DNA from: a virus
IMG/VR virus record: IMGVR_UViG_3300028800_000033
Span: 1 to 40,475 of that record
Reading direction: 5' to 3' (one strand)
Length of the DNA: 40,475 nucleotides
Positions 1 to 40,475 of this stretch are shown in pieces. The notes under the pieces were generated by a model that was not told where the DNA came from, searched no databases, and was given only the letters and a program-made list of their open reading frames with translations. Positions within the stretch are counted from its first letter, which is position 1. Each line of letters opens with the position of its first letter. The translations under genes were made by a program, and so were the position numbers.

Positions 1-127
1 GGAGTAAAAATGCGACCAATTGACGACAATCGCCCTGCTGAAGAATTGTTTAAAAGATGGGTTGATGAAAGAATAGATGATATGGGAAATCAATTAATTT
101 CTGATATCGACTTCGCCTTTTCCTCAA
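1..127. repeat. Terminal direct repeat, left copy (circular contig overlap)
   Basis: Bases 1-127 are identical to 40349-40475. A repeat of exactly 127 bp at the contig ends is the usual signature of a de Bruijn assembler closing a circle (a k-mer of 127). It points to a circular or circularly permuted genome of 40,348 bp rather than to a biological terminal repeat. Confidence 0.9.
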
Positions 128-195
128 ACCCAGAAGTGATCGCCATTTTTAGACGACTTGGGATATTTGTTTTTGATTGTAAGCAGGGGGATTGA
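1..195 (+). CDS. HAD-like phosphatase-family protein, C-terminal part (gene crosses the contig junction)
   Basis: This is the 3' part of a 176-aa gene that starts at 40013. Position 1 falls in frame at codon 113, and the shared 127 bp let the two halves be joined without ambiguity. The C-terminal stretch NPEVIAIFRRLG followed by IFVFDC matches the end of HAD-family phosphatases of the polynucleotide kinase 3'-phosphatase type, where one expects an acidic D-D-R/N-P pair before EVI. Here that position reads FSSNPEV, so a metal-binding acidic pair appears to be missing. The internal ATG at 10 is not the real start. See the entry at 40013 for the N-terminal half. Confidence 0.75.
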   Translation, partial: GVKMRPIDDNRPAEELFKRWVDERIDDMGNQLISDIDFAFSSNPEVIAIFRRLGIFVFDCKQGD

Positions 196-228
196 ATGGA
201 AAGATCAGAGAATCGTTAGGGGAAATAC

Positions 229-480
229 ATGGAAGACTTACAAGATAAAATGAGTAAAGCAATGACGGAAGCCTTAAAATCTTCAGAAAATAACTTTATT
301 GAATTTCTTAACTCAGAAGTTCACGATTGCCCAGAAAAAAAGGATGATCGGATTATTTTCTTTGTTAGTCCTGAAGGAAAACTGAAATATACATTGAATC
401 AAACGTCAGTATTAGGAGGATTCGGATATGGTAGTGAAGTCAAATGTTGTTTCTGGTGCGGATTTAAGGTTAAGGATTGA
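229..480 (+). CDS. Hypothetical protein, 83 aa
   Basis: Not recognised. The start follows a GGGGA Shine-Dalgarno-like stretch six bases upstream. The N-terminus is amphipathic and helical; the C-terminus ends with a Cys-rich segment (CCFWCG) that could hold a metal or a disulphide. It is in the rightward early operon after the HAD-like gene, and its stop is followed at once by the ATG of the next small ORF, so translation is probably coupled. Confidence 0.6.
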   Translation: MEDLQDKMSKAMTEALKSSENNFIEFLNSEVHDCPEKKDDRIIFFVSPEGKLKYTLNQTSVLGGFGYGSEVKCCFWCGFKVKD

Positions 481-588
481 ATGATAGCATTTCTTAAAAA
501 ACTTTTCTCAAGAAAAGACCATCCTATCTATAGGAATCAATCGAGTAAATTATATGATGAATACAAAATTAAGTCCTTAAACTTTTAA
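481..588 (+). CDS. Small basic protein, 35 aa
   Basis: A short ORF that starts immediately after the stop of the upstream gene (TGA then ATG). The product begins MIAFLKKLFSRKDHP, a short hydrophobic/basic amphipathic N-terminus, and has no recognisable domain. Co-translation with its neighbour is the main support. Confidence 0.4.
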   Translation: MIAFLKKLFSRKDHPIYRNQSSKLYDEYKIKSLNF

Positions 589-598
589 CAGGAGCGTT

Positions 599-859
599 AT
601 GAGAAAATATATCTATTTATATACGGTTATACTTGGAATCAGCTATAACTTTTTGTTGCCTGCGGTCAATGTTTGGCATGAAAAAGGTACATGCAAAATT
701 GATCACTATTTAGATGGTAAAACATGCAAAATCTACCATCAGCCACAAGATCCCTCTAAATGGGAAGGAAGGGGCAATAAAAAGCAGCAGATGCGCAATA
801 AGAACCATAAAGCCGATGCTGGACATCACAGATCTGGCTACGACAGGAGGAAGTGGTAA
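599..859 (+). CDS. Hypothetical protein with N-terminal signal or membrane segment, 86 aa
   Basis: An AGGAG site lies four bases before the ATG. Residues 2-22 form a hydrophobic stretch after MRKY (IYLYTVILG, then NFLLPA), consistent with a signal peptide or single membrane anchor. The rest is hydrophilic, rich in Lys, Arg, Gln and His, with two CKI repeats (GTCKIDH and KTCKIYH) about 15 residues apart. The stop codon overlaps the next start (TAATG). Function unknown. An envelope role in the early operon is only inference. Confidence 0.6.
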   Translation: MRKYIYLYTVILGISYNFLLPAVNVWHEKGTCKIDHYLDGKTCKIYHQPQDPSKWEGRGNKKQQMRNKNHKADAGHHRSGYDRRKW

Positions 860-1059
860 TGATGGAATTATCTAATACCCAAGACCTTGAAATGTATTTG
901 AATGCTGAGATTCACAGTAATTATGAAATCATGTATCATTTAAACCCTTGTAGTCTAAGTTACTATTATTATAAAGGTAAAATGGATTCACTATTGGAAG
1001 TAAAGTATATGATTTATTACAATGATGAGTGGGATGAGTGTTCAACTAGACTGGATTAA
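859..1059 (+). CDS. Hypothetical protein, 66 aa
   Basis: I place the start at the ATG at 859, which overlaps the previous stop as TAATG and follows a strong AGGAGG eight bases upstream. A GTG at 853 is possible but less well placed. The product is acidic and Tyr-rich (YYYYK), with no recognised domain. Its 3' end overlaps the start of the next gene. Confidence 0.55.
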   Translation: MMELSNTQDLEMYLNAEIHSNYEIMYHLNPCSLSYYYYKGKMDSLLEVKYMIYYNDEWDECSTRLD

Positions 1060-1261
1060 TAATTCCAGATGTGATGAAATTGAAACTAGGATCAATGATT
1101 TATGGAAGCGAGTCGAAAATATCCGCAGGGGTCTTTTCGCTCGCCATAATGAATTTGAGAAAAGATTAACTATCATAGAAGATAGACTAGAAAAGATTGA
1201 ACGAGATATGGCTATGATCCTTGAATTCGTTTCTTCTTTTCAAATGAAATGTACCGCCTAA
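1034..1261 (+). CDS. Small coiled-coil protein, 75 aa
   Basis: Nearly the whole product is a predicted helix with heptad spacing (RINDLWKRVENI, then FEKRLTIIEDRLEKIERDM), so it should form a coiled coil. I chose the ATG at 1034. The frame is open from an ATG at 1022, but that start has no Shine-Dalgarno. The gene overlaps the end of the upstream ORF in another frame. Function is unknown; a small oligomeric early phage protein fits. Confidence 0.55.
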   Translation: MSVQLDWINNSRCDEIETRINDLWKRVENIRRGLFARHNEFEKRLTIIEDRLEKIERDMAMILEFVSSFQMKCTA

Positions 1262-1273
1262 AAGGAGGAGATT

Positions 1274-1519
1274 ATGGAACTAGAAAGCTTGACGAATCAT
1301 AAAATTAAAATGAATGATAACTATCAACTTGTCAAACTGCTAGTCTATCTTCTGTTTCCTGCTGCTATTTTTTTTTGCCCTGATTGCGTTGCAAATCAAT
1401 TAATCAAGCCCGCTGATACTGGCTGGTTTGATAGACATGAGCAATGGGTATGCAAGAATTGCGGATATGCTAATAACCAGGGAATTAATTATTGCGGCGT
1501 ATGCGGAAAGCATAGATAA
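1274..1519 (+). CDS. Membrane-segment plus zinc-ribbon protein, 81 aa
   Basis: An AAAGGAGGAG site precedes the ATG. Residues 19-34 are hydrophobic (LVKLLVYLLFPAAIFF) and could be a transmembrane helix. The C-terminal third has the paired knuckles of a zinc ribbon, CKNCGYANN and YCGVCGKH, and a further CPDC follows the hydrophobic segment. This is the last gene of the rightward early operon. A hairpin terminator follows 11 bases after its stop and it converges on the leftward late genes. Function unknown. Confidence 0.6.
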   Translation: MELESLTNHKIKMNDNYQLVKLLVYLLFPAAIFFCPDCVANQLIKPADTGWFDRHEQWVCKNCGYANNQGINYCGVCGKHR

Positions 1520-1520
1520 T

Positions 1521-1721
1521 TTAAGTCGTACCCTTACAAGATTTGAATTCCTTAATTGCTAAGGAATGCACTTTCTCGTAAGGGTTTTCTTTTGGATATA
1601 GTTTTTCTATGGATTTCTTAGAATATTCGTAATCACCGAGTCTACTATCATCCCAGACAGCTACCTTATAGGTATCGCCATCTCCCTTTAAGACAATATT
1701 TACTCTAATAGATGATTCCAT
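1521..1721 (-). CDS. Hypothetical protein, 66 aa
   Basis: The last leftward ORF, converging on the early operon two bases from its stop. The sequence looks protein-like (VNIVLKGDGDTYKVAVWDD, then YSKKSIEKLYPKENP), with a likely beta-rich N-terminus. No convincing Shine-Dalgarno is visible, and its 3' third contains the terminator hairpin of the opposite operon, which lowers confidence. No family recognised. Confidence 0.45.
   Translation of the reverse strand: MESSIRVNIVLKGDGDTYKVAVWDDSRLGDYEYSKKSIEKLYPKENPYEKVHSLAIKEFKSCKGTT
1530..1593 (+). terminator. Bipartite intrinsic terminator of the rightward early operon
   Basis: Two nested perfect stems: outer ACCCTTAC (1530-1537) with GTAAGGGT (1578-1585), inner ATTCCTTA (1547-1554) with TAAGGAAT (1560-1567). 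A T-rich tract, TTTTCTTTT, follows. It sits just after the last rightward gene and inside the 3' end of the convergent leftward ORF at 1521-1721. Confidence 0.7.
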
Positions 1722-1736
1722 GTAAAACCGTTTTAC
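1722..1736. promoter_or_regulatory. Perfect 15-bp palindrome upstream of the 66-aa ORF
   Basis: GTAAAACCGTTTTAC is a perfect dyad centred at 1729. It lies between the beta-helix fibre gene and the terminal small leftward ORF. It could be an operator or a weak hairpin; nothing else in the sequence decides between these. Confidence 0.35.
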
Positions 1737-3443
1737 TTATGCCGGTAAAAGAACACCTTGAATGCTGGTGTAGTAAGGTGAAGCTGTTCCGATAATTCCC
1801 GTTGTTTTAGTTCCCCCGCCACTTTGAATAAATACGGCTAAAGTATCACCTTTTGCAGCATTAAATATAAAACTTCCATTATGTGAAACAGTAATTAAAA
1901 TATTTACTGCACTAGCTTGATCGCGCATAATAAAACCTTCAGAGGTTGCTTGTACAGTAGTCAAAAAAGCAAAACCTGCTGTAGCGTCGCTAATATAAAC
2001 GTTATTGACCTTAATTTCCCAACGTCCTGCAACTGGAAATGTATAGTGGGAAGAAGCTCCAACTGTAAAACCAGAAAAGTTATCGTAGACAACAGTATCG
2101 TAAGGGACTTGAAAATTTGTCCCATCCCCTGTGACATTTGCCGCATTTGCGCTTAAATAAGCAAAAAACTTAGGCTGTGCAGTATTAACAACAGGGCCTA
2201 ATGCAAAGCGTGTTTGTGTAGTTGTTGAAATAGTTGAAGAAGAGCCAGTAAATGCAAGATTTGCATAATTAATTGTACCGACTCCAGTAATAGCATTTGT
2301 GGCAGTCGATGATATTGTTAGGTTAGCAATATTAGCTACTGTAGATACACTGATAGCTGCATTATTGCCACATGAGATTTCTGAATTGAATATGTTATGA
2401 GCTGATCCACCTAAAGTAAATGGAACATTATCGGTAAAAATTCTGCAGTTATTTACCTCAAAAGTTGATGTTGCTGAAGTTGTCATCTCTCCATTTAAAG
2501 TAGATCCAAAAGCTGTAAATATCCCACCTGATATTGTCCATGGAGGGGTATTTTCATTTGCAATTCCATAGTCAGTGTTATTTATTGTAACCTGCCCACC
2601 TGATAGAAGGTTTGGTGAAGTAGATCCACCAGTATTGGCAAATGAAGAGTTGCTTACATAAACTGCACCATCAGAAAGATTGAACCATGCCCCATTAGCA
2701 TCAGTGTCAAAATAGCATTCGTAGAAACTGCACGAATTAGCGGCATTGCTGCTAGCAAATGAGTAATGAGTGCCAGCGCCTGAAAATTGATAGACTGTGC
2801 AGCTTTTTAGATAAAGCTGTGTGCCAGCGGCTCCGCTCATGATAATTCCGCCGGCTGTAGTTGCCACAAGCTTACATCCTGTAATGGAGGAAATACCCGC
2901 ATAGGTACATGTAATGGACCCAAATATTTGCACGTTATTATCTAAATTATCGCCGATCATGGCGACTAGCGTTATACCGGCTTTCATGGTTAGGTTTTCA
3001 TGATATGCGCCAGGTCTTATGTAAATGGTTTGTCCTGCTGAAGCGGCAGTTATTGCAGCCTGAACAGTGGTAAAAGTGCCCCTTAATCCAACTGTAGAAG
3101 ATGGATCGACGACTAGTGATGAAATCCAGGTTCGATCCTCGAATTTTATAGTGCTTCCAGATCCTATGGTATCCATCACAGCAACAGAGCCAGCTTGCTG
3201 ACCAAGTAGATTGAAGTTGTTAGAACCATCGGGATTGAGTTGACCGCCGCTATCACCAGTTAAATGCTGAACCGCAACACCTCCACCAGATAAAGAGATT
3301 GTGGTATTTCCACCTACTCCAGATGCATTTGATAAAGTAATTCCAGCCCCAGCTTGGAAAGTTCTTCCGTGAAAAACTGATGTTCCATCGAAGGTTACAT
3401 AACCTGGTTCGGAAATATTAAGGTCGTTGGCTGTTCCTGGCAT
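1737..3443 (-). CDS. Beta-helix tail spike/fibre protein with C1q-like C-terminus, 568 aa
   Basis: Probable receptor-binding or depolymerising appendage of the virion. Residues about 1-110 are a Gly/Ser-rich attachment region. From about residue 120 (FTTVQAAITAASAGQTIYIR, then GAYHEN) the sequence is typical of pectate-lyase-like right-handed beta-helices, with repeating Asn/Ser/Thr-rich turns up to about 410. The last 140 residues (YTFPVAGRWEI, then FNAAKGDTLAVFIQ and YYTSIQGVLL) resemble a C1q/TNF-like jelly-roll trimerisation head. No catalytic residues can be assigned. It is the last gene of a fibre cluster (6787 to 1737) and starts nine bases after the stop of the upstream appendage gene. 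Confidence 0.75.
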   Translation of the reverse strand: MPGTANDLNISEPGYVTFDGTSVFHGRTFQAGAGITLSNASGVGGNTTISLSGGGVAVQHLTGDSGGQLNPDGSNNFNLLGQQAGSVAVMDTIGSGSTIKFEDRTWISSLVVDPSSTVGLRGTFTTVQAAITAASAGQTIYIRPGAYHENLTMKAGITLVAMIGDNLDNNVQIFGSITCTYAGISSITGCKLVATTAGGIIMSGAAGTQLYLKSCTVYQFSGAGTHYSFASSNAANSCSFYECYFDTDANGAWFNLSDGAVYVSNSSFANTGGSTSPNLLSGGQVTINNTDYGIANENTPPWTISGGIFTAFGSTLNGEMTTSATSTFEVNNCRIFTDNVPFTLGGSAHNIFNSEISCGNNAAISVSTVANIANLTISSTATNAITGVGTINYANLAFTGSSSTISTTTQTRFALGPVVNTAQPKFFAYLSANAANVTGDGTNFQVPYDTVVYDNFSGFTVGASSHYTFPVAGRWEIKVNNVYISDATAGFAFLTTVQATSEGFIMRDQASAVNILITVSHNGSFIFNAAKGDTLAVFIQSGGGTKTTGIIGTASPYYTSIQGVLLPA

Positions 3444-3452
3444 AAAAATCCT

Positions 3453-3959
3453 TTAAGCTAATGTCCATGATCCTTGAGAAGAAATCGCGTGCCAGGTTGT
3501 ATCTGAAGTTCGATAAACCAATGTCACAATATTTCCTTGTGTATTGCTTGTTGCAGTTCCAGCAACTGAAGAACTAGTCTGGCTGATTTCTATCATTTGT
3601 CCTGCGGCAGCTTGAATAACTACAGCTCCTACAGTATCGGCATAAATAATTACAGTAGATCCTGTAACCAATCCTGTAGAAGGAAGAGTTACAGTAAGTG
3701 CATTAGTACAAAAGTATCCATTTTGCTTTTGGGCTGCAAAACTAACTGCTTGATCAGACCAAGGAAATCCATCATTTATGACATTGATAATCCAGCTACT
3801 GCTAGCATCTGGATTAGCTGTAACCTGAACCCCGCTTCCGCTATTTACATTAATATTATTAGCGGAAACAAAAGCATGGGTGCCGTCATCAAATGTAAAT
3901 TTAGTAAGTGAAGTGGGGGGAGATGGACCAGAAGAAGAACTTTTATAAATTTGACTCAT
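3453..3959 (-). CDS. Virion appendage/fibre-like protein, 168 aa
   Basis: A Ser/Thr/Val-rich beta-structured protein in the fibre cluster. An N-terminal linker (SSSSGPSPPTS) is followed by repeats of short strands (VSANNINVNSGSGVQVTANP, then ALTVTLPSTG and STVIIYADTVG) and a C-terminal W-H-A-I-S-S-Q-G-S-W motif. This architecture is common in small tail-fibre or head-fibre proteins. Its start is directly adjacent to the stop of the upstream 111-aa gene. Role in adsorption is inferred from composition and position. Confidence 0.55.
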   Translation of the reverse strand: MSQIYKSSSSGPSPPTSLTKFTFDDGTHAFVSANNINVNSGSGVQVTANPDASSSWIINVINDGFPWSDQAVSFAAQKQNGYFCTNALTVTLPSTGLVTGSTVIIYADTVGAVVIQAAAGQMIEISQTSSSVAGTATSNTQGNIVTLVYRTSDTTWHAISSQGSWTLA

Positions 3960-4295
3960 TTAAACCCTCGCATAAGTAATAGATATCCTAAAGCTTCCAG
4001 TGGTTCCAACTGTTGCAGTTGTATAGAATTGAGTGCCTAAATCCATGGTGTAATTAGAAGCGAAACCATGATTTGCCCTTAAATCTAATACAAATGCTGC
4101 ACCTGCTGAAAATGTCTTCCAAAGAACTAAGCCAGCATAAATGGGTACTTCAACATCTGTTTGATTATCGAAAACAATAACCACGGGGTTTTCTGTTAAC
4201 ACACCACCAATAGCTTTAGTTGTTCCATCAAAGCTTGTGGAGGCTAATGATCTTTCTGTATCAAAACCAACACGCTGGCTTAAGTTATTTGTCAT
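3960..4295 (-). CDS. Putative structural protein, 111 aa
   Basis: A beta-rich protein without charged clusters (NPVVIVFDNQTDVEVPIYAG, then LWKTFSAGAAFVLDLRANH), resembling small decoration or fibre-associated virion proteins. Its ATG overlaps the stop of the upstream 73-aa gene by four bases (ATGA), so the two are co-translated. No specific family recognised. Confidence 0.5.
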   Translation of the reverse strand: MTNNLSQRVGFDTERSLASTSFDGTTKAIGGVLTENPVVIVFDNQTDVEVPIYAGLVLWKTFSAGAAFVLDLRANHGFASNYTMDLGTQFYTTATVGTTGSFRISITYARV

Positions 4296-4513
4296 GCTGT
4301 TATTTCCTCATTTACTTCTGAATCTAAATTTTCTTCAGGTTCTTTAGATTGAGCTTCTTGTTGTTTTCTTAACGCATCTTCTATTTCCCCAACATGCTTA
4401 GAAAACTGAAATAGAGCTTCCTTAACATGAGGGAGAGGTGATTCGGTTTCACACATAAATTGATAAAGCTTGTTATCTATGATGCATTCTAATACTGATT
4501 TATTTTTAAGCAT
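4292..4513 (-). CDS. Hypothetical acidic helical protein, 73 aa
   Basis: The N-terminal half is mixed; the C-terminal half is a highly acidic, Glu/Gln-rich helix (EDALRKQQEAQSKEPEENLD). It lies between the 753-aa fibre and the 111-aa virion protein and overlaps the latter's start by ATGA. It could be a fibre assembly factor because small acidic helical proteins often follow fibre genes, but this is inference. Confidence 0.5.
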   Translation of the reverse strand: MLKNKSVLECIIDNKLYQFMCETESPLPHVKEALFQFSKHVGEIEDALRKQQEAQSKEPEENLDSEVNEEITA

Positions 4514-4525
4514 TCAATCCTCTTA

Positions 4526-6787
4526 TTAATTTGTTACCCAACCAATCACTGTTATATTTGCAGTTGTAGTAGTGGCTCCCACTCCATTTGTAAATGTCAA
4601 AGTAGAAGTTCCAGCACCATTTACAACGCTCTTTAAGCTTACAGCTGATCCTGTAGTTGCCCCAAACCATGTATACATGATCTGAGTATTAACCCCAGTA
4701 ATTGTTGAGTTATTCACTACAAGAGATTGATCAGCGTTAGCAGCAATTGATACACTACTGAATATTACTTGAAAATGCCTATTATTAGCTGTTTGAGGAC
4801 TTGCTCCAGCAGTAACAGCGGTGGGAGTAACTTTCAATCCGCCAACATTAGAGATTAAATCGGGTACAGTTACTGCACTTGATGTTATCGAAGCACCGGC
4901 ACCGCTTCCAGAAGCTGTATTAATAGTTAATCCCACGGCTGAGCCTGAAGCTAATGTATTTACTTGGGGCGCATTAACAACTAAAGAAGATGTCACTTGG
5001 CCAATCGTGATTACATGGGCGGCAATTCCTGTTCCTAAATTTATGGCACCCGCTCTAGTAGCCCCAGAGGCTAAAATATTTACTGTTTGTGTGCCGGCAG
5101 TCCCTGCGCCATTCATAATATTTAATGTATTATTAGCACCAGGTGTCGCTCCATTAAGAATATTTACTACGTTAGCAACCGTGTTTGAAGCCGCGTTATT
5201 AATAGCTACTGTCTGTCCAGCTGTTGATAATCCAATAGAGATTAATCCAGTTCCTAAGGCTGTGCCGATAGTATAAGTTGATGTCACAGCACCATTGACT
5301 AGGAAGTTTCCTGTTCCTACAGATAAGGTCATTCCAGTGGTTGAAGTGACATTACCAATTGCGATAGTGGTAGCCGCCAACCCTGTTGCTAGGGATAAAC
5401 TCTGTGTAGTTCCAGTTGAATTTCCTGTAAGAACGTTAACTGCATATGTCCCCGCTGTACCAACACCAGTCATAAGATTGAATGTCTGAGAAGCGCCAGG
5501 TGTTGCACCAGCCAACACATTAACTGTATTTGCGCCTGCAATTGTTGCTGCACTAGAAATATTAACGGTCTGACCAGCTGTTGAAGCACCCAATGTAATG
5601 GCCCCAGTCTGAGAAGCCGAACCAATAGCCATTGTTGCACCGGCAGTAGCCGTTGAAATAGTAAAGTTTCCACCTGATCCAACAACAATTCCTATAGCTC
5701 CAGCAGAAGTACCGCCAATAGTGGTAGTTCCTGCACCAGAGTTATTAATCAGTGTATTTCCTACAACTGTTAAGCCTGCAACTGTCAAAGTTCCGCTTGC
5801 AATAGTTGCCCCACCATTAAATGTAGCTAAACCAGTAAATGTTGAAGTAGATGTGACCGCAAGAGTTGATAAAGTCGTAAGACCGGTAACACCTAAAGTT
5901 AAGGTTATAGTCTGTGCTCCCGTTAGTGCTAGGGTTCCTGTAGCTGCAATATTTCCTGTGGCATTACCTATTAAAACGGCTCCTGTTCCACCTGTACCAA
6001 TAGTAGTTACACCGGCTCCTGAGGCGTTAATATTAGCAGTTCCAACTTGAGTCAATGCGGCTAATGTAGAGGTTCCAGTAATATTAATACCACCAGAAGA
6101 GACGGTCACATTTCCAGAAGTAGTTAATGTGCCTGTTAAGGCAGTATTTCCGGTTGCATTCCCTAGATTTAATGCTCCTGTTCCGCCGGTATTTATTGTT
6201 GTTACTCCGGCTCCAGATGCATTTATGCTTGCTGTTCCTACCTGAGTTACGGCTGCTAAAGTAGCCAAACCGGTAGCTGAAAGGGTTGTTGAAGCAACGG
6301 GTCTAGGAGTTGTACTACCAAAACCCCCAGCTGGAGGAGCTGCAAATACGGCAGCAATATTACTTACCTGTAAGGCTGTATTAGGATTTGGAGAAGTTCC
6401 AAGAACAGCATTTGCATCTGTTTCAAGATAAACATAACCTTGTTGCGCTGTAGTTGCTGGAACGCCTGATCCCGCTACTACGCCAGCAATAACTGTTGCT
6501 ACGTCATTGGATAGGGGTACATAAGCACCGGATGGGGCATTTCCATTCTGTAGTTCTGATAAGGTAGCAAGCCTAACCGTTCCTAGTGTAGTTGTAGTTG
6601 CTTCATTAGCTCCAGCTGTAGACCAAGAATAACCATTAAATACATATTCAACAGGAGATGTTGGGTTTGTAGTATCAAAATACTGCTGGCCAAGTTGACC
6701 TTTAAAAGAAGATGACGGAACTCCTTTCCCAGTTATTGGACTTGGAGCCACATTAACAAAGCCACCGATACCATATGCTAAACCCAT
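4526..6787 (-). CDS. Repetitive tail fibre protein, 753 aa
   Basis: A long Gly/Ala/Thr-rich fibre. An N-terminal domain (about residues 1-75: GQQYFDTTNPTSPVEYVFNG and YSWS) looks like a virion-attachment module. A segment LGTVRLATLSELQNGNAPSG is typical of phage fibre anchors. From about residue 170 it consists of imperfect repeats such as QVGTANINASGAGVTTIG followed by TGGTGAVLIGNATGN, roughly 66 residues (198 bp) apart near the N-terminal end. Further short AGQTVNI and NVLAGATPGA units follow. The last 90 residues are a different beta-rich domain. The opposite strand carries several long spurious ORFs because of the low stop-codon frequency of the repeats. Confidence 0.75.
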   Translation of the reverse strand: MGLAYGIGGFVNVAPSPITGKGVPSSSFKGQLGQQYFDTTNPTSPVEYVFNGYSWSTAGANEATTTTLGTVRLATLSELQNGNAPSGAYVPLSNDVATVIAGVVAGSGVPATTAQQGYVYLETDANAVLGTSPNPNTALQVSNIAAVFAAPPAGGFGSTTPRPVASTTLSATGLATLAAVTQVGTASINASGAGVTTINTGGTGALNLGNATGNTALTGTLTTSGNVTVSSGGINITGTSTLAALTQVGTANINASGAGVTTIGTGGTGAVLIGNATGNIAATGTLALTGAQTITLTLGVTGLTTLSTLAVTSTSTFTGLATFNGGATIASGTLTVAGLTVVGNTLINNSGAGTTTIGGTSAGAIGIVVGSGGNFTISTATAGATMAIGSASQTGAITLGASTAGQTVNISSAATIAGANTVNVLAGATPGASQTFNLMTGVGTAGTYAVNVLTGNSTGTTQSLSLATGLAATTIAIGNVTSTTGMTLSVGTGNFLVNGAVTSTYTIGTALGTGLISIGLSTAGQTVAINNAASNTVANVVNILNGATPGANNTLNIMNGAGTAGTQTVNILASGATRAGAINLGTGIAAHVITIGQVTSSLVVNAPQVNTLASGSAVGLTINTASGSGAGASITSSAVTVPDLISNVGGLKVTPTAVTAGASPQTANNRHFQVIFSSVSIAANADQSLVVNNSTITGVNTQIMYTWFGATTGSAVSLKSVVNGAGTSTLTFTNGVGATTTTANITVIGWVTN

Positions 6788-6913
6788 ATACCCTCACAAA
6801 ATTGATTGTTTCCAAATTCTGATTGTTGTAATTATGTGAGATAATGTAAAGTTAATTTTTCTATGTAACTTATTGTGAATTAATGTGTTCTGTAATAACT
6901 AATATGGTGAGAT

Positions 6914-7150
6914 GTGGTTACACCTGAAAATATGAATGGTTTTTATACCATCATAGAATTTGCTGTTTTATTAAAAGTTCATCCAAACACCATACGCAGG
7001 CAGATTAAAAATGGCCGTATAGAGGCTCTAAAGATATGTAATGGAAAGAAAATACTTTACAGGATACCCTACAGTGAAGTTAACAGGATTGCTTTATTTG
7101 ACTTAAAGGAGTATATTGAGAGGATAATAGAAGATAGGATGAAGGATTAA
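6914..7150 (+). CDS. Excisionase/MerR-type helix-turn-helix protein, 78 aa
   Basis: Residues about 8-50 (YTIIEFAVLLKVHPNTIRRQ, then NGRIEALKI) match the short winged-helix DNA-binding fold of excisionases and MerR-like HTH_17 proteins, with a basic N-G-R-I wing and a C-terminal helix. The frame opens at a GTG at 6914; the ATG at 6932 is an equally plausible start. It is a single rightward gene between the leftward fibre cluster and the ejection-protein genes. That placement suggests an independently expressed regulator rather than part of the late operon. No integrase is present for it to serve. Confidence 0.6.
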   Translation: MVTPENMNGFYTIIEFAVLLKVHPNTIRRQIKNGRIEALKICNGKKILYRIPYSEVNRIALFDLKEYIERIIEDRMKD

Positions 7151-7199
7151 AATGTTATATATAATTGGATTGCTAATTTTTAGAACTATTATTTTTGAT

Positions 7200-8564
7200 C
7201 TAATCTTGGCCGACTAGCATTTCTTTAATCTCTTCTTCTGAAAGAGATTTGATTTCCTTGGATAAAGATGGAATAATTTCTTTTATTTCATGAGCATATA
7301 AATCATAAAGTTTTTTAACGACTCCATATTTATTTTCATTCATTGCTTTGACAGTCTTTTGAGATATTTGCTGAAATCTTGGATTTATTAGCATTTGCTG
7401 AGCTAATTTTCTCATTAATTTTTCCCCTACCATACCCTTAAGATAAATTGGATTTCCAATCATCGCAGCTCCAACAGCCCCAATAGTGCCTAAGGTCTCT
7501 CCAGCAGATACAATTTGTGAAGCGAGAGTGGGTTTTAATTTGGATGATATAGGATAATATTTAGTATAAAGATTGTTAACCATTTCAAAATCTTTAGCCA
7601 TTTCTGGTGAAACTGATTCTAAAGCCTCTTTAATAGGTTTTTTTAAAAGAGATAATTCTTTTGCCCTTCTTGAATTGTGATTGATATCTTTCCAAAAATT
7701 TATCAAAGATTTACCAGTTATCTTGTTGTTCAGTAAATCCTGAAGATCTTTTCCGATCAAATCTTGCATACCTCTTGGCATTTCCTGAAGTTTTTCCGTA
7801 ATTCCATTTATTAATTTTCCGTTAGCCCTTTCTGATATTTCAATTGCAGCGGGTTCAGAATTCTTAACTATAGAATATGTTTTATCTAACCCTGTTTTGG
7901 TATTTTCTAATGCTTTTTTGGTAGATCCTTCTTTTGGAGCTAATTTTGAAAGCCATTTTTGTTTGAAACCGGATTGAATCAAAGGGGTTATTTCTTCATC
8001 AGTCATTCCCTTTTTTTTTGCAAATTGGATTAACTTTTTATTCTTTCCACCTTCAAGTAATTTTTTTGTTAGATCTGGTCCAATATATGCTGTTAATTCA
8101 GCCGCGGCTTGTGCCCATTCAGGAGCGCCTAATTCTTTGGCTGATTCGCCCATAAATCCAGCAGCTATAGCTCTTGGTAATGTTGCTAATGTACTTCCTG
8201 GAAAAGATAGAGCTGTTGGAACTTCTTTTAAACCTCTTCTTAATCCTCTTTGAGTAAAAGAGTCTTCGGTTGGAAGAAGTTCATCTAGATTTTGTGTTTG
8301 CTGTTCTAATTCTTGTTCCTTTGTTCTACCTGGATTAAATCTACCATTTTCAACTTTTGGTAGATCGTAAGTTGGACCCATTAATTTACCAAGTCTTCCT
8401 AATCCTTCAGATGTTCCTTTTAGGATAGTTTTTCCATATTCTGATATATCATCAAAGTATGAAGATTCAGCATTATTTCTATACTTAGAAAGATAGCTAG
8501 ACTCACTTCTTTCATTTGATTCAACAGGATTGTTTTCTCTATATTTATCTAGATAACTTGTCAT
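7200..8564 (-). CDS. Putative ejection (internal virion) protein, 454 aa
   Basis: A large, basic, mainly helical protein, third in a row of three (207, 388 and 454 aa). That order and rising size is reminiscent of P22 gp7/gp20/gp16, which leave the capsid with the DNA. The N-terminus repeats SSYLSKYRNN-type units (YLDKYRENN, YLSKYRNN). Hydrophobic Gly/Ala helices near 125-160 and 360-385 (LGTIGAVGAAMIGNPIYLKG) could insert in a membrane. The start overlaps the stop of the upstream gene by ATGA. Assignment rests on position, composition and size, not on a specific motif. Confidence 0.55.
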   Translation of the reverse strand: MTSYLDKYRENNPVESNERSESSYLSKYRNNAESSYFDDISEYGKTILKGTSEGLGRLGKLMGPTYDLPKVENGRFNPGRTKEQELEQQTQNLDELLPTEDSFTQRGLRRGLKEVPTALSFPGSTLATLPRAIAAGFMGESAKELGAPEWAQAAAELTAYIGPDLTKKLLEGGKNKKLIQFAKKKGMTDEEITPLIQSGFKQKWLSKLAPKEGSTKKALENTKTGLDKTYSIVKNSEPAAIEISERANGKLINGITEKLQEMPRGMQDLIGKDLQDLLNNKITGKSLINFWKDINHNSRRAKELSLLKKPIKEALESVSPEMAKDFEMVNNLYTKYYPISSKLKPTLASQIVSAGETLGTIGAVGAAMIGNPIYLKGMVGEKLMRKLAQQMLINPRFQQISQKTVKAMNENKYGVVKKLYDLYAHEIKEIIPSLSKEIKSLSEEEIKEMLVGQD

Positions 8565-9727
8565 AATGGCCTTAAATCAATACCTTCTTTTTTAGCTTCT
8601 TCCATAAAAAACTTAAGGTCTTTTTTGGGAACATTGTGATATTTATTTCCATTTTGATCGACATAACTGCTTTTAGCTGGAGCATATTCGAGATAGATTT
8701 TGTCATAATCATTAACAATTTCATCAAATAGTTTGTCTAATTCAGGTTGAGACTGTTCCTGAACTAATTGTTGGAACTCCAAATAAGATGCTTCTGGATA
8801 CTTTTTTTCTACTTTTCTTGCTGTTTTAGCCAAAATTAAATCTCTTTCAAGCTTTTTAGCTCCAATATCTAATATTTTTTGTTTAGCTGAATGGCTCTTA
8901 TCTAAAGTAGCTAGCTTATCTTCTAATAGTTCAATTTCTTTAACCCTGATTTGACCTGGAAACATATTTTTAAGAACGCCAAATTCTTCAAATAATCCAG
9001 CTTTGTAAAGATGGGTATCATCTGATAATAATTTATTTCCAATAGCTCCAGGTAAAAGAGATGCAAAATATACCTTTTCAGGATTATCTATATCTCCTTT
9101 TTTAAGGAGAGAGGATGCATATTTTTTATTTTCTATACCCTGAGATGCATATTTTGCTTTATCAGCATATTCCTTACGTAAAGGAAGTGTTTCTTTTTTA
9201 GCATTCTCTGTTTTCTTTAATGCAGATTTAGCTCTTTCTTTAGCCACCTGTGATAAATTAGGTTCTCCAGCAGCTGCATAAAGTTCAGCTTCTTTAAAAG
9301 GATCTTCTTCCTGCTGTCCACCTTCAATCTGATTTCTTACCCAATCAATATCTTCAGGAGTGGAGTCCATTCCAAGTTGTTGACTAGCTTTATCAATAGC
9401 ATCATTTACTTCATCAGGAGAGTGTTGAGATTGTCTTCTATCTTGGATTTCATCAATCAATCTTTTTCTAAGATTATATTTATTTTCCTGTTCTGCAAAT
9501 TTATTTCTAAATTCTAAAGCAGATTGAGTAAGCATTTGTCTTTGCTTAGGATCATTAATACCTGTAAGATCAATACCGATTTGTTGCTTAATAGCTTCGT
9601 TTTCAGATCTCAGCTGACTCATAGCCTGTTTTCTTTGCATGAATTCTTGCGCAAAGTTACCAAGAGATTCAGCGAATTGTGATGCAGGGCTTGGGCCTTT
9701 TTCAATTGGTGGTAAAATTTGAACCAT
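8561..9727 (-). CDS. Putative ejection (internal virion) protein, 388 aa
   Basis: A long, almost wholly helical, Lys/Glu/Gln-rich protein with strong coiled-coil character (MQRKQAMSQLRSENEAIKQQ; KKLERDLILAKTARKVEKKY). It has a Pro-rich N-terminus (ILPPIEKGPSP) that is typical of podoviral internal proteins. It is the middle gene of the ejection-type trio and overlaps the next gene by four bases. No enzymatic motif was found, and in particular no lysozyme-like Glu signature. Confidence 0.55.
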   Translation of the reverse strand: MVQILPPIEKGPSPASQFAESLGNFAQEFMQRKQAMSQLRSENEAIKQQIGIDLTGINDPKQRQMLTQSALEFRNKFAEQENKYNLRKRLIDEIQDRRQSQHSPDEVNDAIDKASQQLGMDSTPEDIDWVRNQIEGGQQEEDPFKEAELYAAAGEPNLSQVAKERAKSALKKTENAKKETLPLRKEYADKAKYASQGIENKKYASSLLKKGDIDNPEKVYFASLLPGAIGNKLLSDDTHLYKAGLFEEFGVLKNMFPGQIRVKEIELLEDKLATLDKSHSAKQKILDIGAKKLERDLILAKTARKVEKKYPEASYLEFQQLVQEQSQPELDKLFDEIVNDYDKIYLEYAPAKSSYVDQNGNKYHNVPKKDLKFFMEEAKKEGIDLRPL

Positions 9728-9744
9728 AATTAACCTCTATTATT

Positions 9745-10368
9745 TTATATTCCCAACGATCCTAAAGCTCCAATAGCTTTTCCCATTCCTTCAAAACCAC
9801 CTCTAAAAGCATCTTTTGTCGATCCTCCTCCAAATGCTGAAGAAAGTAACCCTGCTCCAGGGCCCCCAAGTTTTCCAAATATTGATGCCCAGCTTTCATC
9901 TTGTTGTTTTGGAGCTAAGAATTTATCAACCGGTCTTTGATTAAGAAGCATTTGACTCATTTCCATAAGTTCCCTTAAGGCTTGTTGACGAAGCCCTTGT
10001 CTATTAGATTGTAGCTTCATAGCAAAATCTTGTGCTGCTTGTGATGATTCATTTTGAAAGGCTGATCCCTTTCCTCCCATTCCCATGCCACTATAACGAG
10101 ATCCAATTCCTCCAATCTGCTCTTGAAACATTCTGTGAGCTGGAGCTTCCATTTCTTCAAAATAGGATTCATCTCCTCCAGCTAACCTTCCCAAATCAGA
10201 TTCCGGACCTAAATAAGAAAATAGGTTTCTAAACAAATCTATCATCTCAGGAGTGTAATTAGAAATTTGACCCTGTTTATATCCTTTAGGAACAATATCA
10301 GTAGCTAGAGGATCTTTTTTTTCTACCTGATTTCTTTGCTGGGAAAAATTTCTTAAAGCTGAATTCAT
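9745..10368 (-). CDS. Putative ejection (internal virion) protein, 207 aa
   Basis: First and smallest of the three ejection-type proteins. The middle is Gln/Met-rich and helical (QDFAMKLQSNRQGLRQQALR). It contains Gly-rich segments, YSGMGMGGKGSAF and a C-terminal GGPGAGLLSSAFGGGSTKD, a composition seen in gp7-like proteins. It starts seven bases after the upstream structural gene. The function, DNA delivery across the cell envelope, is inferred from the ordered trio. Confidence 0.5.
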   Translation of the reverse strand: MNSALRNFSQQRNQVEKKDPLATDIVPKGYKQGQISNYTPEMIDLFRNLFSYLGPESDLGRLAGGDESYFEEMEAPAHRMFQEQIGGIGSRYSGMGMGGKGSAFQNESSQAAQDFAMKLQSNRQGLRQQALRELMEMSQMLLNQRPVDKFLAPKQQDESWASIFGKLGGPGAGLLSSAFGGGSTKDAFRGGFEGMGKAIGALGSLGI

Positions 10369-10375
10369 AACCCTC

Positions 10376-10858
10376 CTAAACCTGGCTCAACCACTCTAAT
10401 ACAATAATTCCTTTAACTATTGTTGGTGTTGATCCAGAAGCTCCTTTATTGATGATAATATCTGTATTATTCACTTGGACATTAATTTGTCTAGTAGATG
10501 AAACAACATCTATATATGGAAGGGTATCCCAAAAAGTTCCATCAAAGAATGTCCCATAGATGCGAGTGAAATAATCTATTGTTTCAAAATCTAGTTCATG
10601 TGGTATGGTTAAAGTGGAATTATTGAATAAATAAACTTGTCTAAATGTATTTTGTGGCGTTGGTTGTCCTTGAAGATACCAAACTTCTCCGGTCTCCATG
10701 AAAAAGTTTAAGCCAAATACGCCAATCATACGCATGTTGATTTTACCGGCAATATCGATGTAGGCTTGGTCGACCTGAGAAGCCAAATCTTTAGAGCTTT
10801 CAGGGGGGAATTTCCTTTGTACTCTAAGATAAGGCTGTATTTGAAAAGTTTTACTCAT
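10376..10858 (-). CDS. Conserved podoviral virion/tail protein, 160 aa
   Basis: A compact beta-rich protein. The segment MIGVFGLNFFMETGEVWYLQ and the central FTRIYGTFFDGTFWDTLPYI recall small tail accessory proteins encoded beside the hub in podoviruses. It is co-translated with the 1055-aa protein (ATGA overlap) and precedes the ejection-protein genes. Precise role unknown; a tail or needle-associated component is the best guess. Confidence 0.55.
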   Translation of the reverse strand: MSKTFQIQPYLRVQRKFPPESSKDLASQVDQAYIDIAGKINMRMIGVFGLNFFMETGEVWYLQGQPTPQNTFRQVYLFNNSTLTIPHELDFETIDYFTRIYGTFFDGTFWDTLPYIDVVSSTRQINVQVNNTDIIINKGASGSTPTIVKGIIVLEWLSQV

Positions 10859-13800
10859 GCTAATAATGGACCTTCATAAATAGTTAGATGGATTCCATGT
10901 AATGCGATTTCGGAAGTAGCATATGTGATGTTTTTCATTTGGTCTTCACTTAATGTAATCCCTAGTTGAAAACTTTCACCAATTAAGCTTTCTGCAAACC
11001 TATGCCATATTTGATATTGTCCTTTAGCAGTAGGGGTTTGTAGATTGATATTTGCAGGTGTAAGCCCAATATTTGTGGATTCTGGACAAGTAAATACTAT
11101 TCTAGAGAACAATAATCCATTTGGTGGTGGATTAAATGTAGGATCATTCCATGCATCATCTGGATCTTGACTTAAGTAAATATTTAAGGTTACTTGTGAA
11201 TTTTCTGTAAAATCGAATAAATATTTCTGGGTTCCAAGTCTTACCTGTCTTCCCTCTCCCCAATATGGATTAAATTGTTTGGTTTGTAAAAGAGGTTGAG
11301 AAAGCCTTGAGAAAGTTCCTAATCCTAAATAAGCATTTGTTGGGTTTTGAAAAGTAGGGAAAGGAATATCTACAACAAAATTATTGTCATCTATAACTCT
11401 AATAACCTTTCCAATCTGACCATTAAATGATACTGAAGCTATGCCTCCAGATACGTATGTTGTAAAGGATGTTGAATCGATATCTAATGTAATTTGAGAA
11501 GTAGTTCTAGCGATAATCTTATATGAGTTTCCATTAAGTTCAGTAGTTCCATTTACACCGGTTATTGTAACAAACTGACCTATAGCAAATGGATTTGTTA
11601 TATTTGTAGTTGTTATAACGGTTGTTGTTCCCAAGGTAATAGCGGTTATGGGATTATTCCTAATTCCAATAGCTCCTTGAATTTGCAAAAAATCTCCAAA
11701 ACCAGTATTTGGGTTTAAATCTGATACACAGTGATTAGGTGAGGTAATTTGAGTATCTCCACTAGAATTAGTAAGAGCAAGTATTGTTCCCGAGGGCGCT
11801 TCTCCGGTCCCTTGACCAGTTACCAAAAGATAGCCTTGAGGATTTCCTGCAATTACATTAGGAAATAAAGGGGAACTTGAACCTGTATTCCAAGGCTCTC
11901 TCCAGTCTATCCATGTTTTAAACGGGAGTGTCTGCCATGTTCTTTTTGTTGTTGGCCGATAAAGTCCATGAGATGTGTAGTTTTCATAAAGAATAGCCCA
12001 TGTTTCATCCCTATAGTTCCACATGAATGTTTGGGTTGGAAACTTATATCTGCTGTTGTTTAAAGGATAACTCCAATAAACCCATTCCCTAAAGAAATCC
12101 CTAATGCCATTTACACGTTTAACACCATTGTTTAAGGCTTGTATTTGGAATACATAATCAGGAATAGCAAGATCGATTCTTTTGCAGCTTTGCTGATCGG
12201 TGAAAGTAATGCCATAATTGCCTATTGCTGCACATCCCTGATCGAATCCAATAGCTGAGAATGTACACATTGAAGGCATTTCTTGATTGATATTGAAAAA
12301 CAGGAATGGATTTAAATCATTTCCTGTGAATACAAATCTTACCTGTCTTCCGTCTCCTCCAAATCCTAATAAAATGGCATCTTCATTATTATTTACAGTA
12401 ATGATGGGGTTTTCTATTCCAGCTGGTAACCAACCTCCAAGCCCCGTTTGATCTATAAACCAAGGAGCTGCTGGATTTCCAGTTGTTTCATTGAAATAAG
12501 TTGCCACTTGATTAGTTGGCACTAATGACGCTGTATTGCTAGTATCCGATACCGTGTAATAAGGAGTTCCATCCCATGACCAAATAGCAACGTCTTGAAG
12601 CAAAATAGCTCCTCCTGTACTTGCCTGAACATAGGGGGAAAAGAAAATCAATCTTCTTTTAAAGGCAACTATAGCTAATGCGCCTACAAGGTAATATTTT
12701 TTAGCTACATTATTTCCAATTGGCACTATTGCATCTGTTAAGGGGGGAGAGAAATTAACCCAACCAAGACCCGTTCCTGTTGGGATACCAGTTCCAGAAG
12801 TTGGATCTCCATCATACCATTTAATACCATCTTGTCCTTGTATGCTATTTGTAAGAATCTCAGAAATCCCCGTTCCAGATACTGTTTGAACTGATGTAAA
12901 TCTAACTATATAGGTTCCTGTTGCTGAGTTAACTACAGTTAAAACAATTCCTGTTATCCCATTAATAGTTGATCCACCTGTATCCCATTCATTAAACCAA
13001 AGATAATCACCAACGATTAAATTCTGAAAAGGAACTCCTGTGCTTGTAAACGTAAAAGTAATATCTGTGGTTCCGCTTCCAGAAACATATGTTCCATTTA
13101 CAAAATGAAATCCGGGTTTGTTATTAGTGACCCAAGTAGCTCCTTGGTAATTCGCTCCCCAAAATAATTGGTAGTCTTGACCAGACCAAATGACCGGATT
13201 ATTGGATGCTTTATAAAAACTTGTAGAAAAGAAATTAGCGCTATTAGGAGCTTGATTACATTGATAGCTAAAGTTTTGATCCATAGCTAAAAGTAAAGGA
13301 TAAAGTGAATTAGAAGATGTATTACCAAAATCTAAATCACCTAATGAGGGTAAATCGGGATAGTAAGAAAAACTCCCAGTTAATGGACCAACTCCACCAC
13401 CTGAAATTGTAATATCACCTGTTGCATAATTAATTGTTCCAGAACCAGCTGGTGATCCAGTTAACACCCCATTTTGTGCAGTATCTGTGTAAGTATTACC
13501 TCCTACTACAAAGTTAATAGATCCTCCAACAATGCTTGGAAATCCATTAAGAGTGGTGGTTCCTCCACCTCCATAAACACCAGATGCTAATGTATTTAGT
13601 TGCAATGTGAGAGTAGTAGGTGTTACTACTAGAATTATGTATGGGCCGCCATTTACTCCAGTCATTCCTGTAACTCCAGAAATATTAATCGTTTGACCGA
13701 CTTCGTAAATAGATCCATTTATTGTAACTACTGCTTGCGCTGCATTGCTAACACCTGAAATTGTTGCTTGAAATAAGTTTCTAGCCCCTCCCACTAATGC

Positions 13801-14022
13801 TAATTGTCCTGATTGATAGGAAGCTGGAGGAGTAGCATTTGCTACCATTTGAATTTGTCTGTTAAGATGACCTAGGAATAAAGTTCCGCGTTTTCTTTTA
13901 CTCCTTCCCCTCCATGCGTACATGTTAAACATGGTTGGAAAAGATTCATTATCGATATTAAAAGGAAGACGATTAGTAACTAGACCGGTTGGAGCATTTC
14001 CAAAATATAGAGAATCAGCCAT
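10855..14022 (-). CDS. Large tail hub / DNA-stabilisation-like protein, 1055 aa
   Basis: The largest gene. The N-terminus (PTMFNMYAWRGRSKRKRGTL) resembles the start of podoviral stabilisation/hub proteins that plug the neck. Its place after the adaptor-like gene and before the ejection trio fits that role. At least three internal beta-modules follow a pattern G-T-T-T-[VI]-x(n)-G-Q-x-[VI]-x-I then an N-G-x-[YP] turn: near residues 85-150 (YEVGQTINISGVTGM), about 300-385, and about 780-850 (FAIGQFVTITGVNGT). This pattern resembles FCCH-like modules in other phage virion proteins. The start overlaps the preceding stop (TAATG). P22 gp10 is about half this length, so the inserted modules account for the extra size. 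Confidence 0.6.
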   Translation of the reverse strand: MADSLYFGNAPTGLVTNRLPFNIDNESFPTMFNMYAWRGRSKRKRGTLFLGHLNRQIQMVANATPPASYQSGQLALVGGARNLFQATISGVSNAAQAVVTINGSIYEVGQTINISGVTGMTGVNGGPYIILVVTPTTLTLQLNTLASGVYGGGGTTTLNGFPSIVGGSINFVVGGNTYTDTAQNGVLTGSPAGSGTINYATGDITISGGGVGPLTGSFSYYPDLPSLGDLDFGNTSSNSLYPLLLAMDQNFSYQCNQAPNSANFFSTSFYKASNNPVIWSGQDYQLFWGANYQGATWVTNNKPGFHFVNGTYVSGSGTTDITFTFTSTGVPFQNLIVGDYLWFNEWDTGGSTINGITGIVLTVVNSATGTYIVRFTSVQTVSGTGISEILTNSIQGQDGIKWYDGDPTSGTGIPTGTGLGWVNFSPPLTDAIVPIGNNVAKKYYLVGALAIVAFKRRLIFFSPYVQASTGGAILLQDVAIWSWDGTPYYTVSDTSNTASLVPTNQVATYFNETTGNPAAPWFIDQTGLGGWLPAGIENPIITVNNNEDAILLGFGGDGRQVRFVFTGNDLNPFLFFNINQEMPSMCTFSAIGFDQGCAAIGNYGITFTDQQSCKRIDLAIPDYVFQIQALNNGVKRVNGIRDFFREWVYWSYPLNNSRYKFPTQTFMWNYRDETWAILYENYTSHGLYRPTTKRTWQTLPFKTWIDWREPWNTGSSSPLFPNVIAGNPQGYLLVTGQGTGEAPSGTILALTNSSGDTQITSPNHCVSDLNPNTGFGDFLQIQGAIGIRNNPITAITLGTTTVITTTNITNPFAIGQFVTITGVNGTTELNGNSYKIIARTTSQITLDIDSTSFTTYVSGGIASVSFNGQIGKVIRVIDDNNFVVDIPFPTFQNPTNAYLGLGTFSRLSQPLLQTKQFNPYWGEGRQVRLGTQKYLFDFTENSQVTLNIYLSQDPDDAWNDPTFNPPPNGLLFSRIVFTCPESTNIGLTPANINLQTPTAKGQYQIWHRFAESLIGESFQLGITLSEDQMKNITYATSEIALHGIHLTIYEGPLLA

Positions 14023-14738
14023 TAGTTACCTATTGCTACCCATGTAAATCCAACATATTTGGTAGAAACACTATTAAAAGACCAATCAAATTGTGTTTTA
14101 GAGCTTCTATCCCCAGATGTTGATCTAGATGCTGTAACACTTCCAGCTCCTATTGTAGCTGGAGGACCTCCATTACTAGACCAAACAGGAACTGCCCATA
14201 TATTAAATATGTTGTTTGGAAAAGAAATAGCTCCTGGAATTCTATCTTTAAAGATTACTTCTCCTGTAGCATTTCCCGAAGCAAAGCTTCCACTTCCTGG
14301 CGTGTTAACAAATCCCCACTGAAGAAGAATTCCTGAAAACCAAACAAATCCATCATTAAAAGCAATACTAGCTCCAGGCGTACCGATTAACTGTCCTGTT
14401 AACTGCGATAAGACATTTCCGCTAGTCAATGAAAATAGCTGCGTATCAGTAGATGGTACGGTTGCATCTGTTGTGTAAACACCTGCAATTATCTGATTAA
14501 CATCAGTTATATTTGAAGGTTGATTTGTGTATGTCGCCCCAACTCCTGATCGTGTTAAAGAGGATGCGTTTGTTGGTTGATGAATAATCCTATGATAACC
14601 ACCATTATTTTGGTTGAATCCAATATGGTCTATATTAGTCCATGAATTGATAGAATTCGTGTTAAGAAGCATTTGAGGCTGGTCATCTGCAGGATCATCT
14701 GGACCATTTGGAACGGCGTTATTATAACCTAAATTCAT
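14022..14738 (-). CDS. Virion protein with tail-fibre C-terminal-like domain, 238 aa
   Basis: The C-terminal 110 residues (LLQWGFVNTP, then FPNNIFNIWAVPVW and KYVGFTWVAIGN) match the beta-rich C-terminal domain of many tail fibres, in which a Q-W-G strand opens and a F-x-W-x-A-I-G strand closes the fold. The N-terminal half is Asn/Thr-rich. Its location between the adaptor-like and hub-like genes rather than in the fibre cluster is unusual for a receptor-binding domain, so it may decorate the neck or tail. The stop overlaps the next start by one base. Confidence 0.6.
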   Translation of the reverse strand: MNLGYNNAVPNGPDDPADDQPQMLLNTNSINSWTNIDHIGFNQNNGGYHRIIHQPTNASSLTRSGVGATYTNQPSNITDVNQIIAGVYTTDATVPSTDTQLFSLTSGNVLSQLTGQLIGTPGASIAFNDGFVWFSGILLQWGFVNTPGSGSFASGNATGEVIFKDRIPGAISFPNNIFNIWAVPVWSSNGGPPATIGAGSVTASRSTSGDRSSKTQFDWSFNSVSTKYVGFTWVAIGN

Positions 14739-14747
14739 AAATAATCC

Positions 14748-15986
14748 TTATTGTAAACCAATTCCTGAACCATTGCCCCAGTTATTACCGCTATTAGGGC
14801 CAGCTGAATAAATGGTTGGTGTTCTTGTTGCTGTAAATTGCCTTTGTGATCTTTTCCAAACTAATGCCTCTTGCTCCAAAAATAATGGCTCATAAAACAT
14901 TAGCTGTTCTTTATCGCCAGTTTCATAAAACAGCTTTCTTACAGCCCCTAGAGCAATATATTCTGCCATATAGGCAAATGGTAAAGCCTGTGTGGTGCTA
15001 ATGAAGGCGCAAGGACTTAAATAAGCTTCTAATTCGACTATGTATTGAGTATTAGGGGGACATCTTAGGGTAATTGTGTTGTTATAATATAAAATTGCTA
15101 ATGGAATTCCTGTTTGATAAAAGACGCATGAAGCATTTATTGGCATTCCATCAGGAATGGGAGCTGGAAAATAGACATTTGTTGCAACACCTGTCAAATA
15201 GTTGATTGTATTTTGGTTAGTTTCGTAAGTGTTCGCTAAATTTCCTCCATTAGGAAGCGATGAATAACCAAAAGGAGCATTGCCAGGAGCCATTAATAAT
15301 CCGTAATTAATCCCATTAGCTTCAGAAGAGGGAAGAAACTGGCCAGAATCTTGTATAACAATATTATCACCCGAACTAGATAGGGCCGTGAAATAAACTC
15401 CAGGGAAAATACTCGTGCTTGGAACTGTAGTATATAACTCTTGACCTCTAATAGGATCTTGGTTAACTCCTGTAGAAATAATCCCTGTCATATCAACATG
15501 ACCGCGAATCACTCCAGAATTAATCCCTAAGTTTTGCTGTGCTAAAGAGGGAGGAGTTGAATTAGATAAAAAGGGTAATCTTAAAGTGTATGGACCAGCA
15601 TTTCCATTTCCAATACCTGCTTGAACTAATGTATTAACGTAATTTGGATAAATAGCATTAAATTGAGATTCTAGTGTGTAAAGATTTACCATTACGCCAT
15701 TGATATAGCAAGGAGCCAGGAACCCTTGATAAACTGGAAACATGGCTATATTTTGCGGGCCAGGTTCGACTTGTACATTATACAATGGCATATTGTATCT
15801 ATCTACACCTGGCTGAGTAACAAACGAGTACTTAGTTTTAAGGTCAAATAACTGAATTCTAGCGTCTACGTCCATCATCCAAAATCTATTGATGTAATCA
15901 ATGATTAAAGCATCTGTAATAGATTGAGAGGAAGGTAATTTGCAATACCTTCTAAAGTATGTAATGACGCTAGATAAAAAGTTCAT
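14748..15986 (-). CDS. Putative head-tail adaptor/connector protein, 412 aa
   Basis: The N-terminus is helical with the pattern TDALIIDYINRFWMMDVDAR followed by an aromatic beta-turn YSFVTQPGVDRYNMP. The C-terminus returns to helices, LGAVRKLFYETGDKEQLMFY. Helical ends around a large beta insert (about residues 65-340) resemble gp4-like adaptor proteins that bind below the portal. Position after the capsid and accessory genes and before the hub agrees. The start overlaps the stop of the Lys/His-rich peptide gene (TAATG). Family assignment is by architecture only. Confidence 0.5.
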   Translation of the reverse strand: MNFLSSVITYFRRYCKLPSSQSITDALIIDYINRFWMMDVDARIQLFDLKTKYSFVTQPGVDRYNMPLYNVQVEPGPQNIAMFPVYQGFLAPCYINGVMVNLYTLESQFNAIYPNYVNTLVQAGIGNGNAGPYTLRLPFLSNSTPPSLAQQNLGINSGVIRGHVDMTGIISTGVNQDPIRGQELYTTVPSTSIFPGVYFTALSSSGDNIVIQDSGQFLPSSEANGINYGLLMAPGNAPFGYSSLPNGGNLANTYETNQNTINYLTGVATNVYFPAPIPDGMPINASCVFYQTGIPLAILYYNNTITLRCPPNTQYIVELEAYLSPCAFISTTQALPFAYMAEYIALGAVRKLFYETGDKEQLMFYEPLFLEQEALVWKRSQRQFTATRTPTIYSAGPNSGNNWGNGSGIGLQ

Positions 15987-16102
15987 TATTTGCCTTTATG
16001 CTTCATTTTCTTTTCTTCATGCATCTTATGCTTTTCTTTTTCCTTATGGTGACCTTTATGCTTTTCTTTCATATGCTCTTTTTCTTTCATCGCCTTAGCC
16101 AT
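15986..16102 (-). CDS. Lys/His/Glu-rich peptide, 38 aa
   Basis: A good Shine-Dalgarno (AAGGAG) lies before the ATG at 16102; the longer open frame upstream has no comparable site. The product is almost entirely Lys, His, Glu and Met (KGHHKEKEKHKMHEEKKMKH) and has no fold I can name. It sits between two virion genes and its stop overlaps the adaptor-like start by one base. A highly basic peptide here could bind DNA or metal, but that is inference. Confidence 0.6.
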   Translation of the reverse strand: MAKAMKEKEHMKEKHKGHHKEKEKHKMHEEKKMKHKGK

Positions 16103-16112
16103 TTTTATCTCC

Positions 16113-16688
16113 TTAAAATTTGTTTGAACCCATAAATATTGATCTTTGCTTAGTTGCAGGAATTGCATCTAATCTTTGTATGGTTGTATCTACCACAATC
16201 ATACCTGTATCGTATCCCATTTGATTTTGACCAGTTGGTCTATCTTCTGATTTAAGCCTATGGTAATACTTGCTTTTAAGTTGTTCTGCAAGGTATCTAG
16301 GCCCCCATACTGGCTTATTTACGGGTACTACCCATTCTTCACAAGGAGCGCCAGGAAATTTCTTTGTCCAAAGTGTGATATCTTCGCCTTTAATCTCCCT
16401 ATTCTCTGCAATAAAATAGACATATTCCTTAGCAAATTCGTATTCGGCACGATATCTTTCGTTGAAAGGTTCTTGAGATCTTAGGGTTCGTTTAGGCTTA
16501 AGATAAATATCTTTGCTATTGGCAACATCTGATTGAGCCATTTTTGTTTGTGGTTCAACGTTTGGCGCAGCATTCATCCTTTGATCTGTCATATCCTGAA
16601 TTTTCTTATCGAATTCATTGAATTGCTGCTCTACTTTCTGGAGTTCTTTTTCTCCTTCTGAATTCACTTTTGGTTTTTTATCGTTCAT
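16113..16688 (-). CDS. Hypothetical virion-region protein, 191 aa
   Basis: An N-terminal coiled coil (EKELQKVEQQFNEFDKKIQD) is followed by a mixed alpha/beta region rich in aromatics (YEFAKEYVYFIAENREIKGE, then EEWVVPVNKPVWGPRYLAEQ). I cannot place it in a family. It stands between the small beta-module protein and the Lys/His-rich peptide in the neck region, so a neck or assembly role is possible. Confidence 0.55.
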   Translation of the reverse strand: MNDKKPKVNSEGEKELQKVEQQFNEFDKKIQDMTDQRMNAAPNVEPQTKMAQSDVANSKDIYLKPKRTLRSQEPFNERYRAEYEFAKEYVYFIAENREIKGEDITLWTKKFPGAPCEEWVVPVNKPVWGPRYLAEQLKSKYYHRLKSEDRPTGQNQMGYDTGMIVVDTTIQRLDAIPATKQRSIFMGSNKF

Positions 16689-16695
16689 TGTTTAC

Positions 16696-17115
16696 CTATT
16701 GGGGTGAAATATTTTGAAATGCGCCAGGGATTGTCGTTGCGTTGTTAATCCTTCCCATCGAATTGATATCACCTGTATTAATATCGCCTACTGGTACTAT
16801 TTGGGGCTGTGTTTGGGCGGTTGGATCTGCTGTAAATTGGTTAACTCCAAGAGATGAGTTAATATTTATTTCAACTTCTGTCGATGAAGGAAGGCTCAAA
16901 ACATATCCCTTAACATAGTTAAGCTGAACGCATCCGAAACCTTTTGGAATTAGTAGTCTCACAAGCTGTCCGACAACATAATCCATATCTTCAGTGGCTG
17001 TCACGGTGGTTGTAAGACCTAAAGTCACATTTTCAATAAAGAATCTACGAGGTTGAAAATTCTGAGGTTGAATCGGTGGATTGTTGTATGGTGGCGTGGG
17101 GCCTAATAGTACCAT
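16696..17115 (-). CDS. Small beta-module virion protein, 139 aa
   Basis: Related by sequence to the C-terminal half of the 403-aa protein encoded just upstream. Both have a TLG-x-TTT opening strand, a VVGQ turn, an N-[IV]-N-S-S strand, a VGD[IV]NTG motif and a final [IP]-x-GAF-x-N segment. It looks like a stripped-down paralogue, perhaps another decoration or neck component. A Pro-rich N-terminus (PTPPYNNPPIQPQNFQP) may be a flexible tether. It starts just past the strong terminator at 17124-17150, so its expression depends on read-through or a promoter I could not see. Confidence 0.6.
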   Translation of the reverse strand: MVLLGPTPPYNNPPIQPQNFQPRRFFIENVTLGLTTTVTATEDMDYVVGQLVRLLIPKGFGCVQLNYVKGYVLSLPSSTEVEININSSLGVNQFTADPTAQTQPQIVPVGDINTGDINSMGRINNATTIPGAFQNISPQ

Positions 17116-17123
17116 GATACTCC

Positions 17124-17150
17124 AAAAAAAGAGGGATGGTTTCCCATCCC
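17124..17150 (-). terminator. Intrinsic terminator after the capsid transcription unit
   Basis: On the minus strand the stem GGGATGG, loop GAAA, CCATCCC is followed by TC and a run of seven T. A tetraloop on a 7-bp GC-rich stem with a T tract makes this one of the clearest terminators in the window. It closes the unit of capsid protein plus the 403-aa virion protein. Confidence 0.85.
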
Positions 17151-17199
17151 CCTAAAATGCAATAACTAGCAAAATTTATCAAACTAATTCTTCGTATTT

Positions 17200-18411
17200 T
17201 TAAGGCGAAGAATAGTCATGTAAATATGCACGCCATTCGATCACATCTCCACTAGAACCGCCAACCCAAGCAGCTGTGTCTGTTCGGCACGCTGAGTTTC
17301 CAACGATGAAGCCTTGGCTTGTATTATTGAAGAACGCGCCTTCAATAGCTGGACCACCGATAGAATTAACTCTAGTAGTTCCAATTGGAATAGTGAATAG
17401 CGGAGGATATAAAGCAGATCCTGCTGAAATCCTTGGCCCACCTGTATTCACATCACCAACCGCAGCTACTTGTGCATATTCTAGTCCTGGCACTGCCGCA
17501 ACTGGAACGTTTGCACTAAATGCTGTATAAGCTGATGAATTCACATTCACAACAAAAGTATTATAATCCGTTACCGAAATGACATATGCATAGATCGGAG
17601 ATCCAGGAATAGTCGTGTTTGGCAACGTATTTAATTGTGTTGTTCCCCAGTTGACCCCATTTGTATTAGGGACAGTCGGAATATGAAATGCCACTTCTTG
17701 GCCAACAACAAAGTTATGGGCAGAAGTTGTGTCAATAGTTGTAGTTGTTCCAAGTGTAATATTACTAATTACATTTACCCCAGGAGCATACAAATATGGA
17801 TAAAGAACCTTTTTAAAGGCGCCATTCGCATTTGTAGCTGTACTCTGAGTATAAGTAGTATAATTACTAGTGCTTGTATCCCAAGGAATAGTAAATGTTG
17901 TACTATTTGTAACAGTAACAGTGAAAGGGATACCTGCAATTTGAGGCATACCAGTTGTTGCTGTCTGATACAAGTTTTGAAAAATAACAACATCGCCAGA
18001 TGTCAAACCATGCGCAGATGCCGACACTACTGTTGTAGGGCCACCAGCACTACTTTTAGTTATACTTGTAAGTCCTTGCGAAGCTCCATATTGCAGGGAC
18101 AATCCACCAGAAAATACGCTAATACCACCACCGACTTTAACAGAATCTGTCGTTAGTACGGGTGTAGAATTAAATAACTGAACAATAGTGTCGTACTGCA
18201 CACTAGATACAGTAACGGGTGTTGCGCTAGCATCCCAATATGCAAATGGAACGCCGTGTTGTGCTGGAGTTACTGCTTGAGTTAAATTAATCAACTCAAC
18301 GTAATCCGGCTTAAAAGGTAAGTTAATAATTTTAGCAGGAGGTGCAGAAACACCAAGTGTTCCGCTAGCTACTGTATAACTTCCCTTTGCTAATCTTGAA
18401 TATTCAGCCAT
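17200..18411 (-). CDS. Abundant-type virion protein with FCCH-like beta-modules, 403 aa
   Basis: Encoded right after the major capsid gene and before a strong terminator, so probably made in large amounts; a capsid decoration or tail-shell protein is likely. The start at 18411 follows a perfect AGGAGG; the open frame upstream lacks one. The protein is almost all beta, Thr/Ser/Val-rich. Two modules stand out. One near residues 120-200 contains SAHGLTSGDVVIFQNL and STTFTIPWDT. One near 215-320 contains LGTTTTIDTTSAHNFVVGQE and NTFVVNVNSS. The pattern G-T-T-T-T / H-[GN]-[LF] / G-[DQ]-x-V is that of ubiquitin-activating-enzyme FCCH-like repeats seen in phage proteins. The C-terminus resembles the 139-aa protein downstream. 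Confidence 0.65.
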   Translation of the reverse strand: MAEYSRLAKGSYTVASGTLGVSAPPAKIINLPFKPDYVELINLTQAVTPAQHGVPFAYWDASATPVTVSSVQYDTIVQLFNSTPVLTTDSVKVGGGISVFSGGLSLQYGASQGLTSITKSSAGGPTTVVSASAHGLTSGDVVIFQNLYQTATTGMPQIAGIPFTVTVTNSTTFTIPWDTSTSNYTTYTQSTATNANGAFKKVLYPYLYAPGVNVISNITLGTTTTIDTTSAHNFVVGQEVAFHIPTVPNTNGVNWGTTQLNTLPNTTIPGSPIYAYVISVTDYNTFVVNVNSSAYTAFSANVPVAAVPGLEYAQVAAVGDVNTGGPRISAGSALYPPLFTIPIGTTRVNSIGGPAIEGAFFNNTSQGFIVGNSACRTDTAAWVGGSSGDVIEWRAYLHDYSSP

Positions 18412-18421
18412 GATATACCTC

Positions 18422-18859
18422 CTATACCAATCTGCCAGCATACAAGCTGGTAGAAAGAAGATTTCGGACAGCAGTATCCTGGGTCAAAGCTTGCGCCTGA
18501 GCGAACTTAACCGCTAAGGTAGCATTCTGAGCCAACATGCCTGAATAATATGGATCGCGATAAATCAGGTTCATTGAGTAGCCATCCTGATTAATATGCG
18601 TGATCGCTTGTTTACCCAATACGGTATTGTAATAAATATCATTACCGAGTGAGGAAACACCTCTTGCAACTGGTGCTTCAGAGGATGTTAATATCCGCAC
18701 ATTACCCACTGAACCATATTCAGAAGGTAAAGCAGAAGCATTTGTAGGATAGTTCCACTGACTTAGGAACGAAAGTGTTCCCACTGTTGTCAGTGTATCA
18801 AAATCCGTTTGAAGCTCTGTTGAAGATAGCATGAAATATGCACTTCTCACAGGGCCTGT
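18422..18859 (-). CDS. Major capsid protein, exon 2 (C-terminal 145 aa)
   Basis: The frame begins at ACA GGC CCT GTG (TGPVRSAYFML), which has no proper start codon or ribosome site. It is a natural continuation of the 182-codon frame ending DRFG at 19687. The region carries features of HK97-fold capsid proteins of the N4-gp56-like group: P-V-R-x-A-Y-F, then W-N-Y-P, E-Y-G-S-V-G-N-V-R-I-L and a YYSGMLAQNATLAVKFAQA end. The spliced product would be about 325 aa. In its unspliced form the 5' part of the gene would end 20 codons into the intron and capsid would be truncated. The downstream stop is 11 bases before the 403-aa gene start. Confidence 0.85.
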   Translation of the reverse strand, partial: TGPVRSAYFMLSSTELQTDFDTLTTVGTLSFLSQWNYPTNASALPSEYGSVGNVRILTSSEAPVARGVSSLGNDIYYNTVLGKQAITHINQDGYSMNLIYRDPYYSGMLAQNATLAVKFAQAQALTQDTAVRNLLSTSLYAGRLV

Positions 18860-18963
18860 CAATCTGTTACTTGTTGACCTACTAATATCTACTAATTAAT
18901 GTCAAATTAGTAGATGTAGGCGCCTTAGTCTTCTCAGCTAAGGTCTCTATATCTCTATAGAGT

Positions 18964-19167
18964 TCAGAGCACCGCATCTCTTTCCTTTTGAAGCTCTTCT
19001 ACAATTTCCATTCTTCTATCAAAACTTTCATCTAGAAATTGTCTAAATTCTTTTCTTGCTTGTTCAGGAATAGAGTCTTCTCGCTTGCTACGTTCAGCGT
19101 CTAATTTAGTTGACTTCGTATCAGTCAATCTGATATCATCTTTGTTATTACACATAGGTGACCTCAT
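18964..19167 (-). CDS. Possible intron-internal sense-strand protein, 67 aa
   Basis: An open frame in the 3' half of the intron on the capsid sense strand. Composition is protein-like and highly charged (RKEFRQFLDESFDRRMEIVE, then ELQKERDAVL), ending in a helix. Its ATG and the ATG of the oppositely oriented endonuclease share the palindrome CATG at 19165-19168. No clear Shine-Dalgarno exists for this ATG, though a second ATG 12 bases on follows AGGT. It could be a genuine small protein, a remnant of an earlier intron ORF, or chance. Confidence 0.3.
   Translation of the reverse strand: MRSPMCNNKDDIRLTDTKSTKLDAERSKREDSIPEQARKEFRQFLDESFDRRMEIVEELQKERDAVL
19110..19139 (+). promoter_or_regulatory. 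Sigma70-like promoter for the antisense homing endonuclease
   Basis: TTGACT (19110-19115), an 18-bp spacer and TATCAT (19134-19139) lie 26 bases before the endonuclease ATG at 19166. A start near 19146 would give a short leader containing GGTGA as ribosome site. This would let the gene be expressed independently of, and against, capsid transcription. Confidence 0.55.
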
Positions 19168-19600
19168 GAATCATAGGGAAAAATTGGCGTATCTTGCAGG
19201 TATCATTGATGGTGAAGGAAGTTTGTTGCTTTGGATGAATAAATCCTCTAGTAAAAGAGGTCAATTCAATCTTAGAGTAAATGTTACTTCCACAGATAAA
19301 TGCCTTGTAGATTGGATTTTTGAAAACTTTGGAGGAAGCATTTATGAATGCAATTCCCCTAGTAGACAATGCCAACCTAATTGGAAAAAACAATATGTCT
19401 GGCAAATTAATAGGCCAGAAATGTTGAGATTTCTCAAAGATATTTATCCATTTCTTATCATCAAAAAAGATAGATGCGTAATAGCAATTAAATTTAGAGA
19501 AACATTTGAAAATGGAAAACGCAATATCTCTCAAGAGACATCCGACATTCGCCTTAACTGTTTTAACCAAATGAAACATCTAAATTCCCGTGGTTCCTAA
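19166..19600 (+). CDS. LAGLIDADG homing endonuclease, 144 aa, antisense within the capsid intron
   Basis: The N-terminus YLAGIIDGEGS (residues 9-19) is the LAGLIDADG motif with its catalytic acidic residue (D15/E17 region). A single motif in about 145 aa indicates the homodimeric class that cuts a near-palindromic intronless target site. Following strands and the W-x-I-x-R / FLKDIYPFLIIKK segment fit the family. I start it at ATG 19166, after GGTGA; the frame is open further upstream but begins inside the promoter. It is oriented opposite to the capsid gene and the intron. It is therefore not translated from the capsid pre-mRNA, unlike most phage intron endonucleases, and its transcript would be antisense to the intron and perhaps exon 1. 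Confidence 0.85.
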   Translation: MNHREKLAYLAGIIDGEGSLLLWMNKSSSKRGQFNLRVNVTSTDKCLVDWIFENFGGSIYECNSPSRQCQPNWKKQYVWQINRPEMLRFLKDIYPFLIIKKDRCVIAIKFRETFENGKRNISQETSDIRLNCFNQMKHLNSRGS

Positions 19601-19686
19601 AAAAGTTCGCCCTTGTTGTCCTTCTATGCTGCCATAGTTAGGAGTTCCAAGTCCATCAGAGAAGATTTTAATTCGGCACACATTTT

Positions 19687-20226
19687 ACCGAATCTATCCA
19701 TACCTTCAATGCCAGACATAAACTTGTAGGCATTGTTTGTATCTAGCGTGGTTACAACCAAGCTAAAATCTGCGATACCCAAATTTGTTGGGTTATCCCC
19801 ATTACTGCCCGAACCGGCATTGATGTCCGTTGCGGCAGATACTAGGTAATCGCGTAAGATTAAATCCTCGGCTTGTCTCATCGCGACTGCCAGACGATCT
19901 GACACCCACGCTAACACACCCTCTTGGTCTTGCAAAATAACCTGTTCGTTAATAATGCAACCAGTTCCAAAAAAAGCCATTTCCGCATCAATAATATCTC
20001 TTTGCGGAACCTGTGCTGGAGGATCTATTCCTGAATTCCCCAACTGAACCGTTGGAGGCTGTAACGCCCGTGGGCGCATGAAACGACAAGTTGTTCCACC
20101 ATTTGGTGGCATACTAACTTTGTCGCAAACTGTGATGTAATTCATCATAGGCGTTGGAACATATAACATCGCAGGTGCTAAGCTCTGCAAAATCATAGGT
20201 CCTAGATTGCCTGTTGTTGTAAGCAT
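19687..20226 (-). CDS. Major capsid protein, exon 1 (N-terminal 180 aa)
   Basis: The frame encodes LTTTGNLGPMILQSLAPAM at the start and a segment NGGTTCRFMRPRALQPPTVQ typical of the extended N-arm and E-loop of N4-gp56-like HK97-fold capsid proteins. It ends GIEGMDRFG at the splice point; without splicing it runs 20 more codons to a stop. I prefer the ATG at 20226, six bases after AGGGA, over the ATG at 20232, which directly abuts it. It is preceded by its own promoter and a structured leader. Order portal, scaffold-like protein, capsid agrees with a podoviral head module. This is the main shell protein of the virion. Confidence 0.85.
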
Positions 20227-20386
20227 GTACATTCCCTGGTTGGAAATGTTAGTAAGATATGTTGATCGGTAGACGAACCTACTACGTCGTTTTCAATCAT
20301 ATCGCTTGTAGTGGCGAGCTACTTACGCCGAAATGGGGCGCGACTCCCTTACGCGAATGCCCTTAACGCTGGGCTAGCGAAATTTC
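20227..20386 (-). promoter_or_regulatory. GC-rich structured 5' leader of the capsid mRNA
   Basis: About 150 nt lie between the promoter and the capsid start. The part 20300-20380 is visibly GC-rich (by eye over 55 percent) in an otherwise AT-rich genome. On the minus strand it has short stems such as GCCC/GGGC and GGCG/CGCC and a thrice-repeated G-C-G-T-(T)-A-A-G motif. A GTAG/CTAC hairpin with a GTTCGT loop lies nearer the start codon. No ORF of note is present. It may stabilise or regulate the capsid message, but no known RNA family is recognised. Confidence 0.45.
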
Positions 20387-20414
20387 AATATATCAAATCA
20401 ATATTTAAATTCAA
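20387..20414 (-). promoter_or_regulatory. Sigma70-like promoter of the major capsid gene
   Basis: Minus strand TTGAAT (20414-20409), 16-bp spacer, TATATT (20392-20387). Transcription would begin near 20380, at the edge of the GC-rich leader. It is one of several hexamer pairs in the genome built on TTG and TATATT. Confidence 0.55.
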
Positions 20415-20467
20415 TTATTTATTTCCTTTCTCATTATGCTCTAGGAAATGTCCGCAGTATTCGCAAG

Positions 20468-20635
20468 TCATTTCTTTTTTTTTTTACTAAGACCAGCTTC
20501 CGAAAGAGCAATCGCTATTCCTTGTTTTGGATTAGTCACGATCGGCCCTTTCTTTGAACCAGAATGAAGCTTACCTTCTTTCATTTCATGCATGACTTTC
20601 TTGACTTTTTTCTCTTTCATCGACTTTTTCATCAT
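20468..20635 (-). CDS. DUF6496-like small basic protein, 55 aa
   Basis: The core KKVMHEMKEGKLHSGSKKGP followed by TNPKQGIAIALSEAG matches the short DUF6496 family (V-M-x-E-[FM]-K-x-G-x-L-x-S-G, then K-Q-A-I-A-I-A-L-S-E-A). The protein starts with several Lys and ends in a Lys run. Start taken at the ATG ATG pair at 20635; later ATGs are possible. It overlaps the end of the upstream 81-aa ORF by about 50 bases in another frame. The family's function is unknown; it is frequent in bacteria and phages and is strongly basic, so nucleic-acid binding is a fair guess. Confidence 0.7.
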   Translation of the reverse strand: MMKKSMKEKKVKKVMHEMKEGKLHSGSKKGPIVTNPKQGIAIALSEAGLSKKKKK

Positions 20636-20831
20636 TATTCTCTTTATTGCAACATGTGCAAGTTAATAATCTTTTTTCTATCATTTCATAGATACAAACT
20701 GGTAATTTTATTTCTATGAAATCCATGAATTCTTTGAAATTTTTTAACTCATAACAGCTTTCAAATGCAATTGTATGACAAATATTTTCTTTTCTATAAA
20801 GCAATCTATGTGATTTTTTACAATTTATCAT
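20586..20831 (-). CDS. Hypothetical protein, 81 aa
   Basis: The ATG overlaps the stop of the scaffold-like gene (ATGA), which supports translation. The product has a central helix pair and a CTCC cysteine pair before a very acidic/basic tail (NKENNDEKVDEREKSQESHA). Its last 50 bases overlap the DUF6496-like gene, so the tail may be compressed by that gene. No family recognised. Confidence 0.5.
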   Translation of the reverse strand: MINCKKSHRLLYRKENICHTIAFESCYELKNFKEFMDFIEIKLPVCIYEMIEKRLLTCTCCNKENNDEKVDEREKSQESHA

Positions 20832-21475
20832 CTTCCGCCTAATCTTGCTTTTAGTTCTTGCATCTTTTTATAAGCTTGTTCTTGCCCTGTCGCTGAGAAA
20901 TCACCACCTGAGCTATAACCAGCTGTTGCCATACCAGATGGCTGGTAATAAGGACTTCTTCTGTTAGCATCGATCTTTTCTTGTACTGATGGTTGCTTTT
21001 GAGCTGGTTTATCTAATCCAAGTGCTTTTATGTTTTTGTAGACAAGCTTTTGTCTTTCAAAGTTATCAGGAAGCTCTAAGATTGTTTCGGCAAGCTCTGG
21101 ATCTGTATGATATATTTTTTCGGCGTGCTGCATGACTTCATAAAAGTCTGAGTTTTTCTTTAGCCAATCCTCTTTCTTTTGAGTGGCAAGCATACCACGG
21201 GCTTTTTCTTCTACTGTTCTATTGAATTTTTCTTCTAGCTTCTTTTCAAATGAAGAGAGAGTTTTATTTAGTCTTTTATGATCAACATATGGTTCTGAAT
21301 CATCTTCATCATCAGATTTAGTATTTCTTTCTTGCAAGGCTCTTTCAAGTTCTAGTCTTGCGGCTCTTTCTTGTTGTATTTGAGCTTCATATTTTTCACG
21401 CATATAGCGCAAATTATCTTCTTTTACATTCGTTTTTGCTTCTGTTTGGGGTACTTGAGGCGTTGTTTCTTGCAT
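20828..21475 (-). CDS. Putative scaffold protein, 215 aa
   Basis: A highly charged helical protein just upstream of the capsid gene, the usual place and character of a head scaffold. Residues about 20-50 (MREKYEAQIQQERAARLELE) and 65-95 (HKRLNKTLSSFEKKLEEKFN) are coiled coil. A middle helical domain holds EKIYHTDPELAETILELPDN, and the tail is a Gly/Ser-rich linker plus a basic end (KKMQELKARLGGR), similar to scaffolds whose C-terminal helix binds the coat. Its stop overlaps the next ATG. No protease gene is present nearby. Confidence 0.65.
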   Translation of the reverse strand: MQETTPQVPQTEAKTNVKEDNLRYMREKYEAQIQQERAARLELERALQERNTKSDDEDDSEPYVDHKRLNKTLSSFEKKLEEKFNRTVEEKARGMLATQKKEDWLKKNSDFYEVMQHAEKIYHTDPELAETILELPDNFERQKLVYKNIKALGLDKPAQKQPSVQEKIDANRRSPYYQPSGMATAGYSSGGDFSATGQEQAYKKMQELKARLGGR

Positions 21476-21552
21476 ACTATCCTTTCTCCTTGACGCCGGA
21501 GAGCGTTTTATTTAATCTGAATTTAACTAAATAATTGATTATAAGGCAAGTT

Positions 21553-21699
21553 ATGAAAGATCTTATTAAAATATGTCCAAAATGCGATGAACTCACATGC
21601 TTTTTATTACCTGATTTTGACTTTGAAAAAGGTTTGATTTTAGATACTAAATCATGTCCCACATGCAAGGTAAAAACTAATGAAAATAAATCGTCTTGA
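21553..21699 (+). CDS. Zinc-ribbon protein, 48 aa
   Basis: A short rightward ORF starting ten bases after AAGG. The product contains two CxxC pairs, CPKCDELT and CPTCKVKT, about 28 residues apart, the layout of a zinc ribbon. It overlaps the start of the next rightward gene by 20 bases. The pair forms a rightward island inside the leftward head-gene block. Confidence 0.6.
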   Translation: MKDLIKICPKCDELTCFLLPDFDFEKGLILDTKSCPTCKVKTNENKSS

Positions 21700-22198
21700 A
21701 GCTCATGATAGAAAAGAATATTTCTTAAAAAATCAAGCCTTAAACATCTTCCAAGGGGCTGATGACTGTATGAAGAAGAATTCCCTTTCATTGATGCTTC
21801 AGGATAGATCGCCTTATGTCTATTTATTCGCCCATCCAAGAACCGCTGATGATGGAGTGACAAAAAGGATGGTATGGCAGCCAAGACTTACAAAACCGCA
21901 AGCTCAAACCAATTCTTATCTATTTAGGGGACAATCTAAAACAGATATCGTTGAAATATGTTGGCTTATTCCTCCTTCTGAAATGTGGTCGCAGTATTCT
22001 AAAGGAATGGTTACACAATCTGAATGGGTATCGTGGAGTATACAGCAATTCAAAACAAATAGAGAAGTACTTGAAAGACCTGCTAAAGATGATCTTCCAG
22101 ATGATAGAATTGCTGATATTTACCGGGAAATTGCTTTTTCGATTGACTCTAAGAATGCTTTAGATGAATTTATAGATGATACTATGCAAGAGATTTAG
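21680..22198 (+). CDS. Hypothetical protein in a rightward island, 172 aa
   Basis: A well-formed alpha/beta protein (QDRSPYVYLFAHPRTADDGV, then TDIVEICWLIPPSEMWSQYS and KDDLPDDRIADIYREIAF). I do not recognise the family. The phrase order R-M-x-W-Q-P-R-x-T-x-P and V-x-x-I-x-W-x-I-P looks like a conserved phage protein of unknown role. Translation is coupled to the 48-aa zinc-ribbon gene. Its end overlaps the convergent 53-aa leftward gene by 17 bases. Position between scaffold and portal blocks suggests an inserted, separately regulated cassette. Confidence 0.65.
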   Translation: MKINRLEAHDRKEYFLKNQALNIFQGADDCMKKNSLSLMLQDRSPYVYLFAHPRTADDGVTKRMVWQPRLTKPQAQTNSYLFRGQSKTDIVEICWLIPPSEMWSQYSKGMVTQSEWVSWSIQQFKTNREVLERPAKDDLPDDRIADIYREIAFSIDSKNALDEFIDDTMQEI

Positions 22199-22343
22199 GA
22201 GGCTTTTTTAGCTTCTTAGGCTTTACTGGATTCAATTCAGTGAAATCAACTAACCTTGCTACAGGCTGTCTTATTCCCTGGCCATAATAATCGCCCATTC
22301 CACGTGATGATCGTGGCGTATGAAATGCTTTAGTCTTCTTCAT
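22182..22343 (-). CDS. Small basic protein, 53 aa
   Basis: The product begins MKKTKAFHTPRSSRGMGDYY and then GQGIRQPVARLVD, with a Lys/Pro-rich tail (KPKKLKKPPKSLA). The G-M-G-D-Y-Y-G-x-G-[IV]-x-x-P-V motif appears in short phage proteins between portal and scaffold genes. Start codon lies within the end of the upstream 81-aa ORF (14-base overlap). Function unknown. Confidence 0.6.
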   Translation of the reverse strand: MKKTKAFHTPRSSRGMGDYYGQGIRQPVARLVDFTELNPVKPKKLKKPPKSLA

Positions 22344-22575
22344 TTATTTTAGCCACTTGGATTTTTAAACCAAAAGTTTCCGGTCGATCTGCAAATTCTG
22401 GTTGAAAACAGAATATTTCGTCTATTATTTTGAAACCCTTAAACTTATTTATGAAGAAGTGTTTCCATAAGTTAAGGTATTGTTCAGCCGCTGCTTTTTC
22501 TTCTGGTGTATGTATATAAACCCATTCACCATAAAATCCCTCTTTAAGTTCTTCTATATCAACAATATTATTCAT
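22330..22575 (-). CDS. Hypothetical protein, 81 aa
   Basis: Acidic ends and an aromatic middle (EEKAAAEQYLNLWKHFFINK). Start overlaps the preceding stop by ATGA, and the end overlaps the 53-aa gene. Part of a small-gene run between portal and scaffold. No family recognised. Confidence 0.55.
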   Translation of the reverse strand: MNNIVDIEELKEGFYGEWVYIHTPEEKAAAEQYLNLWKHFFINKFKGFKIIDEIFCFQPEFADRPETFGLKIQVAKINEED

Positions 22576-22853
22576 CCTACTTCATCCATTCTCATAGTAT
22601 TAACTTTACCTTTAGGCAAAGTACTTGCAGAAGTAGCTGGATTTCCTGTGTGCCCGATGGGTTGATTTCTACCAATACCATAATGCGTACCAGCATTAAT
22701 AAAAGAGCTAGTGCGTTGATCATATTGTGGGCACCTAAAGTCCCAAGGAGAATTGCGAGCATCTTGTGGTTTATTAATCTCCCGTTGTTCTCTAATATCA
22801 ATGGGATCTTTAAAACCAGATTTTGCGTTGATTTGTTCTTTAACTCTTTTCAT
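22572..22853 (-). CDS. Hypothetical protein, 93 aa
   Basis: I use the ATG at 22853 because it follows AAAAGGA by five bases; the frame also opens at 22892, where the only ribosome-like GAGG nearly touches the ATG. The protein is basic at the N-terminus and Gly/Asn/Pro-rich later (THYGIGRNQPIGHTGNPATS), without predicted membrane segments. It is linked by ATGA to the next gene. Confidence 0.55.
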   Translation of the reverse strand: MKRVKEQINAKSGFKDPIDIREQREINKPQDARNSPWDFRCPQYDQRTSSFINAGTHYGIGRNQPIGHTGNPATSASTLPKGKVNTMRMDEVG

Positions 22854-23003
22854 AATATTCCTTTTAAGGCGTTTTTTAAAAGAGGACGCCATACCTCAAA
22901 TTTATAACAAGGGATTCCAGCCACGACGAGCAACCCCCGAAAAGCGATCAATTAATCCAACTTTAAAATAGTGTTTTTTTATTAGGACACTTTACCTAAA
23001 TTC

Positions 23004-23228
23004 TTAATAACGATAACTAGGCTTCATCGGATGAGATTTAATCTTTCCCTTACCGATTTCTTGTGCTTTTTTAATCGCTTCTGTAGTATCTTCATAATTC
23101 ATTACAGATCCAGCACCTTCCGCTGAAGATTCGTTCTTTGTTTTATAAGGGCCGGAAGGAAATACTGTATCTTTCCCTTTAGCACCAGCCCACACTGAAT
23201 GATCATTAATTTTTCTTCCGCCACTCAT
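23004..23228 (-). CDS. Hypothetical protein, 74 aa
   Basis: A Gly/Lys/Ser-rich, hydrophilic, probably flexible protein (MSGGRKINDHSVWAGAKGKD, then YEDTTEAIKKAQEIGKGKIK) encoded right after the portal. In its size, place and G-G-R-x-I-N-D-H-S-x-W-x-G motif it looks like a conserved small protein of this phage type. Function unknown; a head-assembly accessory is possible. Confidence 0.55.
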   Translation of the reverse strand: MSGGRKINDHSVWAGAKGKDTVFPSGPYKTKNESSAEGAGSVMNYEDTTEAIKKAQEIGKGKIKSHPMKPSYRY

Positions 23229-23271
23229 ATTATCCCCTTTGAGCCATTACGCTCATTTACCATTAATTTCT

Positions 23272-25323
23272 TTATACTGCCTGCGCCATATTTTGTGAAG
23301 GTATTTGTTTCATGATTTCCTGCATAAATCGGTTGGCTTGTGTTCTCATTTCGACGTCTTTTTTCTCAAATTCTTCTTCTTGTCTTTGTCTTTCATTATC
23401 TATTTCTAAATCAAGTTCCCTATGTGCTGTTTCTATCTCACCAAATTTAGCTATGTTTTCAAGGAGAGAGGTAAGAGCTGCTTGTTTTTCTTTAAGCGAC
23501 ATAGCTCTATTGCGTTCAATCATGCTTAAACGCTCTTCGTATAGTCCTAGATTGCTTTCTGATCTAGAGTTATCTTCTCTTGCTCTTCCGATATTAGCCA
23601 TTGCTTTTGAATAGAGTTCTTTAAGTTTAGCTTCTTCAAATGCGTGTTGAATATTGGTGGCTTCTTCTTGAACTGCTTGTTGCTGCTGCTCTTGTTGTTC
23701 AAGGAATGGAATGATCTCGCCTTTACCAGTAATATTGAGCTTAGGAATAATCATAGATGGTGGAAATACTTCTCTACCGAATCTTTCATTGATCTCAAGC
23801 ATTTGCTGGGCTTGTAAGTTCTGCTGTGTTGGTGTTAGATCGCTTTCCTCAACTATTGTTTGGAATGTGGAATAAATCTTGCTATAGAAATAGGGCGATG
23901 GCTCTTCATTTATGATTAATTTCACTTTTTCCGCATTCCAATTATTAAGAACTATCTTAAGTAATAACTCACCAAGAAGCTTATCGCTAAAATCCCATTG
24001 GTCGAAATACTTCTGAAATACCATCAAGTTAGCCGCTTGCTTGATAAGCAATGTAAGACTCGATGATTGTTTATCATCCTGTCCGGACCAGCTTTCTAGG
24101 TCAATTCCAGATGTCTTAAATATCAAATCAGCCATTTGCTGGCCTAATGCAAGATCGCTTTCGGGAACAGCCGTAGGTATAATCTTTTCACAGTCTGTTA
24201 GCTCATATCCTGGATTGATTAGGATGTCGTATCCATTATTAGCTTTCTTCAGATTGTCTTCGTTAGCGACAGCGCCTACTTTTCTCTTATAACCTGAATT
24301 AATTGTTGCTGATGCTATGTCATTATTAGTTATTATTTTGTAATTAAATAAGAACTGAGGATCTCTCATAGTTCTAATTAATGATCTAACTCTTAAATCA
24401 TAGTAATTAATATGAGGGTCGTAGTTCCAGAAGTAAGGGACACATGGAGATGTATCAAATCCCATAGGGTTTTCACCTTGGAACATGAGGATATCGTTTA
24501 AAACGACAGCACATTTCCAACACGGGACATCCACTGTCACTAATTCTAGATCGGGAATGTTATACAAAAGTGAATCTAAATCAGCTTCTTTGCCAAAGTC
24601 AAAGAACTGTTGCCTTTTCTTGCTAAATAAACGCTGTTTCTTCTTTCGCCATTTGTACCATACATAAGACAGCACTAAAAGATCATTTCTCGCCATGTTG
24701 GTATTCTCAGGCAGGAAATAGAAATTACCATATCTTTGAGGTGTTCCAGCCATGGGAAATACTTGAGAGATCTTATCAGGGAATCTTGTCTCTGCTTCTT
24801 GTTTTGAAATGTACTCTTGACACCATACGAATTGAGCGTCTGACATATCAGGATTGCGAAAGTAGGGATCAACTAGAAATGAATTGTATTCCCAAATCTT
24901 TACCTTTAATTCTCCCTGTGCCTGATCATTGCCATTATAATCTAAATAAGGCTGCGCTAAGCACATGCCGGAAATAGCTGCTAATTCTTTGCACTTAGAT
25001 TTCTGCTCATGGATAAAACCTCTATTAGCCTCGTGGGTAATTAGTTTGTTATATTGATCGGTGGCTTGGGGGTCTGCTCCATCTGCAGGAATATAAGAGA
25101 AATTCTTGCGATGCTGCCTTTCATAGCCAGTTAAAATATTAATGGGCTGTTGTACTAGGTTGAAATAATATTGCTGAAAGGATGTCGTGGGGCTGAAATT
25201 AAACATGCGGTTAAGGTAAGACTGTGAACCTGCGTAGAAGAGAGTGTCTATATTGCTTTGGTTCCATCGAGCTTGCTCCAAAGGCATGAATTTAGCATAG
25301 AGATTATCTAGCCATTGGCGCAC
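23272..25323 (-). CDS. Portal protein, 683 aa (start uncertain)
   Basis: The dodecameric ring at the capsid vertex through which DNA enters. N-terminal residues include WNQSNIDTLFYAGSQSYLNR and FNLVQQPINILTGYERQHRK, a pattern I associate with P22-type portals. The C-terminal 150 residues are a long Gln/Glu-rich coiled coil (FLEQQEQQQQAVQEEA; barrel helices) ending MQEIMKQIPSQNMAQAV. The first usual start codon in frame is a GTG at 25323 with AAGGA four bases upstream. The frame stays open and protein-like upstream (LYLPPWNNNIEPSQG). A strong GGAGG at 25383-25387 stands five bases before an in-frame ATC at 25377, so the true start may be there. Confidence 0.8.
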   Translation of the reverse strand: MRQWLDNLYAKFMPLEQARWNQSNIDTLFYAGSQSYLNRMFNFSPTTSFQQYYFNLVQQPINILTGYERQHRKNFSYIPADGADPQATDQYNKLITHEANRGFIHEQKSKCKELAAISGMCLAQPYLDYNGNDQAQGELKVKIWEYNSFLVDPYFRNPDMSDAQFVWCQEYISKQEAETRFPDKISQVFPMAGTPQRYGNFYFLPENTNMARNDLLVLSYVWYKWRKKKQRLFSKKRQQFFDFGKEADLDSLLYNIPDLELVTVDVPCWKCAVVLNDILMFQGENPMGFDTSPCVPYFWNYDPHINYYDLRVRSLIRTMRDPQFLFNYKIITNNDIASATINSGYKRKVGAVANEDNLKKANNGYDILINPGYELTDCEKIIPTAVPESDLALGQQMADLIFKTSGIDLESWSGQDDKQSSSLTLLIKQAANLMVFQKYFDQWDFSDKLLGELLLKIVLNNWNAEKVKLIINEEPSPYFYSKIYSTFQTIVEESDLTPTQQNLQAQQMLEINERFGREVFPPSMIIPKLNITGKGEIIPFLEQQEQQQQAVQEEATNIQHAFEEAKLKELYSKAMANIGRAREDNSRSESNLGLYEERLSMIERNRAMSLKEKQAALTSLLENIAKFGEIETAHRELDLEIDNERQRQEEEFEKKDVEMRTQANRFMQEIMKQIPSQNMAQAV

Positions 25324-25443
25324 ATTTCCTTGAGATGGCTCTATATTATTATTCCAGGGGGGAAGATATAGTCCGATGATGGCCTCCGAAAGGTAATCGA
25401 TTACATATCAGTACCATACAACAAAGAAATTATTATGGCAAAT

Positions 25444-25674
25444 TTATTTGGGAGGATCGGGCTTATCTAAATTCATTGCATGCACTCTTTGCCAATAATG
25501 CGTCCAACGACATTTTTCATCTTCAAACGAATACCATCCTTCTGTTGGATCACATTGAATAGCTTCATCTCCCACATATGTTCTACATCCCAGTAAAACT
25601 TCTCTATCTCTCCAATATACCCATACGACTTCGAATGCCTTAGGGAGTTCATCTTTAACGCTAATCCAATTCAT
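25444..25674 (-). CDS. DUF551-like protein, 76 aa
   Basis: The N-terminus MNWISVKDELPKAFEVVWVY is the hallmark of DUF551 (W-I-S-V-x-D-x-L-P). The expected closing W-M-P-L-P is replaced by THYWQRVHAMN. I start it at 25674, after AGGAGG, rather than at the first ATG of the open frame, which lies in the preceding gene. DUF551 proteins are common in phages and prophages; their role is unknown. One of three copies in this genome. Confidence 0.65.
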   Translation of the reverse strand: MNWISVKDELPKAFEVVWVYWRDREVLLGCRTYVGDEAIQCDPTEGWYSFEDEKCRWTHYWQRVHAMNLDKPDPPK

Positions 25675-25678
25675 ATTA

Positions 25679-25867
25679 CTATAATCCTCCTGCCTTCCAG
25701 TCAAATTTTATATCTTCTTTATTTAGCACTGGATCATATTTTTCTTTAACATCCCACCATCTGCTTTCATTCTTAAATCTAATTTTATCCCCTTCATTAA
25801 CCTTAGAATCAAGCCAACAAATTGTATTTTTAATTCCGCTGACAAGATGAAATTGATTGCATTTCAT
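25679..25867 (-). CDS. Hypothetical protein, 62 aa
   Basis: A small Trp/Lys-rich protein (IKNTICWLDSKVNEGDKIRF, then RWWDVKEKYDP). The motif G-D-x-[IV]-x-[FL]-K-x-E, W-[DW]-V-x-x-K-Y suggests a small beta-barrel. It resembles short conserved phage proteins often found with DUF551 genes. It is followed five bases later by the DUF551-like start. Confidence 0.5.
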   Translation of the reverse strand: MKCNQFHLVSGIKNTICWLDSKVNEGDKIRFKNESRWWDVKEKYDPVLNKEDIKFDWKAGGL

Positions 25868-25916
25868 ATGGAAATCCTACTTTAAATTTTACTATTTGAT
25901 TATGAATGGGCAATCT

Positions 25917-25940
25917 TTATTTAACACTAATACAATTCAT
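25917..25940 (-). pseudogene. Remnant of a DUF551-like start
   Basis: Minus strand ATGAATTGTATTAGTGTTAA and a following stop read MNCISVK. The first 21 bases differ from the start of the DUF551-like gene at 25674 at only two positions. It seems to be a leftover of a further tandem copy between the two intact ones. Confidence 0.35.
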
Positions 25941-25942
25941 TA

Positions 25943-26299
25943 TCACTCTTCATTCAAAGCTCCGCATCGCATACAAAGTGTTTGATTTTTAGGCATCCAT
26001 GTATTCATATGGCCGATTTCTTCACATTCTTTTTCTGGTGTGATTTTTTCCTTTGGTGGAGGCGGTAGAGGCATCCAATGGGTTATTTCATCTTGATCTA
26101 ATCCATATTCAATATCCATGTAAGCGCCAGAAGTTGGCATAAGTGGTGCTTCATTAAGAAATTCCCATTCATTAGGTCCCGCACAAGAAATTCTAGCTAT
26201 TGAAATGGGTTTTGGTTCACTTGATCCCTGGTTGTTGGCACAGACCAAGACGTAATCATATAAATCTGGTAATCTCGTTTCTACACTAATCCATTCCAT
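25943..26299 (-). CDS. DUF551-like protein with C-terminal zinc knuckle, 118 aa
   Basis: The N-terminus MEWISVETRLPDLYDYVLVC and the ITHWMPLPPPPKE end of the domain (residues about 80-92) are typical of DUF551. A tail with one CMRCG pair plus an earlier C and H could bind a metal. Second of the three DUF551-like genes; the segment between this and the next copy carries a relict start. Function unknown. Confidence 0.7.
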   Translation of the reverse strand: MEWISVETRLPDLYDYVLVCANNQGSSEPKPISIARISCAGPNEWEFLNEAPLMPTSGAYMDIEYGLDQDEITHWMPLPPPPKEKITPEKECEEIGHMNTWMPKNQTLCMRCGALNEE

Positions 26300-26300
26300 T

Positions 26301-26726
26301 TTATTCTCTCTCCCAGTTAAATTTTGCGCTTTTTCTTCGATTCTCTTGGTGTGTCAAATACTGAAGATTAGATAAACAATGTTTTCCTCCTTTAGAGACA
26401 GGAATGATGTGATCGACTTCGTATCCCCTAGGGCAATTTTTGTAAAATCTACCTATGTTCTGCTTCTCTTCCCACTCTAGATCTTCACAGGCTTCTTTAA
26501 ACTTGGATCTTCGGTTAAATACTCTCTTGGATATAGCATATTTTCCTTTATCTGTTTCGTAATATTTCTTTTGACTTTTTTTAAGCTTTAATGGATTATC
26601 TTTATTCCATGAGTTGATCTTATTCCTTCTTTTCTCAAGGAAGTCATCAATCTCAGGTTTCATTAATACAGACGCTCTCTCTATAAACTCTTTATCTATC
26701 ATATTACACACTACGTCTGATAACAT
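26301..26726 (-). CDS. Free-standing HNH endonuclease, 141 aa
   Basis: Residues 102-127 carry the HNH core: YEVDHIIPVSKGGKHCLSNL, then QYLTHQENR, with D105-H106, N120 and H126 at the expected spacing. The N-terminal 90 residues are helical and basic and likely bind DNA. Near-terminase HNH proteins can aid packaging (as in HK97 gp74-like enzymes) or act as homing endonucleases; context (between large terminase and portal) allows either. No intron boundaries are visible around it. An alternative start is the ATG at 26702. Confidence 0.75.
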   Translation of the reverse strand: MLSDVVCNMIDKEFIERASVLMKPEIDDFLEKRRNKINSWNKDNPLKLKKSQKKYYETDKGKYAISKRVFNRRSKFKEACEDLEWEEKQNIGRFYKNCPRGYEVDHIIPVSKGGKHCLSNLQYLTHQENRRKSAKFNWERE

Positions 26727-26734
26727 TGGTTATG

Positions 26735-26944
26735 TTAACTTTTGATACCCTCAGAAGCATCTGTCGAAATAACGTTACTAACTAACAAATTTTCCAAGTA
26801 AATTTCTCGTTCAAATTCTTCTTTTTCATTTCTCAAAACCTCTTCATGAAAAGAATTTAGCAAAGGTAAGTCTGCATATGCAGATAAATAACTTAGAATT
26901 TGCTTACATTGCATACGATCCAAATTAATTTGCCATTTTTTCAT
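26735..26944 (-). CDS. Hypothetical protein, 69 aa
   Basis: An acidic helical protein (SFHEEVLRNEKEEFEREIYL) whose ATG overlaps the large terminase stop (ATGA), so it is translated with the terminase. No family recognised. Confidence 0.55.
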   Translation of the reverse strand: MKKWQINLDRMQCKQILSYLSAYADLPLLNSFHEEVLRNEKEEFEREIYLENLLVSNVISTDASEGIKS

Positions 26945-28224
26945 CTCTGAAACCTATTTCTTAAATACTCATTGGGATCATGTTTGTATGGCTGATATTC
27001 AACCACTTTGTGACTATGGCAGGCATACCTAAGCGCATCAACCCCATGGTCGTCCTTCTTCAATGGCACATCATATCCTTTCGCTGCTTCCCTTGGATCC
27101 CACACATAGCTTTCTATCTCTCTAATCAAATTCTTGCAGCAATCCATTATCAAAATCTTTCCTGATTGCATCATCTCGCATAGTGTTTGGATGCCATTCT
27201 CTACATCATTATTAGCATGTATTGGAAACAAACCTTTGCGTCTCATCTCTAATTGAAATGCCTCAGCACTAGGATCAATGTAAATCTGTTTTACACCGTA
27301 TGGCTCAAGGAATTCTTCCAAGTCCGAAGCAAACTCGCTATTCACTTTTTGTCTTCCTCGGACTTTTGGATCCCAGAAGTATTCTTTCTCTACCCACATT
27401 TGCATACCTGATTGAGTGTATTTTCCTGTCGACACACCTATGAGAAGACATGAAAAAGGGTTAGAAGTGCCGTAATCAATTGAAGCAATATAAGACTCAG
27501 CAGCACGAGGTGGACGGTTAACAACGTGTATCGATCTATCGAAAAAATCGAAGATGGCTCCTTCCGCCAAACACCATAAGCCGAGATAATTACGCTTGTA
27601 AAACAAACCAGAGAGGCTATCGCGTATGCGCTGCTTATAATTTTCGTCAACATAAGGGTTATCGTCCAGGGTAAAGTGTAATGAATAATAGTTAGGGTCT
27701 CCAGCTTCCGCTTTATCAATCCATTGCTTAAGCTTGTGATTAGGATGGGATGGGTTCATTGTTCCAAATCCCATAGACCATGGATTAGATAGCCTAGTAT
27801 CTGCCATATCAATGATTGATTCTGGCCATAGGGTCATTTCGTCGCCATAGAGCAATGACATCGTTTTACCTTGGAATTGCCCGATTGCCCCCTCGTCTTT
27901 GGCGCCTAATGTCTGGATGGTCTTATCCCTAAACTTTAGCTGCCTCTTTCCGCTATACCACGTGCAGAATGGCCTAAATATAGCTAATTGATCGCTTTCC
28001 ATAATCAAGCGAATAGCATTTTGATAGATAGTATCTGAAGTATGACCCGCCATAAAGATAGCCGAATCAGGGCATTCATTTACTGCTTGCATAAATCTAA
28101 ATAAACTACCTACTGTTTTACCACTTCGCACTGATCCATGGGCTAAATTCCAATGCCGAGTAGATTTATTTACAAACTCAAGCTGTTTTACGCTTAGAGG
28201 AGGTTTTTCTTTTTGGTTTCTCAT
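26941..28224 (-). CDS. terL: Terminase large subunit, 427 aa
   Basis: ATP-driven DNA packaging motor and nuclease. Walker A is GSVRSGKT (residues 30-37); Walker B is SLLYGDEM (about 123-130) with the catalytic Glu. The C-terminal RNase H-like nuclease has IASIDYGTSNP (D250), IYIDPSA (D317) and DDHGVDALRYA (D392/D396). This is the terminase_3/PBSX-like layout, and the length is normal for that group. The start overlaps the end of the J-domain gene by 47 bases, and the stop overlaps the next ORF. It works with the small subunit at 29207 and the portal at 23272. Packaging mode cannot be read from this, but the circularly closed contig fits headful packaging. Confidence 0.95.
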   Translation of the reverse strand: MRNQKEKPPLSVKQLEFVNKSTRHWNLAHGSVRSGKTVGSLFRFMQAVNECPDSAIFMAGHTSDTIYQNAIRLIMESDQLAIFRPFCTWYSGKRQLKFRDKTIQTLGAKDEGAIGQFQGKTMSLLYGDEMTLWPESIIDMADTRLSNPWSMGFGTMNPSHPNHKLKQWIDKAEAGDPNYYSLHFTLDDNPYVDENYKQRIRDSLSGLFYKRNYLGLWCLAEGAIFDFFDRSIHVVNRPPRAAESYIASIDYGTSNPFSCLLIGVSTGKYTQSGMQMWVEKEYFWDPKVRGRQKVNSEFASDLEEFLEPYGVKQIYIDPSAEAFQLEMRRKGLFPIHANNDVENGIQTLCEMMQSGKILIMDCCKNLIREIESYVWDPREAAKGYDVPLKKDDHGVDALRYACHSHKVVEYQPYKHDPNEYLRNRFQR

Positions 28225-28714
28225 TCTCTTCCGGATAGTTTTTTTTTACCCATTTAGCTAATGCGTGTAAATGTTTAACAATTGTAGGTTTTGCAAATTC
28301 ATTCCTACAATCATCAATCATTTTAGATTGGGATTTTGTTATCCATTCTTTTTGGCGTATTTCATCTTTTAATTTCCCTATTTCTATATTCAATGACTGA
28401 ATCTTGTTTCTATATTCAAATTCTCTTTTTTGAGCTTCAGCATGCCATTTTGGATAGTTAGAGCTTATGTTCTTATAATATTCAGCTTGAGATTTCCAAT
28501 GTGCGATTAGTTGATCTTTTGAAGGATCATATGGATGAAATGTTTTGTATTCTTTATGAGATTTACCCATATATTTATCTACATTGTCATATTGATTCTG
28601 TAGTTCTTTCATCAAGTCAACATCTCCCCCTTTATCAGGATGGAAATGTTTAGCTAGCTTGCGGTAGATTTCTTTAGCTTGGTCTTTCGTTTGGCAGTTG
28701 GCAAAGAAGTTCAA
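28178..28714 (-). CDS. J-domain (DnaJ-like) protein with coiled coil, 178 aa
   Basis: Residues 1-45 form a J-domain: YRKLAKHFHPDKGGDVDLMK has the invariant HPD (25-27) between helices II and III, preceded by the Ala/Lys-rich helix II. After a linker, residues about 85-135 form a coiled coil, and the C-terminus is very basic (EKPKRKTSSKRKTA). J-domains recruit and stimulate Hsp70. There is no G/F or zinc domain, so this is not a full DnaJ. It is sandwiched between an arm/AP2-like protein and terL, which it overlaps by 47 bases. A role in handing host DnaK to packaging or head assembly is inference. Confidence 0.85.
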   Translation of the reverse strand: MNFFANCQTKDQAKEIYRKLAKHFHPDKGGDVDLMKELQNQYDNVDKYMGKSHKEYKTFHPYDPSKDQLIAHWKSQAEYYKNISSNYPKWHAEAQKREFEYRNKIQSLNIEIGKLKDEIRQKEWITKSQSKMIDDCRNEFAKPTIVKHLHALAKWVKKNYPEENEKPKRKTSSKRKTA

Positions 28715-28935
28715 CGGTCTAGACTCCTCAATCTATAGTTAATCAATCTGTTTTTATCAGCCCATTCATGGTATTTATCTGGATTCAATATAAAATTTAG
28801 TTCGTTTTCCAATGCCCACTTTTCCGCCTCTTCTCTAGTTGCAAAACATAGGCATAAGGTCTTTATTCCTTTTCGTCTTAGAACGAGACGCCACACCACT
28901 GAATTTTTATTTGATCTTGGATATATTGATGCCAT
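28711..28935 (-). CDS. Stand-alone AP2/arm-type DNA-binding domain protein, 74 aa
   Basis: The sequence MASIYPRSNKNSVVWRLVLR followed by RKGIKTLCLCFATREEAEKW is the three-strand-plus-helix pattern of the N-terminal arm-binding domain of tyrosine recombinases, which also resembles AP2 domains. The normal catalytic part of an integrase is absent; a short Lys/Arg tail follows. It may bind DNA near the packaging genes or regulate them. The stop overlaps the J-domain gene start by ATGA. Confidence 0.65.
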   Translation of the reverse strand: MASIYPRSNKNSVVWRLVLRRKGIKTLCLCFATREEAEKWALENELNFILNPDKYHEWADKNRLINYRLRSLDR

Positions 28936-28948
28936 ATCAACCTTATTA

Positions 28949-28977
28949 TTGCACCAATTACACCAGAATGGTATAAT
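28949..28977 (+). promoter_or_regulatory. Extended -10 promoter for the rightward 84-aa gene
   Basis: TATAAT at 28972-28977 is preceded by TGG (an extended -10) and, 17 bp upstream, by TTGCAC. The start would be near 28984, about 44 bases before the ATG at 29028. This supports the reality of that gene. Confidence 0.5.
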
Positions 28978-29027
28978 TATGTCAACCTAAAAACCAATCG
29001 TCATACCACTTTCAGCGAGAATATATA

Positions 29028-29282
29028 ATGGATATTAATCCTCAAGATTTGAGTAAAGATGAGCGTAAAGAAGAATCATCAAAAGACATAAACAAAGAAC
29101 GATTGCCACTTAAACCCTCTAGAAAAGAACTGATTGGAATATTGGATGATATGATCGAAAGAATAGAACAAATGCCCCCACAAGCTCTTGTGATAAGCAT
29201 TAATCATTATGATTGGCTTTCTATGTTGTTGCTATTTTCATCGCTTTTCAAGTCCTCACTAGATTCTGAGGGCGATTCTTGA
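29028..29282 (+). CDS. Hypothetical protein, 84 aa, opposite the small terminase end
   Basis: A rightward single gene with a charged N-terminus and a helical core (PSRKELIGILDDMIERIEQM) followed by a hydrophobic segment INHYDWLSMLLLFSSLF. The motif P-x-x-x-x-x-[ST]-I-N-H-Y-D-x-x-x-[ML]-x-L-L seems conserved-looking rather than random. Its last 76 bases overlap the 3' end of the small terminase gene on the other strand. A promoter-like sequence lies just upstream, but the ribosome site is weak. Confidence 0.5.
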   Translation: MDINPQDLSKDERKEESSKDINKERLPLKPSRKELIGILDDMIERIEQMPPQALVISINHYDWLSMLLLFSSLFKSSLDSEGDS

Positions 29283-29659
29283 CCATCTTTAGCTTGATTA
29301 ACTTTGATCTGATTCATGATAGCTTCGAATTGCTTAATCGTGTTCTCATCTATCTGTAAGTCTTGTTCTGTGTCTTTTTGTTTTAGATACTGCTTCCCCA
29401 GCCATATGAGCATGGGGTGATTACCTGACATTGCCTTCTTAAACTGTGCGTGGCGCAATAATCCTTTACCACCGCTCTGCCTGCTAGCGGAATAATCGGA
29501 GAAAGACATGCCTTTATCAATTACTGTACGATCGTATAATGTATCCTTATGTATTCCTAGTGCATCGGCTATTTCCATACCCGAACATTGTGCTCTTAAC
29601 ATAGAATCTACTTTATCCCAATCTATTTCTATCCTTGGTCTTCCAGTAACTTGCATCAT
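29207..29659 (-). CDS. terS: Terminase small subunit, 150 aa
   Basis: DNA-recognition partner of TerL. Residues about 9-45 (GRPRIEIDWDKVDSMLRAQC, then GMEIADALGIHKDTLYDR) form an HTH domain of the kind found at the N-terminus of small terminases. The middle contains an H-P-M-L-I-W-L-G-K-Q-Y-L-K segment typical of the family. The C-terminus is acidic and Ser/Asp-rich. It is the first packaging gene of the leftward late region, overlapping the Lys-rich peptide gene upstream (ATGA). Gene order then runs to the arm-type domain, J-protein and terL. Confidence 0.8.
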   Translation of the reverse strand: MMQVTGRPRIEIDWDKVDSMLRAQCSGMEIADALGIHKDTLYDRTVIDKGMSFSDYSASRQSGGKGLLRHAQFKKAMSGNHPMLIWLGKQYLKQKDTEQDLQIDENTIKQFEAIMNQIKVNQAKDGQESPSESSEDLKSDENSNNIESQS

Positions 29660-29778
29660 TTCTTCTTCATTTTTTTATCGCATTTCGCGAGCTTTTTATC
29701 TCTAGGGATATCTTTTTTAACAAGAGTATCCATCATTTTATCGATCTTTTTCTTGTCTTTCTTGATTAGCTTGTCCAT
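29656..29778 (-). CDS. Lys-rich peptide, 40 aa
   Basis: A short ORF encoding MDKLIKKDKKKIDKMMDTLV and a Lys/Met tail; nearly half the residues are Lys. Its stop overlaps the small terminase start (ATGATG), so it is probably translated. Like the 38-aa peptide at 15986, it is a basic peptide inside the late region. Function unknown; binding to packaged or target DNA is a guess. Confidence 0.55.
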   Translation of the reverse strand: MDKLIKKDKKKIDKMMDTLVKKDIPRDKKLAKCDKKMKKK

Positions 29779-29813
29779 TAAATAGTACCTTTAATTTATC
29801 TATAGCCATGAAT

Positions 29814-29999
29814 TCATTCATCGTCAATATCTTCATCTTTTTCTCTATAATCCGAAATTAATGCATATAGCAATCCATATGCCTTACCAATTTCAAAACA
29901 GGCTTCTTCGTGAGCGCCTTTATCTATCAGCTCAATAGTGTCTATTAGCCATTCCATAGATTTCTTTATCGCAAAGTTTTCATCTTCCACTAAAATCAT
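29814..29999 (-). CDS. Hypothetical acidic protein, 61 aa
   Basis: The first gene of the leftward late region, close behind a sigma70-like promoter. Mostly helical (KKSMEWLIDTIELIDKGAHE, then EACFEIGKAYGLLYALI), ending in a run of acidic residues. No family recognised; a small regulator is possible. Confidence 0.55.
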   Translation of the reverse strand: MILVEDENFAIKKSMEWLIDTIELIDKGAHEEACFEIGKAYGLLYALISDYREKDEDIDDE

Positions 30000-30021
30000 A
30001 AACCTCTCACTGTTAGCCTAA

Positions 30022-30049
30022 ATGTTATCGATATGATTTTTTAAGTCAA
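30022..30049 (-). promoter_or_regulatory. Promoter of the leftward late region
   Basis: Minus strand TTGACT (30049-30044), 16-bp spacer, TAACAT (30027-30022). Transcription would start near 30015, just before the 61-aa gene and the terminase genes. It is back-to-back with the rightward promoter at 30077, so the two might be jointly controlled. Confidence 0.5.
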
Positions 30050-30076
30050 CTTTTTTCACTTTTTTTGATTAAGGGA

Positions 30077-30121
30077 TTGTATTTAATTAATCGCTTGTGT
30101 ATATTTATGCACATCAAAGCA
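30077..30121 (+). promoter_or_regulatory. Rightward promoter with conserved downstream motif (copy 1)
   Basis: TTGTAT (30077-30082), a 17-bp spacer and TATATT (30100-30105), followed by TATG, three free bases, ATC, one purine and AAGCA. The same -35, spacer length, -10 and downstream motif recur at 37373-37417. It drives the 54-aa gene at 30206. The leader contains a possible AGCC/GGCT hairpin and a minor 20-codon ORF at 30121. Confidence 0.7.
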
Positions 30122-30205
30122 TGAAAATCAGGAGCCCACATAATAGCAAAGTGGCTGATAGAGTAAGGCGGAGAAAAAACTAAACCTAAACGATGGAGAA
30201 TGAAA

Positions 30206-30370
30206 ATGCAAAGCCTAGAAAAAAATGAATTTTATATGAGTAAGGAACGTTTAGATGCCTTTATCAAAAGAAATTTTGAGCATATTTGCGAAGAGATAGA
30301 TGAAGTGGAAGAAGCAAAAGCAATGGCTTGGTTAGATGAATACCTTATGGCCAACAGAAAGGAGGTGTAA
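30206..30370 (+). CDS. Small acidic protein, 54 aa
   Basis: A rightward gene with GGAG eight bases before the ATG and a good promoter upstream. The product is helical and acidic (ERLDAFIKRNFEHICEEIDE, then VEEAKAMAWLDEYLM). No family recognised. It is isolated from the rightward early operon but has the same promoter type, so it may be expressed at the same time, possibly as an early regulator or anti-host peptide. Confidence 0.65.
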   Translation: MQSLEKNEFYMSKERLDAFIKRNFEHICEEIDEVEEAKAMAWLDEYLMANRKEV

Positions 30371-30371
30371 T

Positions 30372-30488
30372 ATGCACTTAACGTTTGATTTTAAATCCAT
30401 TTTAAGGTATACTCTTTTCGACATTTCTTGTATAATGTTCCGCGTAGGCACAGGGCTTACGCGGTTTTTATTGCGCATAATTTTTTGA
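30372..30488 (+). CDS. Possible small hydrophobic/basic peptide, 38 aa
   Basis: An AGGAGGT site lies five bases before its ATG, directly after the stop of the 54-aa gene. The product (LRYTLFDISCIMFRVGTG, then LTRFLLRIIF) could associate with membrane. However, a terminator-like hairpin (30440-30469) lies within the frame, so either the ORF is spurious or termination is leaky. Confidence 0.35.
   Translation: MHLTFDFKSILRYTLFDISCIMFRVGTGLTRFLLRIIF
30440..30469 (+). terminator. Intrinsic terminator of the small rightward transcript
   Basis: A perfect 7-bp stem, CCGCGTA (30440-30446) with TACGCGG (30458-30464), followed by TTTTTA. It would end the transcript begun at 30112 or so. Confidence 0.65.
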
Positions 30489-30522
30489 TAAATATAATAT
30501 TATTGGATTATCTAATTGTGCG

Positions 30523-30552
30523 CTCCCTATACACAGTGTGTAGGGGGTTTTT
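30523..30552 (+). terminator. Second intrinsic terminator facing the ParB-like gene
   Basis: A stem formed by CTCCC and TACAC with GTGTA and GGGGG, with a two-base bulge and a three-base loop, followed by TTTTTC. It backs up the first terminator and lies directly against the stop of the convergent ParB-like gene. Confidence 0.6.
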
Positions 30553-31017
30553 CTAAAGCTGCTGGCCGCAATGTGGGCATTCCTTAGCTTTCTTTTCCGC
30601 GGGCTTCTTTTCTTCTATAGTTTCGAGATCTAGCTGAAAATCCGCAGGAGTAAAACCCAAATTAAATAAATGTTCCATATCCCAAGAATCACTAAGAATG
30701 TCAAAATCCCAATCGCCACGCACCTTGTTGGAGATAATTGCATAATCCTCTCTTTCCTGTTCAGTTAATGGTCTATTTGGTACTCTTACTTCTATATCGC
30801 CTTTGTTTCCATTGATTTTGCGTAAGGCTCTTACTCGCATATGTCCGGCTATGATTGTGCAATCCGAATCTATTACTACTGGCTCTACGTATCCAAAATT
30901 CTGTAGAGATTGCTTTAGTCTTTCGAATTGGTTATCGCTGATTTGACGGGGATTCTTTTCAAAATCTTTCAGGGCTTTTAGCTTGCGAGTTTCGTTATTC
31001 CAGATGAGATCAGTCAT
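30553..31017 (-). CDS. ParB/Srx-like N-terminal domain protein with C-terminal zinc ribbon, 154 aa
   Basis: Residues about 10-95 (LKDFEKNPRQISDNQFERLK, then GYVEPVVIDSDCTIIAGHMR and VRALRKI) form a ParB-like nuclease/CTPase fold with the G-H-x-R box. In phages this domain is commonly fused to DNA methylases, and the segment DYAIISNKVRGDWDFDILSD is found in such fusions. Here the methylase part is absent and the protein ends with a CPHCG pair, a half zinc ribbon. A DNA-binding or regulatory role is likely; partition is not supported by any ParA or parS here. It overlaps the GroES-like gene by eight bases. Confidence 0.75.
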   Translation of the reverse strand: MTDLIWNNETRKLKALKDFEKNPRQISDNQFERLKQSLQNFGYVEPVVIDSDCTIIAGHMRVRALRKINGNKGDIEVRVPNRPLTEQEREDYAIISNKVRGDWDFDILSDSWDMEHLFNLGFTPADFQLDLETIEEKKPAEKKAKECPHCGQQL

Positions 31018-31264
31018 GTTCGATGGCCAGTATGTCAGATTCTTTGATCAGTAGGTATGTTTTCTCATTATGCATAAGCTCGATTGGAGTGTATTGAGCA
31101 AAGATGATGATATCTCCTTCTTGGATATCTTCTTCGATATCTTTTCCAATATCTAATACTATCCCGCGATTTTCTTTTTTTTCATTAGTGAGAATGATTG
31201 CGCCGGCTTTTTTAGTAGGCTCGATTCTTTCTAATAGAATTCTATCTTTAGATGGTCTGATCAT
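31010..31264 (-). CDS. GroES-like co-chaperonin, 84 aa
   Basis: A phage-encoded cap for the host GroEL. The sequence follows the GroES fold: IRPSKDRILLERIEPTKKAG (first strand), then a mobile-loop-like AGAIILTNEKKENRG containing the hydrophobic I-I-L contact (I-V-L in GroES), then GIVLDIGKD, EGDIIIFAQY, and the final YLLIKESDILAI. Length is shorter than the 97-aa bacterial GroES, chiefly in the roof loop. T4 gp31 and similar proteins adjust the chaperonin for folding a phage capsid protein; the same use here is inference. Co-transcribed with the ParB-like gene after a terminator at 31281. Confidence 0.85.
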   Translation of the reverse strand: MIRPSKDRILLERIEPTKKAGAIILTNEKKENRGIVLDIGKDIEEDIQEGDIIIFAQYTPIELMHNEKTYLLIKESDILAIEHD

Positions 31265-31280
31265 GTTATTTCCTTTTAAT

Positions 31281-31307
31281 AAAAAACCCCCAGCAACACA
31301 CTGGGGG
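31281..31307 (-). terminator. Intrinsic terminator before the GroES-like gene
   Basis: On the minus strand CCCCCAG, loop TGTGTTG, CTGGGGG, then TTTTTT. A 7-bp GC-rich stem and T tract make it clear. It separates the long leftward operon (ending with the lipoprotein gene) from the GroES-ParB pair. Confidence 0.8.
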
Positions 31308-31398
31308 CAAACCTAAACTTAACAAGAATACTAAAATACAGGCGGCTTAGGCCCGTACCTATGAAAAAACTCTACCAGCTTTCTTATGAAATATTTAA

Positions 31399-31563
31399 TC
31401 ATAATCTTGAAGGTAATGACAATGAGCCTTGGGGCTTATTATCCTGTGTTTCGTCCACAACATCACTCGATCCTTCCGAATGAGCAAGGGTGACCGAGTA
31501 GGTGCAAGCTTGTAATGCGAAACCAGCTAGCACACATAGCAACAAGGAAGTCAATTTATTCAT
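31399..31563 (-). CDS. Small phage lipoprotein, 54 aa
   Basis: Positively charged start (MNK), hydrophobic core (LTSLLLCVLAGFALQ) and a lipobox ending at Cys20 (ALQAC), so the mature protein would be a 35-aa lipid-anchored peptide. The mature part (SVTLAHSEGSSDVVDETQDN) has a T-x-x-x-[AS]-H-S-E-G-x-x-S-D-V-V-D-E-T-Q motif that seems conserved in small phage and prophage lipoproteins I recall, though with no agreed role. Possible roles: superinfection exclusion or an outer-membrane spanin. The start overlaps the end of the upstream 63-aa gene by eight bases. Confidence 0.7.
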   Translation of the reverse strand: MNKLTSLLLCVLAGFALQACTYSVTLAHSEGSSDVVDETQDNKPQGSLSLPSRL

Positions 31564-31747
31564 ATTCAATCTCTCCGATTAAGTCAAATAAAAAGTCTAT
31601 GATCTTTTCGCGCTGTTTGACGGTTATATAGCACGGATCATCGAATGATAGATATTCATTTTCCGCCCTATTGTGCTTAAAAGACTGCCATCCATTTTTT
31701 AATTTGTAATATTTTGCTAGCGTGTCACAAGTAGCCTCGATTTGCAT
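31556..31747 (-). CDS. Hypothetical protein, 63 aa
   Basis: An AAGGGA site lies before the ATG. A mixed alpha/beta protein (CDTLAKYYKLKNGWQSFKHN, then CYITVKQREKIIDFLFDLIG). The gene overlaps both neighbours, typical of this operon. No family recognised. Confidence 0.55.
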   Translation of the reverse strand: MQIEATCDTLAKYYKLKNGWQSFKHNRAENEYLSFDDPCYITVKQREKIIDFLFDLIGEIEYE

Positions 31748-32142
31748 AATCTAATCCCTTGGGTTTCCCATCCAGGTATGAATGAGTAAATTTTACCATA
31801 TTGCGCGAACCATTCTTTGTCAATAACTGTAAGAATTTCTTTAGGATAGTACTTGCGAAATCTCTTGATCTTGGTGAGTGACTTGGAATCGTAGTAGCCT
31901 TTTACTTCTACCCAGTAATGGTAGGTTTCATGGGAGACCTTGAAATCGGGCTTATAGCTACGCACTCCCCTCTTGATTTCCTTGAACCAAAAATCTTGCG
32001 GCTCATATTCCCAATCGATGATACGTCCATTTTCCTTTAGCCATTGTAGATATCTAGCATAGTTAGCTTCCCATGCTGATTTGAAATAGCATCTTTTGTC
32101 GCCAATTTCTCTCCAGCCAGCTTTATTCGTTCTCGTCATCAT
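31717..32142 (-). CDS. PD-(D/E)XK-like endonuclease, 141 aa
   Basis: A segment KSAWEANYARYLQWLKENGR gives the N-terminal helix with its Glu. The core strands follow: YKPDFKVSHETYHYWVEVKG supplies the D and the E-x-K (about residues 69-81). This is the layout of small phage PD-(D/E)XK nucleases of the DUF1064/endonuclease type, used for junction resolution or DNA trimming. The following basic helix (DSKSLTKIKRFRKYYP) would contact DNA. It belongs to the leftward replication-type operon. Confidence 0.7.
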   Translation of the reverse strand: MMTRTNKAGWREIGDKRCYFKSAWEANYARYLQWLKENGRIIDWEYEPQDFWFKEIKRGVRSYKPDFKVSHETYHYWVEVKGYYDSKSLTKIKRFRKYYPKEILTVIDKEWFAQYGKIYSFIPGWETQGIRLCKSRLLVTR

Positions 32143-32461
32143 CTAAACTTTGCAAGTATCTTTTAAAGATTAGGGAAGTAGCGAGTCCACATTCTAATCC
32201 GCCTTTTTTTAATTCCTCATCTTCATCCCCGTCTATCTCATGATGAATCAAATCTTGCTCAATCTCTTGAAGAAGCGGATAAGCTGATTTGTTGAATTGC
32301 TCTAGGAAATCTTTAGCGCCAGTCGTGTTTTTGGTGATCATCCCAACTAGAAACATATATGTTATTCCAGATAGTGCCATAATTTCGCCCTCCGCGCACA
32401 TCTTCATTAAGAATTCGGACGTTAGTAGATTAACCTGTACCTTTTTCTGCTTTTTTTTCAT
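32123..32461 (-). CDS. Hypothetical protein, 112 aa
   Basis: A basic start (MKKKQKKVQ), a central hydrophobic helix (IMALSGITYMFLVGMI) and acidic tail (HHEIDGDEDEELKK). It could be a membrane-associated or a compact helical protein. Overlaps the nuclease gene. No family recognised. Confidence 0.5.
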   Translation of the reverse strand: MKKKQKKVQVNLLTSEFLMKMCAEGEIMALSGITYMFLVGMITKNTTGAKDFLEQFNKSAYPLLQEIEQDLIHHEIDGDEDEELKKGGLECGLATSLIFKRYLQSLDDDENE

Positions 32462-32694
32462 TTTTCTCCGAATTTTGGTAAATTTACAATTTCCCCTATC
32501 ACTTCATAATAACTACTTGAATCATATCCGTTGTATTCGGGAAAAGGAAATGCTCTAAGAGGAAATTTATTTATAAAATCAGGAGTTAAGATCATAAATA
32601 CAAATGAATTTCCTTCATTGTAGCCTACTCCATAAAAATCCTGTTCTATCCCGTCAACTTTTGGAAGCCTAACTAAAAGTATCTTTTTCTTCAT
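32458..32694 (-). CDS. Hypothetical protein, 78 aa
   Basis: A beta-rich small protein (KKKILLVRLPKVDGIEQDFY, then GVGYNEGNSFVFMIL). It is translationally coupled to the next gene (ATGA). No family recognised. Confidence 0.5.
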   Translation of the reverse strand: MKKKILLVRLPKVDGIEQDFYGVGYNEGNSFVFMILTPDFINKFPLRAFPFPEYNGYDSSSYYEVIGEIVNLPKFGEK

Positions 32695-32890
32695 CTACCC
32701 TTCCATATTTTTTCTTTAAAGGCATCGCTTCTCTCCAGAATCTTATATCTCTATATGCATGTTCAATCTTAAAGCCAAATCCATCATAAAAAAGAGAGGC
32801 AGTCCAATTAATGTGATTGTCGTCCATTTGACATTCATAAATCCCATCGCATGGAGGTAATTCGTTTTTTACATTCTTCCAATTATTCAT
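32669..32890 (-). CDS. DUF551-like protein (divergent), 73 aa
   Basis: I start it at 32890, after AAGGA. The start MNNWKNVKNELPPCDGIYEC echoes the DUF551 opening W-I-S-V-x-D-x-L-P, and R-F-W-R-E-A-M-P-L stands where W-M-P-L-P would be. It is the most divergent of three related genes in this genome. Function unknown. Confidence 0.5.
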   Translation of the reverse strand: MNNWKNVKNELPPCDGIYECQMDDNHINWTASLFYDGFGFKIEHAYRDIRFWREAMPLKKKYGRVDEEKDTFS

Positions 32891-32891
32891 T

Positions 32892-33161
32892 TCAATTCCT
32901 TTTGCAATATTCATCATACATCCTAATCACAGAATCGCGAAATTTATCGTTTATTTCGCTTGTATCGAATTTAATTAGTGGGGCGAATGCTTTCTTCCCG
33001 TTAGCTTCAAATTCGCGCGCTGGAAGCGAAATCCAGCGTTTTCCATCTTTGGAGAATATTTTAATCTCCTTGATAGTCATCTTCCATTGAGGGATATGGA
33101 TGGCTACTTGAGCTAAGAGTGAGCCTTTATCAATTCGTTTGCAGTCGGTTATTTCAATCAT
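32892..33161 (-). CDS. SpoVG-like protein, 89 aa
   Basis: The sequence MIEITDCKRIDKGSLLAQVA, then TIKEIKIFSKDGKRWISLPA and a final helix SEINDKFRDSVIRMYDEYCK, follows the SpoVG pattern. That pattern is a short beta-sheet with [LI]-x-D/E-[IV]-x-[IV], G-x-x-[WF]-[IV]-x-[ML]-P, and a C-terminal helix with F-x-[DE]-x-V-x-x-x-[YL]. SpoVG-type proteins bind RNA or DNA and act in regulation; phage versions are common near replication genes. Linked to the next gene by overlap. Confidence 0.65.
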   Translation of the reverse strand: MIEITDCKRIDKGSLLAQVAIHIPQWKMTIKEIKIFSKDGKRWISLPAREFEANGKKAFAPLIKFDTSEINDKFRDSVIRMYDEYCKRN

Positions 33162-33363
33162 CCATCCTCTTCATTAATGGTCTAAACAGAATAAAGGCTG
33201 AGCAGTCTGTGGATTCATTATCACTCATTCCAAAATAATCAATTTGCTGAATCTCATGGGTTCCAACGCGTTTATTTATTTCGTTTTGTATTTTATCCTT
33301 TAAAAAATCGTAACAATAATCTTGTGCTAATGCCATTTCTTGTTTTTGTTTTCTTTTAGTCAT
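33154..33363 (-). CDS. Hypothetical protein, 69 aa
   Basis: A Lys-rich start followed by a helix (AQDYCYDFLKDKIQNEINKR) and a C-terminal strand (TDCSAFILFRPL). Its ends overlap those of both neighbours. No family recognised. Confidence 0.5.
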   Translation of the reverse strand: MTKRKQKQEMALAQDYCYDFLKDKIQNEINKRVGTHEIQQIDYFGMSDNESTDCSAFILFRPLMKRMDD

Positions 33364-33737
33364 CCTTTACTTTCCCCATAAGTCATTCGATTTGAATTTA
33401 AAATTTTAATTACATATTTCGAATTTTTATCAAAATCATGATCTTCCTGTCCATATGCTGATAATTCTTTTTTATCTTGGAGAGTGTCATATACGATAGA
33501 ATGAAGTGTCTCTAAATATTTTCTAGTAATAAAGGCATCTCCAAAAGCGATCATTTCCATAAAATCTTCAGCTTCTACATTATCTTTTATGCAAGTGATC
33601 GTTTTTTCATCCCCATTGTTATTATAAAAATAAACTTCATAACAAATTACTTCCCCATCTAATTGAATTGATCTTAACCCAATAAAATCCCATTTAGATG
33701 AGTTAACCAATATTTCTTCACAAGTCTTAATCCACAT
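33360..33737 (-). CDS. Hypothetical protein, 125 aa
   Basis: I use the ATG at 33737, seven bases after AAGGA, rather than the ATG at 33758. An alpha/beta protein (SIQLDGEVICYEVYFYNNNG, then MIAFGDAFITRKYLETLHSI) with no recognised domain. Part of the leftward operon behind the replication initiator. Confidence 0.5.
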   Translation of the reverse strand: MWIKTCEEILVNSSKWDFIGLRSIQLDGEVICYEVYFYNNNGDEKTITCIKDNVEAEDFMEMIAFGDAFITRKYLETLHSIVYDTLQDKKELSAYGQEDHDFDKNSKYVIKILNSNRMTYGESKG

Positions 33738-33754
33738 ATTCGATTCCTTTTCTT

Positions 33755-33850
33755 TCAATCATCCTGAAATGCGCTCCATATTAATAAAATTGAGTTTAGC
33801 ACTAGAAATGCTATGATTGCGATGACTAGCCAGTCGGGTAGCTGGATCAT
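33755..33850 (-). CDS. Possible single-pass membrane peptide, 31 aa
   Basis: The ATG overlaps the stop of the replication initiator gene (ATGA). Residues 6-27 (DWLVIAIIAFLVLNSILLIW) form one good transmembrane helix with an acidic end (FQDD). Very short, but its position suggests translation. A small membrane effector is possible. Confidence 0.45.
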   Translation of the reverse strand: MIQLPDWLVIAIIAFLVLNSILLIWSAFQDD

Positions 33851-34764
33851 TTAGCCACTTTCTCCCAATATCGGTTTTGAAGAGTATTTATCAAATAAGC
33901 TATCTTATTAGGAATATTTTCACCCTTTCTTTTTTTCTTATTAAGCTGAGACTCTAGATAAGCAGATGCCAAGTCTATTTCTTCATAAGAGTATTGCTGA
34001 ACGAGTGTATAAGCTGCGCCCATCTTCATCCCTATTTTCATTAGCCAATTGAAGGCTTCGACTTGCTTTTCTCCATAAACAAGATCTTTTTCTTTTGAAG
34101 AAATAGACACGTCGGCTTCAGCCGTGGGTTGTTGTTTCAAAGACAAAGGGATGTTATTCTTTTTGTTATTATTAGGTTCACCACATGAATCAGTCCCCTG
34201 GGAGACCGATTCACCACATGAATCAGTACCCCCTACCGATTCACTATATGAATCAGTCTCATCTAAAATTTCCGGTTCTACCTGATACTTTAATGTAGCC
34301 ATATAGGCATTGTTCCATCTCCATATATCCATTAATGTATATGTACATAAATCTCTACGACTGGTCACTATTCCATTTACTATTTTTGGAGTGGATTTTC
34401 TTTTTTCTATTATTAGGGGATTTCCATCCAATTGAATCATTTGCATCATCAGTTCTTTTTTTGCATTACAAACAGCGCCGGCAGAGCATCCTATTTTTTC
34501 AGCTAAATTTTTAGTAGTATACCAGCAACATCCGTGATCACTGGCTATCATTCTTATTATTCGATAAAGCTCTTTTGCATAGACTGATAGTCGTTTGACT
34601 TCTCCCTTTTCATTTTTATAGGTTAGATGATCCAAAATGTTAGGAATGCGAGTGTAATATTTTGGTTCTGGGTTCTGAAATTCGAATGCATATAAATCAG
34701 CTGGTGAAAAATGATTTTTTCTATCTTTCTTACTTTGTGAATTTTGGGAATAATATTGCGACAT
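33847..34764 (-). CDS. Replication initiator-like protein carrying iterons, 305 aa
   Basis: An N-terminal winged-helix region, about residues 55-115 (RLSVYAKELYRIIRMIASDH, then NLAEKIGCSAGAVCNAKKEL), resembles the DNA-binding domain of phage replication organisers. The middle (about 175-210) is a low-complexity linker whose codons form three repeats of the origin type: TDSYSESVGGTDSCGESVSQ and TDSCGEP. The C-terminus (EAFNWLMKIGMKMGAAYTLV, then IDLASAYLESQLNKKKRKGE and IPNKIAYLINTLQNRYW) is like the C-terminal region of initiators that bind a helicase. A lambda O type arrangement, with the origin in the gene, is likely. The gene has its own promoter. No helicase gene was seen, so host DnaB would be needed. 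Confidence 0.65.
   Translation of the reverse strand: MSQYYSQNSQSKKDRKNHFSPADLYAFEFQNPEPKYYTRIPNILDHLTYKNEKGEVKRLSVYAKELYRIIRMIASDHGCCWYTTKNLAEKIGCSAGAVCNAKKELMMQMIQLDGNPLIIEKRKSTPKIVNGIVTSRRDLCTYTLMDIWRWNNAYMATLKYQVEPEILDETDSYSESVGGTDSCGESVSQGTDSCGEPNNNKKNNIPLSLKQQPTAEADVSISSKEKDLVYGEKQVEAFNWLMKIGMKMGAAYTLVQQYSYEEIDLASAYLESQLNKKKRKGENIPNKIAYLINTLQNRYWEKVAK
34172..34257. repeat. Iteron-like repeats, probable replication origin
   Basis: Three copies of a 23-bp unit inside the initiator gene, at 34172-34194, 34205-34227 and 34235-34257, at spacings of 33 and 30 bp. On the plus strand each contains GATTCA (GTTCA in the first copy), five bases and TGAATC, that is a dyad inside a direct repeat. 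The middle copy is ACCGATTCACCACATGAATC plus AGT. An A/T-rich run (34141-34175) adjoins the repeats and could open first. Confidence 0.65.
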
Positions 34765-34792
34765 ATGAAATCTCCTTCTTGTATTTAATTAG

Positions 34793-34868
34793 GAGACTTG
34801 CTACCATGAGAAGTGCAATTTTGTTATGCTCGTAATATAGCAATTTGATTTGTTTGGTAGCAAATCTC
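34793..34868. promoter_or_regulatory. Inverted repeat around the initiator promoter
   Basis: GAGACTTGCTACC (34793-34805) is complementary to GGTAGCAAATCTC (34856-34868) at 12 of 13 positions, with 50 bp between. The right arm covers the -35 box of the initiator promoter; the left arm lies in the leader. This looks like a pair of operator half-sites, or a repressor-looping arrangement. Confidence 0.45.
34834..34863 (-). promoter_or_regulatory. Promoter of the replication initiator gene
   Basis: Minus strand TTGCTA (34863-34858), 18-bp spacer, TATATT (34839-34834). The start would be near 34826, about 60 bases before the initiator ATG, which has AAGGAGA as ribosome site. Confidence 0.5.
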
Positions 34869-34871
34869 TGT

Positions 34872-34894
34872 AGCCCGGGAAACTCTCCCGGGCT
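34872..34894 (+). terminator. Strong hairpin between methyltransferase and initiator genes
   Basis: AGCCCGGGA, five-base loop, TCCCGGGCT, then TTATCTTTTCT on the plus strand. It has terminator form only in the rightward sense, where no gene is read. It may block antisense transcription or act as a protein-binding site. On the leftward transcript it would merely be a stable stem. Confidence 0.4.
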
Positions 34895-34942
34895 TATCTT
34901 TTCTAGACTGCTCTTTCAAATCATTTCTGGCAATCTTTTTCC

Positions 34943-35677
34943 TTATTTTAACCCCATTAAGATTTTGAACGCTTCTCTAGCTTGTGCTGGAACGACTGCA
35001 TTACCCAGGGCTTTAATTCTGTCCAATTGATTGGGTATCCCATTATCTTTTCTAACCATATCGGATTGATCTTTCCCCCAACATAACTCGTTAAAGTCCT
35101 CTCGGATTGACTCTTTCCCTTGCGATTGAATTTCCTCGGACCTCTGCAAGAATCGCTCGCATCTGGAGTGGGCAAGTAAGAACCATCTTTCCCTTTTGTG
35201 TAGCGCTCCCACGGAAGAAGCCGTGATAGTAATCCATCGACAATCGTACCCCATTTTGGCAATTTCTTTGACCACTTCAAGACCTCCGCGGGTCGTAATA
35301 GCTGGGACATTTTCCAAGAAGATCCATCCGGGCTTAATTTCATTAGAGATTCTAAAGATATCATAACATAGAGAGCTTCGCTCTCCCTCCAAGCCCTTTC
35401 CATGTCCTGCAATGCTGATGTCCTGGCATGGAAAACCGCCATAAATGATGTCAACTTTTCCGACATCTTTTCCTTGCAAGGTTCGTATGTCATCCCATAT
35501 GGGGGCTTTTGATAAGTCATTAGTGAACATCCTAGAAAGCAAGACTCCCTGACAGTAGGGTTCGATTTCGCAGTAGGCGATTGGTCGCACCCATTCTCTA
35601 AGGGCGAGTGACATTCCTCCGATTCCGCTGAAGAGGTCGAGTCCGCTAAGAATTCTAGGTATATCCAAGCCATTCAT
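34943..35677 (-). CDS. DNA (cytosine-5)-methyltransferase, 244 aa
   Basis: Motif I is LDLFSGIGGMSLAL (residues 13-26), motif IV is GGFPCQDIS with catalytic C84, motif VI is ENV (122-124), motif VIII region is HKRERWFLLAH (160-170) and motif X is ALGNAVVPAQA (about 223-233). The stretch between VIII and X is only about 55 residues, so the target-recognition domain is small and the total is shorter than the usual 300-plus. It probably modifies phage DNA against host restriction; no cognate nuclease is seen. A second ORF in another frame overlaps it almost end to end. The ribosome site GAGG serves the ATG at 35677. Confidence 0.85.
   Translation of the reverse strand: MNGLDIPRILSGLDLFSGIGGMSLALREWVRPIAYCEIEPYCQGVLLSRMFTNDLSKAPIWDDIRTLQGKDVGKVDIIYGGFPCQDISIAGHGKGLEGERSSLCYDIFRISNEIKPGWIFLENVPAITTRGGLEVVKEIAKMGYDCRWITITASSVGALHKRERWFLLAHSRCERFLQRSEEIQSQGKESIREDFNELCWGKDQSDMVRKDNGIPNQLDRIKALGNAVVPAQAREAFKILMGLK
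34957..35673 (-). CDS. Overlapping ORF nested in the methyltransferase gene, 238 aa
   Basis: Encoded in the +1 frame of the methyltransferase gene, its ATG at 35673 four bases after the methyltransferase ATG, so one GAGG could serve both. The product contains FHARTSALQDMERAWRES, then SPDGSSWKMSQL, WSKKLPKWGTIVDG, YLPTPDASD and VGGKINPIWLEKIMGYPINW. These read like the segments S-S-W-[KR]-[TM]-S-Q, W-P-[RK]-[WS]-G, P-T-P-x-A-S-D and G-G-x-[LI]-N-P-x-W-[VL]-E-x-[LI]-M-G-[FY]-P-x-x-W-T-[DE]-L that I recall from phage methyltransferase-associated proteins. It may be a second product or simply a shadow; a 238-codon open frame overlapping so completely is notable. Confidence is limited because the other frame is certainly coding. 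Confidence 0.35.
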   Translation of the reverse strand: MAWIYLEFLADSTSSAESEECHSPLENGCDQSPTAKSNPTVRESCFLGCSLMTYQKPPYGMTYEPCKEKMSEKLTSFMAVFHARTSALQDMERAWRESEALYVMISLESLMKLSPDGSSWKMSQLLRPAEVLKWSKKLPKWGTIVDGLLSRLLPWERYTKGKDGSYLPTPDASDSCRGPRKFNRKGKSQSERTLTSYVGGKINPIWLEKIMGYPINWTELKPWVMQSFQHKLEKRSKS

Positions 35678-35890
35678 TTAATCCTCATCAACCCATTCAA
35701 TTTTAGAACATCCACCATGACAATTGATTAATTCAGCATCTTCTATGCTATCCCACCACACTGTGGATTTATATTTACCAAGCCAAGAAATAGCTACTTT
35801 TCCTGTAGAAAATAGGCATCCTTCAGCAACTATTCCAGTACCTGAACAATTGCTTACATCAACAATTCTATTTAATTTAAATCTTTTCAA
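35678..35890 (-). CDS. Conserved small phage protein, 70 aa
   Basis: A beta-rich protein (VDVSNCSGTGIVAEGCLFST, then GKVAISWLGKYKSTVWWDSI and GGCSKIEWVDED). The pattern S-G-T-G-[IV]-V-A-E-G-x-x-F-x-x-G, W-L, S-I-E-D-x-E, H-G-G-x-[TS]-K-I-x-W is that of a short conserved phage protein of unknown role. Directly precedes the methyltransferase. Confidence 0.65.
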   Translation of the reverse strand: MKRFKLNRIVDVSNCSGTGIVAEGCLFSTGKVAISWLGKYKSTVWWDSIEDAELINCHGGCSKIEWVDED

Positions 35891-36069
35891 TCTTTTTCCT
35901 CACCTAAGAATTCTTCATTCACTCCGGATATACTTTCAATGAATTTCAGATAATCATTATAGCTATAGGGCTGTCCTATAGGAATCCCGTGTTCATCGCA
36001 ATTTACAAATATTTTTTCATCCAAATCATAAGGCAAGCTAGCTGGGGTAATTTCTATTATTTCATCCAT
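35887..36069 (-). CDS. Hypothetical acidic protein, 60 aa
   Basis: Start taken at 36069 (MDEIIEITPASLPYDLDEKI), following GAGGAAAAAG; the frame opens one ATG earlier. Acidic, with an aromatic middle (GQPYSYNDYLKFIE). Overlaps both neighbours. No family recognised. Confidence 0.5.
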   Translation of the reverse strand: MDEIIEITPASLPYDLDEKIFVNCDEHGIPIGQPYSYNDYLKFIESISGVNEEFLGEEKD

Positions 36070-36322
36070 CTTTTTCCTCATTAGCTAATTCTAAACATTT
36101 TTCAAGAGTCGATGCAAAAACGATATAAAAACTTATAGGTGTAATTGGATACCATCGAATCGACCACAATTCATCCAACTCCTGACACTTTTCATATTCA
36201 TCTGGAGAAATATCTGATTCTGAAAAATAAGCATAAGTATTGAAATATTCTTTTATTGAACAATATATAATTTTGTGTTCATTATGTTGGATAATTAGCC
36301 CCATATTCTTTGGTAATTTCAT
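36062..36322 (-). CDS. Hypothetical protein, 86 aa
   Basis: An alpha/beta protein rich in Tyr and Glu (IIQHNEHKIIYCSIKEYFNT, then ISFYIVFASTLEKCLELANE). Start overlaps the previous stop by ATGA. No family recognised. Confidence 0.5.
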   Translation of the reverse strand: MKLPKNMGLIIQHNEHKIIYCSIKEYFNTYAYFSESDISPDEYEKCQELDELWSIRWYPITPISFYIVFASTLEKCLELANEEKDG

Positions 36323-36516
36323 TCTTTTTCCTTAAATTCTTTTGGGTTTAGCTTGCCAAATTTATGTTTTATCAAATCTAAATCCGATGTCCAGCAATCA
36401 TTAAACCATGAGGAATTTTTATCCCACCAATACCCACAGGTTAAATCTTTGTATTTATGAAAAATAAATCCTTTCCTTATGGCATAAGAACCATGGCCAT
36501 CAGTAACTATTTTCAT
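36319..36516 (-). CDS. Hypothetical protein, 65 aa
   Basis: A Trp/Asp/Lys-rich small protein (GFIFHKYKDLTCGYWWDKNS, then WTSDLDLIKHKFGKLNP). It overlaps both neighbours by ATGA. No family recognised. Confidence 0.5.
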   Translation of the reverse strand: MKIVTDGHGSYAIRKGFIFHKYKDLTCGYWWDKNSSWFNDCWTSDLDLIKHKFGKLNPKEFKEKE

Positions 36517-36767
36517 TTATCCCATTTCCATTTATTAGATTTGCAACATAAATTTGCTCTATAACTTATTTTTCCATCTTCAACGATATGAGCCGATGAT
36601 TCTGAATAATCCAATTTATTTACATATTCTTTAGCTTCTTCAACTGAATCAAAAAAACCTTCAAAATCATTCCATCCCCCACTTGGATAAAAATCATAAT
36701 AGACAAATAGCATTGGTTTTACGCTGATTGTAAAGCGAGGGATTGGGCCGATTTTTATTTCATCCAT
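36513..36767 (-). CDS. Hypothetical protein, 84 aa
   Basis: Start placed at the ATG at 36767, which overlaps the preceding stop as TAATG; the GTG at 36776 is less likely. Contains FFDSVEEAKEYVNKLDYSES, a small ferredoxin-like or DUF-type fold possibly, and ends with CCKSNKWKW. No family recognised. Confidence 0.5.
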   Translation of the reverse strand: MDEIKIGPIPRFTISVKPMLFVYYDFYPSGGWNDFEGFFDSVEEAKEYVNKLDYSESSAHIVEDGKISYRANLCCKSNKWKWDK

Positions 36768-36904
36768 TACTTCCACCTTCCCTCTTCAGTAAAACATTTA
36801 GCACATGCCCTACATAAACCTAAAAAAATTCCATTGAAAATGATTTTTAAAAATGCAGATATAAATATGGCTATCATTACATTTATTATTAGATTCCAGT
36901 CCAT
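36767..36904 (-). CDS. Small membrane protein with cysteine motif, 45 aa
   Basis: AGGAG lies before the ATG at 36904, and the stop overlaps the next start as TAATG, both supporting translation. Residues 5-30 (LIINVMIAIFISAFLKIIF) form a transmembrane helix; then CRACAKCF suggests metal binding or palmitoyl-like anchoring by cysteines. Function unknown. Confidence 0.55.
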   Translation of the reverse strand: MDWNLIINVMIAIFISAFLKIIFNGIFLGLCRACAKCFTEEGRWK

Positions 36905-36940
36905 TTACTTCTCCTAAAATATTTAATAAATCTTTCTCAC

Positions 36941-37075
36941 TCATTTCCGAATTTCCTTTTGCTTTGATTTAGCCGCTGGCATAAGATGCTTTTTCATCAA
37001 TGCTCTTTTAGGATGGACATCTTTTGATGTCCTTCTTTCAATCTCTCTTAAGATTATGTCTTTATATGTTTTCAT
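36941..37075 (-). CDS. Small basic protein, 44 aa
   Basis: The ATG overlaps the stop of the HTH regulator gene by four bases (ATGA). The product (MKTYKDIILREIERRTSKDV, then PKRALMKKHLMPAAKSK) is basic and helical and may bind nucleic acid, perhaps acting with the regulator. No family recognised. Confidence 0.55.
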   Translation of the reverse strand: MKTYKDIILREIERRTSKDVHPKRALMKKHLMPAAKSKQKEIRK

Positions 37076-37308
37076 TCTAACCCCTCAAATTTCATCTCTG
37101 TTTGTAAATCCGTTTTACATGGAATTTCCATTAACCTCTCCATCGTGCATTCGCCATTCGTTGCTTCTATGATTAATTTGCATAGCTTTTTACCCGGCTT
37201 AAAATACTTGCGAACGATCGCGCATATATAGTTACGGTTATAATTAATATTTTTTGAAAATTGTGCAGCTGTCATCTTGTGTTTAAATAAATATTCCCTT
37301 AAATCCAT
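37072..37308 (-). CDS. HTH (Cro-like) transcriptional regulator, 78 aa
   Basis: Residues about 8-40 (FKHKMTAAQFSKNINYNRNY, then ICAIVRKYFKP) have the helix-turn-helix pattern of small Cro-type regulators, and a GECTMERLMEIP stretch follows as is usual in short phage repressors. It is the first gene of the leftward early operon. It sits behind a promoter that shares an inverted repeat with the divergent rightward promoter, which makes it the likely master regulator of this switch region. The ribosome site AAAGGAG is strong. Confidence 0.7.
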   Translation of the reverse strand: MDLREYLFKHKMTAAQFSKNINYNRNYICAIVRKYFKPGKKLCKLIIEATNGECTMERLMEIPCKTDLQTEMKFEGLE

Positions 37309-37329
37309 GTTGTTGCTCCTTTTGCATTT

Positions 37330-37358
37330 ATGATAGAGAGTTGCTTATTTTTATACAA
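37330..37358 (-). promoter_or_regulatory. Leftward promoter of the HTH regulator operon
   Basis: Minus strand TTGTAT (37358-37353), 17-bp spacer, TATCAT (37335-37330). The -35 box is one arm of an inverted repeat ATACAAG (37353-37359) and CTTGTAT (37372-37378); the other arm is the -35 box of the rightward promoter. A dimer bound there would cover both. Confidence 0.65.
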
Positions 37359-37372
37359 GTGTATTTTTATGC

Positions 37373-37417
37373 TTGTATTAAATTGTATCATGATATATAT
37401 TTATGAGTATCGAAGCA
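37373..37417 (+). promoter_or_regulatory. Rightward early promoter with conserved downstream motif (copy 2)
   Basis: TTGTAT (37373-37378), 17-bp spacer, TATATT (37396-37401), then TATG, AGT, ATC, G and AAGCA. The downstream part matches copy 1 at 30100-30121 in 18 of 22 positions. The following 80-base leader can form a nested hairpin (GCTC/GAGC outside, CTGCG/CGCAG inside). It drives the recombination operon. Confidence 0.75.
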
Positions 37418-37496
37418 AGCTCCCTGTCGACTGCGCCACCAAACGCAGCAGGTTGAGCAGCTAAGATGAAACAAAAACATTCTACAGGAGTCTAAA

Positions 37497-37709
37497 ATGA
37501 AGAATCACACGGTGATAAATTTCCTAAAGTGTATGGATAAAGATAAGTCATACATGGGTCATGTAATGGATGCAGTCATGGAGGCTAAAATCTATAGTTG
37601 GGACAAAGAAACATACTTCGCCATCAAGGTTGGTATTGATTTATGGCGTGTAAATAAAGAAGTTTTCAATCAATATTGCGAGATTTTTGTAAGTGAGGTG
37701 GCAGCATGA
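37497..37709 (+). CDS. Hypothetical early protein, 70 aa
   Basis: The first gene of the rightward operon, with AGGAG before the ATG. Helical, with a basic/acidic mix (KVGIDLWRVNKEVFNQYCEI). First-expressed phage genes often encode host-directed proteins, but there is no motif here. The stop overlaps the next start (ATGA). Confidence 0.65.
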   Translation: MKNHTVINFLKCMDKDKSYMGHVMDAVMEAKIYSWDKETYFAIKVGIDLWRVNKEVFNQYCEIFVSEVAA

Positions 37710-37834
37710 ACGAAATTAATAAAATAGCAGATATTTTGATTGATCTGGAATTAAAGGATAAAAGTCCCCTTGAAATATTATTGCATATTCTTAGAGAAAA
37801 TAAGAAAGCAAAAGAAAAGGAGATGGCAGAATGA
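37706..37834 (+). CDS. Small helical protein, 42 aa
   Basis: Overlaps both neighbours by ATGA. One long amphipathic helix (ADILIDLELKDKSPLEILLH, then ILRENKKAKEKEMAE). No family recognised. Confidence 0.55.
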   Translation: MNEINKIADILIDLELKDKSPLEILLHILRENKKAKEKEMAE

Positions 37835-38103
37835 CCGATTATTTTTACGATGAAAAGGAAGAGCAATTGAAAGATAAATTCATGGATGAAAAAGAAAAAC
37901 TTGTGAAATATCTTGCTGATCAAATTAATCCTAAATTAGTTAATGAATTTATCGACCTTTTGGTATGCGCTAGAAAAGAAGGACTTGTTGAATGCGATAT
38001 TCTTTCGGGACAATTATGCTTAGATGAAGAAGATTTTATCCTTTTATACGATGATTTTGAAGAATACAAATACATGAAAACACCGGAGCCAGACTATGAA
38101 TAA
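37831..38103 (+). CDS. Hypothetical acidic protein, 90 aa
   Basis: Acidic, helical (EEQLKDKFMDEKEKLVKYLA, then EFIDLLVCARKEGLVECDIL), preceded by AAGGAG. Directly upstream of and overlapping the bet-like gene by eight bases, so perhaps connected to recombination. No family recognised. Confidence 0.6.
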   Translation: MTDYFYDEKEEQLKDKFMDEKEKLVKYLADQINPKLVNEFIDLLVCARKEGLVECDILSGQLCLDEEDFILLYDDFEEYKYMKTPEPDYE

Positions 38104-38911
38104 TCAATTAACGACTTCAGAATATTTTAATGAAAGCGAGTTGGATATTCTTAAAAACATGTATTGCAAGGGTCTTTCTGATGACGAGGTCAACGTTTTT
38201 CTGCATATATGCAAGAGAACTGGTCTTGATCCTAGAGCCAGACAATTATATCCTGTTAAGAGGCCAAATAGGAAAACAGGAAAGGACGATTTAACTATAC
38301 AAACCGGTATCGATGGATACCGGTTAATAGCCGAACGAACTGGTAAATATGCTCCAGGTAAAGAATCTACTTACAAATATGATGATAAAGGACGATTGCT
38401 TTCAGCAACATCGTATATCAAAAAAATGACTTTGGATGGTACTTGGCATGAAGTGGCCGCCAATGCTCTTTATTGCGAGTATGTTCAAACTAAATACGAT
38501 GGGGCACCAACGCAGTTTTGGGTAAAAATGGGCCATACCATGCTAGCTAAATGCGCTGAGGCCTTAGCTTTAAGGAAAGCTTTTCCTAACGATTTTAGCG
38601 GTATCTATACTAAAGAAGAGATGATGCAGGCTGAGGTTGTAGATTCTGAATGCGAAGTTTCTAATGTAAAACCAGAGGAACATACACAAAAAACTAAAGA
38701 AATTCAGCATGAGGAAATAATATACCTAACAAATGGGGATATTCAGCAAATCGAAATACTCCTGAATGGAGATGAGAATCATAAAAATAAATTACTTAAC
38801 CATTATGCGGTTACTGATTTATCACAAATTAACCGATGTCAGATAGACAAAATAATTAATAGCTGCGTTAAAAATAATAAAAATAAAGAGGCATCTAATG
38901 GCCAGAATTGA
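38096..38911 (+). CDS. bet: Bet/RecT-type single-strand annealing protein, 271 aa
   Basis: The core (residues about 20-175) matches the phage recombination protein Bet: FLHICKRTGLDPRARQLYPV, then TIQTGIDGYRLIAERTGKYA and MLAKCAEALALRKAFPNDFS. It anneals complementary strands at breaks and works with the exonuclease encoded next, whose start lies within its last codons. The C-terminal 90 residues are variable and charged, as in other Bet proteins. Preceded by an overlap with the upstream gene. Confidence 0.9.
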   Translation: MNNQLTTSEYFNESELDILKNMYCKGLSDDEVNVFLHICKRTGLDPRARQLYPVKRPNRKTGKDDLTIQTGIDGYRLIAERTGKYAPGKESTYKYDDKGRLLSATSYIKKMTLDGTWHEVAANALYCEYVQTKYDGAPTQFWVKMGHTMLAKCAEALALRKAFPNDFSGIYTKEEMMQAEVVDSECEVSNVKPEEHTQKTKEIQHEEIIYLTNGDIQQIEILLNGDENHKNKLLNHYAVTDLSQINRCQIDKIINSCVKNNKNKEASNGQN

Positions 38912-39758
38912 GCAGAGATCACAGGAATGGTTAGACTTGAGGCGTACTAAATTAGGCGCCTCGGACGCGGCCGCAGTGATGGGGGTTAGTCCTTGGACTA
39001 CTCCTTACCAACTATGGCTTGAGAAGACAGGACGCATTCCACCAAAGGCTGAAAACGATGCTATGCGCAGAGGTAAGCTATTGGAGGATGAAGCTAGGGA
39101 ATATTTTGGCGAGCAACTTGGTGTTGTTTTCTTTGATGATGTCAAGGTGTGCGAAATCCCTGGATATGAATTCATGATGGCTAGCCTTGATGGTATCGAT
39201 CTGGATAAGGAAATCGCTATAGAAATCAAATGCCCCATGAAAAAAGGTAATGGTGAAATCCCAATTATTTACCAATGGCAGATGATTCATCAAATGTTTG
39301 TCTATGGATTAGGAAAAGAATATTATGGGGAATATCATCCTAAATCTGAATGTGAACCTATTTTATATCATGAATGTGCAGATATGACCTTAGAATATCT
39401 TGATAAGGCTTCACAATTCTGGGAAGAATATGTCTTAAAAGACATTCCCCCTCCTATGACTGATAAAGATTTTGAACATAAATATGATACTGTTTTCGAT
39501 TCTTTGGCAGATAGTTGGATTTGGTCAAAAGAACGTCTTATAAGAGCGCAAGAAGAAGAAAAAGAGTTTAGAGAAGCCCTATTAAAGCTATGCGATAAAA
39601 ACTGCACTAATGGGGCTGTAAAGTGCCAAAAAATCACACGCAAAGGATCGATTGATTATGAAAATATTCCTGAATTGCAGGGATTGGATTTAGAAAAGTA
39701 TAGAAAAGAATCGAGTGAGTATTGGAAAATTTCAATGGAGGGTGAAGATGGAGTTTAA
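38898..39758 (+). CDS. YqaJ-type viral exonuclease, 286 aa
   Basis: Residues 7-30 (RSQEWLDLRRTKLGASDAAA, then VMG) start the YqaJ fold. Catalytic residues of the PD-(D/E)XK core are visible: D98 in MASLDG, E109 and K111 in EIKCP, and Q126/Q128 in YQWQMIHQM. It resects double-stranded ends to give tails for the Bet-like partner, as lambda Exo does. The ATG at 38898 overlaps the bet gene by 14 bases, a typical red-like pair. Confidence 0.9.
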   Translation: MARIEQRSQEWLDLRRTKLGASDAAAVMGVSPWTTPYQLWLEKTGRIPPKAENDAMRRGKLLEDEAREYFGEQLGVVFFDDVKVCEIPGYEFMMASLDGIDLDKEIAIEIKCPMKKGNGEIPIIYQWQMIHQMFVYGLGKEYYGEYHPKSECEPILYHECADMTLEYLDKASQFWEEYVLKDIPPPMTDKDFEHKYDTVFDSLADSWIWSKERLIRAQEEEKEFREALLKLCDKNCTNGAVKCQKITRKGSIDYENIPELQGLDLEKYRKESSEYWKISMEGEDGV

Positions 39759-39915
39759 GCCACTAGATAAATATACTAATGAAGAATTAGTATCAGTGTT
39801 AGAAGAAAATCAAATTATGAATTTATTAGAGTTAGCGGGATATTTATCTGAGATTTTAAGAAGGATGAATAAAATTAAACCGTTATTAGGGGAGGGTGAG
39901 GATGAAACAAATTGA
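39748..39915 (+). CDS. Hypothetical protein, 55 aa
   Basis: Start at 39748, behind GGAGGGTGAAG within the end of the exonuclease gene; the frame is open further upstream but has no ribosome site there. Helical (NEELVSVLEENQIMNLLELA, then GYLSEILRRMNKI). No family recognised. Confidence 0.55.
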   Translation: MEFKPLDKYTNEELVSVLEENQIMNLLELAGYLSEILRRMNKIKPLLGEGEDETN

Positions 39916-40012
39916 AATAAGAAAAGGTATTACCCATTCTAGAGTTTGGGTTGATCCTATTAAAAAAGATGGATTGATGGATGTATTAGAAGATCAAAGG
40001 AGTGCGAATTAG
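39902..40012 (+). CDS. Small protein, 36 aa
   Basis: Starts within the upstream gene and ends one codon before the ATG of the HAD-like gene (TAG then ATG). The product MKQIEIRKGITHSRVWVDPI is beta-like. A GGGGAGGGTGAGG purine run in front of it is a strong ribosome site. Function unknown. Confidence 0.5.
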   Translation: MKQIEIRKGITHSRVWVDPIKKDGLMDVLEDQRSAN

Positions 40013-40475
40013 ATGATCATATTTGATTTAGACTGCTTAGCCGATGATTCGCATAGACGGCATTTTATTGATCCTAAGCACCCTAAAAATTTAGAAATAA
40101 CCAATAGATGTCTATTAACCATAGATAAAAATGGTGGGTGCGAATCTAATCATCAGATAAATAATTTTATTCCAGATTACAAAGCATATTACGAGGCTTG
40201 CGATAAGGATGAACAAATTGATTTCGTCGCTAGTGTTTTTCAAGATTTAAGTGATAAATGTAGAGAAATTGAAGTATGGTCTAGCCGTTGCGAGTCAGTT
40301 CGAAAAAAAACTGAAAATTGGCTATGGGATAGATGTTTGAATGATTATGGAGTAAAAATGCGACCAATTGACGACAATCGCCCTGCTGAAGAATTGTTTA
40401 AAAGATGGGTTGATGAAAGAATAGATGATATGGGAAATCAATTAATTTCTGATATCGACTTCGCCTTTTCCTCAA
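40013..40475 (+). CDS. HAD-like phosphatase-family protein, N-terminal part (continues at 128-195)
   Basis: The full product is 176 aa when read through the circular junction. The start IIFDLDCLADDSHRRHFIDP resembles the phosphatase domain of polynucleotide kinase/3'-phosphatase-type HAD proteins (D-L-D-G-T-L-A-D-x-x-H-R). A later WSSRCESVRKKTENWL corresponds to the S-G-R-x-x-x-[VT]-R segment. Motif I keeps DxD but has lost the G-T, and the late acidic motif is FSSN instead of a D-D pair, so activity may be reduced or altered. It follows the recombination genes, where an end-processing enzyme would make sense. Confidence 0.75.
   Translation, partial: MIIFDLDCLADDSHRRHFIDPKHPKNLEITNRCLLTIDKNGGCESNHQINNFIPDYKAYYEACDKDEQIDFVASVFQDLSDKCREIEVWSSRCESVRKKTENWLWDRCLNDYGVKMRPIDDNRPAEELFKRWVDERIDDMGNQLISDIDFAFSS
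40349..40475. repeat. Terminal direct repeat, right copy (circular contig overlap)
   Basis: Identical to bases 1-127; it marks where the contig closes on itself. See the entry at 1-127. Confidence 0.9.

Follow-up and report, generated by a model that had tools for sequence, protein, structure and literature searches.

What is the 827-nt insert that divides the major capsid gene of this phage, and how might an intact capsid protein be made from a gene so interrupted? The window, by which we mean the whole stretch of DNA analysed, is a 40,475-base virus record, from soil, of a virus of bacteria. Searches among GenBank phages found no relative of its capsid protein, and a host search returned six genome-bin matches, which are scattered over unrelated phyla and resemble binned phage contigs. 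An earlier note, made from the letters of the window, had proposed that the gene is split by a group I-like intron with a LAGLIDADG homing endonuclease encoded on the opposite strand. From comparisons with related loci (designated by L numbers), we conclude with high confidence that a mobile group I intron with an endonuclease, residing in a phage major capsid gene, is the best explanation of the insert.

The interrupted capsid gene and its group I core

The capsid gene and its surroundings contain the following features.

19687..20232, minus strand: major capsid exon 1 (ATG start at 20232 or 20226; ends in DRFG; phrog_1357, 4e-05; homologues ~90% identical)
18860..19686, minus strand: group I intron, 827 nt (5' end AAAAUGUGUGCCGAAUU, 3' end CAGAUUG; assigned from uninterrupted homologues and L081, core covariation and the R1 model described below)
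18422..18859, minus strand: major capsid exon 2 (from TGPVR to the stop codon; phrog_1357, 7.5e-05, in continuation of the exon 1 match)
20240..20385, minus strand: conserved leader RNA, structured, ahead of the capsid start and outside the intron

The reading frame behaves as the earlier note had described, in that it stops 20 codons past DRFG (read-through peptide KMCAELKSSLMDLELLTMAA*, with the stop codon at 19624) and, after 827 nt, continues from TGPVR; a single PHROG major-head family is matched by both exons, over the adjoining profile positions 50-203 and 206-305. The alignment with intronless homologues that the note had suggested as a check was also run. We observed that DRFGTGPVR is unbroken in relatives, including L082 at the insertion site of the window, and that many IMG/VR relatives of 82-92% identity have an uninterrupted capsid gene. 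In L081 this site is occupied by the same intron, 782 nt long. In an unbiased set of 80 loci, for which C-terminal similarity was the sole criterion and introns were disregarded, 40 were intron-free, 39 had one or more full introns (150-1161 nt), and one that aligned poorly is in neither count; up to six inserts occur within one 970-nt capsid gene. The insertion sites at capsid codons 88 and 181 both read TTCGGT/ACAGG, and might share an endonuclease or guide sequence. The leader RNA has the form GATATGATC..GACGTA..TCGTCTACCGATCATCATATC with a covarying outer stem, is present in the same region of L001-L071, and has no Rfam match.

Within the insert, we located the following elements of a group I core.

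19670..19677, minus strand: internal guide sequence GCCGAAUU (P1, 8 bp with the exon 1 end GATTCGGU, U.G at the splice site)
19678-19680, minus strand: P10 strand UGU, pairing with ACA of exon 2, 3 bp
19659..19665, minus strand: P3 5' strand UCUUCUC (partner GAGAAGA, 19076-19082)
19612..19651, minus strand: P4 (CUUG 19648-19651 / CAAG 19612-19615) and P5 (19641-19644 / 19618-19621)
19608..19611, minus strand: P6 5' strand GGCG (partner CGCU, 19096-19099, across the endonuclease insertion)
19086..19089, minus strand: P7 5' strand AGCA (partner UGCU, 18968-18971)
18978..19075, minus strand: P8 (CUCU 19072-19075 / AGAG 18978-18981, long loop)

The 8-bp pairing of exon and guide with U.G at the splice site, the pairing of TGT with the first three bases of exon 2 and the intron-terminal G had all been claimed, and each was found in the window. 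For the P1 pairing of the window alone, p = 0.02 relative to shuffles. Among introns whose boundaries are fixed by homologues, 11 of 11 have a terminal G and a P1 of 6-8 bp whose last pair is U.G. Pattern searches of viral contigs yielded at least 100 related cores each, and 47 cores were aligned without structure information. In this alignment P3, P4, P5, P6, P7 and P8, all of which are present in the window, covary: 98.6% of cells are paired, sliding the strands lowers pairing to 48% or less, and 226 cells changed on both sides as compared with 58 in shuffles, a number reached in 0 of 500 shuffles, counts that overstate independence since the rows share descent. The group I-like character that had been proposed for the intron thus holds.

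P7 is AGCA/UGCU in the window and ACUG/CAGU or ACUA/UAGU in other family members; among 97 introns that share the P7 subtype of the window, failures to pair in P3, P4 or P6 are very few. The P6 strands flank the endonuclease gene and differ in a compensating manner (window, GGCG/CGCU; L081, GCGG/CCGU; L082, GUCG/CGAU), so that the gene is located in loop L6 and the core is intact. A covariance model that was built from family cores without P7, and trained without introns of the window type (R1), detected three introns of L082 (each at E 3e-19 or better) and L072, an ORF-less intron of the window's P7 subtype (E 9e-17). On the window it scored the 5' half at 20.6 bits (E 0.003) and the 3' half, more weakly, at 11.3 bits; the halves are scored only separately because ~480 nt of enzyme gene lie between them. 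R1 gave no match to the introns of the phages LittleE or Baka, which are therefore not claimed as the same subfamily. Introns of the family also occur in an unrelated gene (..FRPHxDRNFVPIGGERQAVNQDAKPT..) in L204, L205, L218, L222, L224, L235, L246 and others, where the stop comes early and is not preceded by Ala-Ala.

The Rfam group I covariance search, which the note had suggested as a check and whose failure it had named as a refutation, gave a different outcome: scans of the window and its relatives detected no intron, and Intron_gpI had no match to the window. As a control we used proven phage introns, and the same library scored T4 nrdB at 35.7 bits and LittleE at 30.7 bits, both below the gathering threshold of 50, and missed T4 td altogether. 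Because the library is insensitive to known phage introns, its miss on the window is not decisive, and an Intron_gpI match helps to detect such introns but does not define them; a 2025 study of phage introns also describes the Intron_gpI model as incomplete (PMC11878797). We place the window intron, as a new member, among the group I introns of phages; its lineage goes unrecognised by Rfam.

The Rfam result, together with a weak TTG start upstream of exon 2, could be accommodated by an account in which an endonuclease gene was merely inserted and the capsid is either split into two polypeptides or dead, with no splicing. We regard this account as very improbable, in view of the complete and covarying core with a P6 that pairs across the endonuclease gene, the presence of P1, P10 and the terminal G, the more than 20 capsid insertion sites used in relatives at which the joined exons restore the full protein, and the fact that a similar arrangement in LittleE splices. 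We give almost no weight to an intein or a ribosomal bypass element in place of an RNA intron: inserts of ~47 nt, present in relatives, are reminiscent of the bypass in T4 gene 60, but there is no open frame across the insert and the P1/P10 pairing covaries. For the short inserts themselves, bypass was rejected on the grounds that matching take-off and landing codons are lacking and that some inserts lie within codons (site 92).

For the group I intron, we propose that a core of P3-P8, including P7, would fold around the guide sequence, that guanosine would attack 3' of the U in GGU, and that exon 1 would then attack 3' of the terminal G. The ligated exons would encode an intact capsid protein.

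The antisense endonuclease gene

Two features are located on the strand opposite to the capsid gene.

19166..19600, plus strand: LAGLIDADG homing endonuclease, single-motif and I-CreI-like, in loop L6 (phrog_5046, 2e-23; I-CreI family PDB matches, best 2e-12)
19110..19139, plus strand: TTGACT-N18-TATCAT, resembling a promoter (26 nt from the endonuclease ATG, on its 5' side; AGGTGA precedes the start)

The plus-strand frame, from Met at 19166 to the stop at 19600, encodes a LAGLIDADG enzyme, as had been claimed; its motif is LAGIIDGEG and its closest PDB relative is I-CreI, while the score of Pfam LAGLIDADG_1 was under that model's cut-off. Comparison of the endonuclease copies of the window, L081 and L082 gave dN/dS of 0.06-0.28 in the antisense frame and an excess of third-position changes; judging from this substitution pattern, the frame is under purifying selection.

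With respect to the promoter-like sequence that the note had assigned to the gene, the element was located and its hexamers are identical in the window, L081 and L082, but matches in other family members are variable and significant in only some. The element also holds an inverted repeat, TTGACT..AGTCAA, whose arms differ compensatingly in L082, and which could be an operator or a hairpin of the intron RNA.

The antisense orientation had been considered rare. This proved wrong here. LAGLIDADG ORFs near family cores were collected by an iterative search with a motif requirement, and 42 of the 52 (~80%) are antisense, as are all 20 of the 20 ORFs that lie between the P4 and P7 strands (some rows being re-fetched copies of one contig); from these counts antisense orientation is the rule in this intron family, and it has a precedent in LittleE (2013). 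Unlike the ORFs in L6, those located 5' of the core in L088, L123, L146, L172, L233, L248 and L310 are sense. The I-CreI-like enzyme, antisense in L6, is probably transcribed from its own embedded promoter and would cut intronless capsid alleles, whose repair would copy the intron in. The window intron is a well-supported addition to a large family of phage introns which standard covariance models miss and in which antisense endonucleases are normal.

Ala-Ala ends and mini-introns

19624..19686, minus strand: in-frame exon 1 read-through, KMCAELKSSLMDLELLTMAA-stop (C-terminal MAA at 19627-19635, proposed degron)

A ribosome translating unspliced RNA would stop 20 codons into the intron. The peptide so made in the window ends in ..LLTMAA*, and this Ala-Ala end, which the earlier note overlooked, is systematic in capsid introns. 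When introns were translated in the exon 1 frame, Ala-Ala directly preceded the stop in 50 of the 63 full capsid introns that lie past codon 45 and have no mini-intron (described below) before them; in the other two frames, such ends occurred in 4 of 266. LAA accounts for 45 of all 80 Ala-Ala ends, and the protease component ClpX prefers a C-terminal LAA. At site 218, read-through of the L252 intron ends exactly in ..QYALAA*. Proven introns also end in this way (LittleE capsid, ..VATAAA*; Baka tail, ..DDLAAAAA*), and in T4 the td frame stops directly after exon 1 and that of nrdB ends in ..VSFA*, neither having an Ala-Ala tag.

Possibly, the Ala-Ala end comes as a by-product with conserved sequence of the ribozyme (GCAGC-UGA at P6, GC-GC-UAA in L5) and was not selected as a protein tag. 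In one intron type the Ala-Ala codons do overlap the conserved P6 strand, an open frame would give the AA end by default, and the rows are related. However, in the same RNA family the end is found in 5 of 30 introns of other genes as compared with 18 of 25 in capsid-like genes, which indicates that the RNA alone does not dictate the codons. Of 9 introns located before codon 45, from which only a very small fragment would result, 0 have the end. At 18 sites the spacer length offsets the codon phase, so that the exon frame meets the core in one register, and LittleE and Baka show Ala-Ala with a different core. We consider the by-product explanation unlikely, though it keeps appreciable weight, and the best reading of the comparisons is that the Ala-Ala end would act as an ssrA-like degron for the products of unspliced RNA. 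On this analogy, the C-terminal Ala-Ala probably marks the truncated capsid fragment of the window, ending in MAA, for proteolysis of the ClpXP type. If true, the Ala-Ala stop rule explains how the phage tolerates introns in its most abundant and assembly-critical protein, splicing failures being tagged for destruction. Among open-access papers, a search for ssrA-type tags in group I introns found nothing relevant, and an intron-encoded Ala-Ala tag seems to be a new feature.

In relatives, and not in the window, the capsid gene also contains core-less inserts of 29-68 nt at codons 88, 92, 104 and 114, which we term mini-introns.

L153:2836-2882, L191:5614-5660 and L082 near 4495-4540 (minus strand): mini-introns with P1, P10 and terminal G
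L141, L229, L197, L116, L120, L133, L158, L200, L270, L293 and L327-L401: further mini-introns with these three features (in all listed loci a full intron lies downstream)

Mini-introns break the frame or add a stop, and their removal is necessary to make the capsid. The 29 distinct examples have an exon 1 ending in U, an insert ending in G and a P1 of 6-9 bp, the U and terminal G having been required when ambiguous boundaries were placed. With the guide positioned by P1 alone, P10 totalled 146 bp, whereas 5000 permutations of exon 2 reached no more than 96; for site 88 alone, the values were 85 bp and 78. Among the unbiased set, mini-introns occur in 21 of 39 intron-bearing and 0 of 40 intron-free genes, and never without a full intron. 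A mini-intron is always found upstream of full introns at codons 97, 99 and 101, and in 12 of 13 genes for codon 122. The partner full introns mostly have their own P1. Two other kinds of gap, of 21 nt at residue 247 and of 54 nt in L076-079, are alignment effects and not mini-introns; L076 holds a full 216-nt intron.

The Ala-Ala end is missing from 26 of the 30 full introns that directly follow a mini-intron, some of which keep the frame, and is present in 26 of 30 mini-introns; for full introns with and without a preceding mini-intron, the difference gives a Fisher p of ~2e-9, which is indicative because the mini-intron rows are related by descent. Both the loss of the end from full introns that retain the frame and its occurrence in inserts that have no core argue against the by-product explanation. 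The simplest model of these patterns would have the mini-intron as a degron-bearing, non-autonomous intron that is excised by its neighbour's core. One idea is that it may also disrupt the cleavage site of the neighbour's enzyme.

In the aggregate, we lean slightly towards a two-tier group I system in capsid genes, as read from these sequence patterns, in which full introns would encode an ssrA-like tag that destroys unspliced products, and untagged introns would be preceded by a tag-bearing mini-intron excised by the neighbouring full-intron core. If true, no natural group I-type introns smaller than the mini-introns, and no earlier natural non-autonomous ones, are known to us; substrate and catalytic core would then be separate in natural group I splicing, which bears on the origin of split-part RNA-dependent splicing systems. 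A search of open-access papers found no description of such mini-introns, and they seem to be a new feature.

Comparison with known systems

The mycobacteriophage LittleE is a direct precedent, in which the architecture of the window was anticipated: its major capsid gene 13 has an 819 bp insert with group I hallmarks and an antisense LAGLIDADG gene, and splicing in vivo was demonstrated by RT-PCR and N-terminal protein sequencing (PMC3706429). The two phages share an intron in the major capsid gene, the antisense LAGLIDADG gene and a read-through ending in Ala-Ala, but LittleE has another core and another insertion site, and its endonuclease gene lies 3' of the P7 strand and not in L6. The td and nrdB introns of T4 are group IA introns with sense-strand endonuclease genes (I-TevI and I-TevIII). 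Like the window intron, they belong to phages, are of group I and house an endonuclease gene within the ribozyme; they differ from it in the strand of that gene and in having no Ala-Ala tag. I-CreI, from a chloroplast LSU rDNA intron, is related in sequence to the window enzyme and is likewise a single-motif LAGLIDADG protein, but differs in host gene, organism and orientation.

Nuclear rDNA introns of Didymium also contain an antisense homing endonuclease gene for which its own promoter is presumed (PMC9548176); they differ from the window intron in their location in eukaryotic rDNA, their His-Cys enzymes, the spliceosomal introns within the enzyme gene, and its placement at P9. For the mini-introns, the closest parallel is with engineered trans-acting group I ribozymes, or 'spliceozymes', in which the core removes a segment outside itself (PMC4094466, PMC6155759). 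A group I core would in both cases excise a segment that is not its own, but mini-introns are natural and carry the guide sequence themselves. The ssrA (tmRNA) tag, ..YALAA, is read by ClpXP. It resembles the intron ends in placing a C-terminal LAA on the products of failed mRNAs, a likeness that is closest in L252, whereas the intron tag would be encoded by the intron and not added by tmRNA.
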